DNA of 64,000 nt from assembly GCF_040451425.1 (NCBI RefSeq), contig NZ_CP144374.1:186001-250000 (forward strand), read 5' to 3'. How positions within the stretch are numbered: the first letter of the stretch is position 1; every line of letters starts with the position of its first letter. The position numbers were made by a program, and so were the translations under genes. The DNA is from Thermodesulfovibrio sp. 3462-1. GTDB taxonomy: Bacteria; Nitrospirota; Thermodesulfovibrionia; Thermodesulfovibrionales; Thermodesulfovibrionaceae. The notes beneath the pieces were generated by a model. The model was not told where the DNA came from. It ran no database searches and saw only the letters and a program-made list of their open reading frames with translations. Of this stretch, positions 1 through 64,000 are shown in pieces.

Positions 1-58
1 GTGCTTTTTTGAGCCTGGCAGTAATTTTTTTAAGCGCTTTCTTTTCCTCTGAAAACAT
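1..58 (-). CDS. unknown protein, N-terminal 19 codons only
   Basis: An ATG at 58 (minus strand) opens a frame that runs off the left edge of the window. The visible residues begin MFSEEKKALKKITARL, a lysine-rich amphipathic start. The gene lies 18 bases behind the ubiE stop codon in the same direction, so it is probably the next gene of that operon. Nothing in 19 residues identifies a family. No clear Shine-Dalgarno sequence precedes it. Reality of the gene rests on spacing and an open frame only. Confidence 0.4.
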   Translation of the reverse strand, partial: MFSEEKKALKKITARLKKA

Positions 59-75
59 AATTTATTTTATCATAA

Positions 76-762
76 TTAATTTTTCTTTCCCACATAGATG
101 TATACGCAACCGAAACTTAATGAAATAGTTTTTATATTACTAAAGCCGCAATTTTCAAGAAGTTTTATAAATTCATGGGGCTTATAAAATCCATCAATTG
201 ATGAGCCAAGATATTCATAAGCAGAACGAACTGAAAAAAAAGATGCAATAAATGGAACAATTTTTTTTAAGTACAAAAGATAGAGGTTTCTAAAAAATCC
301 TTCTGGAAGGGAAAACTCAAGTATAACAATTTTGCCCCCTTTTTTCATAACTCTGTAAATCTCCTTCATTGCAGACTCTGTGTCATGCATATTTCTTATA
401 CCAAAAGCACAGGTCACAGCATCAAAGCACTCATTTCTGAAAGGAAGTTTATAGCCAGAGGCAACAATTGGAGAAAAAATAGCATTTTTAATGTTTTTTT
501 TAATTTTTTTATTTCCAGCCCTTAACATTTCAAAACTTATATCAACACCGACAACTCTTGCCCCGCTTTTTAATAATGCTGTGGCAGAATCTCCGGTTCC
601 TGTGGCAAGGTCTAAAACAATTGGTGTACTGTCATTTATTGCTTGTTCTGCCATTTTTTTTCTCCAGAAAAAGTCTTGTCCAAAGGAAAGCAGATGATTG
701 AGAAAATCATATCTGCGCACAATCCTGTCAAACATAGATTTAATCTGTTGAGTTTCTTTCAT
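76..762 (-). CDS. ubiE: UbiE/MenG-type quinone C-methyltransferase
   Basis: Predicted SAM-dependent methyltransferase that converts demethylmenaquinone to menaquinone, the last step of quinone synthesis at the inner membrane. The 228-residue length fits the family. SAM motif I (DLATGTGD) lies at about residues 51-58, the acidic GVDIS segment follows at about 73, and the UbiE signature FGIRNMHD at about 120. The ATG at 762 was chosen because upstream in-frame codons run into the terminal repeat of an insertion element and the N-terminus MKETQQIKSMFDRI matches family starts. There is no Shine-Dalgarno sequence, but a TATAAT hexamer lies at 770-775, only 7 bases before the ATG. An anaerobe would use it for menaquinone; ubiquinone activity is unlikely but not excluded. 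Confidence 0.88.
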   Translation of the reverse strand: MKETQQIKSMFDRIVRRYDFLNHLLSFGQDFFWRKKMAEQAINDSTPIVLDLATGTGDSATALLKSGARVVGVDISFEMLRAGNKKIKKNIKNAIFSPIVASGYKLPFRNECFDAVTCAFGIRNMHDTESAMKEIYRVMKKGGKIVILEFSLPEGFFRNLYLLYLKKIVPFIASFFSVRSAYEYLGSSIDGFYKPHEFIKLLENCGFSNIKTISLSFGCVYIYVGKKN

Positions 763-794
763 ATAATGAATTATAGCATATTCTTCAATACCGT

Positions 795-846
795 ATTGCC
801 TCACATAAAAATCTATTCGAAATTGATTTCATTGCCTCATATAAAA
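795..846 (+). repeat. left terminal inverted repeat of IS derivative
   Basis: About 52 bases that match the reverse complement of 1124-1172 with a few substitutions and a small length difference. It contains ATTGCCTCA at 795 and again at 831. The inner part overlaps the stop codon of the transposase remnant. The outer edge lies 33 bases upstream of the ubiE start. Confidence 0.75.
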
Positions 847-1113
847 TTTTATCCCTCTTACAGCAGTTGCTAATTTAAAAAGTTTGTCTTGAAGCTGTAA
901 AATCCTTTTTCTTAACTCTGTAGGATTTAATTTTTCATAAATCTCCTTTAATTCCTCTTTTATTTCCATGGCTATATCCTCTTGTTCAAGAACTCTCTCA
1001 AAAGGAGTTTTTACCTTTTTTTGACACCTTGTTGTCCTTGCATCCCTTGTGGGTACGAAAAGGAATCTGTTTAGAAGAAAGCAAGCATATGAGCGATTAT
1101 TAAGATATTCCAT
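829..1113 (-). pseudogene. transposase C-terminal remnant (integrase-type DDE family)
   Basis: A 94-codon frame inside the IS derivative. The stretch KTPFERVLEQEDI followed by LNPTELRKRILQLQDKLFKL resembles the conserved C-terminal tail of integrase-core transposases of the ISNCY-like type, where a TPYQR/TPFER motif precedes an LNP helix. The catalytic DDE core is absent, so the product cannot transpose DNA. The ATG at 1113 lies at a deletion junction and is probably not a natural start. The stop is inside the left inverted repeat, as is usual for a transposase end. Family naming is from memory of the motif and needs a search. Confidence 0.6.
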
Positions 1114-1172
1114 TTTGAGTAGATTTTTATATGAGGCAACGAAAATTTCAAATAGATTTTTAATGAGGCAAT
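986..1172 (+). repeat. direct repeat copy 1 (IS right end)
   Basis: This 187-base stretch recurs at 6324-6512 in the same orientation with only a handful of differences (for example TTGACACCTTG here against TTGACACCGTG there). It comprises the right inverted repeat and part of the transposase tail. The two copies bracket the genes at 1214-6287. Confidence 0.92.
1123..1172 (-). repeat. right terminal inverted repeat of IS derivative
   Basis: About 50 bases complementary to the left end at 795-846, with ATGAGGCAA subrepeats at about 1130 and 1162. The same sequence occurs at the end of the second IS fragment near 6463-6512. Confidence 0.75.
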
Positions 1173-1213
1173 TTAGTATTATAAATCAGTATTACAAAGC
1201 AGGAGGAAAGCAA

Positions 1214-3160
1214 ATGAAAAAAGTGTTTTTATCTTTTTTCATTTTTTTACTTTTAACAGGCATATCCCATGCCCAGATGGAAATTAAAAATTGTTTTAAC
1301 TACTTCAATGCAGGCGATTATAAGAGGGCTATTGAATCAGGTAAAAGGGCAGTAAAACTTTATCCAAGAAGCGTGGGTGCTTATTTTTGCTTGGGAGCGG
1401 CTTATTCTAAAACTGGACAGATAGACCTTGCTATTGAGAGCCTTAAGAAGGCAGAGGCTTATACAACAAGAGATGATGATTTAATGTCTATCTACGGCTG
1501 GCTTGGAAGTAATTATCTCGACAAAGGTGATTTAGACAATGCCCTTTTCTATCACAACAAAAGCCTTGATTTAGCAAAAAAACTGGGAGACAGAAAAGGA
1601 GAGGCAGCTGAACTTAATAACATAGCATTGATTTTTCGTAAAAAAGGGGAATTTGATAAGGCATTAGAATATTACGAAGAATCCTTGAGATTAGAGACAA
1701 ATAAAAAAGAAAAAGCCGCTATATACCACAATATAGCAGTTATCTACGAGGATAAAGGGGATTATAACAGAGCCATTGAATACTTTAAGAAAGCGATTGA
1801 AATATCTGAGAGATATGGAGATTATCACGGCAGTGGTAAGATGATGCTTAACCTTGGGGATACTTATAGAAAAATCAAAGATTTTGAAAAGGCATACTTT
1901 TACCTTGATGAGGGCCTCAAAAGGGTTAAAAAGGTTGGAGATAAATACTGGGAAGGAGGTGGGTTAAAATGCTTTGGCTGGTATTTCAGAGATAAGGGAG
2001 ACATAAAACTTGCAAGGGAATACCTAAACAGGGCATATGAGATTTTTAAGTCCATTGGAGCTGAAGGAGATGCTTTAGAGGTATTATCTTCGCTTGCCTT
2101 ACTTGAACAGAAAAAGAAAACAGCCTATGGAGGGATAGAGATAGGTTCAAAGGGTGTAAAGGCTATGGTGCTTCAGCTTTCTCCAGCAGATGAAGAGGGT
2201 TTTTACAATGTGGAGGAAAAATTTAGAAGAAGCATAAACACAGGGATTATTACAGGGGTCAAAGAAACAGGGCTTTTTGCTGAAGATGCCATAAAAGAGA
2301 CTGCTGAGGCTGTGAAAGAGCTTTTCAACACTATTAAAGACAAATATGGAGTTAATGAAAATAATATATTCATCGCAGGAAGCAGTGCTCTTGTAAATGT
2401 AAAAAACAGGGATGAGTTATCAAAAAGGATAAAGGAACTAACAGGCAAGGGCACTGTCTTTATCACCAAGGAAGAGGAGGTTTTTTACAACATCATCGGC
2501 GCTGTTCCTGATAAATATCGGTCAAAAGCAATAGTGATAGACATAGGCAGTGGCAATACAAAGATTGGCTATCTTGAAGGCTCAGATGGAAATACGAGAA
2601 CCGTATCAGTAGAGATACCTTATGGCGCTGTCTCTTTCACAGACCTGATACAGAAAAATGTAGGGACTCAAAAAGAGTTTCCTATTGTAGCAGAAAAACT
2701 GAGTCAGACAGAGGTAGCACAGGCTTTACAGAAAGAAAGCCAGAGAAAGCCAGCCCTTAAAAATAGAAATCCAGTTTTTATGCTTGGTGGCACAGTATGG
2801 GCAATGGTAACCTTGCTTTATCCTGAAAAACAGGATGCTTTTGTAAAGCTCACTCAGGCAGATATAGAGAAATTTTACAGGGAGATTAAAAGTGCTCCAG
2901 ATAAGCTTCTAAATCCAGATCTTTCAAAGATAAAGGACGAAGATAAAAGAAAGTGGGCAACAAAACAGATACAAGCTGTAAAAGATACTTTTAGTCAGGA
3001 AAATCTTCTTGCTGGTGCTGTTCTTATGAAAAGAATAGCTGATACCTTAGAGTTAAAAAACAAGAAGATATACTTTTCTCGTTATGGGAGCTGGCTATGG
3101 GGTTATATTGCCTCAGCAGGTGTCTTTTTTGAAGAAGAGAAAAAATCAATACAGAAATAA
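1214..3160 (+). CDS. exported TPR protein fused to a Ppx/GppA-like actin-fold domain
   Basis: A 648-residue protein of unknown role. Residues 1-20 are a signal peptide ending in ISHAQ, so the protein is probably periplasmic. Residues 22 to about 295 are tandem tetratricopeptide repeats (AIESLKKAE, ALEYYEESLR, AIEYFKKAIEIS and others). From about 303 a domain begins YGGIEIGSKGVKAM and carries IDIGSGNTKIG at about 450, the phosphate-loop pattern of the ASKHA fold seen in Ppx/GppA exopolyphosphatases. A further LGGTVWAM glycine motif lies at about 522. A nucleotide-handling fold outside the cytoplasm is odd and suggests a binding or sensing role. The start was chosen at 1214 because AGGAGGAAAG precedes it. 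It lies just right of the IS element and 11 bases before the next gene. Function not known. Confidence 0.82.
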   Translation: MKKVFLSFFIFLLLTGISHAQMEIKNCFNYFNAGDYKRAIESGKRAVKLYPRSVGAYFCLGAAYSKTGQIDLAIESLKKAEAYTTRDDDLMSIYGWLGSNYLDKGDLDNALFYHNKSLDLAKKLGDRKGEAAELNNIALIFRKKGEFDKALEYYEESLRLETNKKEKAAIYHNIAVIYEDKGDYNRAIEYFKKAIEISERYGDYHGSGKMMLNLGDTYRKIKDFEKAYFYLDEGLKRVKKVGDKYWEGGGLKCFGWYFRDKGDIKLAREYLNRAYEIFKSIGAEGDALEVLSSLALLEQKKKTAYGGIEIGSKGVKAMVLQLSPADEEGFYNVEEKFRRSINTGIITGVKETGLFAEDAIKETAEAVKELFNTIKDKYGVNENNIFIAGSSALVNVKNRDELSKRIKELTGKGTVFITKEEEVFYNIIGAVPDKYRSKAIVIDIGSGNTKIGYLEGSDGNTRTVSVEIPYGAVSFTDLIQKNVGTQKEFPIVAEKLSQTEVAQALQKESQRKPALKNRNPVFMLGGTVWAMVTLLYPEKQDAFVKLTQADIEKFYREIKSAPDKLLNPDLSKIKDEDKRKWATKQIQAVKDTFSQENLLAGAVLMKRIADTLELKNKKIYFSRYGSWLWGYIASAGVFFEEEKKSIQK

Positions 3161-3171
3161 GGAGGAAGGAT

Positions 3172-3465
3172 ATGTTAAAAACAATAGTTTATGGCTTGCT
3201 AAGCACTTCTTTACTTGTTTCTTTAACGAACATTGCCTTTGCAGAGGATGATACATATGTCAAGATTCAGGAAATGGTCAATGACCTCGGCAGTCCACCT
3301 GAAAGAGCAAAGAATAATGGTAAATGGCAGAAGTGTGTTGATGGCGGTAGAAAAAAGATAACCATAAAGAGAACTAAAGGTGGAACGACCTATGAAGGCA
3401 TATATGAAAATTGCAAAGAATGGGGCAGGTTAAGAAATGGACATGTGATAATAACTACTCGGTGA
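3172..3465 (+). CDS. small exported protein of unknown function
   Basis: A 97-residue protein with a strong Shine-Dalgarno sequence (AAGGAGGAAGG) just before the ATG and 11 bases after the TPR-Ppx gene, so the two are probably co-transcribed. Residues 1-24 form a signal peptide with the cleavage-like motif AFAED. The mature part is basic, with two cysteines (CVDGG and NCKEW) that could form a disulfide, and a TTYEGIYENC segment that looks like beta structure. I do not recognise a family. Its pairing suggests it works with the upstream periplasmic protein, which is inference only. Confidence 0.7.
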   Translation: MLKTIVYGLLSTSLLVSLTNIAFAEDDTYVKIQEMVNDLGSPPERAKNNGKWQKCVDGGRKKITIKRTKGGTTYEGIYENCKEWGRLRNGHVIITTR

Positions 3466-3518
3466 ATAGAGTATATCGCGTAGAAATCCATCATTCCTTC
3501 CAGTGTTAAAATTAAATT

Positions 3519-6287
3519 ATGAATAATCAAGAACTGGCAGTCAGTTTAATTGACTATTACATAGCTTTTTTATCTCATGAGAAAACCAAATTTATTATAT
3601 CCGATGACCCTGAAAACTTAGTTTTTTTGAGTGAGAATTATATTGCTGAGATAGTAAAGAGTATCAAACAAAAGGGTTATCGCAATTTTGATTTATTTCA
3701 AATAATAAAAGATGAAGAAGTAGTTGCGAGAATTAAAGAACTTATTGAAAAAACTCAATCAGAAATAGAGAAAAGCTTCAAATTAGCCTTTGCCTTTCCT
3801 GTTTTTAAAGATAAAGAAAAGAGTGCTTATTGTGCTTTATCAAAATATGATCTCGACTTGAAGAAAGATGGGAAACTGGTTATTTGTCCAGAAGAAATTA
3901 ACAAAAAATTCATTGAAAAACTAAAAGAAATAGACCCACAAAATAAAAAAATTCAAGAATTAGAAATTCTAACACAGAGAGAAGATCACACTAAAGATTT
4001 TGAATTTTATTTAACCTTTTTAGAAATCTTTGCAGGATTAAGTCATATTCATTTATTACCACTTCCCGAACCGCTCTCCTCCTGTGCAGTAGGCTTCACT
4101 TTATTGAATAACTTCAAAAAACTCAAAGATCGCTTAATTTTAAAAAACAAGGATTATGAAACAACTTATAAAGATAAAACAACCTCTAATGAGAAGCTTG
4201 TAGACCTGAATGAAGAGCAGTTGGGCTTTATTTATATTTATCCAGACTCGTATTATACAAAAAATCTTTGTTCAGATTTGAAGAAGATAAAAAACAAAAT
4301 AAAAAGCGATAGGCAGATGGAAAAGAAGATTTGCCAACTATGGGACTATAAAACTAAAACATTCAATAGGAATAATCAATACAGATATGCTTTTTTAGAG
4401 AATGAATTAACTCGCTCCCAGCAAGAGGCATATAACACTATAATAAACAATTTCCTATCTCTTATTGAGGGACCTCCTGGTACAGGGAAAACTCAGTTGA
4501 TCGTTACTTTTGCTGCTGATATGATGTTAGCTAATAAAAAAGTAGTAATAACAAGTACAAATAATAAGGCTGTGGATAATGTATATCAAAAATTAAAAGA
4601 GTTTGATGAAAAAAACAAAAGTCATTTTAAAACAGGCAAAATTCTTCGTGGATATTCAAGACTTGGTAGCGAGAGTTATATAAAAGAGTTTGCTAAGGAG
4701 TTAAAGGAATTTATTGATGAAGTAAAACAAATCCCGGATGAGAAAATTGAAGAAAACATTAACTCACTCACAAACGAAGTAAACATTTTGAGAGACTTTA
4801 TAGATAAATATTATCAAATTAAACAAATTTCTTATGATGAATACAAAGAATATTTTAAAGATTCCCAATTAATGGAAGATTTTGTTAGAGAACAACTCAA
4901 AACATTGAAATATTTAATTGAAAGACTCAATAAATGGTATTTAAATTTATTTCCAATTAACTTATTAATAGGCAAAAAATACAAAGAAGATCTGGCAAAA
5001 TTCTGTGATGAAAAGGGTCTTTGTTTACCATCACTTAGAGATAGAAAATATCTCTCCTGTAAAGAAATCTACAATAGGGAAAAGGATACATTAGATTTAC
5101 TGGATAAATTATGTGAATTAAATTTGATTAAAAAAGAATTTAAAAACCTTACTGAAAAAGTAAAAATTCTTATTAATGAAAATGAGGAGGATATAGATAA
5201 GCTTTTTGAACTTGCCCGAAAATTTTACTACATAAGAAAAAAAGAATTAAATTACTGGCAATTGGCAAATGACAAAGATTGGATTAGCAAAATAAAAGAT
5301 TGGATTAGCAAAATAGATTCTAATAAAATAAAAATAAATAAGGGGCAGCTTTGGGGATTGGAAGACTACATTTTCAAATACGCTCCTGTCCTCATTACTA
5401 CAGCTCTTAGTTCTCCTGTAATTTGTAAACCAGCCGTAGACCTAATTGATTATGTCATTGTAGATGAAGCAGCTCAGACCCTCTTTTGTTATACATTCTC
5501 ACTATTTATAAGAGGAAAACAATTTGTAGCTATTGGAGATAATAATCAACTTGGTCCTGTTGTGACAAAGAAAGACTATATTTCTCTTCCTCAGAATATC
5601 AAGCCATATTTGTCCTGTGATAAAAGCGTATATGATGTTATAGAAGCAATAACCAACAAAACCTCCTTTATAAGATTAAAAGAACATTTCAGATGTGCCA
5701 GACCAATAATAGAGTTCTGTGATAAGCTAATAAAATATGATTTAGAAATAAAAACAGAGGCAGAGAAGCTGGAAATTAAAAATTCCAGAATATCCCATTT
5801 ATTTAAACAGCACTTAGCTTTTATAGATGTTAAGGGAAGATCAAGAGGTAACAAAAGCAAATACAACGAAGAAGAAATCAAAGTAATTGTTGATTTGATT
5901 TCGGAGCTTAGTAACGAAATAAAGTTAGAGCAAGTGGGGGTTATAGCACCTTTCAGATTGCAGATTGAGAAATTAAAAGAAAGAATGAAAGATTTTAAGG
6001 AGTTAGCTCTTGGCACAATCCATACATTTCAAGGAGAGGAAAAAGATATCATTATTTTAAGTTGTGTTTGCGGGAATGCGAAAGAATTTCAAAATAGTAG
6101 ACTTCTACCAGATAAAAGACTGATGAATGTAGCAGTTTCAAGGGCAAGAAAACATCTCATTGTTGTAGGCAACAAAGAGGCTATAGAACATATACCTGAT
6201 GATGGCATAAGAAAATCTCCTATAAAAGAGCTTTTGAATCACATTTCAAAAGAAGGGATAGTAGTGAATGGAGATATTTTTAAGTGA
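3519..6287 (+). CDS. superfamily 1 helicase, UPF1/DNA2/NAM7 type
   Basis: A 922-residue predicted ATP-dependent nucleic-acid helicase. Walker A GPPGTGKT lies at about 317, Walker B VDEAAQ at about 648, GDNNQLGPVV (motif III, DxxQLxP) at about 673, HFRCARP at about 725 (motif IV region), TIHTFQGEEKD at about 832 (motif V) and NVAVSRARKHL at about 869 (motif VI). Between Walker A and B is a lysine- and asparagine-rich insertion of over 300 residues, as in AAA_11/AAA_12 proteins. The 300-residue N-terminus has no motif I recognise. Residues near 587-600 contain an exact tandem duplication of KDWISKI. There is no Shine-Dalgarno sequence; TAAAAT lies 6 bases before the ATG. Codon use is more A-rich than in the sec genes downstream, consistent with transfer. 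A role in defence against foreign DNA is possible but unproven. Confidence 0.85.
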   Translation: MNNQELAVSLIDYYIAFLSHEKTKFIISDDPENLVFLSENYIAEIVKSIKQKGYRNFDLFQIIKDEEVVARIKELIEKTQSEIEKSFKLAFAFPVFKDKEKSAYCALSKYDLDLKKDGKLVICPEEINKKFIEKLKEIDPQNKKIQELEILTQREDHTKDFEFYLTFLEIFAGLSHIHLLPLPEPLSSCAVGFTLLNNFKKLKDRLILKNKDYETTYKDKTTSNEKLVDLNEEQLGFIYIYPDSYYTKNLCSDLKKIKNKIKSDRQMEKKICQLWDYKTKTFNRNNQYRYAFLENELTRSQQEAYNTIINNFLSLIEGPPGTGKTQLIVTFAADMMLANKKVVITSTNNKAVDNVYQKLKEFDEKNKSHFKTGKILRGYSRLGSESYIKEFAKELKEFIDEVKQIPDEKIEENINSLTNEVNILRDFIDKYYQIKQISYDEYKEYFKDSQLMEDFVREQLKTLKYLIERLNKWYLNLFPINLLIGKKYKEDLAKFCDEKGLCLPSLRDRKYLSCKEIYNREKDTLDLLDKLCELNLIKKEFKNLTEKVKILINENEEDIDKLFELARKFYYIRKKELNYWQLANDKDWISKIKDWISKIDSNKIKINKGQLWGLEDYIFKYAPVLITTALSSPVICKPAVDLIDYVIVDEAAQTLFCYTFSLFIRGKQFVAIGDNNQLGPVVTKKDYISLPQNIKPYLSCDKSVYDVIEAITNKTSFIRLKEHFRCARPIIEFCDKLIKYDLEIKTEAEKLEIKNSRISHLFKQHLAFIDVKGRSRGNKSKYNEEEIKVIVDLISELSNEIKLEQVGVIAPFRLQIEKLKERMKDFKELALGTIHTFQGEEKDIIILSCVCGNAKEFQNSRLLPDKRLMNVAVSRARKHLIVVGNKEAIEHIPDDGIRKSPIKELLNHISKEGIVVNGDIFK
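5274..5314 (+). repeat. 21-base tandem duplication inside the helicase gene
   Basis: The 20 bases AAAGATTGGATTAGCAAAAT occur at 5274-5293 and exactly again at 5295-5314, period 21. The repeat keeps frame and doubles the heptad KDWISKI in the coiled-coil-like insertion between helicase motifs. Perfect identity points to a recent slippage event. Confidence 0.9.
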
Positions 6288-6323
6288 AAGGCATTATAAG
6301 GAATCCACTCATGGCAGAAGACA

Positions 6324-6512
6324 TCAAGAACTCTCTCAAAAGGAGTTTTTACCTTTTTCTTGACACCGTGTTGTCCTTGCATCCCTTGTGGGTACGAAAA
6401 GGAATCTGTTTAGAAGAAAGCAAGCATATGAGCGATTACTAAGATATTCCATTTTGAGTAGATTTTTATATGAGGCAATGAAAATTTCAAATAGATTTTT
6501 AATGAGGCAATT
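6324..6512 (+). mobile_element. solo IS right end (direct repeat copy 2)
   Basis: Near-identical to 986-1172, including the GAGGCAA-type inverted repeat at its right edge, but no partner left end is visible nearby. The fragment starts abruptly inside the transposase tail at about 6324, 37 bases after the helicase stop. It carries one extra base in the CCTTTTTCTTGACACC tract, which shifts the transposase frame. It marks the right border of the accessory island. Confidence 0.88.
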
Positions 6513-6519
6513 CGAATAC

Positions 6520-6549
6520 TTGAGATTTTTTGCTTAAGCTTGCTACTAT
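6520..6549 (+). promoter_or_regulatory. sigma-70-type promoter for yajC-secD-secF
   Basis: TTGAGA at 6520-6525 and TACTAT at 6544-6549 with an 18-base spacer, giving a start near 6556 and a leader of about 24 bases before yajC. The -35 box begins only 8 bases after the IS remnant ends. Confidence 0.5.
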
Positions 6550-6579
6550 AAAAAGATTTAAAAATTTTGGAGGTGGATT

Positions 6580-6930
6580 ATGAACTTTTTAAATTTAATA
6601 TCAGAGGCATATGCAATGGGCCCCACACCACAAGGTGCAGCACAGGGTGATCCCATTATGAGCCTTATTTTAAGCGTTTTACCCCTGGTTTTAATCATTG
6701 TTGTTTTTTATTTTCTCCTTATCAGGCCTCAGCAGAAAAGAGCAAAAGAACACAGGCAGATGCTTGAAAATCTTAAAAGAGGCGACAAGGTAATCACAGT
6801 GGGTGGAATATATGGAGTTGTTGAGTCTGTAAATCCTAATACAGTGGTTTTAAAAATTGCAGAAAATGTAAAAGTTAAATTTTCAAAGCAGGCTGTTGCT
6901 TCATTGAGACCTTCAACTGATGAGGATTAG
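6580..6930 (+). CDS. yajC: preprotein translocase accessory subunit YajC
   Basis: A 116-residue inner-membrane protein that associates with SecDF in protein export. A single hydrophobic segment spans about residues 28-48 and ends in FLLIRPQQKRAKEH, the family hallmark, followed by the cytoplasmic RGDKVITVGGIYGVV beta-rich domain. AGGTGG precedes the ATG. The gene is first in an operon with secD 9 bases downstream, the usual order. The N-terminus is slightly longer than in enterobacteria. Confidence 0.95.
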   Translation: MNFLNLISEAYAMGPTPQGAAQGDPIMSLILSVLPLVLIIVVFYFLLIRPQQKRAKEHRQMLENLKRGDKVITVGGIYGVVESVNPNTVVLKIAENVKVKFSKQAVASLRPSTDED

Positions 6931-6939
6931 TAAACAAGA

Positions 6940-8562
6940 ATGAGAAAAGGCATTTATCTGAGAATTGCACTAATACTGGCAACTGTTGTTTTAGCATTTA
7001 TTTTCTTTTTGCCAAATACTCCTCTTTTTGATTACATGCCTCAGTGGTGGAAAAAAAATATGCCTCACAAAGGAATCGTTCTTGGGCTTGACTTAAGAGG
7101 AGGTTCTCATCTTGTTTTTGAAGTTGACATTAAAAGGGCAAGACAAATAACAGTTGAAAGAATAGGCATGCATCTTCAGAGCCTTCTTGAGAAAAAGGGG
7201 ATAAAAGCTTCAGTAAAAATCTCAGATGAAAAAATAATTATCCAGCCAGTAAACGATGAAGCGAAAAAGCTGGTAAAAGAAAACTATCCTGATCTTTCTA
7301 TTTCCGTTCAGGGTAATAATCTTTTATGCGAACTTCCAGAAAGTGCATTCAAAAGAATAGAGACAACGTCTGTTGAACAAGCAATAGAAGTAATTCGTAA
7401 CAGGGTTGATCAGCTTGGAGTTGCTGAACCAATAATACACCGTCAGGGTGAAAATGAAATAGTTGTCCAGCTTCCCGGAGTAAAGGATCCGAAAAAAGCT
7501 CTTGAAATTATTGGCAAAACTGCTCAACTTGAGTTTAAGCTTCTTGATGAAGAAACTCCTCTGTGGAAAGAGCTTCCTTCACTTATTAAAGCAGGTGAGG
7601 AAGAAAGCTTTCTCAATAAATGGAAAAGTAAACTTCCAGAGGGTGATGAACTTGTCTTTCAAAAAATTGTAAATAAAGAAACTGGAGAGGTTTATAAAAG
7701 ACCCTATATTGTAAAAAAAGATGTTTTACTTACAGGAGACCTTCTTGCTGAAGCCCATGTAAGCATTGATCAAAGATTTAACGAACCTTATGTATCTTTG
7801 CGTTTCAACGATGCAGGAGCAAAGATCTTTGAAGAGATTACAGCAAAGTATGTAAAACACAGACTTGCCATAATTCTTGATGGGAATCTCTATTCAGCTC
7901 CTGTAATTCAGGAAAGAATTGAAGGTGGAAATGCTCAGATTACAGGAAATTTTTCTATGGAAGAAGCGAAAGACCTTGCTATTGTTCTCAGAGCAGGTGC
8001 ACTACCTGCACCTGTAAAGCTTATTCAAAATGTTACTGTGGGTCCAACTCTTGGTAGAGATTCTATTGAAGCTGGCAAAATGGCTGTTATTTTTGCAGCA
8101 GTGTTTGTTTCACTGTTTATGGTTTTTTACTATAGACTAAGTGGTGTAATTGCAGATTTTGCTTTGATACTTAATATTATTCTTCTTATCGGAGCACTGG
8201 CTGCTTTAAATGCAACGCTTACGCTTCCAGGAATTGCAGGAATTGCTCTTGCAATTGGAATGGCAGTGGATTCTAATGTTCTTATGTTTGAAAGAATAAG
8301 AGAAGAACTCAGAGTCGGAAAAACTCCAAAAGCAGCGATTGAATCAGGATATAAAAAAGCATTCTGGACAATTTTTGACTCCCATGTAACAACTCTTATA
8401 ACAGCAGCAGTTCTTTTCCATTTTGGTTCAGGACCTATAAAGGGATTTGCAGTTACTCTTTCACTTGGAGTGGCTATCAACTTGTTTACTGCTTTAATAG
8501 GCACAAAAACAGTTTTTGACTTTATATACATTGGAAAGGAGCGAAAGAGCCTGAGCATATGA
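6940..8562 (+). CDS. secD: protein translocase subunit SecD
   Basis: A 540-residue inner-membrane protein that uses the proton-motive force to complete translocation of exported proteins through SecYEG. One N-terminal membrane segment is followed by [15 protein letters not shown] at about 49, the canonical SecD D1 motif. The large periplasmic P1 region contains [14 protein letters not shown] at about 153. Five membrane segments fill residues 380-535, with [25 protein letters not shown], the conserved D4 region, at about 438. Length is typical of the single SecD form. Its stop codon overlaps the secF start by 4 bases. Confidence 0.97.
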
Positions 8563-9464
8563 TCCAGATACTTGGCAAAACAAACATTGATTTCTTAGGA
8601 AAAAAATACTTTGCCCTCGGACTTTCCTGTTTAATGATAATTGTTGGAATTTTTGCAATTTTTCAGATTCATGCTGGCAGGGCAAATCTTGGTGTTGATT
8701 TTGCTGGAGGATTAAGTCTTCAGGTGAAATTTTCTCAGCCTATAACACTTGCAGAGGTAAGAGCAGCGCTTGATAAGGCAGGGATAAAAGATGCTGATAT
8801 ACAGGAGCTTCCAACAGAAAAGAAAATTCTCATAAAGCTGAAAAAACAAAAAGAAAATGCCTACGAGGCAGTTGAAAATGCTATTAAAGAAAACCTTTCC
8901 AATAAAGAGCCTGTGGTTGAATCAATAACTGAAATTGGTCCAAAAATTGGAGAACGAACGAAAAGGGATGCTACTGTGGCAATTGCTGTTGCTACATTGG
9001 GAATACTTTTATACATTGCAATAAGATTCAGATTCCATTTTGCAGTCGGTGCTACTTTTGCAACCTTTCATGATGTTATGGCTTTACTGGGAATCTTTTA
9101 TATTCTTGATAAGGAAATAAATCTGATTTTTATAAGTGCTCTTTTGACAATAGCTGGATACTCTCTCACTGACACAGTTGTTGTGTTTGATAGAATTCGT
9201 GAAAATCTTGGCAAAGTGGCAAAAGGAACAATGACCCTTGAGGCATTGATGAACAAAAGCATAAATGAAGTTTTATCAAGAACAATTATAACATCTTTTA
9301 CAACATTCATTTCATCATTTGCTTTATTTTTATTCGGAGGAGAAGTCTTGCACGACTTTGCCCTTGCAATGATGATTGGAATAGTTATTGGAACCTATTC
9401 CTCCATATTTGTAGCAAGCCCTATTGTGCTACTACTTGGCAAAAATTCTCTGTTAAAGAAATAA
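8559..9464 (+). CDS. secF: protein translocase subunit SecF
   Basis: A 301-residue partner of SecD in the export motor. It shows the N-terminal membrane segment, [14 protein letters not shown] (the SecF D1 motif) at about 46, a short periplasmic P1 domain and five C-terminal membrane segments with [15 protein letters not shown] at about 204. Start ATG overlaps the secD stop, implying translational coupling. Length and domain order are normal. Confidence 0.97.
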
Positions 9465-9465
9465 G

Positions 9466-11136
9466 ATGCAATACAGCGAATGGGTGGTTGTTAAGACAAA
9501 TCAGGAATATCTTGAGTATCTGTCGAGGTTTTTGAATATATCAATTCCTGTGGTACAGGTTCTTGTTTCAAGGGGTCTAAAAGATGTAAATGAAATTTAC
9601 TCCTTCCTAAATCCTTCAATGGATTTAATTGATCCCTTCAGTATTTCAGGAGTTTATGAAACTGTACGAATAATAAAGGAAGCTGTAAAATCAGGCATAA
9701 GGATTTTTATAAATGGAGATTATGATGCTGATGGATTAACAGCTACTGCAATTCTTTATGACATTTTGAAAAAGATGAAGGCTCAGGTTTTTTATCATAT
9801 TCCCCATAGAATTCATCATGGATATGGTTTAACTCAAACAAGTATTGAAGAGGCAAAAAAAGTAGGGGCAAAGCTCATTATAACTGTTGATTGTGGAATA
9901 AGAGACTTTGAAATGGTTCAATACGCAAAAAAACAAGGAATACAGACAATCATTACAGACCATCATGAACCATTGACAGTAGACGGTAAGCTTGTTCTTC
10001 CCGATGCTCTAATCATAATCAATCCTAAAGTTGATGAAAACTCACCATATACATCTCTGGCAGGTGTCGGAGTTGCTTTCATGCTTGCTATGGCTTTAAA
10101 TTCTGAAGAAGCCATGCAGTATCTTGACCTTGTAACACTTGGAACTTATGCTGATATGGTTCCTCTTAATACTGTTAACAGAGCATTAATAAAGCAAGGA
10201 TGGCAGCTTATAGAAAATCCATGTAGAGTATCAATCAAGACATTAAAAGATATTGCATCAGTTTCTGGCAACATTAAAAAATTTCACATGAGCTATTGTC
10301 TTATACCGAAAATTAACGCACCTGGAAGAGTTGATCATGCAGCAGATGTGGTGAAATTCTTCGTTTCAGAGAATTTTGAAGAGATTGAAACTATTGGCAA
10401 GTGGATAAATCAGATGAATTCTTTAAGACAGAAAACAGAAGAAAAAATTATGGAAGAAATTGAAAAAAAGCTTGAAACAGAGTTTAATGACGAACCAGTT
10501 ATTGTTTTATGGGGAGACTGGCATATTGGAGTTGTTGGCACAGTGGCAAGCAAACTTCTTGATAGATTTAACAGACCTGTATTCATAATGGCAATAGACG
10601 AAAACAAAGCAAAGGGTTCTGCAAGAGCTCCCAATGGTGTAGATTTACAGAAAATGCTTGGCAGTTGTAAAGACCTGCTTATACGCTTTGGAGGTCACAA
10701 GCAGGCAGCAGGAGTAATGCTTTATAAAGAAAAGCTTAATGAATTCAAAGAAAGGCTTTGCAAATTAGCAGGAAGCATGGACATGGAACCCCAAAATGTG
10801 CTTCAGCTGGATGCTCAGGTCAGTCTATCAGAGGTCAATGAAAAAGTAACAGAAGAGATAAAGCTTCTTGAACCTTTTGGAGAGGGGAATCGTGAACCTC
10901 TATTTGGAGCAAAGGAGCTTACTGTGGTAAATTTAAGAAAGGTGGGCAGTAATCATCTTAAAATGTCTTTAAGGCAAAATGGGAAATATATTCCTGCAAT
11001 AGGTTTTGACATGGCAAAAGAACCAATACTTGAGGGATGCCTTATTGATGCAGCATTCACTCCAGTGATAAATGAGTGGGAGGGAGTAAGAAGCCTTCAA
11101 CTTCAACTTAAGGCAATTAGAAGGACACAACAATGA
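9466..11136 (+). CDS. recJ: single-stranded-DNA 5'-3' exonuclease RecJ
   Basis: A 556-residue DHH-family nuclease used in mismatch repair and RecF-pathway recombination. Motif I NGDYDADG lies at residues 83-90, VDCG at about 141, motif III DHH at 165-167, and the DHHA1 motif [10 protein letters not shown] at about 410. The C-terminal OB-type domain ends with [13 protein letters not shown]. Length is close to that of other RecJ proteins. The start lies 1 base after secF with no Shine-Dalgarno sequence of its own, so translation is probably coupled. Linkage of secDF to recJ is common in bacteria. Confidence 0.95.
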
Positions 11137-11927
11137 GATTTACAGTAACAGATTTATTAAATAAAAAAAAGCAAAAGCAGAAAATTACCATGCTTACAGC
11201 CTATGACTACATGACTGCTCATCTTGTTGATGAAGCGGGAATAGATATGATTCTTGTGGGGGATTCTCTTTCAATGGTTATTCAGGGAAATGATACAACC
11301 CTGCCTGTAACAATGGAAGAGATGCTGTATCATACAAAGATTGTTGTAAAATCAACGAAAAGAGCAATGGTTGTGGCTGACATGCCTTTTATGTCTTATC
11401 AGGTAAGTGTTGAAGAAGCAGTAAGAAACGCAGGAAGATTTATCAAGGAAGCTGGTGCACAGGCTGTTAAACTTGAAGGTGGAAGGGAAATTCTTTTTCA
11501 GGTAAAAGCTATTACAGAAGCAGAGATTCCTGTTATTGGACATCTTGGTCTTACACCTCAGGCAGTGCTCAGAATGGGAGGATACAGACTTCAGGGTAAA
11601 ACAGAAGAGCAAGCAAGAAGAATAAAAGAAGATGCTTTAAGACTTCAGGACAAGGGTGCTGTGGCAATAGTTCTTGAAGTAATTCCAAAGGAGCTTGCTC
11701 AGGAGATAACTGAAAGCCTTGAAATTCCAACAATAGGGATTGGAGCAGGTCCTTATTGTGATGGACAGGTTCTTGTAATTCATGACTTGTTAGGACTGTT
11801 TGAAAAATTTACACCAAAATTTGTAAAAAAATATGCGAATTTAAGAGAGGAAATTTTGAAAGCAATAAGACAATACAAAGAAGAAGTTGAAAAAGGCGAG
11901 TTCCCTGCCGAAGAACATTCTTTTTAG
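11133..11927 (+). CDS. panB: 3-methyl-2-oxobutanoate hydroxymethyltransferase
   Basis: Cytosolic enzyme that adds a hydroxymethyl group from methylene-tetrahydrofolate to 2-oxoisovalerate, the first committed step of pantothenate and CoA synthesis. The 264-residue length is standard. [25 protein letters not shown] and the metal- and substrate-binding GHLGLTPQ at about 137 are all present. [14 protein letters not shown] at about 198 is the usual C-terminal motif. It overlaps recJ by 4 bases. Confidence 0.96.
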
Positions 11928-11943
11928 GTTGAAGGAGTTAGAG

Positions 11944-13155
11944 ATGCTACAGCCTGAAAAACAATTTGAAATTATAAAAAGAGGAAGCGTTGAAATAATT
12001 CTTGAAGAAGATCTAAAAAGAAAACTTGAAAGAGCTTACAAAGAAAAAAAACCCTTACGAGTAAAAGCAGGTTTTGATCCAACTGCTCCAGACATTCATC
12101 TTGGACATACTGTTCTTCTTGAAAAAATGAGACAGTTTCAGGAGCTGGGGCATGAGGTAATCTTTTTAATTGGTGATTTTACAGGAATGATAGGAGATCC
12201 CTCTGGCAAAACAGAGACAAGAAAACCTCTTACGAGAGAGGAAGTGCTGAAAAATGCTGAAACATATAAGGAACAGGTTTTTAAAATTCTTGATCCTGAA
12301 AAAACCATTGTCCGATTCAACAGTGAATGGTTTGGCTGTATGTCAGCCCTTGATATGTGTAGGCTTGCAGGTGCTGAGACAGTTGCAAGAATGCTTGAAA
12401 GAGAAGACTTTAAAAAACGCTTTACAGAAGGCAAGCCAATAAGTATTCTTGAGTTTCTTTATCCGCTGCTTCAGGCTTATGACTCTGTTTATTTAAAAGC
12501 AGATGTAGAGCTCGGTGGCACTGATCAGAAGTTCAATCTCTTAATGGGAAGACAGTTGATGAAAATGTATGGAATAGAAGAACAGGTTATAATCACAATG
12601 CCTCTTCTTGAAGGGCTTGACGGTGTGCAGAAGATGTCTAAAAGTCTTGGTAACTATATTGGAATAAACGAACCTCCTGATGAAATGTTTGGAAAAATAA
12701 TGTCAATAAGTGATGAGCTGATGCTCAAGTATTACGAACTTTTAAGCCACATATCAATTGAAGAGCTTAATGAATTGAAAAATGGTATAAAGGAAGGCAG
12801 AATTAATCCAAGAGATGCAAAAGAGGCTCTGGCAGTTGAGCTTGTCAGTATATATCATGGCAGTGTAGCAGCAGAAAAAGCAAGGCAGAGATTTATTAAA
12901 CTTTTCAAACAGAAAGAGATTCCCGAAGACATTCAAACTGTAAAAGTAAAGGATGAAGGATATGGAGTATGGCTTCCAAAAATCCTTAAAGAACACGGTG
13001 TTACAAAAAGCACATCAGAGTCAATAAGGCTTATTGAGCAGGGCGCAGTCAGGGTTAACAATGAGCAAATCATGAACTCTGACATAAAACTTAAAGCTGG
13101 CGAGTATATTGTAAAAGTAGGCAAAAGAAGATTTATCAAAATAATAGTGAACTGA
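11944..13155 (+). CDS. tyrS: tyrosyl-tRNA synthetase (TyrRS, long-branch type)
   Basis: A 403-residue class I aminoacyl-tRNA synthetase. The HIGH-type motif appears as [14 protein letters not shown] at about 51, the tyrosine-binding region as [19 protein letters not shown] at about 180, and [11 protein letters not shown] at about 231. An S4 RNA-binding domain occupies the last 65 residues ([16 protein letters not shown]). The ATG at 11944 is preferred over upstream in-frame codons because GAAGGAG lies 8 bases before it; it then begins 16 bases after panB. It faces the flgE gene; no strong terminator is visible in the 40-base gap. Confidence 0.96.
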
Positions 13156-13195
13156 ATATAAATCAATTCAAAAAATTCACATAATCTCCTACCCC

Positions 13196-14479
13196 CTATC
13201 TTACAATGTTCATTAATTCATTTAGTATATTGTCAGTTGTTGTAATTACTCTTACATTTGCCTGATAGGCTCTTTGAGCTGCGATCATTCGGATAAATTC
13301 CTCTGCAAGATCTACATTGCTTGATTCAAGAGAGTTTGCATATACAGAGCCAACTCCAACTGTTCCAGGTGCACCGTAGGTTGGTCCACCAGAACCATAG
13401 GATTCAAGAAATAGATTTTTCCCAACTTTTGTGAGATTATGAGCTGCAACAAACTTTGCCAGAACAACCTGGGCAACTTTTTTAACCTGACCGTTTGTAA
13501 ATACACCTGATATAACTCCATTTTGATCAACTGTTATTGCGATAAGATTTCCAGCAGTGTATCCATTCTGATTTTGAAATACCACAGCATTGGGTGAACC
13601 ATACTGAGTTGAGTCTGTAAAATCAAAGGTAATATTCTGCGGATTAGTAGCTCCCCAGGCTGAAAAATCAAAGCTTGCCTGAGGATTGGTTGGTGAAACT
13701 GTAGTAAGTTTTCCATCCGAACTAAATGTTAAGGTTATAGGCTGTGTTCCTGGTGTGCCAGAGTCAAAGTCTATTTCTTGATAGTTTGGGGTTCCTGTTG
13801 CACTACTGTTGTATATAACATGTGCCTCCCATGTGTTTGCTGCAGTTTTTACAAAATATGTATAAACAAGATGGGGATTGCCAAGACTATCATAGACTGT
13901 TATTGCTGTTGAAAAATTATATACTGACGAATTTGGTAGATTTGCTCCTGGAGTAAAACTCCATGTTTTAATATCATCTCTTGAGTCAAGATTTACCTGA
14001 GTATTTATTTTATTAGTTGCAGAGGGTTCGCTCATCAATCCTGCAAGATATACATCATTAATTTCACCTGTTACATTTCCAGTTGCATCCATTTTGTATG
14101 CTTGAAGCCTGTATCCATTGGGATCAACGATATAGCCATCTTTGTCAAGTCTGAACTGACCTGCACGGGTGTAGTAGGTTGGACCATTCAGTTGCCTTAC
14201 AACAAAAAATCCATCTCCTTCTATTGCTAAATCAAGAGGATTTGCAGTTGTTTCAAGAGTTCCCTGGGTAAACATTTTTTGAATATCTATAATCATTGTT
14301 CCACGGCCAACCTGCATTGCAGAGGCTCCACCAAGAGTCTGGCTCAGGATATCTCCAAAATTAGCCCTGCTTGCTTTAAAACCAACAGTGTTTGCATTGG
14401 CAATGTTATCTCCTATTACTGAAAGGGCAAGTCCGTTTGCATTCAGTCCACTTATTCCTGTAAAAAGTGATGTTAACAT
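13196..14479 (-). CDS. flgE: flagellar hook protein FlgE
   Basis: A 427-residue structural protein exported by the flagellar type III system to build the hook. The N-terminus LTSLFTGISGLNANG and the DNIANANTVGFKASRANF rod/hook signature at about 26 are clear, and the C-terminus ends with the matching coiled coil SSNVDLAEEFIRMIAAQRAYQ. The centre is threonine-, asparagine- and glycine-rich, as usual for hook surface domains. It follows flgD by 13 bases and is the last gene of the cluster. AGGGAGG precedes the start. Length is typical of shorter hook proteins. Confidence 0.93.
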   Translation of the reverse strand: MLTSLFTGISGLNANGLALSVIGDNIANANTVGFKASRANFGDILSQTLGGASAMQVGRGTMIIDIQKMFTQGTLETTANPLDLAIEGDGFFVVRQLNGPTYYTRAGQFRLDKDGYIVDPNGYRLQAYKMDATGNVTGEINDVYLAGLMSEPSATNKINTQVNLDSRDDIKTWSFTPGANLPNSSVYNFSTAITVYDSLGNPHLVYTYFVKTAANTWEAHVIYNSSATGTPNYQEIDFDSGTPGTQPITLTFSSDGKLTTVSPTNPQASFDFSAWGATNPQNITFDFTDSTQYGSPNAVVFQNQNGYTAGNLIAITVDQNGVISGVFTNGQVKKVAQVVLAKFVAAHNLTKVGKNLFLESYGSGGPTYGAPGTVGVGSVYANSLESSNVDLAEEFIRMIAAQRAYQANVRVITTTDNILNELMNIVR

Positions 14480-14492
14480 ACTATCACCTCCC

Positions 14493-14906
14493 TTAGGATT
14501 TTATTCCCTGAATTTCATCAAGAGATATGGTCTTGCTTCCCACATCAATTTTGAGTTTTCCATCTTGATAGCTTATTCCTTTTACTGTGAATTCTTCTGA
14601 AGAGGTTGTTGTAATTGTTTTATCAATTAGAGTTGCTCCAACCAATAAAGCATCTTCTTTTGTTTTTGTAGATATAAAACTATTTAGTGTGTCTCCGATA
14701 TTAATAATCTGTTCAAGAGCTGAAAACGTTGCAAGCTGTCCTACAAATTGAGTATTATCCAATGGATTTAATGGATCCTGATACTTAAGCTGTGCTGTAA
14801 GAAGCTTTAAAAATGCTTCTTTATCAATTTTGTTGTTGCCAGTACCTGTTGTTTTTGGTTGCACTGTGTAAAGAGGATTATTAAATATGCTTGTTACATC
14901 TGCCAT
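14493..14906 (-). CDS. flgD: flagellar hook capping/assembly protein FlgD
   Basis: A 137-residue scaffold that caps the growing hook. The family motif is KEAFLKLLTAQLKYQDPLNP followed by DNTQFVGQLATFSALEQ at residues 28-67. The protein lacks the large C-terminal Tudor/FnIII domain of enterobacterial FlgD; only a short beta-rich tail remains, as in many short FlgD forms. It lies between fliK and flgE, as expected. Start has GGAGG about 10 bases upstream. Confidence 0.92.
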   Translation of the reverse strand: MADVTSIFNNPLYTVQPKTTGTGNNKIDKEAFLKLLTAQLKYQDPLNPLDNTQFVGQLATFSALEQIINIGDTLNSFISTKTKEDALLVGATLIDKTITTTSSEEFTVKGISYQDGKLKIDVGSKTISLDEIQGIKS

Positions 14907-14919
14907 TTTTTATTCCTCC

Positions 14920-15990
14920 TTATACGAAATATTCAAAAAATTTTTGATTGCCTCTGTATTTTCTCTGTCCCTGACCATTGTAGGAATCAGAATATCCGCG
15001 ATAATCCTTCATCAAATCAAGCAAGAAATCAGAGACTTTTATGCCTGAAGACTGAAGATTGCTTTTAATTTCCGGGATAAGAGCTGTAAGTGCCTCCTTT
15101 ACATGGGGATAATCAACTTTCATATCAGCCCTGAGACCTGCATTGTCCATAGAAAGCTTAATCAGTATTTTACCAAGCTCTGGTGGTTCAAGCTGAACTA
15201 CAACTGTTTTTTGAGAACTGGATACAGCCTTAAAAACTATATCTGAGACTTCACTTATCCGTGTAAAGGGAAGTTCAATTTTTTGCTCAAAATTTTTAAT
15301 TTCATTGGTTCTGTCCTGAATATTGTGAAAAATATTTAATTGTGATGATAGCTCTTTGTTATTGAGGGTTTTTTTCATGATATAAGCATTTGGAAATTCT
15401 GAGTTATCACTGTCGCTTCCTGAATAGGTCTTAACAGCATTTAAGAGGAAAGTTGAAGGAGTTTCTTCGTGTAGTTTACCCTGACAGGAAGATGTTGGAT
15501 TAAAAAGAAATTGCTCAGAATTATCCTTGTCTGAGTAATTTTGAACCGTGTTTGATAATTTTGGACTGTATATGTGTTGATTTTCTTTGTTTAAAAGGAT
15601 TTTATTATCAAAATTTTCAAGTAAACTCTGAATTTCAGAGTTGTTATTCTGGGATTTAAGATTTTGCAAAAGACTGTTCAATTCTTTTATTTCTATCTGA
15701 CCTGACTGAAGAAGTCTGACATAGGCTTTTAATTCAGAAGAAAACTCTAAAGACTGAAAGAGTTCCTGAAAGTTTTTGATATCCTGCAATAGAAAGTTGT
15801 GAAAAGAGGCAAATGGAAAAATAAATGGATTGTTATTTATTGAAGCTTTGGTTGAGAGGTCTTTGTTTTCAAAGAAAAGCTGTAGTAGTTCATTGAAAAT
15901 CTCGTCAAATCCTGTAGATTTACTTTTTGCTACTGCCTGATTTTTAATTATATTTAATAGCTCCAGATTTATGTTTTCTGTTAACATCAT
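14920..15990 (-). CDS. fliK: flagellar hook-length control protein FliK
   Basis: A 356-residue ruler protein exported while the hook grows; it switches the export gate from hook to filament substrates. The conserved C-terminal domain begins near VVVQLEPPELGKILIKLSMDN (about residue 260) and continues to SDFLLDL. The N-terminal two-thirds is low-complexity, rich in asparagine, serine and leucine, as in other FliK proteins. The ATG at 15990 (MMLTEN) is preferred over an upstream TTG. No good Shine-Dalgarno sequence is seen. It begins after a 95-base gap downstream of the motE-like gene. Confidence 0.85.
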   Translation of the reverse strand: MMLTENINLELLNIIKNQAVAKSKSTGFDEIFNELLQLFFENKDLSTKASINNNPFIFPFASFHNFLLQDIKNFQELFQSLEFSSELKAYVRLLQSGQIEIKELNSLLQNLKSQNNNSEIQSLLENFDNKILLNKENQHIYSPKLSNTVQNYSDKDNSEQFLFNPTSSCQGKLHEETPSTFLLNAVKTYSGSDSDNSEFPNAYIMKKTLNNKELSSQLNIFHNIQDRTNEIKNFEQKIELPFTRISEVSDIVFKAVSSSQKTVVVQLEPPELGKILIKLSMDNAGLRADMKVDYPHVKEALTALIPEIKSNLQSSGIKVSDFLLDLMKDYRGYSDSYNGQGQRKYRGNQKFFEYFV

Positions 15991-16085
15991 ACCAAAAAAC
16001 AATTCAATCTTTATGCCAGTTTTAGTTTATTGATTTTAAAAGGTTTTTTATATTGAAAACGCAGATTATGAAGAGAAAAATTTTC

Positions 16086-16541
16086 CTACCTGGATGACTT
16101 TTCCTTTATTGAAACGATTTTCTTAGAAAGAATAGCTGCTTTTTCTGGATTTATATTGGCAAGAATTTTCCCTGCCTGACGTGGTTTTATTGCAAGAAGC
16201 AAAGCTACTGCAGTGTCTTCATCAAGTTTTTCAATTCTTGAAGCAGCCTCTTCAGGAGGCATTGCTTCGTATATTTTTGCAAGTCTCTGATAGTTTTCCT
16301 GCTGAGATTTTTCAAGCTGAGCTTTAAGTTCCTCCTGCTGCTTAATCTTTGCTTCAATCTCGCTCTTAAGTTTTTTCAACTCCTCGGTCTTTTTAGCAAT
16401 ATCTTCCTGAAGAATCTTCAATCTGTCTTCTTCTATGGATGTAGTTTGTTTATTTGATGTCTGCTGACCGATTAAAGTGCCTGCTGCCAATCCTAAAACA
16501 AGAATTAATATGGAAAGAATAATTGCTCTTTTAAACATCAT
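16086..16541 (-). CDS. MotE-like flagellar protein with MgtE N-terminal-type domain
   Basis: A 151-residue membrane-anchored coiled-coil protein. One membrane segment (residues 4-25) is followed by a long charged coiled coil (about 40-88) and a short helical domain containing AMPPEEAASRIEKLDEDTAVALLLAIKP. That last domain is the MgtE intracellular-N type found in FliG-like and MotE proteins. MotE in epsilon-proteobacteria chaperones the stator protein MotC; a related role in rod, export or motor assembly is plausible here. The gene overlaps the fliJ stop by 4 bases, and its position between fliJ and fliK is common in Gram-negative flagellar operons. Confidence 0.75.
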   Translation of the reverse strand: MMFKRAIILSILILVLGLAAGTLIGQQTSNKQTTSIEEDRLKILQEDIAKKTEELKKLKSEIEAKIKQQEELKAQLEKSQQENYQRLAKIYEAMPPEEAASRIEKLDEDTAVALLLAIKPRQAGKILANINPEKAAILSKKIVSIKEKSSR

Positions 16542-16954
16542 TTACTCCTTACCTGACTTAAAAATACATCGGAAATTAGTTTCTCTTCAAGTTTTTCCAG
16601 ATGTATTTTTATTCTGCTAATGAGTTTATCATAAAGCTGCTCAATTTTTTTTCTTTCTTTGAAAGCTTCTTCATAAACCTGCCTCTGGGCTTCCAGTTCA
16701 TCATCTATTTTTTTTATGATTTCTCGAGTTTCCTTTAACTGTGTCAAAAGATACTGCATTTCATCATAAATTGAAAGGAGTTCCACTGAAGTTGCTTCCT
16801 TAAGAAAATCTAAAGAGCTGAATCTTTCCTCAAGCATTCTTAAGTATTCCTCCAGTTTTTGCCTTTCCGATAGGATGTTTATAAACTTCTGTTTTTCAAG
16901 CTCTTCTTCCCACTCTTTTAATCTGAGTATCATATTTAATGTATTTACATTCAT
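16538..16954 (-). CDS. fliJ: flagellar export chaperone/coupling protein FliJ
   Basis: A 138-residue, almost entirely coiled-coil protein (KEWEEELEKQKF through KIHLEKLEEKL). FliJ sits in the FliI ATPase ring and links it to the export gate. FliJ sequences diverge strongly, so the call rests on the coiled-coil character, the size and the exact position 3' of fliI, with a 4-base overlap. Confidence 0.82.
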   Translation of the reverse strand: MNVNTLNMILRLKEWEEELEKQKFINILSERQKLEEYLRMLEERFSSLDFLKEATSVELLSIYDEMQYLLTQLKETREIIKKIDDELEAQRQVYEEAFKERKKIEQLYDKLISRIKIHLEKLEEKLISDVFLSQVRSK

Positions 16955-18267
16955 TGCCCTTCAAATAAACTATAAAGCTGATTAAGACTTTCCTGAAAGC
17001 TTACTCTTTCATTTATATCCTGCCTTAAAAAATTGTTTATTTTATTCATCATCTTAATGGCAAAATCAACCTGTGGATTTGTTCCTTCTTTGTATGCACC
17101 TATGTTTATGATGTCTTCATATCTTGAATAGATTGCAAGAAGCTCAAGAAGCCTTTGAGCATACTCAAGATGTTTTTTATCTACCACATCTTTCATCAAC
17201 CTGCTTATGCTTTTCAGTGGATCAATTGCTGGATAGTGATTTCTATTTGCAAGCTCTCTACTTAAGACTATATGCCCATCAAGAATTGCTCTTGATGCAT
17301 CTGCAACAGGATCTGTAAGATCATCTCCTTCAACAAGTACTGTGTATATTCCTGTTATGGAGCCACCATTTTTCGTAACTCCCACTCTTTCAAGAAGCTT
17401 GGGCATTAAGTTGAAAACACTTGGCGGATATCCTTTCATTGTGGGAGGCTCACCTGCTGCAAGCCCGATTTCTCTCTGAGCCATTGCAAAACGGGTAAGG
17501 GAATCCATAAGTAAAAGTACATGTTTACCCTGCTGTCTGAAATACTCTGCTATGGCAGTTGCTAAAAAAGCACCTCTAATACGCGCAAGTGCTGGAGTGT
17601 CAGAGGTTGAAACAACAACAACTGATTTTTTTAATCCATCAGCAAGATCATTTTCAATAAATTCTCTTACCTCTCTGCCACGTTCGCCAATCAGTGCTAT
17701 TACATTTATATCAGCTGATGTGTATCTTGCAATCATTCCAAGAAGAACACTTTTACCAACTCCGCTTCCTGCCATAATTCCTATTTTTTGTCCTTTTGCA
17801 CAGGTGACAATAGCATTTATAGCTCTTATCCCAAGATCAAGGGGCTCTCTAATTATTTCTCTTTCAAGGGGGTTAATGGCCTCTTTATATATTGGAAAAG
17901 GCTTTCCTTTTAATGGCTCTTTACCATCAATTGGCTTTCCTGTTCCATCAATTACTCTTCCAAGAATATCATCACTCAGAGGGATGTAGCTCTGTTTTCC
18001 ATTTACAGCAATTTTTGCTCCTGTTTTTATTCCATAAATCTCACCAAGAGGAGAAAGTAAAACTGTACCATTTTTAAAACCTACGACTTCAGCTTCAATC
18101 CGATTATCTTCACTAATAATTTCACAGATGTCTCCAATACTTGCATTTATTCCAACACTTTCAACAATGAGTCCAACAGCCTTTGTTACTTTACCATAAA
18201 CTTTTATTGGATTTAGTTGTTCCAGAGCCTTGTGAGCTTCATTGAGAAAGGATTGAATTGAGAGCAT
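16951..18267 (-). CDS. fliI: flagellum-specific ATPase FliI
   Basis: A 438-residue hexameric ATPase of the flagellar type III export apparatus. Walker A is AGSGVGKSVLLGM at about 168, Walker B LLLMDSLTRFAMAQRE at about 250, and GEPPTMKGYPPSVF, the export-ATPase signature, follows. The fold is that of F1 beta subunits; the context and the PPSVF motif separate it from atpA/atpD. The ATG at 18267 overlaps fliH by 29 bases. Alternative later starts would cut conserved N-terminal beta-barrel residues. Confidence 0.95.
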   Translation of the reverse strand: MLSIQSFLNEAHKALEQLNPIKVYGKVTKAVGLIVESVGINASIGDICEIISEDNRIEAEVVGFKNGTVLLSPLGEIYGIKTGAKIAVNGKQSYIPLSDDILGRVIDGTGKPIDGKEPLKGKPFPIYKEAINPLEREIIREPLDLGIRAINAIVTCAKGQKIGIMAGSGVGKSVLLGMIARYTSADINVIALIGERGREVREFIENDLADGLKKSVVVVSTSDTPALARIRGAFLATAIAEYFRQQGKHVLLLMDSLTRFAMAQREIGLAAGEPPTMKGYPPSVFNLMPKLLERVGVTKNGGSITGIYTVLVEGDDLTDPVADASRAILDGHIVLSRELANRNHYPAIDPLKSISRLMKDVVDKKHLEYAQRLLELLAIYSRYEDIINIGAYKEGTNPQVDFAIKMMNKINNFLRQDINERVSFQESLNQLYSLFEGQ

Positions 18268-18874
18268 TTTCTATCTCCTTAAGTCTTTGCTCAACTGTTG
18301 AAACAATATGTTGAGATTGAGTTTCAATTGAACAGCCTCCTTTAATCTCATCTGAAGGCTCTATCTGAATGCTTGCTCTGTCAATTTCAAGTTCATCAAT
18401 TTTTTGAGAGATATAATCATAATCCTCTGGACTAATTTTTATAATGATTTTTTCCTCACTTAAAGGGATGGTTTTCAATGCTTCTTTAACAATTGAAAGA
18501 GTTGCTTCTTTATCAAGAGAAATTTTTGTAGCTACAACTTTTTCTGCTATCTGAAAGGCGAGTTTTAAAATCTGTGGCAGAAGAGATTCTATCTGCTTAT
18601 GTTTAAATTCTCGGAGCTCCTTTATTAAGTTTTTAAAAACTTCCGTAGTTTTTGAAAGTTCATCAGATTTTTCTTTTATCTCCTTTTGGCCTTTGTTAAA
18701 ACCTTCTTCGTAGCCTTTTTTAACTCCTTCATTAACTCCTTCTTTATAGCCTTTGTTAAAACCTTCTTCGTAGCCTTTTTTTATAATTTCTTCATTAATT
18801 TTACTTTCCTGTGGAGTCTTTTTATTTTCATCAAAGGAAAGTGGCACATAGGGTCTAACTTTTCTATGTAACAA
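18239..18874 (-). CDS. fliH: flagellar export ATPase regulator FliH
   Basis: A protein of about 211 residues that binds FliI and docks it to the C ring. A glycine-rich repeat block (KGYEEGFNKGYKEG, KKGYEEGFNKGQKEI), the GxxxG pattern typical of FliH, lies about 35-70 residues from the start. The C-terminal half resembles the delta-type stator domain (KIIIKISPEDYDYI, GGCSIET). I place the start at a TTG at 18874 because AGGAGG lies 8 bases before it. The frame also extends upstream to a TTG at 18934, which would overlap fliG by 71 bases. With the chosen start the overlap is 11 bases. Confidence 0.85.
   Translation of the reverse strand: MLHRKVRPYVPLSFDENKKTPQESKINEEIIKKGYEEGFNKGYKEGVNEGVKKGYEEGFNKGQKEIKEKSDELSKTTEVFKNLIKELREFKHKQIESLLPQILKLAFQIAEKVVATKISLDKEATLSIVKEALKTIPLSEEKIIIKISPEDYDYISQKIDELEIDRASIQIEPSDEIKGGCSIETQSQHIVSTVEQRLKEIENALNSILSQ
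18691..18781 (-). repeat. duplicated segment encoding FliH glycine repeats
   Basis: The plus-strand string TTAAAACCTTCTTCGTAGCC occurs near 18696 and again near 18756, about 60 bases apart and flanked by further similar bases. It encodes the duplicated GYEEGFNKG unit. Such GxxxG repeat expansion is usual in FliH. Confidence 0.75.
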
Positions 18875-19844
18875 TTGCCTCTCCTCCTCTTTTGCCAACA
18901 ACAATTTTGCCTTCTTCTTCAAGTTTTCTTGCAACCCTCACAATGTTCATCTGCGCCTTTTCAACATCGCTGACACGAACAGGTCCTTTTGCTTCCATTT
19001 CTTCTTTAAGTATTTCAACTGCTCTCTGAGACATATTCCTGAAAATCTTTTCCTTTAATTCTTCAGAAGCCATTTTAAGAGCAAGGGCAAGGTCATCAGT
19101 TGAAATCTCTTTAAGAATTGTTTGAATTCCTCTATCATCAACATATAAAAGATCTTCAAAGGTAAACATAAGCTTTCTTATTTCATCAGCTAAAATTGGA
19201 TCTTTTTCTTCAATATTTTTAAGAATTAACTCTTCACTGGTTCTGTCCATCTGATTGAGAATTTCAGCAACTGTTTTTATTCCACCAATTCTTCTTGATT
19301 GCGTGTATGAGCGAAGCTGACTCTGCAAAACATCTTCAAGTTCAGTTAAAATTGTGGGAGAAATCTGGTCAAGATTTGCAATTCTTTGAGAAACCTCTAT
19401 TTTAAGCTGCTCAGGGAATCTGCTTAAAACTTCTGCTGCCTGTGTTGGCTCTAAATGGGCAAGCACAATTGCTATTGTCTGAGGATGCTCTCTTTGAAGC
19501 ATTGTTGCTATGCTCTGAGAATCAAGCCATCTAAGAATATCAAAGGCACTTGCTCCACTTTCAATCTTACTTATGAGCTTTGCGGCCTGCTCCTCGCCAA
19601 AAGCCTTTGTAAGTATTGTTTTTATGTATTCCTCATCAACCATAACAGGAGCAGCTCCAATTTTTTCAGCAAACTCTTTAAGCACTGCTTCAGCTTCCTC
19701 AGGAGTAAGTTTTATTCTTGACATCATTGGAATAATTCGAGCAAGTTCAATGGGATCAAAATGTTTGAAAAGCTCTGTTGCTGCATCTTCACCAATTAAA
19801 GAAAGAAGTGCTGCAACTTTTTCTATGCCTGAAAACTTTCTCAT
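18864..19844 (-). CDS. fliG: flagellar motor switch protein FliG
   Basis: A 326-residue C-ring protein that interacts with the stator and generates torque. All three domains are visible: N-terminal MS-ring-binding part (GIEKVAALLSLIGEDAATEL), middle domain with EHPQTIAIVLAHL at about 119, and C-terminal torque domain with MFTFEDLLYVDDRGIQ at about 226 and MASEELKEKIFRNMSQRA at about 258. The charged torque-helix residues are kept. Its ATG directly abuts the fliF stop. Confidence 0.96.
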   Translation of the reverse strand: MRKFSGIEKVAALLSLIGEDAATELFKHFDPIELARIIPMMSRIKLTPEEAEAVLKEFAEKIGAAPVMVDEEYIKTILTKAFGEEQAAKLISKIESGASAFDILRWLDSQSIATMLQREHPQTIAIVLAHLEPTQAAEVLSRFPEQLKIEVSQRIANLDQISPTILTELEDVLQSQLRSYTQSRRIGGIKTVAEILNQMDRTSEELILKNIEEKDPILADEIRKLMFTFEDLLYVDDRGIQTILKEISTDDLALALKMASEELKEKIFRNMSQRAVEILKEEMEAKGPVRVSDVEKAQMNIVRVARKLEEEGKIVVGKRGGEAIVT

Positions 19845-21353
19845 TTACTCGCTTATCCACTCTCTTAGAATGGCAACAACTTTTTTGGGATTTGTTTTTG
19901 CTATTTGCCTTATTTCCTCTTTTATATCTCTTTCTACCGGAGGAGGCACTGCTTCTTCAGATATAACAATTTCTTTTTTGACTTTTTCTTCAACAGGCTT
20001 TTTAAGTAACTCAATGAGTGGTTTTACAACAAAAAGAATTATAAGTGCAACAATAATCAGAGGTATCAGATATTTAAGAACTGTTTTTGCTATGCCTATA
20101 TAATCAATCCCTGGTTTTTCTTCCGGTATGACTTCAAAGGGCATGCTTTCCACTATCACATAATCACCTCTTTCTTTATTATATCCTATGGCTGCCTGAA
20201 CAAGCTCCTGATATTTTTTTATCTCTTCTTCACTTCTTGGAACATAAACTTTTTTACCCTTTTCTTCTCTATAAGTTCCATCAACCAGAACAGCTACAGA
20301 TATCTTTTTTATCTGACCTGTGGATTGCAAAATTTTGCTTATACTTTTGCTTACTTCATAATTTATGCTTTCCTGCTGTTTTTGAGATTGCACAGCCTGA
20401 GTAGTAGCACCTGGAGCCTGCCCGGGTTGATTTGACAGCACTCCAGGAATTCCTCCTGGTTGAGGAGACATTGTCTTTTCCTGTGAACGCTGTTCCTGCC
20501 TTATTGCAATTGTATCTGGATCGTATTTTTCTTCAACCTTTTCAACCTTTGAAAAATCTATATCTGCAGAAACCCTGACTATTGCTTTTCCTTTTCCAAC
20601 AATGTTTTCAAGCATGCTCTGAAGATTTTTTTCATAGGTTTTTTCAATGTTTCTTTTGTATTCAATCTGAGAAGCCTCAACAAGCTGTGTTGGGTCTTTT
20701 GGTGCGGAAAGAAGATTGCCATACTGGTCAATAACAGTTACATACTGAGGAGAAAGTCCTTCTACACTGCTTGATACGAGATGAACTATGCTTGAAACCT
20801 GCTCCTTTGTAAGGGTTCTTCCTGGCTTAAGTTTAAGCACAACAGAGGCTGTTGGATGGTCTTCCTTTTCTGTAAATATTGTTTTTTCTGGAATTGCTAT
20901 GTGAACTCTTGCCTCGGAAACTTCCTGAAGCTGTTTTATTGTTCTTTGAAGCTCACCTTGCAAAGCCCTTATATAGTTTATACGCTGAGAAAACTCTGTA
21001 AGTCCTATCTGAGTTTTATCAAATATTTCAAAGCCAACTCCACCTCCTGAAGGAATCCCATGGGCAGCCAGTTCAAGCCTCAATTCGTAAACTTTATCAG
21101 AAGGCACATATATTGCATTATCTTTTACTTGATATGGAACTTTTTTCTCCTTAAGCTTATTTATTACATTTCCTGCATCCTCTGCAGAGAGATTGCTATA
21201 CAAAACTTGATAATCCTGCTTTGGTAGCCATAAAATTAATGTGAAGACAATAGCAAAAACAATTACAGCAACTCCTGCAAGAGCCAGCTTTCTGCTTGCT
21301 GGCATATTTTTAATATTTTCTAAAGCTGTTTTAATTCTATCAATGGCTGGCAT
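19845..21353 (-). CDS. fliF: flagellar MS-ring protein FliF
   Basis: A 502-residue inner-membrane protein that forms the MS ring, the base of the flagellum. Membrane segments lie at about 22-44 and 430-450. The first ring-building motif includes LSAEDAGNVINKLKEKKVPY at about 57, and ARVHIAIPEKTIF is at about 147. A proline- and glutamine-rich loop (about 290-325) precedes the second periplasmic domain. The cytoplasmic tail ends with AILREWISE, which binds FliG. Length is typical, and the start lies 6 bases after fliE. Confidence 0.95.
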   Translation of the reverse strand: MPAIDRIKTALENIKNMPASRKLALAGVAVIVFAIVFTLILWLPKQDYQVLYSNLSAEDAGNVINKLKEKKVPYQVKDNAIYVPSDKVYELRLELAAHGIPSGGGVGFEIFDKTQIGLTEFSQRINYIRALQGELQRTIKQLQEVSEARVHIAIPEKTIFTEKEDHPTASVVLKLKPGRTLTKEQVSSIVHLVSSSVEGLSPQYVTVIDQYGNLLSAPKDPTQLVEASQIEYKRNIEKTYEKNLQSMLENIVGKGKAIVRVSADIDFSKVEKVEEKYDPDTIAIRQEQRSQEKTMSPQPGGIPGVLSNQPGQAPGATTQAVQSQKQQESINYEVSKSISKILQSTGQIKKISVAVLVDGTYREEKGKKVYVPRSEEEIKKYQELVQAAIGYNKERGDYVIVESMPFEVIPEEKPGIDYIGIAKTVLKYLIPLIIVALIILFVVKPLIELLKKPVEEKVKKEIVISEEAVPPPVERDIKEEIRQIAKTNPKKVVAILREWISE

Positions 21354-21359
21354 TTTTTA

Positions 21360-21653
21360 TTAAACCTGCATGCGAGAGATCTCTTCGTATGCTGTTATTA
21401 CTTTGTTTCTGACCTGAATGAGTGTTTGAAGGCTGATATCAGCCTTTTGCATTGCCAGCACAACTTGATGAATACTTAATTCACCTTTTGCAAAAGCTTC
21501 AATTGCATTTTGAGCCTCCTGCTCTACCTGAGATGCCTCTTTTATAGCATCCTTTAGAACCTGTTCAAAGGATTCTTTCTGCGTTCCCTGTAAATTCTGT
21601 AATTCCTGCAATGTCTTATTTAGAGTTTCACTTATGTTTTTTATCTCTGTCAC
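21360..21653 (-). CDS. fliE: flagellar hook-basal body protein FliE
   Basis: A 97-residue adaptor that joins the MS ring to the rod. The C-terminal region (IHQVVLAMQKADISLQ, LIQVRNKVITAYEEISRMQV) matches the family. The start is GTG at 21653 with AGGAGGG about 6 bases upstream. It sits between flgC and fliF, as in most bacteria. Confidence 0.92.
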   Translation of the reverse strand: MTEIKNISETLNKTLQELQNLQGTQKESFEQVLKDAIKEASQVEQEAQNAIEAFAKGELSIHQVVLAMQKADISLQTLIQVRNKVITAYEEISRMQV

Positions 21654-21663
21654 AGCTGCCCTC

Positions 21664-22071
21664 CTAAATTCTTAATAAATCAATTGTTCTCATAAACATA
21701 TCCTTATATGAGTTAATCATCGTAAGATTTGCTTCATAGGCACGGGAAGCAGAAATAAGATTAATCATTTCTTCCATTGGATTTACATTTGGATATCTTA
21801 CATATCCATCTTTATCTGCATCAGGATGCCTGGGGTCATAAACAATTCTCGGAGGTCTCTGGTCTTGTACTATTTTAACCACATCAACACCCTGAGAAAT
21901 CTGGTCATACATGTATGTCATAAAAACAACATCCTTTCTTCTATAGGGACCTCCTTCCGGAGTTCTTGTTGAGTTTATGTTTGCAAGGTTTGAAGCAATT
22001 ACATTGAGCCTTATTTTCTGGGCTTCAAGCCCAGTTGCTGCCACCTTGAGAGGTAAAAATATATCCTTCAT
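21664..22071 (-). CDS. flgC: flagellar proximal rod protein FlgC
   Basis: A 135-residue rod component exported by the flagellar secretion system. The N-terminal rod signature LNVIASNLANINSTRTPEGG lies at residues 23-42, and the C-terminal helix has NLISASRAYEANLTMINSYK. The conserved proline-rich segment PNVNPMEEM is present. Start overlaps the flgB stop by one base. Confidence 0.95.
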   Translation of the reverse strand: MKDIFLPLKVAATGLEAQKIRLNVIASNLANINSTRTPEGGPYRRKDVVFMTYMYDQISQGVDVVKIVQDQRPPRIVYDPRHPDADKDGYVRYPNVNPMEEMINLISASRAYEANLTMINSYKDMFMRTIDLLRI

Positions 22072-22406
22072 TATCTACCTCCTTTGATTGCATCTTTAAT
22101 CATGCGAATTCTTGCTGAAAGAAGCTGAGTTGCAGTATTATACATGAGCATTGTCTCTGCAAATTTTGTCATCTCTACTTCTATATTAACAGTATTTCCA
22201 TCTCTGTTTGGCATAGTTGTTTTAGCTTCAATTACTTTATAACTCCCTGTATCGTTTTCAACTGCTCTTTTTAATTCTTCCTGAAAATTTATGTCCTTTG
22301 CTTTATAACCTGGTGTATCAGCATTTGCTATATTTGAAGCAAGAATTTTTTGCCTGTAGGCACATATATCCATTATTTTCTCAAGAATTTTTATTGAACT
22401 GTCCAT
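22071..22406 (-). CDS. flgB: flagellar proximal rod protein FlgB
   Basis: A 111-residue rod protein and the first gene of the basal-body operon. The motif RQKILASNIANADTPGYKAKDINF is at residues 18-41, and the C-terminus carries the amphipathic helix ending MIKDAIKGGR. GAGGTG precedes the start. A sigma-54-type promoter lies about 40 bases upstream, so this gene probably starts a regulated transcript. Confidence 0.95.
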   Translation of the reverse strand: MDSSIKILEKIMDICAYRQKILASNIANADTPGYKAKDINFQEELKRAVENDTGSYKVIEAKTTMPNRDGNTVNIEVEMTKFAETMLMYNTATQLLSARIRMIKDAIKGGR

Positions 22407-22446
22407 TTTTTACACCTCTACCTTTAGAGATTTCTTAACCAGATAT

Positions 22447-22463
22447 AAGCAAAATTCGTGCCT
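22447..22463 (-). promoter_or_regulatory. sigma-54 promoter of the flgB operon
   Basis: Read on the minus strand the sequence is AGGCACGAATTTTGCTT. It carries the -24 GG and -12 GC dinucleotides exactly 10 bases apart and matches the consensus GGCACG-N4-TTGC fully. The predicted start near 22437 gives a leader of about 31 bases with a Shine-Dalgarno sequence before flgB. The gene just upstream encodes a sigma-54 activator, and rpoN lies elsewhere in this window. Confidence 0.85.
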
Positions 22464-22466
22464 GAA

Positions 22467-23738
22467 TTATAAATCTTTGAGTCCGTATTCATTTATTTTG
22501 TTTCTCAATGTTCTCACACTTATTCCAAGAATTTTTGCAGCCTTTGTTCTATTTCCCTGAGTTTTCTTAAGAGCGTCAATTATTAAATCCTTTTCTGCAT
22601 CTTTTATTTTGCCAATTTTTATTGATTTTTTTCCCTCAAAAAAAATCTCATCCTCAGGAACCCTTAATTGTCCATCTGGACTCAGGACAGCAGTCCTGTA
22701 AATGAAATTTTCAAGTTCTCGGACATTGCCCTGCCAGGAATTTTCAAGTAAGTATTTTTTCATCTCCTCTGTAATGATGAAATTTTTTGACATCTTATTT
22801 GAAAGCCTCTTTAAAAAAAACTCAGCAAGAGGAATAATATCTTCAGTTCTTTCTCTAAGTGGAGGAATTCTTAATGGAAATACATTTATTCTATAAAAGA
22901 GATCTTCTCTGAAATTGCCTTTTTTTACCTCCTCCCAAAGGTCTTTGTTTGTTGTAGCAATTATTCTTACATCTACACGAACAGGTTTTGTACCACCAAC
23001 TCTGTCAACTTCCTTTTCCTGAATAACCCTTAAGAGCTTTGCCTGAAGTCTATATGCCATCTCACTTATCTCATCAAGAAGAATTGTTCCTCTATTGGCA
23101 AGCTCAAATTTACCTAACTTTCTTTCAGTAGCTCCAGTAAAGGCTCCTTTTTCATGTCCAAAAAGCTCTGCCTCAAGAAGTGTTTCAGTAATGGCTGCAC
23201 AATTTATTGCAACAAAAGGCTGATTTGCTCTCGGGCTATGCTTGTGAATGTATCTTGCAATAACTTCTTTACCAACCCCGCTTTCTCCTGTTAGCAGGAC
23301 TGTAATGTCTGTTTTTGCTATTTCTCTTGCAATTTCAAGGATTCTTCTCATTTGTGGAGCCTCTGCAACAATTTCATCCTCTTCAGGGATAAGCCTGAAG
23401 ACAAGAGATTTCAGAGTATCCATTGAAAAAGGTTTCATAATATAGTCCACTGCACCAAGCTTCATTGCTTTCACAGCATCTTCAACAGAGCCATATCCTG
23501 TAATCACGATTACAGGAGTAAAAATTCCTCTTTTTCTTATCTCAGCAAGAAACTCAAGACCACTCATTCTGGGCATTTTTACATCAGTTATGATCAAAGA
23601 GAAATCACTCAGGTTAACTGATGAAAGAACATAGGAAGGGTCTCTGTAATAATGAGAAGCAAAGCCAAAACGAGACATTGCCTCTTTTAGGGCAAAGCCC
23701 ATGTCAGGTTCATCATCTATTATAAGAACAGATTTCAT
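22467..23738 (-). CDS. sigma-54-dependent response regulator (FlrC/FleR-like)
   Basis: A 423-residue NtrC-family activator. The receiver domain (1-120) has the acidic pair DDEPD near the N-terminus and the phospho-acceptor in LIITDVKMPRMSG at about 54. The AAA+ domain carries Walker A GESGVGKE at about 154 and the sigma-54-contacting GAFTGA at about 200. A Fis-type HTH (NRTKAAKILGISVRTLRNKI) ends the protein. Directly downstream of a PAS kinase and directly upstream of flgB, it most likely activates the flagellar sigma-54 promoter, as FlrC does. Its ATG overlaps the kinase stop by 4 bases. Confidence 0.9.
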   Translation of the reverse strand: MKSVLIIDDEPDMGFALKEAMSRFGFASHYYRDPSYVLSSVNLSDFSLIITDVKMPRMSGLEFLAEIRKRGIFTPVIVITGYGSVEDAVKAMKLGAVDYIMKPFSMDTLKSLVFRLIPEEDEIVAEAPQMRRILEIAREIAKTDITVLLTGESGVGKEVIARYIHKHSPRANQPFVAINCAAITETLLEAELFGHEKGAFTGATERKLGKFELANRGTILLDEISEMAYRLQAKLLRVIQEKEVDRVGGTKPVRVDVRIIATTNKDLWEEVKKGNFREDLFYRINVFPLRIPPLRERTEDIIPLAEFFLKRLSNKMSKNFIITEEMKKYLLENSWQGNVRELENFIYRTAVLSPDGQLRVPEDEIFFEGKKSIKIGKIKDAEKDLIIDALKKTQGNRTKAAKILGISVRTLRNKINEYGLKDL

Positions 23739-24820
23739 TTCAATGGTAAATAAATTGCAAATTCTGTGCCTTCATTAATTCTACTTTTTACTTCAATTCT
23801 TCCCTGGTGAGCAGAAATTATACTTGCTGTAATACTAAGCCCAAGTCCTGTGCCTCTGTCTTTTGTGGAGAAAAAGGGATCAAAGATTTTATCAACTATT
23901 TCACTGTCAATTCCATGACCAGTGTCTTTAATGGTAAGCCTGACAAAATCACCATCATTACATGCATCAATAGTAATTGTTCCACCCTCTGGCATTGCTT
24001 GATATGCATTAACAAACAGATTTATCAATGCCTGCCTCATAAGAGAAGAATCAAGGTGAAGAAAAATTATTTCTTTTATTCTGTTTTCAATTTCTATCCC
24101 AACTCTGCTAAAAAGTTCCTGAAACTCCTTTATTATTTCATCAATCAATTCATTGAGGCATATAAAAGTTTTTTTGGGAGTTATCCCCCTTGTAAAACTC
24201 AACATATTTTCAAGGGTATTTCTTAACATCTTTACAGAGCTTGAGATTCTCCTTGCATAATCTCCATGAATTCCTTCTTTGAGGTCTTCAGATATCATAT
24301 TGGCAAAAAGCTCAATGCTTCCAAGAGGATTTCTTATTTCATGGGCTATTTTCATTACAAGAGAGCCCATTGCACTGAGCCTTCTGTTTCTTTCATTTTC
24401 TGCTTCAAGTTCCTTTATTCTCGTAATGTCTTTACAGAGAAAAACTCTGCCGATTTTATTTCCTTCTGAATCAACAACCTCTGATTCTGAGACTATTGCA
24501 TAAAAAGGCTTTCCAAGGTCTGGATAAATCATGTCTGCCTGAATTTTTATCGGTAAATCTCTTTTGCCAATAACATTTTCTGCTTTAATATTAAAGAGAT
24601 TTTCACCTGCTCGATTGATTAATCTTATGACACCTTCGCTGTCAAAAAATACAACAGCTATATCAATGCTTTCAATTATGCTACTAAGCAGTCTTTTTTT
24701 CTGTTCAACCTCCTCTGTAAGAAGTTTTACTTTTTCTTCAAGAAGGCTGTAATATTTAATTAAAGCTTCAGAGGCTGTGTTAAATTTTAATAGTGCTTCC
24801 TTTAAAAGTTTTTCCTGCAT
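23735..24820 (-). CDS. PAS-domain sensor histidine kinase (FlrB/FleS-like)
   Basis: A 361-residue cytoplasmic kinase with no membrane segment. An N-terminal coiled coil (about 20-42) leads to a PAS domain (IIESIDIAVVFFDSEGVIRLINRAG). The HisKA motif is KIAHEIRNPLGSIELFANM at about 154 with the phosphorylated histidine. The ATP-binding domain has NLFVNAYQAMPEGG (N box), DTGHGID (G1) and GTGLGLSI (G2). It pairs with the response regulator whose gene overlaps its end. Lack of membrane segments fits FlrB-type kinases that sense flagellar assembly state. Confidence 0.9.
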   Translation of the reverse strand: MQEKLLKEALLKFNTASEALIKYYSLLEEKVKLLTEEVEQKKRLLSSIIESIDIAVVFFDSEGVIRLINRAGENLFNIKAENVIGKRDLPIKIQADMIYPDLGKPFYAIVSESEVVDSEGNKIGRVFLCKDITRIKELEAENERNRRLSAMGSLVMKIAHEIRNPLGSIELFANMISEDLKEGIHGDYARRISSSVKMLRNTLENMLSFTRGITPKKTFICLNELIDEIIKEFQELFSRVGIEIENRIKEIIFLHLDSSLMRQALINLFVNAYQAMPEGGTITIDACNDGDFVRLTIKDTGHGIDSEIVDKIFDPFFSTKDRGTGLGLSITASIISAHQGRIEVKSRINEGTEFAIYLPLK

Positions 24821-24822
24821 GG

Positions 24823-26403
24823 CTAATGAAGAAGCGCCTTTGCTGCTTCTGAAAGCTTTCCTCCCGAAGCAGCAACCTTTTCAAGATATTTTTTATCATG
24901 GGCAAGTTTGCCATACTGATAGTATGCCCACATGAGAGATTCACTGTCTTTAATTCCAAGCTCTATCGCTTTTTTGTAATAGTGAATTGCCTCTTTTGTT
25001 TTTTTAGAAAGATAAAAATAGTCAGCAGCTTTAAGTGATGCTTCTGCATTGCCAAGCTTTGATGCTTCAAGCCAGTAATGAATAGCTTTTTTTCTATCTC
25101 CATTTGAATATTCAAGATCTCCTAATAAAGTTAGAACCTCAGTGTCATTTATTGATTTTGATACTTTTCTTAAATAAGAAAGTGCGGTAAGTTTATCTCC
25201 TTCCTGAGCAAGAATCTGAGCATAAAGAGCAGTTGCTTGAAGATTTTTCTCTTTAAGAGGCTCAAGAAGTTTTTTAGCTTCTTTATATTTACCCTCTTTT
25301 ATCAGAATCTTTGAATAGGGAATCACTGCTTCTGTCCTTCTTGGACCTGTTTGAATCTTCCTTAGTAGATTTTTAGCCTCATTGTATTTTCCCTGAGAAA
25401 TGAGAAATTGAGCTGATTGAATTAGCAGAGATGAATCTACTGATAAAAAGGGATATATTTTAACAATATAATAAGCAGCTTTTTCCGGGCTTTCATGCAT
25501 GATGATTTTTAAAAATTCTTCAATTTTTCTATTTTTAAGCTCCTTATCTCTGAATAAGAAAAGCATTCTCAATGCATCATCATAGTTCTTGTTGTTCATG
25601 TAGATTGAGTAAATCTTGAGTCTTACATCATCCGTGGGAATGTAAAAGTAAATCTCTTTTCCTATTTTTAAAGCTTCCTCAGTTCTTCCTTGAGAGAAAT
25701 ACATTTCAAAGAGCATTTTTTTTGCCCTGATTGTATCGGAAAGCCTAATAGATCTTTCAATGAATTTTTTCAGAACATTCTCTGCTTCTGTGAACTTATT
25801 TGCTTTTATCAAAACCTCTGCTCTGTCAAGGTCATAAAGGGATTTTCTCAGTTTCAGATTTTTATTAAACTCCTTTAAAGCCTCATCAGCCCTACCTGAC
25901 ATGGCAAGATATTTTATTCTCAATAAAGCATTATCTGGCTCATTAAAATCTTTCCTGTCAAGCCTGTCAAGCACCTGTTGGACTGTTTTTAAATCACCCC
26001 TGTAAAGTGCGATCCATCCTCTGCCAATCATTGCCTGCTTTTCAAAAGGTGGTTGAACTTTTTCAAGATAATACTCTGCTTCCCTGAGTCTTCCAATTTT
26101 GAAATTTGTTAATCCCATGTAGAGATTTGCTTCATTAACAGCAGGAGAGTTTTTAAAATCCCTCAAAATTCTCTTTAACGGAATTGTGGCTTCATAGTAA
26201 TTTCCAAGGAAGTATTCTGCCTTTGCGAGACCTAAAAGTGCTTTATCTGCAAATTTTGGGTCTTCAGTAAACTTTTGAAAAAACTCCTTTGCCTGTAAAT
26301 AATTCTCAGTTTTTAAAAAATCCTCACCCTTTTTAAGAGCATCATCTGCACAGGTAATGCTGAAAAATAAAATAATGGCAATGATACTAATCAGAGTTTT
26401 CAT
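24823..26403 (-). CDS. TPR-repeat protein, probably exported
   Basis: A protein of 526 residues built almost wholly of tetratricopeptide-type helical repeats (KAKEFF-like units, YNEAKNLLRKIQ, YKEAKKLLEPL, and Sel1-like YLSKKTKEAIHYYKKAIELG near the end). Residues 1-18 form a signal peptide ending near FSITCA, so it is likely periplasmic or, given the cysteine, possibly a lipoprotein. The ATG at 26403 overlaps the upstream regulator gene by 17 bases; an in-frame TTG at 26418 is a weaker choice. It sits between two flagellar-type regulators, which suggests a role linked to motility or envelope assembly. Function is not known. Confidence 0.75.
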   Translation of the reverse strand: MKTLISIIAIILFFSITCADDALKKGEDFLKTENYLQAKEFFQKFTEDPKFADKALLGLAKAEYFLGNYYEATIPLKRILRDFKNSPAVNEANLYMGLTNFKIGRLREAEYYLEKVQPPFEKQAMIGRGWIALYRGDLKTVQQVLDRLDRKDFNEPDNALLRIKYLAMSGRADEALKEFNKNLKLRKSLYDLDRAEVLIKANKFTEAENVLKKFIERSIRLSDTIRAKKMLFEMYFSQGRTEEALKIGKEIYFYIPTDDVRLKIYSIYMNNKNYDDALRMLFLFRDKELKNRKIEEFLKIIMHESPEKAAYYIVKIYPFLSVDSSLLIQSAQFLISQGKYNEAKNLLRKIQTGPRRTEAVIPYSKILIKEGKYKEAKKLLEPLKEKNLQATALYAQILAQEGDKLTALSYLRKVSKSINDTEVLTLLGDLEYSNGDRKKAIHYWLEASKLGNAEASLKAADYFYLSKKTKEAIHYYKKAIELGIKDSESLMWAYYQYGKLAHDKKYLEKVAASGGKLSEAAKALLH

Positions 26404-27373
26404 TGTCTTTAATGCCAAGTCTTTTCATTTTTTCAATAAGTGTTGTTCTGTTTATGTTAAGATACCTGGCTGCTCTACTTTTAATCCATCTATGCAGATT
26501 TAAGGCATGTAAAATTAGCTTTTTCTCGTACTCCTTTAAAACTTCATTAAGGTCTATTCCTGCACTGAAGGGATTTATATCGTCAGAAACTGTTTTTGGA
26601 AGTAAACTTTCCCCGAATTTTATTTTTTCAGGAAGGTCTTCCACAGTAATAACTCCACCATCATTTAAAACATAAAGTCTTTCAATTAAATTTTCAAGTT
26701 CACGGACATTTCCAGGCCAGTGATAGTTTAATAAAACTTCCATTGCCTCTTGCTTGATCTGCAGTGAATAGCCAAATTTTTTTGAAAACTTATCAATAAA
26801 ATAATCGCAAAGAAGGGGTATATCTTCTTTTCTTTCTCTCAATGGAGGAATTACTACAGGAACAACATTCAGTCTCCAGAAAAGGTCTTCTCTGAATCTT
26901 CCTTCTTTTACTTCATTTTCTAAGTCTTTGTTTGTTGCTGCTATAATTCTCACATTTACATGAATAGACTTAGTTCCTCCTATTCTTTCAAAAGCTTTCT
27001 CCTGAAGGACCCTTAATATTTTTACCTGAAGATGAACGGGCATGTCACCTATTTCATCAAGAAAGATTGTTCCTTCATTTGCAACTTCAAATCTACCAAG
27101 ACGCTGGGTATTTGCGCCAGTGAATGCTCCTTTTTCATATCCAAAGAGTTCTGATTCAAGAAGTTCGGAAGGTATGGCAGCACAGTTAACAGGAATAAAA
27201 GGCTTTTCTGCTCTCAGGCTTTTAAGATGAATCATCTTTGCAACAAGCTCCTTACCTGTTCCGCTCTCTCCCATTATCAAAGCAGTGGTATCAGTTCTTG
27301 AAAGCTTATCAATAAGTGTGAGAATTCTTTTAATTTGAACTGATTGCCCTACAATCACAATTTTATCCTTCAT
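26387..27373 (-). CDS. sigma-54 activator lacking a receiver domain (FlrA/PspF-like)
   Basis: A 328-residue activator comprising almost only the AAA+ and DNA-binding domains. Walker [13 protein letters not shown] is at about 38, GAFTGA at about 84, and GEIG/DEIGDMP Walker B lies near 104. The Fis-type helix-turn-helix ([20 protein letters not shown]) ends the protein. With no receiver or sensor domain it should be active constitutively or be controlled by a partner protein, as PspF is. It heads the transcript containing the TPR protein, kinase and response regulator, so it may be the top flagellar regulator. The ATG at 27373 lies in a perfect palindrome and has no Shine-Dalgarno sequence; TAATAT at 27386-27391 could be a -10 box of a leaderless transcript. 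Confidence 0.85.
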
Positions 27374-27389
27374 GTCATAAATATGACAT
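27372..27389. promoter_or_regulatory. perfect palindrome over the regulator start codon
   Basis: ATGTCATA-AA-TATGACAT on the plus strand is an 8-2-8 perfect inverted repeat covering the start codon of the sigma-54 activator and the region of its probable transcription start. It could be an autorepressor or dedicated repressor operator. Confidence 0.55.
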
Positions 27390-27430
27390 ATTAAAAAACA
27401 AAATTTCAATAAAAGTTGCAGATCTTATTG

Positions 27431-27454
27431 AAAATATGATTTAAATCATATTTT
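27431..27454. promoter_or_regulatory. FNR/CRP-family operator of hcp
   Basis: A perfect 24-base palindrome whose core reads ATGAT-TTAA-ATCAT, the TGAT-N4-ATCA pattern of FNR/HcpR-type sites. Its centre is at 27442.5. A TAAAAT hexamer at 27472-27477 predicts transcription from about 27484, which places the palindrome at -41.5, the standard position for class II activation. Confidence 0.75.
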
Positions 27455-27471
27455 TTGCTGATTAAATAGAG

Positions 27472-27477
27472 TAAAAT
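27472..27477 (+). promoter_or_regulatory. -10 element of hcp
   Basis: TAAAAT lies at the distance from the palindrome expected for a class II FNR/CRP promoter. The -35 box is replaced by the operator, as is usual. The leader to hcp would be about 27 bases and ends with AGGAGG. Confidence 0.55.
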
Positions 27478-27510
27478 TAGTTATAAAAATACTTCTTAGG
27501 AGGTTTATCT

Positions 27511-29127
27511 ATGTTTTGTAGACAATGTGAACAAACAGCAAATCAGGTAGCATGCACAAAACTGGGTGTATGTGGGAAACAGCCAGATACAGCGTATCTT
27601 CAAGATTTGTTAATCTACTGCCTTCAGGGACTTTCTACTTATGCAAAGGAAGCACTGAGGGAAAACAGGCTGGACAACAAAGTTAAAAGATTTACTGTTG
27701 AAGCTCTCTTTGCAACACTGACAAATGTTAATTTTGATTCTGAAGCAATAAGAAATTTTATCAATGAAGCAGTAAAAATCAGGGAAGAACTAAAAAAGAA
27801 AGGCTATAACGTTAAGGAAACAGATGCCTGTCGCATATTTCCTGTTGATTCAATGGAAGAACTGGTAAAGCAGGGCGAAGAGGCAAATAGAAAGTTATTC
27901 CAGAATTCTTCAGATGCTGACATCCAATCGCTTAAAGAGACTACTCTTTATGCAATAAAAGGAATCGCAGCCTATGCTGACCATGCAGCAATTCTTGGAA
28001 AAGAAGATGACTCTGTCTACGCCTTTATTTATGATGCCCTTGATGCCATGCAGAGAGACGGAGATATGAATTACTGGCTTAATATGGTTTTGAAAGCCGG
28101 AGAGGTTAATCTAAAAACAATGGAACTGCTTGATGCTGCCAACACTGGCAAATACGGACATCCTATTCCTACAGCAGTTCCACTGGGTTATAAAAAAGGC
28201 AAGGCAATTGTGGTCTCTGGTCATGACCTGAGAGACCTTGAGCTTCTTTTACAACAGACAGAAGGAAAAGGTATATATATTTATACCCACGGAGAGATGC
28301 TTCCCTGTCATGGATATCCTGAACTGAAGAAATATAAGCATTTTTATGGACATTACGGCACAGCATGGCAGAACCAGCAGAAGGAATTTGCTCAGTTTCC
28401 TGGAGCAATTTTAATGACCACTAATTGCATTATAAAGCCACAGGAGTCCTACAAAGATAGAATCTTCACAACAGGTGTTGTTGGCTGGCCAGGGGTAAAG
28501 CACATTGAAGATAAAGATTTTACTCCAGTAATTGAAAAGGCGCTTGAATTGCCAGGTTTTCCAGAAGACAGGGAAGGAAAAACCGTAATGGTAGGCTTTG
28601 CAAGAAATGCTGTTTTAAGCTTTGCTGAAAAGGTAATTGAGCTTGTTAAAGCTGGTAAAATAAGACATTTCTTCCTTGTTGGTGGTTGTGATGGTGCAAA
28701 ACCAGGCAGAAGCTATTACACAGAGTTTGTTGAAAAATCTCCGAAAGACACCGTTATTCTTACTCTTGCCTGTGGTAAATTCAGATTTTTTGATAAAGAA
28801 CTTGGTTCAATTGAAGGAATTCCAAGACTTCTTGATGTGGGTCAATGCAATGATGCCTATTCAGCAATTCAGATAGCTCTGGCACTTTCAAAGGCTTTCA
28901 ATGTAAGTGTAAACGAGCTTCCACTTTCTTTAATCCTTTCTTGGTTTGAACAGAAAGCAGTTGCAATTCTTACAACACTGCTTTATCTCGGTATTAAAAA
29001 TATTCGTCTTGGGCCAAGCCTTCCTGCCTTTGTAAGTCCTAATGTTTTGAAAGTTCTTGTTGATAATTTTAGTATAAAAACAATCAAAACAGCGGATGAA
29101 GACTTAAAAGAAATACTGGGATCATAA
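27511..29127 (+). CDS. hcp: hydroxylamine reductase / hybrid cluster protein
   Basis: A 538-residue cytoplasmic iron-sulfur enzyme. Hcp reduces nitric oxide and hydroxylamine and protects anaerobes from nitrosative stress. The N-terminal cysteines (MFCRQCEQT, then C15 and GVCG) bind the [4Fe-4S] cluster in the CxxC pattern of anaerobe-type Hcp. Ligands of the hybrid cluster are visible as THGEMLPCHGYP, MTTNCIIKP, GGCDGAKPGR, TLACGKFRF and DVGQCNDAY. Length and all signature motifs are normal. AGGAGG lies 12 bases before the ATG. The FNR-type palindrome upstream fits HcpR/FNR control. No reductase gene (hcr) follows. Confidence 0.96.
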   Translation: MFCRQCEQTANQVACTKLGVCGKQPDTAYLQDLLIYCLQGLSTYAKEALRENRLDNKVKRFTVEALFATLTNVNFDSEAIRNFINEAVKIREELKKKGYNVKETDACRIFPVDSMEELVKQGEEANRKLFQNSSDADIQSLKETTLYAIKGIAAYADHAAILGKEDDSVYAFIYDALDAMQRDGDMNYWLNMVLKAGEVNLKTMELLDAANTGKYGHPIPTAVPLGYKKGKAIVVSGHDLRDLELLLQQTEGKGIYIYTHGEMLPCHGYPELKKYKHFYGHYGTAWQNQQKEFAQFPGAILMTTNCIIKPQESYKDRIFTTGVVGWPGVKHIEDKDFTPVIEKALELPGFPEDREGKTVMVGFARNAVLSFAEKVIELVKAGKIRHFFLVGGCDGAKPGRSYYTEFVEKSPKDTVILTLACGKFRFFDKELGSIEGIPRLLDVGQCNDAYSAIQIALALSKAFNVSVNELPLSLILSWFEQKAVAILTTLLYLGIKNIRLGPSLPAFVSPNVLKVLVDNFSIKTIKTADEDLKEILGS

Positions 29128-29192
29128 AAATGCGATAAAGGAAAAAACTGTCTTTCGCTTTTCCTTAGAGGTTGGTTTACAATTCTGCACTT

Positions 29193-29235
29193 GACCTTTT
29201 CTTCAAAAAGTCAAAGACTTTTTGGAGAAAAGGTC
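29193..29235. terminator. long hairpin between hcp and mlaF (possible bidirectional terminator)
   Basis: A 20-base arm starting GACCTTTTCTTC and a complementary arm ending GAGAAAAGGTC enclose a 3-base loop. Only one position is mismatched, and it would be a G-U pair in RNA. It lies between the convergent ends of hcp and mlaF. T-runs after the hairpin are weak, so it may act through structure or be part of a repeated element. Confidence 0.65.
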
Positions 29236-29258
29236 TCTGTTTTGTTGGCTGAGTATTG

Positions 29259-29996
29259 CTAAACTTTAAAAAATAGCTCTTTTATGAAATCCTTTACAGC
29301 AGGAATTTTGGTTTTAATAAGTTCTTCTTTATTGCCATCAAATACGATATATCCATCTTTAAGAAAAATAAATCTATTGCAGAGTTGCCATGCTATATAA
29401 ACTACATGAGTTATTATCATGAAACCTATATTTTCTCTGTCTGCTAAATCTTTAATCAGCTGAATAATTCTTTCAGAATTGATGGGATCAAGTCCTGCGG
29501 TTGGCTCATCATATAAAAACATCTTTGTTTTTCCAACTGCCAGGGCACGGGCAATGGCTACTCTACGGTGCATACCTCCGCTGAGTTGTTCTGGCATAAG
29601 TTCCTCTGCATCTTCAACTCCTACGCGTTTGAGCAATTCCCTTACCCTGCGATAAATTTCTTTATCAGGAAGCTTTAAAAGTTCTCTCATGAAAAAAGCT
29701 ACATTTTCCTTTACAGGTAAAGAATCAAAAAGAGCACCTTCCTGAAAAACAATGCTAAATTTTCTTCTTATGGGAATAAGTTCTTCTTCACTTAGTCTGG
29801 TTATATCAATGCCATCAATTATAATTTTTCCTTTATCTGGAGTGATTAAACCCAGAATTAATTTTAAAATGGTTGTTTTTCCCCCACCGCTTTCACCAAG
29901 AACAGCTATTCGCTCATCAAATTTTGCAGTAAAGCTTACACCTTTGAGCACTTCTCTGTCTCCGTAAGAGAACCATACATCATCAAAGATTATCAT
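29259..29996 (-). CDS. mlaF: MlaF-type ABC transporter ATPase
   Basis: A 245-residue ATP-binding subunit of an MCE-type lipid transporter that moves phospholipids between the two membranes. Walker A GESGGGKTTILKL is at about 36, the Q-loop and signature LSGGMHRRVAIARAL at about 138, Walker B MFLYDEPTAGLDP at about 160, and the H-loop ITHVV at about 198. The GMHRR form of the signature is typical of MlaF. Its ATG overlaps the permease stop by 4 bases. Confidence 0.88.
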   Translation of the reverse strand: MIIFDDVWFSYGDREVLKGVSFTAKFDERIAVLGESGGGKTTILKLILGLITPDKGKIIIDGIDITRLSEEELIPIRRKFSIVFQEGALFDSLPVKENVAFFMRELLKLPDKEIYRRVRELLKRVGVEDAEELMPEQLSGGMHRRVAIARALAVGKTKMFLYDEPTAGLDPINSERIIQLIKDLADRENIGFMIITHVVYIAWQLCNRFIFLKDGYIVFDGNKEELIKTKIPAVKDFIKELFFKV

Positions 29997-30769
29997 ACAG
30001 TAAACCCCAGTGCATAGAGTAAAGTTCTTGTTAGTATAAAATCAGTTGCGATTACAACAACAATTGATGTAACAACTGCTTTTGTGGTTGACCTTCTTAA
30101 TCCTTTTGCACCTCCTCGGGTTGTAAGCCCGTAAAAACAGCTTATACAAGAGATAAGATACCCGAATATAAAAGGTTTTATTGAACCGGAGAAGACATTT
30201 TGAAAATTTAATTCTCTGATAATGCTTGACCAGTAAAAGGAACCACTCTGATTACTGACAAAAACTGCTATGTAGTAGCCTCCAAAAAGACAGACGAGGT
30301 CTCCTATTATTGTAAGACATGGAAGCATTATAACTGAGGCAATTACTCTTGGAATCACAACTTTTCTAACTGGATCAATTCCGTAGACTCTTAAGGTGTC
30401 TATTTGATGCCCAAGAATCATTGAGCCAATTTCTGCAGTCTGCCCAGCACCAACTCTGCCTATAAAGACCAGTGCTGTTACAAGGGGACCAATTTCTCTT
30501 ATCACTGCAATTCCTACAATTTTACCTGTATACATTTTTAATCCAAGCCTGCTGAGCTCTGCACTTAGTTGAAGACTTAGTGCCATTCCTACAAACAGAC
30601 ATACCAGAGATATAATAAAAACAGAAGCAGAGCCAGCATATTCCATCTGCTCAATTATTTCATCAAAATAAATAGGTTTTTTAAAAAGTTTTAAAATAGA
30701 ATTTATGCAGACAAAATAGAAATCCTGCAAGTCTGCCAGTGTTTTTTTTACCTTGCTATCTTTTCTCAT
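29993..30769 (-). CDS. mlaE: MlaE-type ABC transporter permease
   Basis: A 258-residue inner-membrane permease of the MlaE/YrbE family. It has the EQMEYAGSASVFIISLVCLFVGM start, the coupling segment VIREIGPLVTALVFIGRVGAGQTAEIGSM and five or six membrane helices. The ATG at 30769 (MRKDSK) is preferred to an upstream TTG. mlaE and mlaF form a two-gene unit; the substrate-binding MlaD and MlaC genes are not adjacent. Confidence 0.88.
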   Translation of the reverse strand: MRKDSKVKKTLADLQDFYFVCINSILKLFKKPIYFDEIIEQMEYAGSASVFIISLVCLFVGMALSLQLSAELSRLGLKMYTGKIVGIAVIREIGPLVTALVFIGRVGAGQTAEIGSMILGHQIDTLRVYGIDPVRKVVIPRVIASVIMLPCLTIIGDLVCLFGGYYIAVFVSNQSGSFYWSSIIRELNFQNVFSGSIKPFIFGYLISCISCFYGLTTRGGAKGLRRSTTKAVVTSIVVVIATDFILTRTLLYALGFTV

Positions 30770-30836
30770 AAGGCGTAACAATATCTTAACATAAAGAGTT
30801 TATAATAGAATAAAACAAAATCAGAGGAGGTGTAGT

Positions 30837-31421
30837 ATGTCTAAAAAAATTTTAATGATTGTTGGCGATTTTGTGGAAGACTATGAAGCAATGGTGCCGT
30901 TTCAGATGCTTAAGATGGTGGGACATACTGTTCATGCAGTTTGTCCAGGGAAAAAAGCAGGTGAGACTGTAAAAACTGCTGTGCATGATTTTGAAGGAGA
31001 TCAGACATATACAGAAAAAAGAGGTCATAATTTTATGTTAAATGCTGATTTTGAGAAAATTAAACCTGAAAATTACGATGCCCTTGTAATTCCAGGTGGA
31101 AGAGCTCCTGAATATCTGAGGCTTAACGATAAAGTATTAGAAATAGTAAAACATTTTGTTGAATCTGATAAACCTGTAGCTGCTATATGTCATGGAATTC
31201 AGCTTTTGACTGCTGCCAATGTTATAAAAGGCAGAACTCTTACTGCCTATCCAGCAGTAAAAGCAGAAATTTTACTTGCCGGTGGAAAATGGTGTGAGGT
31301 GAATGCTACGTTTTCAAATGCCTGTGTAGACGGTAATATTGTAACTGCACCTGCCTGGCCAGCTCATCCAGAATGGATAAGAAAATTTCTTGAGCTTCTC
31401 GGCACAGAAATAAAAGCTTAA
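30837..31421 (+). CDS. DJ-1/PfpI family protein
   Basis: A 194-residue member of the class I glutamine amidotransferase-like superfamily. The nucleophile-elbow cysteine is in [10 protein letters not shown] at about 117, with the conserved glutamate in the DFVEDYE segment near 14. Relatives include protein deglycases, glyoxalases and the protease PfpI, so the exact activity cannot be read from sequence. GGAGG lies just before the ATG, and a TATAAT at 30801-30806 is a likely -10 box. The gene is divergent from mlaE and its end overlaps the helicase gene at 31418 by 4 bases. Confidence 0.85.
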
Positions 31422-33076
31422 AAAAGACCTTTTTGCATTGGTCCGGTTCTGTCTGCCCGGACCTTTTTTATCTGTATGTATTCTGCTGGTATATCTTTAA
31501 GAAAAGAAGAAACAGACAGAGGTATTTTTTTGCCGTTGATAACTCTTTGCCTTGAATGAATAAGTATTAAATCATCCATTGCTCGGGTCATTCCAACATA
31601 AAAGAGTCTTCTTTCTTCCTCTATGTCAATATCAGGTGCCATAGTGTAAGGGATAAGACCTTCATCAAAACCTGCAATGAAGACAATGGGAAATTCAAGA
31701 CCTTTTGAACTGTGCAGAGTAAGGAGGCTTACTGCATTAAGGTTTTCTGGAAAAAGATCAATAGGTGTCAGTGCTGAAATTTCATCAATGAATGCCTGAA
31801 TCTGCTCTATGAGTTTGCCATTTTTATATGCTCTTGCAATGTTGCTCAACATAAAGATTTCTATGTCTGACAAATCTTCATAGCTTCCAGATGATTCAAG
31901 AAAGTCCTTTAATGGCATATTTGTAAAAAGTTTTTCCGATGAGTTAGTCATTGCTTCAGTAAGTTTTCTTATTATTGAAGATATCCAGTGATCTGCATCT
32001 TTCTTTATTGTTTTCACGGGGATTCCTTCTTTTTTTAAAAAATCCTTAATGATTTTCAGCTGATTATTTGTTCTTGTAAGAACTGCAAAACTTGAAAAAC
32101 TATAAGATGTTTCTTCTTTATTTTTATAGAGTTCTGTAAAATCTGTTGCACCAAGCCTTGACTTTATTTCTTTAACAATGGTTTTGGCTTCCTCATATTC
32201 GTCCTCAACTTCAAAAAGGATTAGAGGAGATTTTATTTCTCTTGTAGCTTCAATTCTTTTAGAAAACCTTTTTGTATTAGCTGTGATAAACTTATTTGAA
32301 GCTTCTATTATATTTTTTTGCGAACGATAATTAAGAGATAGATTTATAAGAGTTAAATCTGGAAAATCTGAAGGTAATTTTAAAAAAAGTTCAATTTCTG
32401 AGCCTCTGAAAGAATAAATAGCCTGGTCAGGATCGCCAAATACTGCAAGACAGCCATCTTGCTTAAGAAGTCCTATTATAAGTTCATACTGAATCTTATT
32501 TATGTCCTGAAATTCATCAACAATTATATAAGAAAAGAGAGCTGGAATCTCTTTTTTATTGATTAATTCAAGAGTTTTTAGCAATAGGTCATCAAAATCA
32601 AGAAGATTAAGCTGTCTCTTTTTTTCTTCGTATTTTTCATAGACTGGTAAAATTTTTTCATCCAGAGGGACACCTGTATTTTTGAATTTTGTTATTTTTT
32701 CAATTGCTTTATCAGCATTTTTCCCATATAAATCAGAGATTATTTCTTTCTGTTTTGTCCTTGTGCATAATTGAAAATGCTTTTGTTTATCTGGTAAAAA
32801 TTCCTTTAAAAGTTTTAGGCACAAAAGATGAAAGGTGCCAATAAAAGGTGTGTTTTCTTTTTGTCTCAAGCTATTTATAACTCTCTGCTTCATTTCAATG
32901 GCTGCTTTTTGTGTGAAAGTAAGGGCTGCAATTTCTTGAGGATTTATGCCCTGTTGCAATAGATTAATAATTTTTGCAGTAATTGTAAGGGTTTTTCCAG
33001 TTCCTGGACCTGCTAAAACACAGCAGATTTTGTCGTTAGTTTCTGCTGCTATTTTTTGATTTCTGTTAAGATTCAT
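31418..33076 (-). CDS. UvrD/Rep-type superfamily 1A helicase, compact
   Basis: A 552-residue DNA helicase. Q-motif [10 protein letters not shown] and Walker [11 protein letters not shown] lie in the first 35 residues; motif [16 protein letters not shown] at about 183; motif [15 protein letters not shown] at about 214; motif [11 protein letters not shown]; motif [20 protein letters not shown] at about 446; motif [17 protein letters not shown] at about 488. It is about 100-150 residues shorter than UvrD or PcrA, mostly through smaller 1B/2B insertions. Its ATG directly follows the endoQ stop, so the two should be co-translated and may act together in repair of deaminated DNA. It is probably not the cell's main UvrD. 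Confidence 0.88.
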
Positions 33077-34339
33077 TTAAAAAAGGATTGCCTGCCCTTT
33101 AATTTCAGTTTCAATAGATTCACCGAAAACTTTTATTCTACCATATGCTCCATCATATCCAGCTTCTACATAAACTTTGCCTTCTCTCATTCTTTCAATT
33201 GCCTCTGCCAGTTTAGAATCAAATTTTTCAATTTCTTTTAAATCTTTGTGTAAAAGTATATTATATTCACTTCCGAGTTTATAAAGGGCTTTCATATATG
33301 TGTCAAATACTGATTTAGACTGGGTAGAACTATTTTTTATTTCAGCAATTATTTCAGATAAAGGGATTATAGATTTAAAAGGAAGTGCTTGTGGTGGTTT
33401 AAATCCTTCAGGCCTGTCTGAAAGAACTTCAACTCTGTGCATTACTCCAACAGTAACTTTTTTCCCGCATACAGGGCATAGATAGTTTCTTTTTATTGTC
33501 TCTTTTGGTGAAAGTCTTACTCCGCATGATCTGTGTCCATCATAATGATATTTCCCTTCTTCAGGGAAAAACTCTACAGTGCCAAGAAATCCCTTGCGTA
33601 TCTTTATTGCTTCGGTAATCGCATTGTAGTTCATCTCAGTGTCAAAGATGTTTGCTTCTCTTCCAATTTTTGTAGGTGAATGGGCATCAGAATTTGAAAC
33701 AAGAAGTACTCTGTCAAGCTCACTAAGACGCCAGTTCATTGGTGGATCTGAACTCAGGCCTGTTTCAATTGCATAGATGTAAGGAGTAAGTTCTTCAAAG
33801 CATTCACTGAGGCTGTCAAACCCTGACTGAGAACCAAACACGGAAAAATGAGGAGTCCATGCATGGGCTGGAATTATCATTGAAGATGGTGAAATGTCAA
33901 TGATAATTTTCATTACTTCCTTCGCATCAACTCCAAGAATGGGTCTTCCATCTGAACCAAGACTTCCTATTTGAGATAAGGCATGATTTATTTTTGTAAC
34001 ATCCCTTAATGATGGTGATAAAATTAAAAGATGAATTTTCCTTAATTTATTATTTTTTTGATAAATGCAGCTTATTTCAGAGGAAAGGATAAAAAATATA
34101 TCCTCTTTGCAGGAATCGGGTACATCAAGGCGATATTGTTTTTTCAGGGTAAAAAGTCCATTTCCTTCCTCATTTAATTTTTTTTCTATTTCCCTGAGCC
34201 ATTCTGGATGGGTGAAATCACCTGTCCCAATTAGTTTTATACCTTTGAGCTGAGCCCACTGTTCAATTACTTCAGGAATCATTTCTTTGCTTGTTGCTCT
34301 GGAGAATCTGGAATGAATATGAAGATCAGCGTAGAACAT
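33077..34339 (-). CDS. PHP-domain endonuclease Q homologue
   Basis: A 420-residue protein of the TIGR00375/EndoQ type. EndoQ in archaea and some bacteria cuts 5' of deaminated bases (uracil, hypoxanthine, xanthine) and abasic sites. The PHP metal site is visible as YADLHIHSRFS at residues 3-13, GTGDFTHPEW at about 38, a histidine in IPAHAWTPHFSVFG at about 156, and SNSDAHSP at about 213. The C-terminal part has a Cys4-type zinc motif: CGVRLSP and CPVCGKKVTVG at about 270-290. The gene overlaps its upstream neighbour by 14 bases and abuts the helicase gene. Activity on deaminated DNA is inferred from family. Confidence 0.85.
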   Translation of the reverse strand: MFYADLHIHSRFSRATSKEMIPEVIEQWAQLKGIKLIGTGDFTHPEWLREIEKKLNEEGNGLFTLKKQYRLDVPDSCKEDIFFILSSEISCIYQKNNKLRKIHLLILSPSLRDVTKINHALSQIGSLGSDGRPILGVDAKEVMKIIIDISPSSMIIPAHAWTPHFSVFGSQSGFDSLSECFEELTPYIYAIETGLSSDPPMNWRLSELDRVLLVSNSDAHSPTKIGREANIFDTEMNYNAITEAIKIRKGFLGTVEFFPEEGKYHYDGHRSCGVRLSPKETIKRNYLCPVCGKKVTVGVMHRVEVLSDRPEGFKPPQALPFKSIIPLSEIIAEIKNSSTQSKSVFDTYMKALYKLGSEYNILLHKDLKEIEKFDSKLAEAIERMREGKVYVEAGYDGAYGRIKVFGESIETEIKGQAILF

Positions 34340-35003
34340 TTATTAGAATAACATCCAGTTCTTGAGCTTTTTTTATGGCACCCTGTGTTTTTTCTTTGCA
34401 GACCACAACAGCTACTGTGTCAGTATCTGTAGCTTTTTTAAAAATCTGGGCTCTTCTATAAGCCCTTTCTACATCTCTTTTATCAGCTTTTACAGAGGCT
34501 TCAGCGATTAGAAAAACTTTTTTTGCTGGGTCTTCTGTTAAAACTCCTGTTGCAACAAGGTCAACATCAAGAGCATCCTGTCTTTCTTCGAAGGTAATTT
34601 TGTTTTCATCAAGGGCGTCATCTAAAATTTCTGCATACTTTTCAGCACTTAAGACCTTACATCTTCTTATAATATGACCAAAAAGTGACGGTGCCTTATC
34701 CTTTAATTTCATTTCAAACATGTCACCTTTAAGCATTCCAACATCATCCTTTAATACTTTTACATCCTGTTTAAGGACAGCCACATCCTGTTTAAGGACA
34801 GCCACATCTTCTTCTAATTTGTCTACTTTTTTCTTTAAAGGTTTAAATTCGTTTTCTATGAATTCCTCAAATTTTTTCGGTAGTTCAATGAGTTCAGTAG
34901 TTAAAATAAGTTGCCTCAGCTCTTCAAGCCATTCTGGATGAGTTTTGAGAACTCTGACAAGGTCGTGAAAAGTTTCAATTCTATCATTAGCTTTAACTTG
35001 CAT
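34326..35003 (-). CDS. coiled-coil protein with restriction-endonuclease-like C-terminal region
   Basis: A protein of about 225 residues. Residues 8-45 are helical; residues about 55-95 are a perfect-looking heptad coiled coil with repeated AVLKQDV units. The C-terminal 110 residues contain DVDLVATGVL and KVFLIAEASVKADKRDVERA, then VAVVVCKE, an arrangement of strand-D, strand-E and helix that recalls the PD-(D/E)xK fold of DUF3782-type proteins. The usual lysine after ExK is displaced (EASVK), so catalytic competence is uncertain. ATG at 35003 follows the plsC-type gene by 2 bases. It precedes endoQ in the same transcript, which suggests a link to DNA repair. Confidence 0.65.
   Translation of the reverse strand: MQVKANDRIETFHDLVRVLKTHPEWLEELRQLILTTELIELPKKFEEFIENEFKPLKKKVDKLEEDVAVLKQDVAVLKQDVKVLKDDVGMLKGDMFEMKLKDKAPSLFGHIIRRCKVLSAEKYAEILDDALDENKITFEERQDALDVDLVATGVLTEDPAKKVFLIAEASVKADKRDVERAYRRAQIFKKATDTDTVAVVVCKEKTQGAIKKAQELDVILINVLR
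34741..34812 (-). repeat. 21-base tandem repeats encoding coiled-coil heptads
   Basis: The plus-strand unit ACATCCTGTTTAAGGACAGCC occurs twice head to tail (from about 34761 and about 34782), with degenerate copies on both sides. Each copy encodes one heptad of the coiled coil (AVLKQDV). The two central units appear identical, pointing to recent expansion. Confidence 0.8.
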
Positions 35004-35005
35004 GA

Positions 35006-35713
35006 TCAATTATAACATTTTTTAAGAGAGTTTTCTATAAATTGAATGACCTGCATATGCTCCTTAAGTCCTTTATTTTCAACATAAAGGGGACTACCGA
35101 TGAAAAAACACACAGGTTTTGAAGGATCAATTTTACCAAAGTCTTTAAAAATTTTGCCTATTCCCCATGCATCTGTTCTTAAAGCTATAGGCACAGCGGG
35201 AACGTGAGCTTTTTTTGCAAGCTTTATTCCAAGAGTGTTGAACTTTATTGGGTCAAAAATAATCTCACGGGTTGCTTGAGGAAAGACGATTACAGATATT
35301 CCTTCCTGAAGCCTTTTTAATCCTTCAGTTATGACTACTTTATAGTCTTCTCTGGGATTTTTTCTTGTAACAGGAATTGGATTCAGAGCAGACAAAATCT
35401 TTCCAAAAAAGGGATAGTTAAGCAAAGATTTCTTCACTACAAAAGTTACTCTGAATTCTTTCCCAATTACACCGGGAAGAACCAGTGTTTCAAGGGTGCT
35501 CATGTGATTTGCTATAAAAACACATGGAGATTTTAAATTTTTGAGGTTTTCTTTACCTGTAATGGTGATTTTACAACCTACATTTCTTATCATATCAAGA
35601 ATTTTTAAACCATCAATTACCAATTCTTCATAGCTGTATTTACCTTTGTTTGCCTTGATTGCGCTTAGAATTATTTTTTTTATTACATTTGTATGTATTG
35701 TGAGTGTAATCAT
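35006..35713 (-). CDS. 1-acyl-glycerol-3-phosphate acyltransferase-like protein
   Basis: A 235-residue PlsC-family acyltransferase, probably at the inner membrane. The catalytic HX4D motif appears as ANHMSTLET at about 68, a variant with E instead of D at the last position when counted H-M-S-T-L-E, and the PQATRE segment at about 146 corresponds to the EGTR motif with changes. KNPREDYK and VPVTRK-like motifs follow the family. It sits just downstream of plsY-queC and may transfer a second acyl chain in phospholipid or ornithine-lipid synthesis. The altered HX4D and EGTR motifs make the substrate uncertain. Confidence 0.75.
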
Positions 35714-36375
35714 TTAAGCAAAGGATCTTTTATACCAGCTTCTTCAAAGGCTTTTAATCTAAACAAACAGCTTGGGCATTTAAGACATGGTTTTGGAGGA
35801 TCACCCTGTGGATCATAGCAACTCCATGTAAGAGAATAATCAAGCCCGAGTTCAATTCCTTTTTTAATTATTTCTGCTTTTGTAAGATAAAGAAGAGGAG
35901 CATGAATTTTAAACTGCAATTTGCCTTCTACTGAGATTTTTGTTGCAAGATTTGCCATGCGTTCAAAAGCTTGAAGATATTCGGGTCTACAATCAGGATA
36001 TCCAGAATAATCAACAACATTAGCACCTATAAAAATGAATGGTGCATTTAAAACTTCTGCCCATGCGAGGGCAAAACTCAGAAATATAGTATTACGGGCC
36101 GGAACATAGGTGACAGGAATTCCTTCCTGTGTTCCTGCTGGCACATCTATCTCTGATGTTAAAGCTGAACCTCCGATTTTTCTTAAATCAAAGGAAATGA
36201 TTAAATGCTCTTTTACTCCTATATGTTTTGCCACCTTTTTAGCAAAATCAAGCTCTATTCGATGTCTTTGAGCATAATCAAAGGAAATCGCATAACATTC
36301 AAATCCTTCATTTTTTGCTATGGCAAGTGTGGTAGATGAATCAATTCCTCCGCTTAAAAGCACAACAGCTTTCAT
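35710..36375 (-). CDS. queC: 7-cyano-7-deazaguanine synthase QueC
   Basis: A 221-residue ATP-dependent enzyme that turns 7-carboxy-7-deazaguanine into preQ0, the precursor of queuosine in tRNA. The PP-loop SGGIDSST is at residues 8-15. The C-terminal zinc site shows [18 protein letters not shown] as C-x10-CxxCxxC at about 190. Length and all motifs are standard. It is embedded among lipid genes with 4-base overlaps on both sides; other queuosine genes are not nearby. Confidence 0.95.
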
Positions 36376-36959
36376 TTGTTTTCTCCGATTCTTGGTTCAG
36401 TTCCTTTAATCAACCTCTTTATATTTGAAATATGTCTTGAATAAATGAGAATTGTAAAGAGCCATGCAAAAATCAAAAACTCCTTGGGATAGTTTATAAT
36501 GATTACATTCAAGGGAAGCAAAGCAAAGCAGACAAGTGCTCCAAGAGAAGAGATTTTGCTAATTTTAACAGTAATTATCCAGATAAAAACTGTAATAAAC
36601 CCGGCTAAAGGCATATAGGCTAATAAAACTCCGATAGATGTAGCAACTCCTTTGCCTCCTTTAAACTTAAGAAAAGGCGTAAAACAGTGTCCAAGTACAG
36701 CTGAGATACCTGCCATCCCAAGCAAAACAGGATCTGAAGTGATGGCTATTTTAAAAATTAAGACAGGTATAAAACCTTTTGATATATCAAGCAATAAAGT
36801 AATTAATGCCTGTTTTTTGCCAATGACTCTCATTACATTTGTTGCACCAATATTTCCACTTCCAGTTTTTCTCAGATCAATTCCTTTTGCTTTACCAATA
36901 AGATAACCCCATGGAATAGAGCCAAACAAGAAGGCAATTATACATAAAAGTGCGCTCAT
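36372..36959 (-). CDS. plsY: acyl-phosphate:glycerol-3-phosphate acyltransferase PlsY
   Basis: A 195-residue inner-membrane enzyme that makes lysophosphatidic acid from acyl-phosphate. [11 protein letters not shown] at residue 13, [12 protein letters not shown] at about 33 and [13 protein letters not shown] at about 102 are the three conserved motifs, and five membrane segments are evident. The gene is followed by queC and preceded by pgsA, each with a 4-base overlap, which ties phospholipid steps together. Confidence 0.95.
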
Positions 36960-37492
36960 TTTATGCTCCTCCAGAAGTGGAAAATATATTTAATTCCAGA
37001 AAATACAGCTACAAATGTAGCAATGTATATTAAAATAAGTCCTATATCGTAAAGGTCAACTCCGTATATTTCCTCTGCAATGAGAAGTAGTAAAATTGAT
37101 ATCATCTGAAGTACGGTTTTTGCCTTACCAGCAGTTTCAGCAGGAATAACAACTCCACGAGATAAAGCATAAAAACGCATTGTGGTGATTATAAATTCTC
37201 TTAAAACAATAACAGTGGCTATCCATGCAGGAACTCTTGCTATGTCAACAAGGATAATTAAGGCAGATATTACAAGAAGTTTGTCAGCAATAGGGTCTAA
37301 TATAATTCCTAATTTTGTTATCTGACGAAATTTTCTTGCCAGATATCCATCAAGAAAATCTGTTAAAGAAGCAATAAAAAACAGTACAGCACCCAATTGC
37401 GGATTTGTTGGTGTTTCTATTATAAAAATCGGGATAATAAGTATGCGTATAATCGTTAATGTTGTTGGAAGATTAAAAATTTGAGTACTCAT
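36956..37492 (-). CDS. pgsA: CDP-diacylglycerol-glycerol-3-phosphate 3-phosphatidyltransferase
   Basis: A 178-residue inner-membrane enzyme of phosphatidylglycerol synthesis. The CDP-alcohol phosphotransferase motif DFLDGYLARKFRQITKLGIILDPIADK (DG-x2-AR-x8-G-x3-D-x3-D) lies at about residues 42-68. Four or five membrane helices are visible. The start at 37492 overlaps the rfaE2-kdsC end by 20 bases. Another CDP-alcohol transferase activity, such as phosphatidylserine synthase, is less likely given the N-terminal NLPTTLTIIRIL. Confidence 0.92.
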   Translation of the reverse strand: MSTQIFNLPTTLTIIRILIIPIFIIETPTNPQLGAVLFFIASLTDFLDGYLARKFRQITKLGIILDPIADKLLVISALIILVDIARVPAWIATVIVLREFIITTMRFYALSRGVVIPAETAGKAKTVLQMISILLLLIAEEIYGVDLYDIGLILIYIATFVAVFSGIKYIFHFWRSIK

Positions 37493-38477
37493 CTATGAAT
37501 TTATCCCAAAGTCCCTTTGCTTTTAAGATTATATCACAGATTTCCCGCACAGCACCTTTTCCAGCTTTGTTTAAAGTTATATAATCAACTCTTTTTTTGA
37601 CCTCTTCATGAGCATCTTCTGGTGCAAAGGAAAGCCCTGCTCTTGTAAGCATGGATAAATCAATTATATCATCACCCATCGCTGCTATTTCTTCTTTTTT
37701 TAATTCATATGTTTTAACTATTTCATTGAAAATTTTTAATTTTTCCCTTGTTCCTTGATAAATTTCTGTAATTCCGAGCTCTTTCATTCTTCGTTGTAGT
37801 GCCTTTGAATGCCTGCCAGTAATTACTGCAATATTTACACCTGCTTTATGAAGCATAACAAGCCCATGGCCATCTCTTACATTAAAGATTTTAAACTCGT
37901 TGTTTTCTTCATCAAGTATTATGTCTCCACGAGTTAAAACTCCATCAACATCAAGTATGAGAAATTTTAATTTTTTTGCTTTTTCAATGATTTCAGCTGG
38001 AGGCTGTGACTGTTGAGTTTTATATTTATTCAGAATTCTATTTATTATTTCAGTTGTAGAGACTCCCTCAAAATACGGAAGGCTGTAAACTTCTTTTACA
38101 ATGTCTGCGCCTACAATATGTTCTACCTTCCAATCTCCGCCTTTAACAATAACATCAGGTTGAAGATATTTAATAAGATTGTATGGAGTATCTTCATCAA
38201 AAAAAGTGACAAAATCAACCATCTGAAGAGATGCAATCACTTCTGCTCTTTCATTTTCTGGATTAATTGGTCTTGAGGGTTTAATTCTTCCCACGGATTT
38301 ATCAGTGTTTAAGGCAATAATAAGAATATCTCCCATTTTTTTTGCTTCTTTAAGATATCTTATATGCCCAACATGGATTATGTCAAAGCAACCATTTGTA
38401 AAAACAATTTTTTTCCCTTCTTTTTTTAATTTGTCTATTTCTTTTTTAAGTTTTTCAGGATTTAGTATTTTGCTCAT
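37473..38477 (-). CDS. RfaE2-KdsC fusion: heptose adenylyltransferase plus KDO-8-P phosphatase
   Basis: A 334-residue two-domain enzyme of LPS core synthesis. Residues 1-150 form an RfaE2/HldE-C type cytidylyltransferase-fold domain: FTNGCFDIIHVGHIRYL (HxGH) at about 24, ALNTDKSVGRIKPSRPI and VKGGDWKVEHIVGAD. This domain would make ADP-heptose. Residues 165-320 form a KdsC-type HAD phosphatase: LDVDGVLTRG (DxDG) at about 174, ITGRHS at about 217 and AAMGDDIIDLSML at about 262; this would release KDO from KDO-8-phosphate. A linker joins them in frame with no stop. The two activities are usually encoded separately. Confidence 0.88.
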   Translation of the reverse strand: MSKILNPEKLKKEIDKLKKEGKKIVFTNGCFDIIHVGHIRYLKEAKKMGDILIIALNTDKSVGRIKPSRPINPENERAEVIASLQMVDFVTFFDEDTPYNLIKYLQPDVIVKGGDWKVEHIVGADIVKEVYSLPYFEGVSTTEIINRILNKYKTQQSQPPAEIIEKAKKLKFLILDVDGVLTRGDIILDEENNEFKIFNVRDGHGLVMLHKAGVNIAVITGRHSKALQRRMKELGITEIYQGTREKLKIFNEIVKTYELKKEEIAAMGDDIIDLSMLTRAGLSFAPEDAHEEVKKRVDYITLNKAGKGAVREICDIILKAKGLWDKFIDEYSNF

Positions 38478-38880
38478 AGATTTTCTCTATTGCTTTTTTC
38501 AAGATTTCTTTGTCAGTTTTATATGTAATTTTTTTCATTGCTTCTTCAGGACTGAACCACTCTGCGGAGTTGATTTCCCACTGAGGCATTATCTGTCCGC
38601 CTGTGTATTTTACAAGAAAATATTTTACGGTTTTAAAGTATTTTTTCCCATCCATGACAAACCAGTAAGAAGTTTCTCCAATTTCATCAACTATCTTACC
38701 ACTTATGCCTGTTTCTTCTTTTATTTCTCTTAATGCAGTTTCATGAGGACTCTCTCCTTTTTCTATCAATCCCTTTGGTAAAGCCCATATTTTGCCTTCC
38801 TTTGTTGAAATCAGGAGTATTTTTAAATCATCGTTTTCAAATTTGTAAACAACTCCTCCAGCTGAAAATAGTCTTTTCAT
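38455..38880 (-). CDS. Nudix hydrolase
   Basis: A 141-residue pyrophosphohydrolase. The Nudix box GLIEKGESPHETALREIKEETGI has G, E, REI and EE-x-G in their required positions at about 37-59. Related small proteins (MutT/Ap4A hydrolase-type) remove nucleoside di- or polyphosphates, so the substrate cannot be named. The N-terminus AGGVVYKFENDDLKILLI is typical of Ap4A-hydrolase-like members. It overlaps the rfaE2-kdsC start by 23 bases and rseP by 4. Confidence 0.9.
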   Translation of the reverse strand: MKRLFSAGGVVYKFENDDLKILLISTKEGKIWALPKGLIEKGESPHETALREIKEETGISGKIVDEIGETSYWFVMDGKKYFKTVKYFLVKYTGGQIMPQWEINSAEWFSPEEAMKKITYKTDKEILKKAIEKIYEQNTKS

Positions 38881-39947
38881 CGGAACATCTTCCCTGGATG
38901 TAAAAGTCTCAGAATGTCATTGTAAAAAGCAAGCATCATCAAGGCAACTAAAAGTGCTATTCCAATTTTTTGGGAAACTGCAATGAATTTTTCACTTACA
39001 GGTTTTCTTCTTACTGCTTCAATTAAGAAAAATAAAATATGCCCACCATCAAGTACTGGAATTGGCAAGAGATTGAGCACTCCAAGATTTATGCTAATTA
39101 TTGCTGCAAAGCTTAAAAAACTTACCATGCCCTGCTCAGCAGTTTTACCTGCAGCCTGAAATATGAGGATAGGACCTCCTATGACCTCTGTTGAAACAAC
39201 TCTTTGAAAGATTTTTACGATAGTAAGATAAGTAAGCTCTACAATTTCATAACACCTTTGGATAGATATTTTAAGAGCAGAAAGAGGATTTTCTTTTTTG
39301 ATAAAGACTGCCTTTTCATCTGGTTTTATTCCGATTTGCCCAACAAAAACTTTTTCTCCAAAAATATTTTTAACTTCCTTTTCCTGAGGCGTTATCTGAA
39401 GTTGAATGATTTCACCGTTTCTTTCAATTTTGAAATTGAGATTTTTATTTGGATTCTGCTGGATGAACTGAGCCATATCAAACCAGTTTGAGATTTTTTG
39501 CCCTTCAATCTCTACAATTTTATCGCCAGTCTTTAATCCTGCCATGTAGGCAGGTGAATTTTTCATAACTTCTCCTATTACTGGTTTAATTACAGGAACT
39601 CCGTGAACAAATACAATCCAAAAAAGAATGACTGCACCAAGAATATTAAAAAAAGGACCTGCAAAAACAATGAAAATCTTTTTATAAACTGGCTGGTGCT
39701 TGAAAGATCGCGTTTCATCAATTACTTCATCTGTTGGTTCTTCCCCATACATCTTTACATATCCACCAAGAGGAACAGCACTCAGTAGATATTCTGTTTC
39801 TCCAATTTTTTTTCCTATCACTTTTGGTCCGAAACCAATTGAAAATTTAAGCACTCTTACTCCGCTTATCTTAGCAGCTAAAAAATGTCCAAATTCATGA
39901 ATGAATATTAAAAAACCAAAAAGAATTATTGCATAAATAAAATTCAT
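38877..39947 (-). CDS. rseP: site-2 intramembrane metalloprotease RseP
   Basis: A 356-residue inner-membrane protease that cleaves membrane-spanning anti-sigma factors and spent signal peptides. The zinc motif HEFGH is at residues 17-21 in the first membrane helix, a single PDZ domain occupies about 110-190 (SPAYMAGLKTGDKIVEIEG), and the second active-site motif LPIPVLDGGHI is at about 294. A single PDZ domain fits the shorter non-enterobacterial form. The order uppS-cdsA-dxr-rseP is classic. Confidence 0.95.
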   Translation of the reverse strand: MNFIYAIILFGFLIFIHEFGHFLAAKISGVRVLKFSIGFGPKVIGKKIGETEYLLSAVPLGGYVKMYGEEPTDEVIDETRSFKHQPVYKKIFIVFAGPFFNILGAVILFWIVFVHGVPVIKPVIGEVMKNSPAYMAGLKTGDKIVEIEGQKISNWFDMAQFIQQNPNKNLNFKIERNGEIIQLQITPQEKEVKNIFGEKVFVGQIGIKPDEKAVFIKKENPLSALKISIQRCYEIVELTYLTIVKIFQRVVSTEVIGGPILIFQAAGKTAEQGMVSFLSFAAIISINLGVLNLLPIPVLDGGHILFFLIEAVRRKPVSEKFIAVSQKIGIALLVALMMLAFYNDILRLLHPGKMFR

Positions 39948-41089
39948 TTTTTTATCTCCTTCAATGCTTTTTTTCTTGCCCAGCTATCAACTTCAAGGAT
40001 TTCTTCTATACTGTCAGGATTAAAAACCCTGTGGGCATCCATAACTTTTTTAATCAATTTGGGTATCTCATTAAATTTTAACTTTCCTGAAAGAAAAGCA
40101 TCAACAGCAATCTCATCAGCTGCATTTAAAACCACTGGCATACTGCCTCCAATCCTGACTGCTTCATAAGCAAGACTGAGGCATGGGAAAACCTCTGTAT
40201 CAGGTAATTCAAAGTTAAGCTCTCGTAAGGCTTTCCAGTCTATTGGAGAAATTATATCTGGAAGCCTCTCTGGAAGGGATAGTGCCAGTGCAATAGGTGC
40301 TTTCATATCAGGGTTGCTTATCTGGGCGAGATAGGTTCCGTCAATAAATTCAACAAGGCAATGCACAATACTTTGAGGATGAATCAATACTGCAATGTTT
40401 TCAACAGGTATGTCAAAGAGAAAATGTGCTTCAATAACCTCAAATCCTTTATTCATAAGGGTTGCTGAATCTATGGTAATTCTCTTCCCCATCTTCCATT
40501 TTGGATGATTTAGTGCTTCCTGAGGAGTTACATTTTCTATTTCACTGGTTTTTTTCCCTCTAAAAGGTCCTCCAGAGGCAGTAAGCCATATTTTTCTTAT
40601 ATAAGGTTTATTGCATCCATTAATGCACTGAAAAACAGCACTGTGTTCGCTATCAACAGGAATTATCTGAGCTCCGCTGTGGTTAGCTTGTTTTTTTATT
40701 AAGTCACCAGCCATTACAAGGCTCTCCTTATTTGCGAGTGCTACTACTTTGCCAGCCTTTACTGCTTCAAATGTGGGTAGAAGACCTTCTGCACCAACAA
40801 TGGCTGAAAGAACAATGTCTGCTTCTTTAAGTCCTGCAATCTCGCATACTCCTTCAGTTCCGCAGAGTATATTTAATGATTGTATTTCTTTCTTTAACTT
40901 TTCACAGGCTTTTTTATCATAGACTGCTACATACTCTGGTTTAAACTCTTCAATCTGCTCTTTAAGAAGGTTAATGCTGCTTTTTACAGCAAGTCCCAGT
41001 ACCTTAAATTTTTCAGGAAATTGCCTTATTACCTGAAGAGCATTTTTACCTATAGAGCCTGTGCTACCAAGTATTACAACTTTTTTCAA
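39944..41089 (-). CDS. dxr: 1-deoxy-D-xylulose-5-phosphate reductoisomerase
   Basis: A 381-residue NADPH-dependent enzyme that makes methylerythritol phosphate, the second step of non-mevalonate isoprenoid synthesis. GSTGSIGKNAL at residue 8 binds NADPH; LANKESLVMAG at about 117, PVDSEHSAVFQ at about 140, and TASGGPFRGK with the flexible loop at about 171 are conserved. MGKRITIDSATLMNKGFEVIEA is present. The start is TTG at 41089 with AGGAGA 8 bases upstream; no in-frame ATG lies nearby. The enzyme feeds the adjacent uppS. Confidence 0.96.
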   Translation of the reverse strand: MKKVVILGSTGSIGKNALQVIRQFPEKFKVLGLAVKSSINLLKEQIEEFKPEYVAVYDKKACEKLKKEIQSLNILCGTEGVCEIAGLKEADIVLSAIVGAEGLLPTFEAVKAGKVVALANKESLVMAGDLIKKQANHSGAQIIPVDSEHSAVFQCINGCNKPYIRKIWLTASGGPFRGKKTSEIENVTPQEALNHPKWKMGKRITIDSATLMNKGFEVIEAHFLFDIPVENIAVLIHPQSIVHCLVEFIDGTYLAQISNPDMKAPIALALSLPERLPDIISPIDWKALRELNFELPDTEVFPCLSLAYEAVRIGGSMPVVLNAADEIAVDAFLSGKLKFNEIPKLIKKVMDAHRVFNPDSIEEILEVDSWARKKALKEIKK

Positions 41090-41098
41090 TGCATTCTC

Positions 41099-41887
41099 CT
41101 ACATAAGCCTCATAAAAAAATAAAGTAAAACTCCAGCAAAAAGCATACTATCTATTTTATCAAGAACTCCACCATGTTCTGGAAAAAGAAAGCTTGAATC
41201 CTTTACCTGAGCATCTCTTTTAAACATTGATTCAACAAGATCACCAAATATGCTGATAAAGCCAATTAAAAAACCTGCTATTAAAAGCTTGACAAAAGGC
41301 TTTGACAGTAAAAAATTTCCAAATAATAAAGAAGCAATTATTCCACCTACTATAGAACCATAAGCACCAGCCCATGTTTTTTTGGGGCTTACCTCTGGAT
41401 AAAGCTTCTTTTTCCCGAATCCCTTTCCAATGTAATAGGCAAAAGAGTCTGCTGACCATACAACAGCATACAAATATATAATCCATTGCCATCCATGCTC
41501 TCTTAAGAACCAGTGAAAAACGAGTAACGAAGGAATATAAAGAAGTCCAATCATAACAGGAGAGATTTCAGAGAGCGCATACTGAGGCTCTTTTTTTGAT
41601 ATTAAACGAATGATAGTTATTACTGCAAAGGCTGTAGCATAATAATTCAGTGCAAACTGGGGATAAACACAGTTAAGTAAAAAAATGATCACAGAACAGA
41701 AAATTCCAAAACCAATCCAGAAACCATGAGTCTTATACATTTTTAAAAATTCCCACATTCCTGTAGCACAAACTGCTGTAAGGAATGCTAAAAAGAAGTA
41801 GGGCGGTAGCTTTACAATCAATAAAAGTAAAAGAGGAAGCGTTATTAATGCAACAAGAATTCTTTTTTTATGACCCTGCAAATTCAC
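41099..41887 (-). CDS. cdsA: phosphatidate cytidylyltransferase CdsA
   Basis: A 262-residue inner-membrane enzyme that makes CDP-diacylglycerol. Seven or so hydrophobic segments are visible. The CdsA signature lies near the C-terminus as SPKKTWAGAYGSIVGG and SIFGDLVESMFKRDAQVKDSSFLFPEHGGVLDKIDSM. The start is GTG at 41887, overlapping uppS by 20 bases. Its product supplies PgsA encoded downstream. Confidence 0.94.
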   Translation of the reverse strand: MNLQGHKKRILVALITLPLLLLLIVKLPPYFFLAFLTAVCATGMWEFLKMYKTHGFWIGFGIFCSVIIFLLNCVYPQFALNYYATAFAVITIIRLISKKEPQYALSEISPVMIGLLYIPSLLVFHWFLREHGWQWIIYLYAVVWSADSFAYYIGKGFGKKKLYPEVSPKKTWAGAYGSIVGGIIASLLFGNFLLSKPFVKLLIAGFLIGFISIFGDLVESMFKRDAQVKDSSFLFPEHGGVLDKIDSMLFAGVLLYFFMRLM

Positions 41888-42575
41888 TTACTTTTCCAAA
41901 TCTCCTCTGTCTTTTTTTAAAATCAAGAATTGCTTCTGTAAACTCCTCTTCAGTGAAATCTGGCCAGAGGGTTTGTGTAAAGTAAAACTCTGAATAGGCA
42001 GACTGCCATATTAAAAAATTGCTAAGTCTTTGTTCACCTGAAGTTCTTATTATAAGATCAGGCTCTGGAGACCCGGCTGTGTCAAGCATAGATGAGAATA
42101 AGCTTTCACTGAGTTCATCAGGTTTGATTTGATGTTCAATTATTTTTTTTACTGCTCTTAAAATTTCATCCCTTCCGCCATAACTTATGGCAAACTGTGC
42201 AGTAAGAGTACTACACTGTCCTGTTATTTGCTCTGTTTCCTCAATTATTTTAAGGACATCTGAAGGCATCATCTGACGATTCCCTATCATTTTGAACCTG
42301 ACTCCCTGGGAAAGAAACAATTGAGTTTCTTTTTTTAGATGATTTTGTAATAACTCCATAATTATTTCAACTTCTTTTTTGGGTCTTTGCCAGTTTTCTA
42401 TTGAAAAGGCATAAAAAGTAACAATATCAATATTCAATCTTATAGCAGCACGGATAATTTCTTTTACTTTTTCAACTCCTCTTTTATGTCCTTCATAACG
42501 AGGCAGTCCTCTCATCTGTGCCCATCTTCCATTTCCATCCATTATTATTCCAACATGCTTTATAAATCTGCCCAT
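41868..42575 (-). CDS. uppS: undecaprenyl diphosphate synthase
   Basis: A 235-residue cis-prenyltransferase that makes the C55 lipid carrier for peptidoglycan and LPS sugars. HVGIIMDGNGRWAQMRGLPRYEGH (residues 7-30) contains the catalytic aspartate and the phosphate-binding segment; TFYAFSIENWQRP is at about 53; the C-terminal signature PEPDLIIRTSGEQRLSNFLIWQ is at about 174. Length is typical. It is the second gene of the long minus-strand transcript. Confidence 0.96.
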   Translation of the reverse strand: MGRFIKHVGIIMDGNGRWAQMRGLPRYEGHKRGVEKVKEIIRAAIRLNIDIVTFYAFSIENWQRPKKEVEIIMELLQNHLKKETQLFLSQGVRFKMIGNRQMMPSDVLKIIEETEQITGQCSTLTAQFAISYGGRDEILRAVKKIIEHQIKPDELSESLFSSMLDTAGSPEPDLIIRTSGEQRLSNFLIWQSAYSEFYFTQTLWPDFTEEEFTEAILDFKKRQRRFGKVSEFAGS

Positions 42576-42577
42576 TT

Positions 42578-44236
42578 TTAATATTTGAAGGAAAGTATAT
42601 GTAGAATTGTCTCAAAAGGATTCTCTCCCTGAAGAAGCCTCTTTGGATTGAAGCCAAAAGGAGGCTTGACAAGAACAAACAATTTATCTGATGAAACAGC
42701 ATAGTCAAGTATTTCTCCTGACATCTCTTCTGTAACGGATGTATCTTCAATCCCGATTCCTGTCCATTGAAGAAGATGTAATGTAGAGCTTTTGTATCCC
42801 AAAGTTGAAACATTTACAAGCCCTAAAAGAGGTTTTTTCTCTATAACTATTACTCCATTACTTAAAGGTTTTATTCTGCTTTGAACTTTCCATTTTCCGA
42901 GGCTTAACATGGCAATTCCAGTTTGTTTTTCATACTGTAGCCCGTATCCAAGAGGTTGCTGTGAGCGCCAGAGAGAAACACCTTTTTTGTTGTATACTGC
43001 GAGAGAGCCATCATCTTCCCATTTAAACATAATATTGCCGAAAAGATAAAAATCATAGATATTTGCTTTAACTGGAAGTTTAAACACACCCTGAGACTGA
43101 TACCTTGACTGTTGAGCTGTTATATAAAAAATCTCTCCATCAAAACCAGAGGAAGGAGAATACTTCTGAGCAATTAATTTTCCATCATAGATTCTTAAAA
43201 ATACATCATTAAGTCTGGCAATTTCATTGAAACCATCGCTAACCCACTTAATTATTAGTGAAATAACTCTTTCATCCTTCTTTATTGTTATTACTATCTC
43301 GTCTTTGCTGTCTCTGTCAATATCACCTGTATCAAACCAGAGAATATCACCACCTACTGGAATTGAATAGTTACTCTTGAGTTTCAGGTCAACATCTATG
43401 GTGTAGAGGCTTATTTCACTGTCTGAGGCAATTAAAATTTGATTTTGACTTGTTCCGTCAAAATTGCCAACAGCTACCCTGTTAATGCTTCTTGAAAGTC
43501 TGAAGGAAAGAAGTGTGTGCCCTTCAGGGACTATTAATGAGGCATATTTCTTTCTTAACTCACTCAAAGCTACTTGATTGAGTTCAATTTCTGAGTGTGA
43601 AAAAAGTTTTTTATCCTTTATCCAGTAAAGCTCTTGAGAAATCTTCAGGTTTCCATTCTGTTTTGATTGTTTAAGGAAGAGTAAGACATCAGCGTTCCCA
43701 GACTGTTTTAAAACTTTTTCTATATCTGTTACATTTACAGGAGCATCAATAAGTTCAAATCTCTCAGTATCTTTCAGTTCCCTGTAATAGCCTTCACCGA
43801 CTGCCCATTCAGTATCTCCTTGAGCATATAAAATTTTAATTTTTGATTTCGGTATTTTGAATAAAAGTGGTTCGCTGGAGGAAATATTTCCTTCTAAAAC
43901 CTCAGCCACAGAAGAGTTTTCTTCAACGCTTATAACTTCAGCTAAACCAACTATTTTTTCTGATTTACCTATAACCTGTCTTGTTACAGGATGAATTAAA
44001 GGAACAGTCTCTTCAAAAATAACCACTCTCTGTCCTTTTCTTATTCCATCTTTAAAGCCTTTATCAAGAGAGAGTTTGTTTTCTTCCAGTTTTACAACTT
44101 TACCAGTAATTATAGGGAAGTAGGATAAAAGAGTTTCTTTAAAATTTTTAAAATAGTCAACTTCTGCATAACAAGGTTTTGCATAAATTAAACACAGCAG
44201 AAAAAATATCACTATTCCATTTTTTATAAAATGCAT
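42578..44236 (-). CDS. exported FG-GAP/VCBS-like repeat protein of unknown function
   Basis: A 552-residue protein with a signal peptide (residues 1-24, ending KPCYAE). Residues 30-120 resemble a small beta domain with GKVVKLEENKLSLDKGFKDG. From about 240 on there are repeats with calcium-loop-like acidic strings: NFDGTSQNQILIASD and DTGDIDRDSKDEIVITIK, as in FG-GAP/VCBS beta-propellers. It ends 2 bases before the uppS start and so leads the envelope operon. No Shine-Dalgarno sequence precedes the ATG; TTGACT-N18-TAAACT upstream would start transcription almost at the ATG. A periplasmic or outer-membrane role is likely; the function is unknown. Confidence 0.72.
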   Translation of the reverse strand: MHFIKNGIVIFFLLCLIYAKPCYAEVDYFKNFKETLLSYFPIITGKVVKLEENKLSLDKGFKDGIRKGQRVVIFEETVPLIHPVTRQVIGKSEKIVGLAEVISVEENSSVAEVLEGNISSSEPLLFKIPKSKIKILYAQGDTEWAVGEGYYRELKDTERFELIDAPVNVTDIEKVLKQSGNADVLLFLKQSKQNGNLKISQELYWIKDKKLFSHSEIELNQVALSELRKKYASLIVPEGHTLLSFRLSRSINRVAVGNFDGTSQNQILIASDSEISLYTIDVDLKLKSNYSIPVGGDILWFDTGDIDRDSKDEIVITIKKDERVISLIIKWVSDGFNEIARLNDVFLRIYDGKLIAQKYSPSSGFDGEIFYITAQQSRYQSQGVFKLPVKANIYDFYLFGNIMFKWEDDGSLAVYNKKGVSLWRSQQPLGYGLQYEKQTGIAMLSLGKWKVQSRIKPLSNGVIVIEKKPLLGLVNVSTLGYKSSTLHLLQWTGIGIEDTSVTEEMSGEILDYAVSSDKLFVLVKPPFGFNPKRLLQGENPFETILHILSFKY

Positions 44237-44323
44237 TTTAAAGTTTAAACTAAATTGCTCTTACAAGTCAAAAGTTTTCCTTAATCGCACGGGAAAGGTT
44301 TTTTATGGTATATTTAAACAGAG

Positions 44324-44842
44324 ATGAAAAAACTGATTTTGATTTTTTCGAGTATATTTTTTGTGGTGATTTTGTTTGTAGTGTTTAATTATCTGGACAA
44401 AGAGCATCCTATTAAGGTAAAGGTTTCAATGGAAGGTTCTTTTTTTAGAGATGCTCAGTTTATTCAGAAAAAAGATGGGCAGTTGAAACTACAACTTTTT
44501 TCAAAAGAAGCTTTAATGAGTGATGATGGGAAGTTAATGGATTTACGGGAGCTTACAATGTTTTTCCCTGAAAAAAATCTTACTGTAAAAGCCAGAAAGG
44601 GATTTTACTGGATTGAATCCGGCGACCTTATTTTAAGTGAAGGAATAGAAGGATTTTCAAAGGACTATAAAATTTATGGCACAGAGGCTTACTGGAGTGC
44701 GAAGGATAAAACTCTTTATTCCGATAATCCACTTAAGATTGAAGGAAACAGGTTTATTATAGAAGGCAACTCTGGCAAAGCCAGTGAGAATTTGATAGAA
44801 TTAAAGAAAGGGGTGAAAGCAATTGTCTATTCTAAGAAGTAG
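44324..44842 (+). CDS. lptC: LPS export protein LptC
   Basis: A 172-residue bitopic inner-membrane protein linking the LptBFG transporter to the LptA bridge. A single N-terminal membrane segment (residues 2-21) is followed by a beta-jellyroll-like periplasmic domain (KVSMEGSFFRDAQFIQK, LTVKARKGFYW, KIYGTEAYWSAKDKTLYSDN). LptC proteins diverge strongly; the call leans on position before lptA and lptB. TATATT at 44309-44314 lies just 9 bases before the ATG and there is no Shine-Dalgarno sequence. Confidence 0.85.
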   Translation: MKKLILIFSSIFFVVILFVVFNYLDKEHPIKVKVSMEGSFFRDAQFIQKKDGQLKLQLFSKEALMSDDGKLMDLRELTMFFPEKNLTVKARKGFYWIESGDLILSEGIEGFSKDYKIYGTEAYWSAKDKTLYSDNPLKIEGNRFIIEGNSGKASENLIELKKGVKAIVYSKK

Positions 44843-45305
44843 TTTTATATTTTTAGTAGCTTTGTTTCTTTTTATTAATCCAGTTTTGGCTCAGGACAAA
44901 AAGGAAATGCCAGAGCCTATAATAATAACCTCAAAAACGCTTATAAATGATAGTAAAACAAAAACAGCTACTTTTGAGGGAAATGTTGTTGCTAAAAGAG
45001 GAGAGGTTACATTGTATGCAAATAAAATGATTGTTTATTATGAAGATGAGCAAAAAGGTGGGAATATAAAAATGATAGAGGCAATAGGAGATGTAAAGCT
45101 TGTAAAGGCAGACAGAGTTATTACCTCCCATAAGGCAACATATCTTCCTGAGCCAGAAGAAAGAGTAATATTTACTGGAGAGCCAAGAGCAACAGAGGGT
45201 AAAAATCTTGTAACAGGTGAAAAGATAACATATTTCATGAAAGATGACAGATCAGTTGTGGAAAAAAGTAAGGTTTATTTAAAAGAGAAAAAATCAGGAA
45301 AATGA
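44823..45305 (+). CDS. lptA: LPS transport periplasmic protein LptA
   Basis: A 160-residue periplasmic protein that forms the LPS bridge across the cell wall. Residues 1-23 are a signal peptide ending VLAQD. The OstA-like beta repeats are visible: ITSKTLINDSKTKTATFEGNV, LYANKMIVYYEDE and ITSHKATYLPEPEERVIFTG. The start is TTG at 44823, inside lptC by 20 bases, with AAAGGGGTG 7 bases upstream. It overlaps lptB by 4 bases. Confidence 0.9.
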   Translation: MSILRSSFIFLVALFLFINPVLAQDKKEMPEPIIITSKTLINDSKTKTATFEGNVVAKRGEVTLYANKMIVYYEDEQKGGNIKMIEAIGDVKLVKADRVITSHKATYLPEPEERVIFTGEPRATEGKNLVTGEKITYFMKDDRSVVEKSKVYLKEKKSGK

Positions 45306-46036
45306 GCACTCTTAAGGTTGAAAATTTAAAAAAAAGCTTTGGTAAAAAGGAAGCTGTTAAGAGTATCAGCTTTAAAGTAGAAAGCGGAGAGGTTGTTGGT
45401 TTACTTGGTCCTAATGGTGCCGGGAAAACAACCACATTTTACATGATAACAGGAATAATAAAGCCTGACAGTGGCAGTATCTTTCTTGATGATAAGAACA
45501 TTTCATCAATGCCAATTTATGAAAGAGCAAGACTTGGATTGGGATACCTTCCTCAAGAACCTTCTATATTTAGAAAGTTAACAGTTAGAGAGAATCTGAA
45601 GGCTGTTCTTGAAATTAAATACGACGATGATAAAAATGCTTTATCAAGAATTGACGAAGAGGTTAATGAAATTCTTAAAGAATTTAATTTAACAGAGTTT
45701 GCAGACAGAGAAGGATACAAACTTTCAGGTGGTGAACGTAGAAGAGCTGAGATTGCAAGGGCAATTGCATTAAAACCTATTTTTATGCTTTTTGATGAAC
45801 CATTTGCAGGTATAGATCCTCTTGCTGTGGTTGAACTAAAAAAAACAATAAAGCATTTAAAAGACAGAGGAATTGGAGTAATAATAACAGACCATAATGT
45901 GAGAGAGACTCTTTCTATAACTGATAGAGCATTTATTATACACAGCGGTAAATTGCTTGCCGAGGGTGGCCCAGATACTTTGATTAATGATCCAGTGGTA
46001 AGAGAAGCTTATTTAGGGGAGGAGTTTAAACTATAA
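45302..46036 (+). CDS. lptB: LPS export ABC transporter ATPase LptB
   Basis: A 244-residue cytoplasmic ATPase that powers LPS extraction. Walker A GPNGAGKTTTFYM is at about 37, the LptB-typical GLGYLPQEPSIFRKLTV Q-loop at about 79, signature LSGGERRRAEIARAI at about 141, Walker B FMLFDEPFAGIDP at about 160, and ITDHNVRETL. The sequence matches the LptB (YhbG) subtype rather than amino-acid ABC ATPases. Its stop overlaps the rpoN start by one base. Confidence 0.96.
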   Translation: MSTLKVENLKKSFGKKEAVKSISFKVESGEVVGLLGPNGAGKTTTFYMITGIIKPDSGSIFLDDKNISSMPIYERARLGLGYLPQEPSIFRKLTVRENLKAVLEIKYDDDKNALSRIDEEVNEILKEFNLTEFADREGYKLSGGERRRAEIARAIALKPIFMLFDEPFAGIDPLAVVELKKTIKHLKDRGIGVIITDHNVRETLSITDRAFIIHSGKLLAEGGPDTLINDPVVREAYLGEEFKL

Positions 46037-47448
46037 TGGTACTTGAACAGAAAACTGAGTTAAGGCTTACGCAGAAACTGGCACTTACACCGCAGCTTCA
46101 GCTTCAGCTAAAGCTTTTACAGTTACCACAGCTTGAACTCAGTCAGTTTATTGAACTTCAGTTAATGGAAAATCCTATGCTTGAAATAGATGAAGAGACT
46201 GAAAACAATCATGAAAAAGAAATTTCAGAAGAAATTGAAGAACCCATAGCAGTTGATAAATTAGAAAAGATAATGATAGATGAATATTTTGCTGAAAGAG
46301 CTGATGATGGTAGAGATCTTGGCTATTTTACCCCAGGCATAGAGGAAAAGCCTTCCTTTGAACTTTTTTATTCAACGACCTCTGACCTCTGGGAATATCT
46401 CCTGTGGCAACTAAGATTAAGCAAGGCTTCAGATGAAATAAGAGCAGTGGCAGAGATAATTATTGGTAACATTGATGAAGACGGATATCTTAAGGCAACA
46501 GAGGAAGAAATAGCAAAAATTGCAGATACAAATATTGAGACTGTAAAGAAAGCAATTGAACTTGTTCAGGAATTTGATCCTCCAGGAGTTGGCGCAAGGG
46601 ATATTAAAGAATGTTTAATCTTGCAGATAAAAGCACTTGATCTTGGAAATACTCTTGTTCAGTTTGTTGTTGAAGAGCATCTTGAAGATATAAGAAAGAA
46701 GAAATATGAAACCATAGCGAAGAAATTTAATGTCTCTATTGATGAAGTCATTAAAGCAGTAAAAATCATAGAGAAACTTGAACCAAGACCCGGTAGAAAT
46801 TTTTCTAAAGCACAGGTGAACATTCCAGTTCCTGATGTTTATGTAAACAAAGTTGAAGGTGAATATCAGATTATATTGAATGACGAAGGAATTCCAAAGC
46901 TAAGGTTAAGCAAACTTTACAGGGAGCTTTTTACAGAAAAAGATTTATCTTCTGATGAAAAGAAATATCTGAAAGAAAAATTTAAAAATGCTATAGAGCT
47001 TTTAAGAAGCATAGAGCAGAGAAATAGAACAATTTACAGAGTAACTGAAAGTCTGATCAAATTTCAGAGAGAGTTTTTTGATAAAGGTGTTAGCTATTTA
47101 AAACCCCTCAATTTGAAGGATGTAGCGAGTGATCTCGGACTTCATGAAAGCACAATAAGCAGGGTAACCTCAAATAAGTATCTTGCCTGTGAACATGGTG
47201 TATTTAATTTCCGATTTTTTTTCAGCAATGCCTTGCCATCCAATCATGGAAGTGTTTCCACTACTTTTGTAAAGGAGCTAATTCAAAAAATTATAAACGA
47301 GGAAAATCCAGCAAATCCTCTTTCTGATCAGGAAATTTCAGATATGTTAAAAAAACAGGGTATAGATATTGCCAGAAGAACTGTTGCAAAATATAGAGAA
47401 GAGCTTAAAATTCCACCAAAATCTTTGAGAAAACTAAAAAATTATTAG
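46036..47448 (+). CDS. rpoN: RNA polymerase sigma-54 factor RpoN
   Basis: A 470-residue sigma factor for promoters with -24/-12 elements. The glutamine- and leucine-rich region I (QKLALTPQLQLQLKLLQ) that contacts activators is at residues 14-30, the acidic region II follows, and the core-binding domain contains DPPGVGARDIKECL at about 180. The DNA-binding domain has DVASDLGLHESTISRVTSNKY, and the RpoN box ARRTVAKYRE lies at about 450. Position between lptB and hpf is usual. The window also contains two activators with GAFTGA motifs and a matching promoter. Confidence 0.97.
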   Translation: MVLEQKTELRLTQKLALTPQLQLQLKLLQLPQLELSQFIELQLMENPMLEIDEETENNHEKEISEEIEEPIAVDKLEKIMIDEYFAERADDGRDLGYFTPGIEEKPSFELFYSTTSDLWEYLLWQLRLSKASDEIRAVAEIIIGNIDEDGYLKATEEEIAKIADTNIETVKKAIELVQEFDPPGVGARDIKECLILQIKALDLGNTLVQFVVEEHLEDIRKKKYETIAKKFNVSIDEVIKAVKIIEKLEPRPGRNFSKAQVNIPVPDVYVNKVEGEYQIILNDEGIPKLRLSKLYRELFTEKDLSSDEKKYLKEKFKNAIELLRSIEQRNRTIYRVTESLIKFQREFFDKGVSYLKPLNLKDVASDLGLHESTISRVTSNKYLACEHGVFNFRFFFSNALPSNHGSVSTTFVKELIQKIINEENPANPLSDQEISDMLKKQGIDIARRTVAKYREELKIPPKSLRKLKNY

Positions 47449-47460
47449 GGAGGAGCAAGC

Positions 47461-47982
47461 ATGAAGATAACAATCAGAGGGAAAAACATTGATGTCACAG
47501 AAGCATTAAAACAGTATATTGAGAAAAGAGTGAGTAAATTTGAAAGGTTTTTAAATGATGCTTCAGAGGCAATAGTAACAATAAGCACAGAAAAGTTTAC
47601 TCACAAAATAGATGTTTTGTTAAAAGTAAATGGGCATTTAATACAGGCTGAAGGCAAAACAGAAGACCTTTATTCAGCAGTGGATCAGGTCGTGGAGAAG
47701 CTTGAAAAACAGGTTTTGAAGTATAAAGAGAAGATTCAAAATAAAAATAAAAAAGAAGCAGTTAAATATCCTACTACAGCTCCTCAAGAAATAGAACAGG
47801 TAAAGAGAATTGTTAAATATAAAAAATTTGATTTAAGACCGATGTCTCCAGAGGAAGCAGTTGACCAGATGGAACTTTTAGATAAAGATTTCTTTATTTT
47901 CCTTAACTCATTTACTGGAGATGTCAATGTGGTGTACAGAAGAAAAGATGGCAATTTTGGCTTAATTGAGCCAGCCAGATAA
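47461..47982 (+). CDS. hpf: long-form ribosome hibernation promoting factor
   Basis: A 173-residue ribosome-binding protein that dimerises 70S ribosomes in resting cells. The N-terminal S30AE domain (residues 1-100: KITIRGKNIDVTEALKQYIEKRV) is followed by the C-terminal dimerisation domain (KKFDLRPMSPEEAVDQMELLDKDFFIFLN), which identifies the long form. GGGAGGAG lies just upstream. The start is 12 bases after rpoN. Confidence 0.95.
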   Translation: MKITIRGKNIDVTEALKQYIEKRVSKFERFLNDASEAIVTISTEKFTHKIDVLLKVNGHLIQAEGKTEDLYSAVDQVVEKLEKQVLKYKEKIQNKNKKEAVKYPTTAPQEIEQVKRIVKYKKFDLRPMSPEEAVDQMELLDKDFFIFLNSFTGDVNVVYRRKDGNFGLIEPAR

Positions 47983-48835
47983 GTTGAATTCTGAAAAATT
48001 TATAGTAATAGTAACAGGACTTTCTGGCGCAGGTAAAACCGTAACTCTTAGAACGCTGGAAGATATAGGATTTTTTTGCGTAGATAATCTTCCACCTCCG
48101 GTTATACTGGAGTTTTTAAAGTTGCTTCAGAAGCACACAACTTTTAGAAATATTGCAATAGGAATTGACATTAGAGTTCAACAATTTTTTGAAGAAGCGA
48201 TAAAACTTATTAAAAAAATAAAAAAATCATATAAAACAGAAGTTTTGTTTCTTGAAGCTGATGATGAGGCAATTCTTTTAAGATATAAAGAAACAAGAAG
48301 ACCTCATCCCCTTTCAGGTTATGTCAGCGATTTAATTGAGGCAATCAAAAAGGAAAGAGCTATGCTTTATCCTCTCAGAAGCTTTTCTGAAAGAATAATT
48401 GATACATCACGATTTAATCCTCATCAGTTGAAGTCTTTAATTCGTTCAATTTATGCAGCAGAAGAAATACTGCCTTCAGTAATTGTTATTTCTTTTGGCT
48501 ATAAAAAGGGTGTCCCTATGAATGCTGATCTTGTTTTTGACGCAAGATTCCTGCCCAATCCTTATTTTGTGCCTTCTTTAACAGAGTTAAGCGGCAAAGA
48601 TAAACCAGTAAGAGATTTTGTATTGAAACAGAAGGAAACAATTGAATTTTTGAAGTATATCAAGAACTTTTTGAATTTTGCGGTTTCAGGGTATAAAAAA
48701 GAAGGAAGAGCTTATATAACAATAGCAATTGGATGTACTGGAGGCAGGCACAGGTCAGTGGTTTTAGCAGAAGAAATAGCTGAGTATATAAAAAGCCTTT
48801 CTCTTAATCCTGTGGTGATTCACAGAGATTTATAA
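47966..48835 (+). CDS. rapZ: RapZ/YvcJ-family nucleotide-binding protein
   Basis: A 289-residue P-loop protein of the RapZ family. The N-terminal Walker A is VTGLSGAGKTVTLRTLED at about 16, CVDNLPPPVILEF follows at about 40, and the C-terminal domain has FKYGVP-type ISFGYKKGVPMNADLVFD and GCTGGRHRSVVLAEEIA at about 253. In enterobacteria RapZ controls glmS through small RNAs; elsewhere it binds UDP-GlcNAc, so the role here is not certain. The start is TTG at 47966, overlapping hpf by 17 bases; a second TTG at 47984 is possible. Confidence 0.93.
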   Translation: MSQPDKLNSEKFIVIVTGLSGAGKTVTLRTLEDIGFFCVDNLPPPVILEFLKLLQKHTTFRNIAIGIDIRVQQFFEEAIKLIKKIKKSYKTEVLFLEADDEAILLRYKETRRPHPLSGYVSDLIEAIKKERAMLYPLRSFSERIIDTSRFNPHQLKSLIRSIYAAEEILPSVIVISFGYKKGVPMNADLVFDARFLPNPYFVPSLTELSGKDKPVRDFVLKQKETIEFLKYIKNFLNFAVSGYKKEGRAYITIAIGCTGGRHRSVVLAEEIAEYIKSLSLNPVVIHRDL

Positions 48836-48878
48836 GTAAATTTTAAGAAATCCATAAAAATTTAAAATTAACAATTTC

Positions 48879-48907
48879 TTGACAAAATAGACTTTCTATG
48901 GTATTCT
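48879..48907 (+). promoter_or_regulatory. sigma-70 promoter of the atp operon
   Basis: A perfect -35 TTGACA at 48879-48884 and TATTCT at 48902-48907 are separated by 17 bases. Transcription would begin near 48914 and leave a leader of about 47 bases before the b' gene. It lies in the gap after rapZ, so the ATPase genes form a separate transcript. Confidence 0.85.
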
Positions 48908-48960
48908 TTTTTGCAGTTGTTTTTTTTAGCTGCAAAAATCTAACAGAAAGAAGGTGGGGT

Positions 48961-49380
48961 ATGTTAGAGTTCAACAATTGGTTTTTTGTCTTAATGATTC
49001 AATTTTTTGTATTGATGTTTATTCTTAATGCTATTCTCTTTAAGCCAATGATGGAGCTTTTCAGGCAGAGAGAACAGACAATTAAAGGTGCTCTGGAAGA
49101 AGCTCAACTGATGAATGAAAAGAAGGAAAAAGCCATTGCTCAGATGAATGCAGATCTGGCTCAGGCAAAGGCTCAGGCAAAAAGTATTATCAATGCTTTA
49201 AGAGAGGAAGGGCTTTCTTATCAGAGAGAAGTTGTCTCTAATGCTGAAAAAGAAGCTGTTCAGATGATTGAAAAAGCAAGAGCAGAAATTAAAGCAGAAA
49301 CAGAAAGAATAAGAGCAGCGCTCAGGCAGGAAGTTGAAAGACTTTCTGAAGAGATTGTGAATAAACTGATAAAGGTTTGA
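48961..49380 (+). CDS. atpF': F-type ATP synthase b' subunit
   Basis: A 139-residue stalk subunit that joins the membrane sector to F1. One N-terminal membrane helix (MIQFFVLMFILNAILFKPMMELF) leads into a long charged coiled coil (REQTIKGALEEAQLMNEKKEKA and onward), as in b-type subunits. Absence of a signal-like extension and its place before a second b gene mark it as b'. The ATG at 48961 is chosen because the upstream in-frame start at 48898 lies in the promoter; AAGGTGGGG precedes it. Confidence 0.9.
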   Translation: MLEFNNWFFVLMIQFFVLMFILNAILFKPMMELFRQREQTIKGALEEAQLMNEKKEKAIAQMNADLAQAKAQAKSIINALREEGLSYQREVVSNAEKEAVQMIEKARAEIKAETERIRAALRQEVERLSEEIVNKLIKV

Positions 49381-49391
49381 TTGGAGGGAAT

Positions 49392-49955
49392 ATGAAAAAA
49401 TCAATAATTTCAATACTAATGATAGTTATATTTGCTTCATCAGCAATGGCAGCAGGGGCAGAGCATGCTGGAGGGAGTTCAAAAAGCTGGATTTATCAGT
49501 TCATTAATTTTGCCATACTTGTCTTTCTTCTTGTTAAATTCTTAGGTAAGCCCCTTAAAAAGTTTTTTGCTCAGAGAAGAGAATTAATTGAGAAGAGTAT
49601 AAAAGAATCACAGGAAGCCAAAGAGCTTGCTAAGAAAGCTCTTCAGGAAGTAGAGGAAAAACTTAAATTAAAGGATAAAGAAGTTCAGGATATTTTGGAT
49701 ACAGCCAAAAAAATTGGAGAGCAGGAAAAATTAAAGATTATAGAGGAAAGTGATAAATTAAAGGAAAAAATTCTTGAACAGGCTAAAACAAATATTGAAT
49801 TTGAAGTTAAGATGGCAAAGGATGCACTAAGACTTGAGGCAGCGGAGCTTGCAATTCAGCTCAGTGAACAAAAATTAAAAGAGAAAATTACACCTGAAGA
49901 GCAAGAAAAGCTTCTTCAGGAATCAATAAAAATAATAGAGGGGCGGAAAAATTGA
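49392..49955 (+). CDS. atpF: F-type ATP synthase b subunit
   Basis: A 187-residue stalk subunit. It begins with a signal-like hydrophobic segment ending [12 protein letters not shown], then a membrane helix ([19 protein letters not shown]) and a long coiled coil. The N-terminal extension with processing-like AMAAG is seen in other deeply branching anaerobes. TTGGAGGGA lies 6 bases before the ATG at 49392. It overlaps atpH by 4 bases. Confidence 0.92.
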
Positions 49956-50497
49956 GAAAGGTAAGAGGAGCTAAGGCAAAAAAATATGCAAAACAATTTT
50001 TAAGCCTGGTTAATCTTGACCAGGTTCCTGAAATTGCAGGCAAATTAGAAACAATGGCTCTGCTTATGCAGAAAGAAAAGCAGTTCAGAAACATGCTTGC
50101 ATCTCCCTCATTTAATGAGCAAGAAAGAGCTGGAGTGATTAACTATCTCTGTGAGAAATTGGCACTTCCTGAAGAAGCAAAGAAATTTCTCACTTTCCTC
50201 AGTATTGAAGGGGTGCTTGTTGGATTGGGAGAAATTGTAAAATATATCAATGCACTTTATCTGGAAGCCAAGAAAAAGGTTAAAGGCGTGGTTACATCTG
50301 CTGTGGAGCTTCCTGAAAGTATCAAGCAAAAGATTGTTGAATCTCTCAGAGCAATTACTGGCAGAGATATTGAATTGCAATATGAGATTGACCCTTCACT
50401 GCTTGGTGGAGTCAGGGTTAAAGTGGGTAGTACCATGTATGACTTGAGCATAAAAGGCCAGTTAGGTCTTTTAAGAGATAAGCTTATAAAGGGGTGA
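49952..50497 (+). CDS. atpH: F-type ATP synthase delta subunit
   Basis: A 181-residue subunit that ties the peripheral stalk to the top of F1. The family motif appears as [10 protein letters not shown] near the N-terminus and [32 protein letters not shown] near the C-terminus. The start is TTG at 49952, with GAGGGGCGG 6 bases upstream. The stop of atpF overlaps the start codon. Confidence 0.94.
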
Positions 50498-50503
50498 AAA
50501 ACT

Positions 50504-52012
50504 ATGGAACTTAAGATGGAAGAAATTAGTGAGTACCTTAAAAAGCAGATTGCTGACTTTGAGAAGAAGGCTGATGTCAGCGAAATCGGAATTGTTACTT
50601 CTGTTGGTGACGGTGTTGCAAGAATTTACGGATTGGATAACTGCATGGCTTCCGAAATGCTTGAGCTACCAAATGGTGTTTACGGAATGGCTCTCAATCT
50701 TGAAGAAGACAATGTAGGTGCAATTCTGTTTGGTGATGACAGACTGATAAAAGAAGGTGATATTGTTAAAAGAACTGGAAGGGTTATGGAAACACCAGTT
50801 GGAGAAGAGCTCATTGGAAGAGTTGTCAATGCAGTTGGAATGCCAATTGACGGTAAAGGTCCAATTAATGCAAAACACTTTAGAAAAGTTGATGTTATTG
50901 CACCTGGAATTATTAAAAGACAGCCTGTTAAGGAGCCTTTGCAGACAGGTATTAAGGCAATAGATGCAATGATTCCAATAGGAAGAGGACAGAGAGAGCT
51001 TGTTATTGGTGACCGTCAGACTGGTAAGACAGCAATTCTGCTTGATACAATCATTAATCAGAAGGGACAAAATTGTATATGTATATATGTTGCATGCGGG
51101 CAGAGACGTCAGAGTGTTGTTCAGGTTGTTGAGACTCTGAAAAAATATGGTGCAATGGATCATACAATTGTTGTTGCAGCCACTGCCTCAGAACCTGCTG
51201 CCATGCAGTATATTGCCCCATATGTTGGCTGTGCAATGGGTGAATACTTTAGAGATAAAGGCATGCATGCACTTGTATGTTATGATGACCTTACAAAGCA
51301 GGCTTATGCATACAGGCAGATTTCATTGATTCTTAGAAGACCACCAGGAAGAGAAGCATATCCTGGTGATGTATTTTATCTCCACTCCAGATTGCTTGAA
51401 AGAGCAGCTAAGCTCTCTGATGCAGAGGGTGGTGGTTCTCTTACAGCACTTCCAGTTATTGAAACACAGGCTGGTGACGTTTCTGGATATATTCCAACAA
51501 ACGTTATTTCTATTACAGATGGTCAGATATATCTTGAACCTGAGCTTTTCTATGCCGGTGTCCGTCCTGCTATTAATGTGGGACTATCAGTTAGCCGTGT
51601 TGGTGGTTCAGCACAGATTAAAGCTATGAAACAGGTTGCAGGAATGTTAAGGCTTGACCTTGCACAATACAGAGAGCTTGCAGCATTTGCTCAGTTTGCT
51701 GCAGATCTTGATAAAGCTACAAGAGCATTACTTGAAAGAGGACAGAGAATGGTGGAACTTCTGAAACAGGACCAGTACGTTCCAATGCCTGTTGAAGATC
51801 AGATAATGCTCATTTTCGCAGGAACTCAGGGACATCTTGATGATTTACCTGTTTCTGCTATTAAAGCATTTGAACAGGGCTTCCTGAGCTTTATAAGAAG
51901 CCAGAAAGAAGACCTTAGAAAAGAAATCAGAGAAAAGAAAGAGCTTGATGATACATTAAAACAAAAAATTACAGATGCTATCTTAGAGTTTAAAAAGACA
52001 TTTCAGCCTTAA
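50504..52012 (+). CDS. atpA: F-type ATP synthase alpha subunit
   Basis: A 502-residue non-catalytic nucleotide-binding subunit of F1. Walker [11 protein letters not shown] is at about 172, the ATP synthase alpha/beta signature lies in the C-terminal half ([17 protein letters not shown]), and [27 protein letters not shown] is well conserved. Length matches other bacteria. It starts 6 bases after atpH. Confidence 0.98.
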
Positions 52013-52043
52013 TTAAATAAAATCTGAAGGTAGGAGCAGTTAA

Positions 52044-52928
52044 ATGCCAACATTAAGAGATATAAGAAAAAAAATAAAAGCAATACAGGGAACAAAAAAG
52101 ATCACCTCTGCTATGAAAATGGTGGCAGCAGCCAAGCTCCGCAAGGTTCAGGATAGTATGCTCAGATACAGACCTTATGCTACAAAAATGCAACAGGTTC
52201 TTGCAGATCTGGCTGCAGCAGTCGAGACAAGAAGTGATCTTCCACCTCTGCTTTTAAGAAGACCTATTAAGACAGTAGAAGTACTGGTTATTACATCTGA
52301 TAAAGGACTCTGCGGAGCCTTTAATACTAATATTTTAAGAGTTGCCACAAAAGAGATAGACAGGCTAAAGAAGGAAGGTTTAAATACTACAATTTCAGTG
52401 GTTGGGAGAAAAGCAAGAGATTATTTCAAAAGAAGAGAGATTCCCCTTAAAAATATATGGACGGGAATTTCTGGAAAACTTCAATACACTCACGCTCAAA
52501 TGATAGCCCAGGAGATGATTAATGCTTATGTAACTGAAGCAGTTGATGAAGTGGTGATCATTTACAATGAATTTAAATCCGTGATATCTCAAAGGGTTGT
52601 AGTAAACAGAATTCTTCCAATTGGCAGAATAGAAACTGAACCTGTGGAGCAGCCTTTTTATCCATTTACCTATGAGCCAAGAGCACCTGAATTGTTTGCA
52701 ATGTTACTGCCAATCTATATAGAAATTCAGATTTACAGAGCACTTTTGGAATCACAGGCAGCAGAAGAGGCAGCAAGAATGACAGCAATGGATAATGCCA
52801 CGAAGAACTGTGATGAGTTAATTAAGAAGACAACTCTTATAGCAAACAAGGTAAGACAGGCATCAATCACAAAAGAGCTTATGGACATAGTTGGTGGTGT
52901 GGAAGCTTTAAAACAAAGTGAAGGATAA
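52044..52928 (+). CDS. atpG: F-type ATP synthase gamma subunit
   Basis: A 294-residue central rotor shaft. N-terminal helix RDIRKKIKAIQGTKKITSAMKMVAAAKLRK and C-terminal helix RMTAMDNATKNCDELIKKTTLIANKVRQASITKELMDIVGG form the coiled-coil shaft. SDKGLCGAFNTNI at about 86 is the central-domain signature. Shine-Dalgarno GGTAGGAG lies just upstream. Confidence 0.97.
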   Translation: MPTLRDIRKKIKAIQGTKKITSAMKMVAAAKLRKVQDSMLRYRPYATKMQQVLADLAAAVETRSDLPPLLLRRPIKTVEVLVITSDKGLCGAFNTNILRVATKEIDRLKKEGLNTTISVVGRKARDYFKRREIPLKNIWTGISGKLQYTHAQMIAQEMINAYVTEAVDEVVIIYNEFKSVISQRVVVNRILPIGRIETEPVEQPFYPFTYEPRAPELFAMLLPIYIEIQIYRALLESQAAEEAARMTAMDNATKNCDELIKKTTLIANKVRQASITKELMDIVGGVEALKQSEG

Positions 52929-52936
52929 AAATTTAA

Positions 52937-54385
<1,449 letters not shown>

Positions 54386-54402
54386 ATTAGAAGGAGTAGA
54401 CA

Positions 54403-54825
54403 ATGGCAGATAAATTGAAGTTAGAAGTTATAACTCCCTATGGAGAAGTAGTAAACGAAGAAGTGGATGAAGTCTATACTACAGGTGCAGAAGGAGATTT
54501 TGGAGTATTGCCAGGGCATTGTCCTTTTATGACAGCCATCAGAATTGGCTCTCTCTCATACAAAAAAGATGGACAGATGCATTATCTTTTCGTTAATAGG
54601 GGATATTGTGAAGTGTTGAATGATAGAGTTTTAGTGTTAGTTGGAAGTGCTGAGAGAGTTGAGGAAATTGATATTGAAAGAGCTAAAGCTGCATTAGCTC
54701 GTGCAGAGGAGAGAATTCGTAAAGCTCAGGCTGGTGAAACAGATATTGATCTTGCAAGAGCTCAGGCAGCCCTGGAAAGAGCAACCATAAGAATTCAACT
54801 TGCTACAAAGCTTATTCCAAGGTAG
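54403..54825 (+). CDS. atpC: F-type ATP synthase epsilon subunit
   Basis: A 140-residue rotor subunit that couples and can inhibit the enzyme. The N-terminal beta barrel carries LEVITPYGEVVNEEVDEVYTTGAEGDFGVLPGHCPFMTAI, and the C-terminal helices carry RAKAALARAEERI with an alanine-rich repeat. It is the last gene of the operon and is followed within 10 bases by a terminator hairpin. Confidence 0.96.
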   Translation: MADKLKLEVITPYGEVVNEEVDEVYTTGAEGDFGVLPGHCPFMTAIRIGSLSYKKDGQMHYLFVNRGYCEVLNDRVLVLVGSAERVEEIDIERAKAALARAEERIRKAQAGETDIDLARAQAALERATIRIQLATKLIPR

Positions 54826-54831
54826 CATATA

Positions 54832-54864
54832 AAAAGAGGAGGATTTAAATTGTCCTCCTCTTTT
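54832..54864 (+). terminator. intrinsic terminator of the atp operon
   Basis: AAAAGAGGAGGA and TCCTCCTCTTTT are perfect 12-base arms around a 9-base loop, ending in a T-tract. It lies 6 bases after the atpC stop. The A-tract on the other side gives it bidirectional potential. Confidence 0.9.
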
Positions 54865-54995
54865 CACTTCAATAGCGTTAACCATTCATTCAACACTCAG
54901 ATTGCTGATAGAAAATTGTTTTTAACTTTTGTTAGGAGCTTTTTATCAAAAAATTTTTAACATCGCTCAAGACAAAATCATAATGGCAATTTTAA

Positions 54996-55118
54996 GCCCT
55001 TGAACATTTAAACTATTTTATAAGTGGATTGGATATTAGAGGCTCAGAGATTCCTCGTGCCATCGAGGTGTTCGGAATATATGATGATATACGAATTACT
55101 CAGTGCTCGGAAAAATAA
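54996..55118 (+). pseudogene. possible gene-tail remnant between atpC and the YeiH-like operon
   Basis: A 40-codon frame without a start codon or Shine-Dalgarno sequence, reading ISGLDIRGSEIPRAIEVFG and then IYDDIRITQCSEK before a stop. The composition looks protein-like and the DNA (for example GATTCCTCGTGCCATCGAGG) is richer in G and C than the surrounding spacer. It could be the end of a lost gene or chance. No family is recognised. The rest of the 250-base spacer shows only AT-rich sequence between the two terminators. Confidence 0.25.
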
Positions 55119-55164
55119 AAAAAGGGTGGGAGGGCATTATCCCTCTCACACCCTTTCTTTTTTT
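55118..55164. terminator. hairpin terminator, probably serving the minus-strand transporter operon
   Basis: AAAGGGTG plus GAGGG at 55121-55134 pair with CCCTC plus CACCCTTT at 55141-55156 across a short internal loop, with A-runs on the left and a T-run on the right. On the minus strand it follows the 54-residue gene directly and the left-hand A-run becomes the U-tract. It could also stop plus-strand read-through. Confidence 0.8.
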
Positions 55165-55327
55165 ATCCGTGGGATGCTGGAAAGAATGTGTAGCTTATCC
55201 AGACAAGCACAATCAATAAAACTATGCCAAGCCCTACACTCCATAAGATAAGTTTTTTCTCAATTGGAAGTAGTGGCTCAAACTCCATTTTTTCAAGTTC
55301 TTCTTTGAGTTTTGCTTCTTCTGTCAT
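55163..55327 (-). CDS. small single-span membrane protein downstream of the YeiH-like transporter
   Basis: A 54-residue protein starting MTEEAKLKEELEKMEFEP, with one strongly hydrophobic helix (LWSVGLGIVLLIVLVWISY) at about 33-49. The ATG at 55327 has AGGAGG about 7 bases upstream (in the 13-base gap after the transporter gene), so translation is well supported despite the small size. It ends at a terminator, making a two-gene operon with the transporter. It may be a small accessory subunit. No family is recognised. Confidence 0.72.
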   Translation of the reverse strand: MTEEAKLKEELEKMEFEPLLPIEKKLILWSVGLGIVLLIVLVWISYTFFPASHG

Positions 55328-55340
55328 ATTCCTACCTCCT

Positions 55341-57083
55341 TTATCCTGTTATTACCGGAGGTTTTACTCCGTGGAAGAATATATAGGATATCAACAAACC
55401 AATCCAGAGAATGAATCCAAAAAGACATATCAGATAGACAAGGGCAAGCTTTCCAATACCCTCTTCCCAGAGTTTTCTAAAGTCAGACATTACTCCGATT
55501 GTAAAGAATGTGATCAAGAAGAAAAGCACTCTCAAGGCATTTGTTCCTGCTGTTGATACAGATGTTTGAGAAATAATTTTCTTTGCGTCTTTTACACTTG
55601 CTTCTAAATCTTGAATTTGTTTTTTCTTTGCATCAATTTGTGCTGTTAAGGTTGCCTGTTGTGCTGGGTCCGTAACTTGAGTAAGCTGCTTTTCAATTGT
55701 TGTTATTTCCTTTTTGATTTTGTTTACCTTTCCTTCAACAGAGCCAACTTTTGGAGCATACGGAATAGCAATGACAAGAATAACTATAAAGGTAACAGCA
55801 TATGCTATGACGAATTTTGGAAATCTTCTCCATATTTCTGTTGCAGAGACCCTTTCTCCAGGTCTGCATTCAATTTTTGCACACCATATATAGGCAAGTA
55901 TGAATGCCCAGATACTGATAAATATATCAATAAAAAGCTTTGTCGTTGATGCTGCCATTAGCATCCATCCTGGCTCATACTTAATCCCGGCAGCAGTTTC
56001 TGCTTTTGCTCTTATAAGGGCATCAACAACTGCACCTGATGCAAAGGCTGCACCATCTGTCTTAACTGCAAGTCCCATCCATGCACCAGCAACCATTGGC
56101 TCTTTCCAGAGGAAAGCTTGAGCAAAGAAAGGAAGAATAATGAGCTCAACAACTGCAAATATAACAACCAGTGAGCTTACCATAATCGGAACAACAGGCC
56201 TTGCTTTAATTGCTCCACCTGTTGCAATTGCTGCAGAAACACCACAAATGGAGATTCCAGATGCAAGTGGAGCTGCCCATTCTTTACTGAACTTAAACCA
56301 TTTTCTCGCAATCCAATAAACCAATGCCCAGTAAATGAGATAGGCTTCAATTATGGCGCAGAGTCCTCTGAAAAGTACTGCCTGTGCAAGTCCAAATGAT
56401 TGAGCTGCTTTTAATCCAAGTAATGCGCCCATTAAACCAATTGCGGTTTTAATGTAAAACTCTGGTTTTAATGCTTCACCAATGAATTTTGCAAAACCTC
56501 TGAAGAAATTACCAACAATCAAGCCAAGTAACAGAGCAAATATAAAGCCACCTTCACCTGTAAGTTTCAATGACCATGGAATATTGAATTTTTTAGCATC
56601 GGTTGCTGCAAAATAAGCATAATGACCAATAAACCAGCACAGATAGCTCAACCAGAAAACAAAGAAGAATCCAATATTGAATTTTACTATATTAGCTCGC
56701 ATGAGTGCTGCACCGATTGTGAAAACTACAGCCATGAAAATATAGGTAAGCACAAGAGATGCAAATCCTGAAAGCCCTTTCTTTTCATAGGTGTCACCAA
56801 CTTTGTATTTTGTTGGATCAGAGACTGTTACAGTTTCTTCTTTCCCGTCAGGTTTCTTGATGGTTAGTTTGTTCCCATCAATTTTTGTAATTTCACCCTT
56901 CAGGCTTTGATAAACTTTTCCTGTTGGAGCAATTGCCTTGCTTGAGTCTGTCCACTCTTGTGTAGAGACAACCCATCCTAAGGGATCAATTCCTGTGTAA
57001 GCCAGCAGAGAAATTGCAAAAATCACAATAGCTAACCAAAAGGCTAACCAATCCTCACTAACACCTTTCTTTTTTTCTTCCAT
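55341..57083 (-). CDS. YeiH/UPF0324-family transporter with extra domains
   Basis: A 580-residue inner-membrane protein. The core (about 105-440) matches the YeiH family often annotated as putative sulfate exporters: LGLIVGNFFRGFAKFIGEALKPEFYIKTAIGLMGALLG, ASGISICGVSAAIATGGAIKA and AGAWMGLAVKTDGAAFASGAVVDAL. Typical members are near 340 residues. Here an extra N-terminal membrane helix (13-32) is followed by a soluble beta-type insertion (about 40-104, with GEITKIDGNKLTIKK), and a coiled coil (about 448-504) separates the core from the last two helices. AAGGAGGATG precedes the start. In a sulfate- or sulfur-respiring organism anion or sulfonate export would fit, but the substrate is not known. 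Confidence 0.82.
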   Translation of the reverse strand: MEEKKKGVSEDWLAFWLAIVIFAISLLAYTGIDPLGWVVSTQEWTDSSKAIAPTGKVYQSLKGEITKIDGNKLTIKKPDGKEETVTVSDPTKYKVGDTYEKKGLSGFASLVLTYIFMAVVFTIGAALMRANIVKFNIGFFFVFWLSYLCWFIGHYAYFAATDAKKFNIPWSLKLTGEGGFIFALLLGLIVGNFFRGFAKFIGEALKPEFYIKTAIGLMGALLGLKAAQSFGLAQAVLFRGLCAIIEAYLIYWALVYWIARKWFKFSKEWAAPLASGISICGVSAAIATGGAIKARPVVPIMVSSLVVIFAVVELIILPFFAQAFLWKEPMVAGAWMGLAVKTDGAAFASGAVVDALIRAKAETAAGIKYEPGWMLMAASTTKLFIDIFISIWAFILAYIWCAKIECRPGERVSATEIWRRFPKFVIAYAVTFIVILVIAIPYAPKVGSVEGKVNKIKKEITTIEKQLTQVTDPAQQATLTAQIDAKKKQIQDLEASVKDAKKIISQTSVSTAGTNALRVLFFLITFFTIGVMSDFRKLWEEGIGKLALVYLICLFGFILWIGLLISYIFFHGVKPPVITG

Positions 57084-57174
57084 ACTTCATCCTCCTTCTC
57101 TTAAAAATTTTAATAAAATAAAGTAAAGTGCATTTTCACCCCCTCTCTTCAGAAAGAAGATTCACTTTAATTTA

Positions 57175-57190
57175 AGCAAAATATATACCA
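57175..57190 (-). promoter_or_regulatory. sigma-54-like promoter of the YeiH-like transporter
   Basis: On the minus strand TGGTATATATTTTGCT has GG and GC exactly 10 bases apart and a full TTGCT -12 box, but the CAC after TGG is missing. The start would be near 57164, with an 80-base leader to the transporter ATG. The two palindromes lie about 75 and 107 bases upstream of this start, a usual enhancer distance. Confidence 0.45.
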
Positions 57191-57230
57191 GAATAAAAAG
57201 CAGGAAAAATCAAAAAATTTTTTCATTTAT

Positions 57231-57246
57231 GTTACTTTGCAGTAAC
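57231..57246. promoter_or_regulatory. palindromic operator A
   Basis: GTTACT-TTGC-AGTAAC, a perfect 6-4-6 inverted repeat. It has a near-copy 32 bases downstream. The binding protein is unknown. Confidence 0.65.
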
Positions 57247-57262
57247 AATTTTTTATTTATAT

Positions 57263-57278
57263 GTTACTTTATGGTAAC
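57263..57278. promoter_or_regulatory. palindromic operator B
   Basis: GTTAC-TTTATG-GTAAC, the same half-sites as operator A with one outer-spacer mismatch. Centres are 32 bases apart, about three helical turns, so two dimers would sit on one face of the DNA. Confidence 0.6.
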
Positions 57279-57374
57279 AATTTTAATCATCAATTATAAG
57301 GTATAATTCTTTAGACTTAGGCAATGGGTTCAATTTTACACATAAAAAATTTTTACACTGCTCATAAAAATTGT

Positions 57375-57404
57375 TTGACAAAAAAATTTCTTTTGCTTTA
57401 ATAT
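57375..57404 (+). promoter_or_regulatory. sigma-70 promoter of speD-speE
   Basis: TTGACA at 57375-57380 and TAATAT at 57399-57404 with an 18-base spacer. Predicted start near 57411, just before a hairpin in the leader. Confidence 0.7.
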
Positions 57405-57413
57405 ATAAAGTTT

Positions 57414-57432
57414 ACAGGGGCTTTGTCCCTGT
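57414..57432 (+). promoter_or_regulatory. leader hairpin upstream of speD
   Basis: ACAGGG and CCCTGT form a 6-base stem around a 7-base loop right at the start of the predicted transcript. The Shine-Dalgarno GGAGGAGG follows 13 bases later. It may affect stability or translation; it is too short to be a known riboswitch. Confidence 0.4.
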
Positions 57433-57461
57433 TTTCATCTCTGTGGGAGGAGGTCGAAAAA

Positions 57462-57869
57462 TTGTATGCTTTAGGGACCCATCTTTTAATTGAATTAAAA
57501 AATTGCAATCCCGAGATCCTCAAAGATCTCGAAAGCGTCCAAAAAATTCTTGTAGATGCTGCCAAAAAAGCAAATGCAACAATCATTAATGTAAATTTCC
57601 ATGAATTTAATCCTTTTGGTATTAGTGGAGTAGTAGTTATTGCTGAGTCTCATCTGACGATTCATACATGGCCTGAGTATGGTTTTGCTGCAGTGGATGT
57701 ATTTACCTGTGGAGATACTATAAAGCCAGAGATTGCAGCTCAATATATTATAGAAGCCTTTGAATGTGAATCTCCCTCAATTGTTGAAATGAAAAGAGGT
57801 ATAATTTCTTACAAAAACGAGAAATTACCACATAAGGTATGTCATGAAGAATTGCAAATGGTATATTGA
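57462..57869 (+). CDS. speD: S-adenosylmethionine decarboxylase proenzyme (bacterial class)
   Basis: A 135-residue pyruvoyl enzyme precursor that makes decarboxylated SAM, the aminopropyl donor for spermidine. Self-cleavage should occur before the serine of AESHLTIHTWPE (about residue 63-74), leaving a pyruvoyl group. The catalytic histidine and cysteine are in the same segment and in VDVFTCGD at about 80. The start is TTG at 57462, giving MYALGTHLLIEL; GGAGGAGG lies 7-8 bases upstream and the N-terminus then aligns with Thermotoga/Bacillus-type SpeD. The gene overlaps speE by 26 bases. Confidence 0.93.
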   Translation: MYALGTHLLIELKNCNPEILKDLESVQKILVDAAKKANATIINVNFHEFNPFGISGVVVIAESHLTIHTWPEYGFAAVDVFTCGDTIKPEIAAQYIIEAFECESPSIVEMKRGIISYKNEKLPHKVCHEELQMVY

Positions 57870-58743
57870 GCAGACATCAGAGGATGAGATTATACTTCAT
57901 TCTCTGAAGGAGATTATATATTCTGAAATATCTCCTTATCAGAGAATTGAAGTCATTTGTTCGGGTAATCTTGGCAGATGTCTTCTTCTTGATGGTAAAA
58001 TGCAGTCTGCTGAGGCTGATGAATTTATTTATCACGAAGCACTGGTTCATCCTGTTATGCTTTTAAGTGAATCTATAGAAAGGGTGCTTATTGCAGGTGG
58101 TGGAGAAGGAGCTACTTTGAGAGAGGTATTAAAATATCCTGTTAAGGAAGTTGTAATGGTTGAGCTTGATGAATTAGTTATTAAAACTGCTAAGAGATAT
58201 CTTCCAGAATGGCATAATGGCGCTTTTGATGATCCAAGGGTCAGGTTAGTTATAGATGATGCAAGAGCTTATATTGAAAGAACGAAAAACTATTTTGATG
58301 TAATAATAATAGACTTGCCAGAACCAGCAGAAGGAGGACCTGCGTATCTTCTTTATACAAAAGAGTTTTATGAAAAAGTCAAAGAAGCTCTTACTGAAAA
58401 GGGAATGATGGTTACGCAGTCTGCCTCTGCATCTGTGAATAATTTAAGAGTTTTTGTCTCAATTGTTACCACTCTCAAGCAGGTATTCCCCTATGTGAAA
58501 CCCTACATTGCTTATATTCCTTCCTTTTTTGCTCCATGGGGTTTTGCTCTTGTTTCCAAAAAAATAAATCCAGAAGGCTCAATGGCTAAAATAAATGAAA
58601 AAATTGTTTCCATTAAGGATAGTCTAAAGTTTTATGATATAGATGCACATACTGCAATGTTTTGTCTTCCAAAGCATATTAAAAAAGCTATTGAAACAGA
58701 AGGGGTAGTCATCCATGATGACTCCCCTCTTTCTTTTTATTAA
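57844..58743 (+). CDS. speE: spermidine synthase
   Basis: A 299-residue aminopropyltransferase that uses decarboxylated SAM and putrescine or another polyamine. The substrate domain begins LHSLKEIIYSEISPYQRIEV; GGGEGATLREVLKYPVKEVVMVELDE at about 83 is the SAM-like binding motif; DDARAYIERTKNYFDVIIIDLPEP at about 138 holds the catalytic aspartate. C-terminus is of the length found in thermophile enzymes. The gene ends inside a terminator and overlaps the convergent pgk by 4 bases. Confidence 0.95.
   Translation: MKNCKWYIEQTSEDEIILHSLKEIIYSEISPYQRIEVICSGNLGRCLLLDGKMQSAEADEFIYHEALVHPVMLLSESIERVLIAGGGEGATLREVLKYPVKEVVMVELDELVIKTAKRYLPEWHNGAFDDPRVRLVIDDARAYIERTKNYFDVIIIDLPEPAEGGPAYLLYTKEFYEKVKEALTEKGMMVTQSASASVNNLRVFVSIVTTLKQVFPYVKPYIAYIPSFFAPWGFALVSKKINPEGSMAKINEKIVSIKDSLKFYDIDAHTAMFCLPKHIKKAIETEGVVIHDDSPLSFY
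58702..58738 (+). terminator. intrinsic terminator inside the speE 3' coding end
   Basis: GGGGTAGTCATC pairs with GATGACTCCCC across a 3-base loop with one bulged T, followed by TCTTTCTTTTT. The whole hairpin lies within the last 14 codons of speE and directly before the convergent pgk stop. Confidence 0.85.
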
Positions 58744-59954
58744 TCTCTCTTTTTAGAAGGCAGCACTGCAAGACCTGGCAGTTCTTTACCTTCCAGTAGT
58801 TGTAAAGCAGCACCGCCACCAGTTGATATAAAGGAGATAGCATCACTTACACCTGCTTTATGCACTGCGTAGTCTGTATCTCCACCGCCAACTATTGTAA
58901 AAGCATAAGAGTCCGCTACGGCATGAGCAATTGCAAAAGTTCCTCTTGAAAAGGCATCTATTTCAAAAACTCCCATTGGTCCATTCCAAAGAATAGTTTT
59001 CGCATCATGTAATGCTTCTGTAAAAAGTTTTACTGAAGCAGGACCAATATCAAGGCCACGCCATCCTGGTGGAATTTCCTGAATAGGAACGATTTTTGTT
59101 TCTGCTCCATGCTCTATACTTTGAGCAATAACAACATCAACGGGCAAATAAAATTTAACTTTATTTTTGTGAAGTTTTTCTATAATTTTAAGGGCAAAAT
59201 CTATCATATCTGGTTCAACAAGACTGTCTCCCACTTCGTATCCCATGGCTTTTATAAATGTGAAAGCCATACCTCCACCAACTATAACTTTGTCTGCCTT
59301 ATCTGCAAGATTTTCAAGCACTCCAATTTTACCTCCTACTTTTGCTCCGCCAAGTATTACAACAAAGGGTCTTATTGGAGATTCCACTGCACCTTTCAGG
59401 TATTCAATTTCCTTTTTAAGTAAAAAACCAGCAGCAGAGGGAATAAACTTAGGAATACCAACAATTGAAGCATGTGCTCTGTGTGAGGCACCAAAGGCAT
59501 CATTCACATAAAAATCCGCTAAAGAGGCAAGAGCTTTAGCAAATTTTTCGTCATTTTTTTCTTCTTCAATGTGAAATCTTAGATTTTCAAGCAACACAAC
59601 ATCGCCTTCCTTCATTTTTGAGACAAGCTGTTCTACCTGTGGACCAATGCAATCGGGTGCAAAAATTACTTCTTTGTTGAGTAATCTCTGAAGTCTTCTC
59701 GCAACAGGAGCCAAAGAAAGCTTTGGATCAAGTTTTCCTTTTGGTCTGCCAAGATGGGAAGCTAAAATTACCTTAGCCCCTTCGTCAATTGCATAGTTTA
59801 TAGTTGGCAGTGTAGAGCGAATTCTTCTGTCATCAGTTATCATCAGGTTTGCGTCAAGGGGAACATTAAAATCAGCTCTAATAAAAACTCTCTTACCTTT
59901 TATAGGTAAATCTTCAATTGTCATTTTGTCAAAGGAATTATTAAAGGGTGCCAT
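58740..59954 (-). CDS. pgk: phosphoglycerate kinase
   Basis: A 404-residue glycolytic/gluconeogenic enzyme. The signature RVFIRADFNVPLDANLMITDDRRI is at about 19, ASHLGRPKGK at about 64, LENLRFHIEEEKND at about 120, and the nucleotide-binding GGGDTDYAVHKAG and STGGGAALQLLEGKELPG near the C-terminus. Length is standard. It follows gap by 10 bases. Confidence 0.98.
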   Translation of the reverse strand: MAPFNNSFDKMTIEDLPIKGKRVFIRADFNVPLDANLMITDDRRIRSTLPTINYAIDEGAKVILASHLGRPKGKLDPKLSLAPVARRLQRLLNKEVIFAPDCIGPQVEQLVSKMKEGDVVLLENLRFHIEEEKNDEKFAKALASLADFYVNDAFGASHRAHASIVGIPKFIPSAAGFLLKKEIEYLKGAVESPIRPFVVILGGAKVGGKIGVLENLADKADKVIVGGGMAFTFIKAMGYEVGDSLVEPDMIDFALKIIEKLHKNKVKFYLPVDVVIAQSIEHGAETKIVPIQEIPPGWRGLDIGPASVKLFTEALHDAKTILWNGPMGVFEIDAFSRGTFAIAHAVADSYAFTIVGGGDTDYAVHKAGVSDAISFISTGGGAALQLLEGKELPGLAVLPSKKRD

Positions 59955-59964
59955 TTTTGCCTCC

Positions 59965-60981
<1,017 letters not shown>

Positions 60982-62214
60982 TTAAATTTTCTCTCTAAAA
61001 CTATTAATAACCATTCCTGTAAGAAGTTTCGGGTAGAAATATGTTGATTTGGGAGGCATTCTTAGACCTTTAAGTGCAACTCGTTCTATTTCTTCTACTT
61101 TTGTCGCTCTGAGAATAAAAATTGCATCACATTTTCCTTCTTCCACCATCTTTATACCTTTGTCAATATCTGTATCATAACAGACTTCTTTCTGAGGAAA
61201 CATTTCCTTTAGAATTACCTCTTCAAGAATGGTAACATCAAGATCTCTCAACTCTTCAGGTAAATGTTCAAGAGATGAGCCTTTATATTGAAGGATATAG
61301 AATTTGTTATTTTTAAAATAAACTCCGATATTTTTACTCCCCATTCTTTCAATTGCTTCCTGAATATCCTCATTTTTGTTGAATTCAAGTAAACAAAAAA
61401 GATTATTATGTTTTTCAAGTTGTTGCTTGACAGGTAAAGGAGTGCTTAAAATTCTGTGAGTTGGCAGAATTAGATAACCGTCATCTTCAATATTGGCCAA
61501 AAACATTAGAACATAATTCCATGGCGGGTCTTCTCTGTCTGGATAAATTGCATTCATCATTGTTTTAAACTCAAGAGCAACCTCGTATCTATGATGACCA
61601 TCAGCAATAAATATGGGTTTGTTTTTAAACTCTTCCGCTATTTTTTTTATTTGAGATTGCTCATTTATTTTAAATAGCCTGTGAATATTTCCATCTAAAT
61701 CTTTTGCCTGGATATAAGGATTTTTAAGATTTTCAAGTATTTGAGAGGTTACTCTCTCTTTTGAACGATAAATAGAAAATATCAAAGAAGTATTTGCCAT
61801 GCAGGCTTTCATGAGATTTAATCTATCTGTCTTAGGTTTTGAATATGTTTGCTCATGAGGATAAATTCCTCTGCCAAGTTCTTCAAGTCTTACAGTGCCT
61901 ATGATTCCTCTTAGTGTTTTCTTTTTATTTTTATATACATATTCAACTTCATAACCGTAAAAACAAGGCTCTTTTTCTTGAATAAGAATTCCTTCCCTAA
62001 GCCATCTCTCCATATACTCTTTTGCAAGAACATATTTATCTACTCCTGCTGAATTTTTCCCGTAATCAATTCTTATTATATTATAAGGGCTTTTATCATA
62101 GAGAATATCTTTAAGTTCATTGGAGATGATATCATAGGGAGGGCACATGACATCATCTCCAATGATTTTTTCAGGATTGTAAACAATTCCCTTAAAAGGT
62201 TTGATTACAGTCAT
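60982..62214 (-). CDS. DUF1015 family protein
   Basis: A 410-residue cytosolic protein of the DUF1015 (HTH-less, SerK-related) family. Typical motifs are KPFKGIVYN near the N-terminus, CPPYDIIS, YPHEQTYSKPKTDRLNLMKAC at about 108, and PIFIADGHHRYEVALEFK at about 192, which resembles a kinase-like active site. Family members include free-serine kinases in archaea; activity here is not known. The ATG at 62214 was chosen over upstream in-frame codons because MTVIKPFKGI matches relatives. It stands 13 bases upstream of gap. Confidence 0.85.
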   Translation of the reverse strand: MTVIKPFKGIVYNPEKIIGDDVMCPPYDIISNELKDILYDKSPYNIIRIDYGKNSAGVDKYVLAKEYMERWLREGILIQEKEPCFYGYEVEYVYKNKKKTLRGIIGTVRLEELGRGIYPHEQTYSKPKTDRLNLMKACMANTSLIFSIYRSKERVTSQILENLKNPYIQAKDLDGNIHRLFKINEQSQIKKIAEEFKNKPIFIADGHHRYEVALEFKTMMNAIYPDREDPPWNYVLMFLANIEDDGYLILPTHRILSTPLPVKQQLEKHNNLFCLLEFNKNEDIQEAIERMGSKNIGVYFKNNKFYILQYKGSSLEHLPEELRDLDVTILEEVILKEMFPQKEVCYDTDIDKGIKMVEEGKCDAIFILRATKVEEIERVALKGLRMPPKSTYFYPKLLTGMVINSFREKI

Positions 62215-62282
62215 ATAGGTTCTATGATAACATTTAAAGTTATTGTAGCTCAACACTGATAAAATATGTTATATTGTTTTTC

Positions 62283-62945
62283 ATGAATCTGATTACGAAA
62301 ACAGTTCTTCTTCCAAAGATTGGAAAAACAAGAATAACATTTTACCGTGAAAGGAGAAAAATCACAAAGGATAAAACAACAATTTCTCTTCCCTTTGATC
62401 TTCAATTGAATGAAAAACTTGCTTATGGAGAGATAATTTACAGTCCTGTATTCAGGTCCTGTAGAATCATGTGGAGTGATGCTCCAGAGGACATGCAGAT
62501 AAAAGAAGAGGCAGAAAATTTTATTAAAGAATTTTTATTTGGTACTTTGATTGCTACAACAGAACCAATAGAGGATGAGGAAGCTGAAAAGATTTTTAAT
62601 GATTTTATAGAATTTTTTGCCTCCTCTGTGCAATACAGGATAACAGCTGAAGGTGCTTGCGTTCTGACTATTCCAATTGCTAAGAAGGAAGCAAAAGTAA
62701 TTAAAGTAATATTAAGGAAAAAAGAAACAGGAGATTATTTTTTCAGTGATGATGGATTAATACTCAGAAGTTTTCGTCCCCATGAAAGAGGTCAGAGAGA
62801 AAGAGTTATTTTTGCTGCAAAAAAATTGGGCATAGAAATTAAAGAAGAAGAGTTGTTTCTTGAATCCTCTCGAGAAGAACTCTCTCAAAATTTTTACAAG
62901 TTTATACAGTTTGTCTCTGCAGTATATTTGTTTTACTTGATTTAA
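62283..62945 (+). CDS. protein of unknown function, possibly DUF1828-like
   Basis: A protein of about 220 residues, no signal or membrane helix. The middle has [27 protein letters not shown] and [14 protein letters not shown], an order of strands that recalls DUF1828 proteins found with restriction or phage genes. I am not certain of that link. The ATG at 62283 has no Shine-Dalgarno sequence; -10-like hexamers lie just upstream. The gene is divergent from the DUF1015 gene and ends 80 bases before clpC, which has its own promoter. Confidence 0.6.
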
Positions 62946-62957
62946 TATTCCTTCTGG

Positions 62958-62987
62958 TTGACACAAAACAGGCAAAAAAATTAATAT
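62958..62987 (+). promoter_or_regulatory. sigma-70 promoter of clpC
   Basis: TTGACA at 62958-62963 and TAATAT at 62982-62987 with an 18-base spacer. Start would be near 62994, leaving about 32 bases before the clpC ATG. No inverted repeat of the CtsR or CIRCE type is visible. Confidence 0.75.
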
Positions 62988-63025
62988 TGATTTTAGAAAC
63001 TAAAAATTTTTACAGGAGCATTAAA

Positions 63026-64000
63026 ATGTTTGAGAAGTTTACAGAAAAGGGTCGTAAAATAATTCTCTATGCCAGAGAAGAAGCAGAAAAAAGAAATAGC
63101 GAGTTTCTTGATACAGAACATTTACTTCTTGCAATTTTAAGAGAAGAAGATTCCATTCCAGTGGCTATACTAAGAAAAATCGGAATTTCTCCTGAAAATG
63201 TAAGATATGAAATTGAAAAAAGAATAAACACAGAGGGTAATCTTCTTACTTATGGAGAAATACCTTTTTCTCCAAGAGCTAAAAAGGTTCTTGAAAATGC
63301 AGTGGAAGAGGCAAGACTTTTAGGACATCCCTATATCGGGAGTGAACATCTCTTTCTTGGTTTAATTAAAGAGGAAGAAGGAATCGCAGGTAAAATTCTG
63401 AGAAGTTTTGGAATTAATCTTTTAGGCGCAAGACAATTGACTATTAACTTTTCAATAAGACCTCATTTCCAGAGTACACCTCAAAAAGAAAAAAGAAAAA
63501 CAAATACTCCAGCTCTTGATGAATTTGGAAGAGATCTCACTTTGTTTGCTATTGAAGGCAAACTTGATCCTGTAATCGGAAGAGAAGATGAGATAGAAAG
63601 AGTCATTCAGATTCTTGGAAGAAGAATTAAAAATAATCCTGTTATAATTGGTGAGCCAGGGGTTGGCAAAACAGCAATAGTAGAAGGGCTTGCTCAAAAA
63701 ATTATTGAAGGAGATGTGCCTGATATTTTACTTGGCAAAAGAATTATTGCCCTTGACTTGGGAGCATTAATTGCAGGAACAAAATACAGAGGCCAGTTTG
63801 AAGAGCGACTCAAAGCAGTAATAAGAGAGGCAACTCAATCAGACAATATTATTTTATTCATTGATGAGCTTCACACAATAATTGGAGCAGGTGCAGCAGA
63901 AGGCTCTGTTGATGCTTCAAACATGTTAAAACCTGCTCTGGCGCGTGGAGAAATGCAGTGTATTGGTGCGACAACTCCACAAGAATACAGAAAATATATA
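63026..64000 (+). CDS. clpC: ATP-dependent Clp protease ATPase ClpC, N-terminal 325 codons
   Basis: The gene runs off the right edge. ClpC is a hexameric AAA+ unfoldase that feeds ClpP. The double Clp-N domain spans residues 1-145 ([54 protein letters not shown]). The first AAA+ domain has [19 protein letters not shown], Walker A GEPGVGKT at about 210 and Walker [16 protein letters not shown] at about 275. ClpC is preferred over ClpA or ClpB because of the N-domain motifs. CAGGAG lies 8 bases before the ATG. No mcsA/mcsB/ctsR genes are adjacent upstream. Confidence 0.93.

Follow-up and report, generated by a model that had tools for sequence, protein, structure and literature searches.

Enhancers of the NtrC type, such as those of glnA, consist of tandem palindromes located roughly 75 to 110 bp upstream of a −24/−12 promoter and spaced by whole helical turns. 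The sigma-54 operons of Desulfovibrio include transporters of the PSE family, two of which share their regulation with lactate genes (Kazakov 2015, PMC4641369). Sigma-54 control of PF03601/PSE transporters is already known in Desulfovibrio. In other Desulfovibrio species, the motif of DVU0539/DVU0946 precedes DVU0943 orthologs as well as a gene for a split-Soret cytochrome c (Rajeev 2011, PMC3333781). In the open-licence literature, we found no description of a sigma-54 regulon in the Thermodesulfovibrio lineage and none of a palindrome/activator/transporter circuit in Nitrospirota. Here, we analyze a window of 64,000 nucleotides from Thermodesulfovibrio sp. 3462-1 (positions 186,001 to 250,000 of contig NZ_CP144374.1; genome designated G000), in which two palindromes are very probably the enhancer sites of an NtrC-type two-component activator that would drive a PF03601 transporter via sigma-54.

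The putative regulated gene (55341-57083, minus strand) encodes a membrane transporter of 580 residues, which matches PF03601 (Cons_hypoth698, putative sulfate exporter family) at 74.3 bits for a cut-off of 24.5. Most of its close orthologs carry the label Nitrospiraceae or Nitrospirae. Many genomes of the order encode separate small proteins, of about 90-110 residues, that are similar to residues about 52-103 of the transporter, as at G000:C1:1080145-1080291 (minus strand). The transporter gene is faced by a sigma-54 −24/−12 element, TGGTATATATTTTGCT (57190-57175, minus strand), with GG-N10-GC spacing; the sequence of the element, TGGTATATATTTTGC, is close to TGGCACG-N4-TTGC. If the C at position −12 is nucleotide 57176, the predicted transcription start is near 57164. 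The proposed mechanism needs RpoN, and the genome contains one RpoN match, whose DNA-binding part lies within the window (46963-47433, plus strand; G000:C1:232963-233433; PF04552, 203.8 bits). Both palindromes are exact, with no strand assigned. The proximal site, GTTACTTTGCAGTAAC, occupies positions 57231-57246 (centre 57238.5) and the distal site, GTTACTTTATGGTAAC, positions 57263-57278 (centre 57270.5). The centres are 32 bp apart and fall at about −75 and −107 with respect to the predicted start, in full agreement with a preliminary description of the locus.

A genome scan for GTTAC-N6-GTAAC, which had been proposed in that description, retrieved this pair as the sole exact sites in the 1.82 Mb of G000. 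The reversed control pattern gave three exact sites against these two, and single palindromes with at most two mismatches gave 12 matches in the window for 12.25 expected, so that single palindromes were not in excess over controls, either in the window or in the genome. The case therefore rests on pairing and conservation: the part that is not due to chance is that the two exact sites lie 32 bp from each other and next to a sigma-54 element, in an arrangement that is conserved. No second target was identified in G000, in which one-mismatch sites are present elsewhere.

Full-length orthologs of the transporter were present in nine genomes of the genus, including G000, and the unit formed by the palindromes and the sigma-54 element was kept in eight of them, some of the sites being partly degraded. 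Two palindromes and a TGGYA-TTGC element were found upstream of the transporter in G000, G012, G002, and G014; one full palindrome and a partner altered at one or more positions in G011, G001, and G009; and changes in both sites in G013. The distal site has an exact counterpart in G012, G002, G014, G011, and G009, and a counterpart with one mismatch in G001 and G013. The proximal site is degenerate in G011, G009, and G013, and the degeneracy of one or both sites in these three genomes counts against the enhancer reading. In G000, G012, G002, G014, and G001, the proximal site is centred 49-50 bp upstream of the GG of the sigma-54 element, and in G002 the unit is internally intact at a distance from the gene that exceeds by about 150 bp that seen in the nearest relatives. 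The element itself, as TGGYAY-N5-TTGC, is present in all eight genus genomes harboring palindromic sites. Lack of conservation, which was one part of what the preliminary description would have taken as refuting its proposal, was thus not observed, even though the sites are degenerate in some genomes; the layout that it had likened to enhancer sites of a sigma-54 activator gains support from the conservation in the genus of the pair, its spacing, and the sigma-54 element. The ninth genome, G005, encodes the transporter and has neither the palindromes, nor the sigma-54 element, nor an ortholog of the candidate activator described below. In place of the unit, a sigma-70-like sequence, TTGCAA-17-TATAAT, lies upstream of the transporter gene (L052, 3865-3893), the promoter having apparently been exchanged and the activator lost. 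No palindromes or element were found at the locus of a metagenome-assembled genome labelled Syntrophobacterales (L048), whose transporter is 88% identical, and in some Desulfobacterota transporter orthologs that have a GG-N10-GC element, inspection revealed no palindromes of the GTTAC-N6-GTAAC type.

The candidate activator, which the preliminary description did not name, is a response regulator of the NtrC type (G000:C1:1779722-1781086) comprising a receiver, an AAA+ sigma-54 interaction domain, and a Fis-type helix-turn-helix (PF00072, PF00158, and PF02954), with GAFTGA in its sequence. As expected for a cognate kinase, the gene of the candidate sensor, a membrane histidine kinase with Tll0287-like, HAMP, PAS, HisKA, and HATPase_c domains (G000:C1:1781083-1783044), lies upstream of the activator gene and overlaps it. 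The kinase contains the motif CLICHG (CxxCH) and may therefore possibly carry a c-type haem. Since a large distance separates the activator and transporter genes in G000, the link between the two rests on orthology and co-occurrence. In two related families, f8 (G022 and G034) and f12 (G026), the kinase and activator genes are contiguous with the transporter gene and directly upstream of it; palindromes and a sigma-54 element precede the transporter in f8 and in G026. In G037 and G046, the activator and kinase genes are a few kilobases upstream of the transporter. The best match in G000 to the f8 and f12 activators is C1:1779722-1781086 (64-67%), the next full-length match being at 47% or less. 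In the related families, the palindromes are of the type GTTCCC-N4-GGGAAC or of mixed types, for example GTTGCCAGAAGGTAAC. In Thermodesulfovibrio, where the sites are of the GTTAC form, the recognition helix has the sequence SRKALWEK (SRKTLWEK in G013 and G009). Nearly all of the orthologs read from outside the genus, where the sites mostly take the GTTCC form, have SRKVLWKK (SRKVLWSK in G181). Site and recognition helix may plausibly have undergone a linked change of specificity. Two more genes for sigma-54 activators lie in the window (22872-23372 and 26855-27355, both on the minus strand), one encoding a protein with a receiver domain and the other a protein of 345 residues without it.

An ortholog of the candidate activator (72-100% identity) is present in all eight genus genomes that keep the unit. 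A degenerate pattern of the palindrome pair, run without reference to genes over 246 Nitrospirota genomes, was detected in 18 of these genomes (4 for the reversed control), and an activator ortholog, defined by an E value of at most 1e-140, in 29. Both were present in 14 of the 18 pair genomes (p about 8e-12) and, outside the genus, in 9 of 13 (p about 1e-8); these p values are computed as if the genomes were independent, an assumption that does not hold, and the significance is therefore overstated. Outside the genus, the pair lies within 200 bp of the activator gene, on its downstream side, in all nine cases of coincidence. A PF03601-like gene was found within about 5 kb downstream at at least 14 of the 20 non-genus activator loci. 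As would be predicted for upstream enhancer sites, the pair is thus conserved at a fixed distance and co-occurs with an activator. The joint loss of sites and activator in G005 further strengthens the enhancer reading, as does the fact that kinase, activator, sites, and transporter lie next to one another in other families. At loci L192 (G069) and L207 (G027), palindrome pairs of this kind adjoin other, non-orthologous sigma-54 activator genes.

It is unlikely that the palindromes are instead bound by another sigma-54 activator of G000. Such proteins do exist, since 14 PF00158 matches above 80 bits were found in this genome, i.e. 13 besides the candidate, and two of the four pair genomes that had no activator ortholog at the E-value threshold have their pair near other activator genes. 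However, orthologs of C1:1779722-1781086 are the only ones that adjoin the same arrangement of sites and transporter in other families, and their presence or absence tracks that of the sites, this tracking having been examined for those orthologs only.

The divergent neighbor of the transporter gene is speD (57462-57869, plus strand; PF02675), which encodes S-adenosylmethionine decarboxylase and is accompanied by speE. The preliminary description raised the possibility that speD, whose promoter is about 100 bp away, is repressed through the palindromes, which would then be operators; we find this proposal highly improbable. The palindromes do sit in the shared intergenic region, and a sigma-70-like promoter, TTGACA-18-TAATAT, precedes speD (57375-57404, plus strand; 10 of 12 consensus positions), a type of match that was no more numerous than in shuffled sequences in the consensus scan. 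However, speD neighbors the transporter in G000, G012, and G002 only, indicating that the unit belongs to the transporter, with which it stays in G014, G011, G001, G009, and G013, where speD is not a neighbor. In addition, the spacing is fixed with respect to the sigma-54 element of the transporter and G000 contains no further exact site. Repression of speD is therefore not supported, and we judge this gene to be outside the circuit. The speD leader contains a hairpin, ACAGGGGCTTTGTCCCTGT (57414-57432, plus strand), followed by a T-rich stretch just before the ribosome binding site, which has no match in Rfam.

There is just as little to recommend an ordinary repressor, or an activator of the CRP/FNR kind, working together with a sigma-70 promoter next to a coincidental GG-N10-GC: palindromes of 16 bp whose 5-bp arms flank a 6-bp gap are similar to sites of the CRP/FNR type, but the consensus scan revealed no sigma-70-type promoter between the palindromes and the transporter, the TGGYA-TTGC element accompanies the palindromes in every genus genome that has them (with a perfect TGGCACG-N4-TTGC in G014) and is missing in G005, and the partner gene encodes a sigma-54 activator. 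Readings of the GTTAC/GTAAC half-sites as NikR-like or CRP/FNR-like were dropped in favor of the activator linkage. An Rfam search of the intergenic region gave no match. The transporter leader contains a Shine-Dalgarno-like element, AGGGGGTGA (57136-57144, minus strand), located 61 nucleotides before the start codon and apart from the true ribosome binding site. Elements of this AGGAGGTGA type occur 60-90 nucleotides before the transporter start in the genus and in the f8 orthologs, as well as in G005, which is devoid of the sigma-54 unit. In several relatives outside the genus, the element precedes a start-stop mini-ORF (ATGTCTTGA in L027, ATGACCTGA in L028, ATGACCTAG in L029, ATGATCTGA in L033, and ATGACATGA in L053). 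It may be an mRNA-stabilising or a leader-ORF element.

The candidate activator appears to have other targets in the genus. The 580-residue transporter was not found in G004, G010, and G008 (G010 being just 63% complete). The activator is intact in G004 and G010, which indicates that it is not a one-gene regulator, and the G008 copy contains one in-frame TAG (G008:C40:3205-4545, L120). In these three genomes (L135, L136, and L137 for G004, G010, and G008, respectively), a palindromic site and a sigma-54 element precede an operon consisting of a Usp gene, a gene for a 439-residue PF03601 paralogue, and another Usp-like gene (Pfam assignments for the G004 copies), apparently because one regulated transporter was exchanged for another. 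The PF03601 paralogue is also present in G015, a genome of 66% completeness. In G001, a site and a sigma-54 element precede a gene of an unclassified family followed by a PF09719 cytochrome-like gene, and in G002 a sigma-54 element and a palindrome lie upstream of the PF09719 ortholog. PF09719 proteins with haem motifs are presumably of the split-Soret cytochrome c kind.

Sites, element, conservation, co-occurrence, adjacency in other families, and domain content were read directly from the genomes, whereas any statement on binding, phosphorylation, activation, transcript start, signal, or substrate is one that we infer. The membrane kinase, with its Tll0287-like sensor domain, HAMP, and PAS, probably phosphorylates its co-encoded response regulator. 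Activated dimers would bind both palindromes, on the same helical face and three helical turns apart, assemble into a hexamer, and open the promoter through contact with the sigma-54 polymerase at TGGTATATATTTTGC; production of the PF03601 transporter would then be confined to conditions in which the signal is present. More tentatively, and with the odds somewhat against it, a redox- or haem-responsive two-component system, made up of the Tll0287-like sensor kinase and the NtrC-type activator, could control an interchangeable PF03601 transporter, Usp, and multihaem redox proteins in Nitrospirota, the site having drifted from GTTCCC-N4-GGGAAC to GTTAC-N6-GTAAC in Thermodesulfovibrio along with a change of the helix from SRKVLWKK to SRKALWEK. 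Two anonymous palindromes are thereby turned into a proposal for a complete circuit, comprising sensor, activator, sites, promoter, and target, in a sulfate-reducing lineage. This circuit suggests that a signal perceived outside the membrane may induce PF03601 transporters, and the related genomes provide a series in which site, activator, and target were gained, lost, or swapped together.

Comparison with the known systems reveals both likenesses and differences. The transporter shares with PF03601/PSE (YeiH-like) transporters a family match above the cut-off, and is distinguished from them by its length of 580 residues, with extra N- and C-terminal regions. DVU0539 and DVU0946 of D. vulgaris are likewise NtrC-type two-component activators of a sulfate reducer, and their targets resemble the set described here, in which G001 and G002 have a PF09719 cytochrome-like gene downstream of a site; the phylum differs, and the kinase of the present system has a Tll0287-like domain. 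The Desulfovibrio motif is given in figures, and GTTAC/GTAAC is absent from the text of PMC3333781 and PMC4641369. The layout is the same as that of the NtrC sites at glnA, with tandem palindromes before a −24/−12 promoter, whereas the recognition sequence differs, being GTTAC-N6-GTAAC here and GTTCCC-N4-GGGAAC in the related families.
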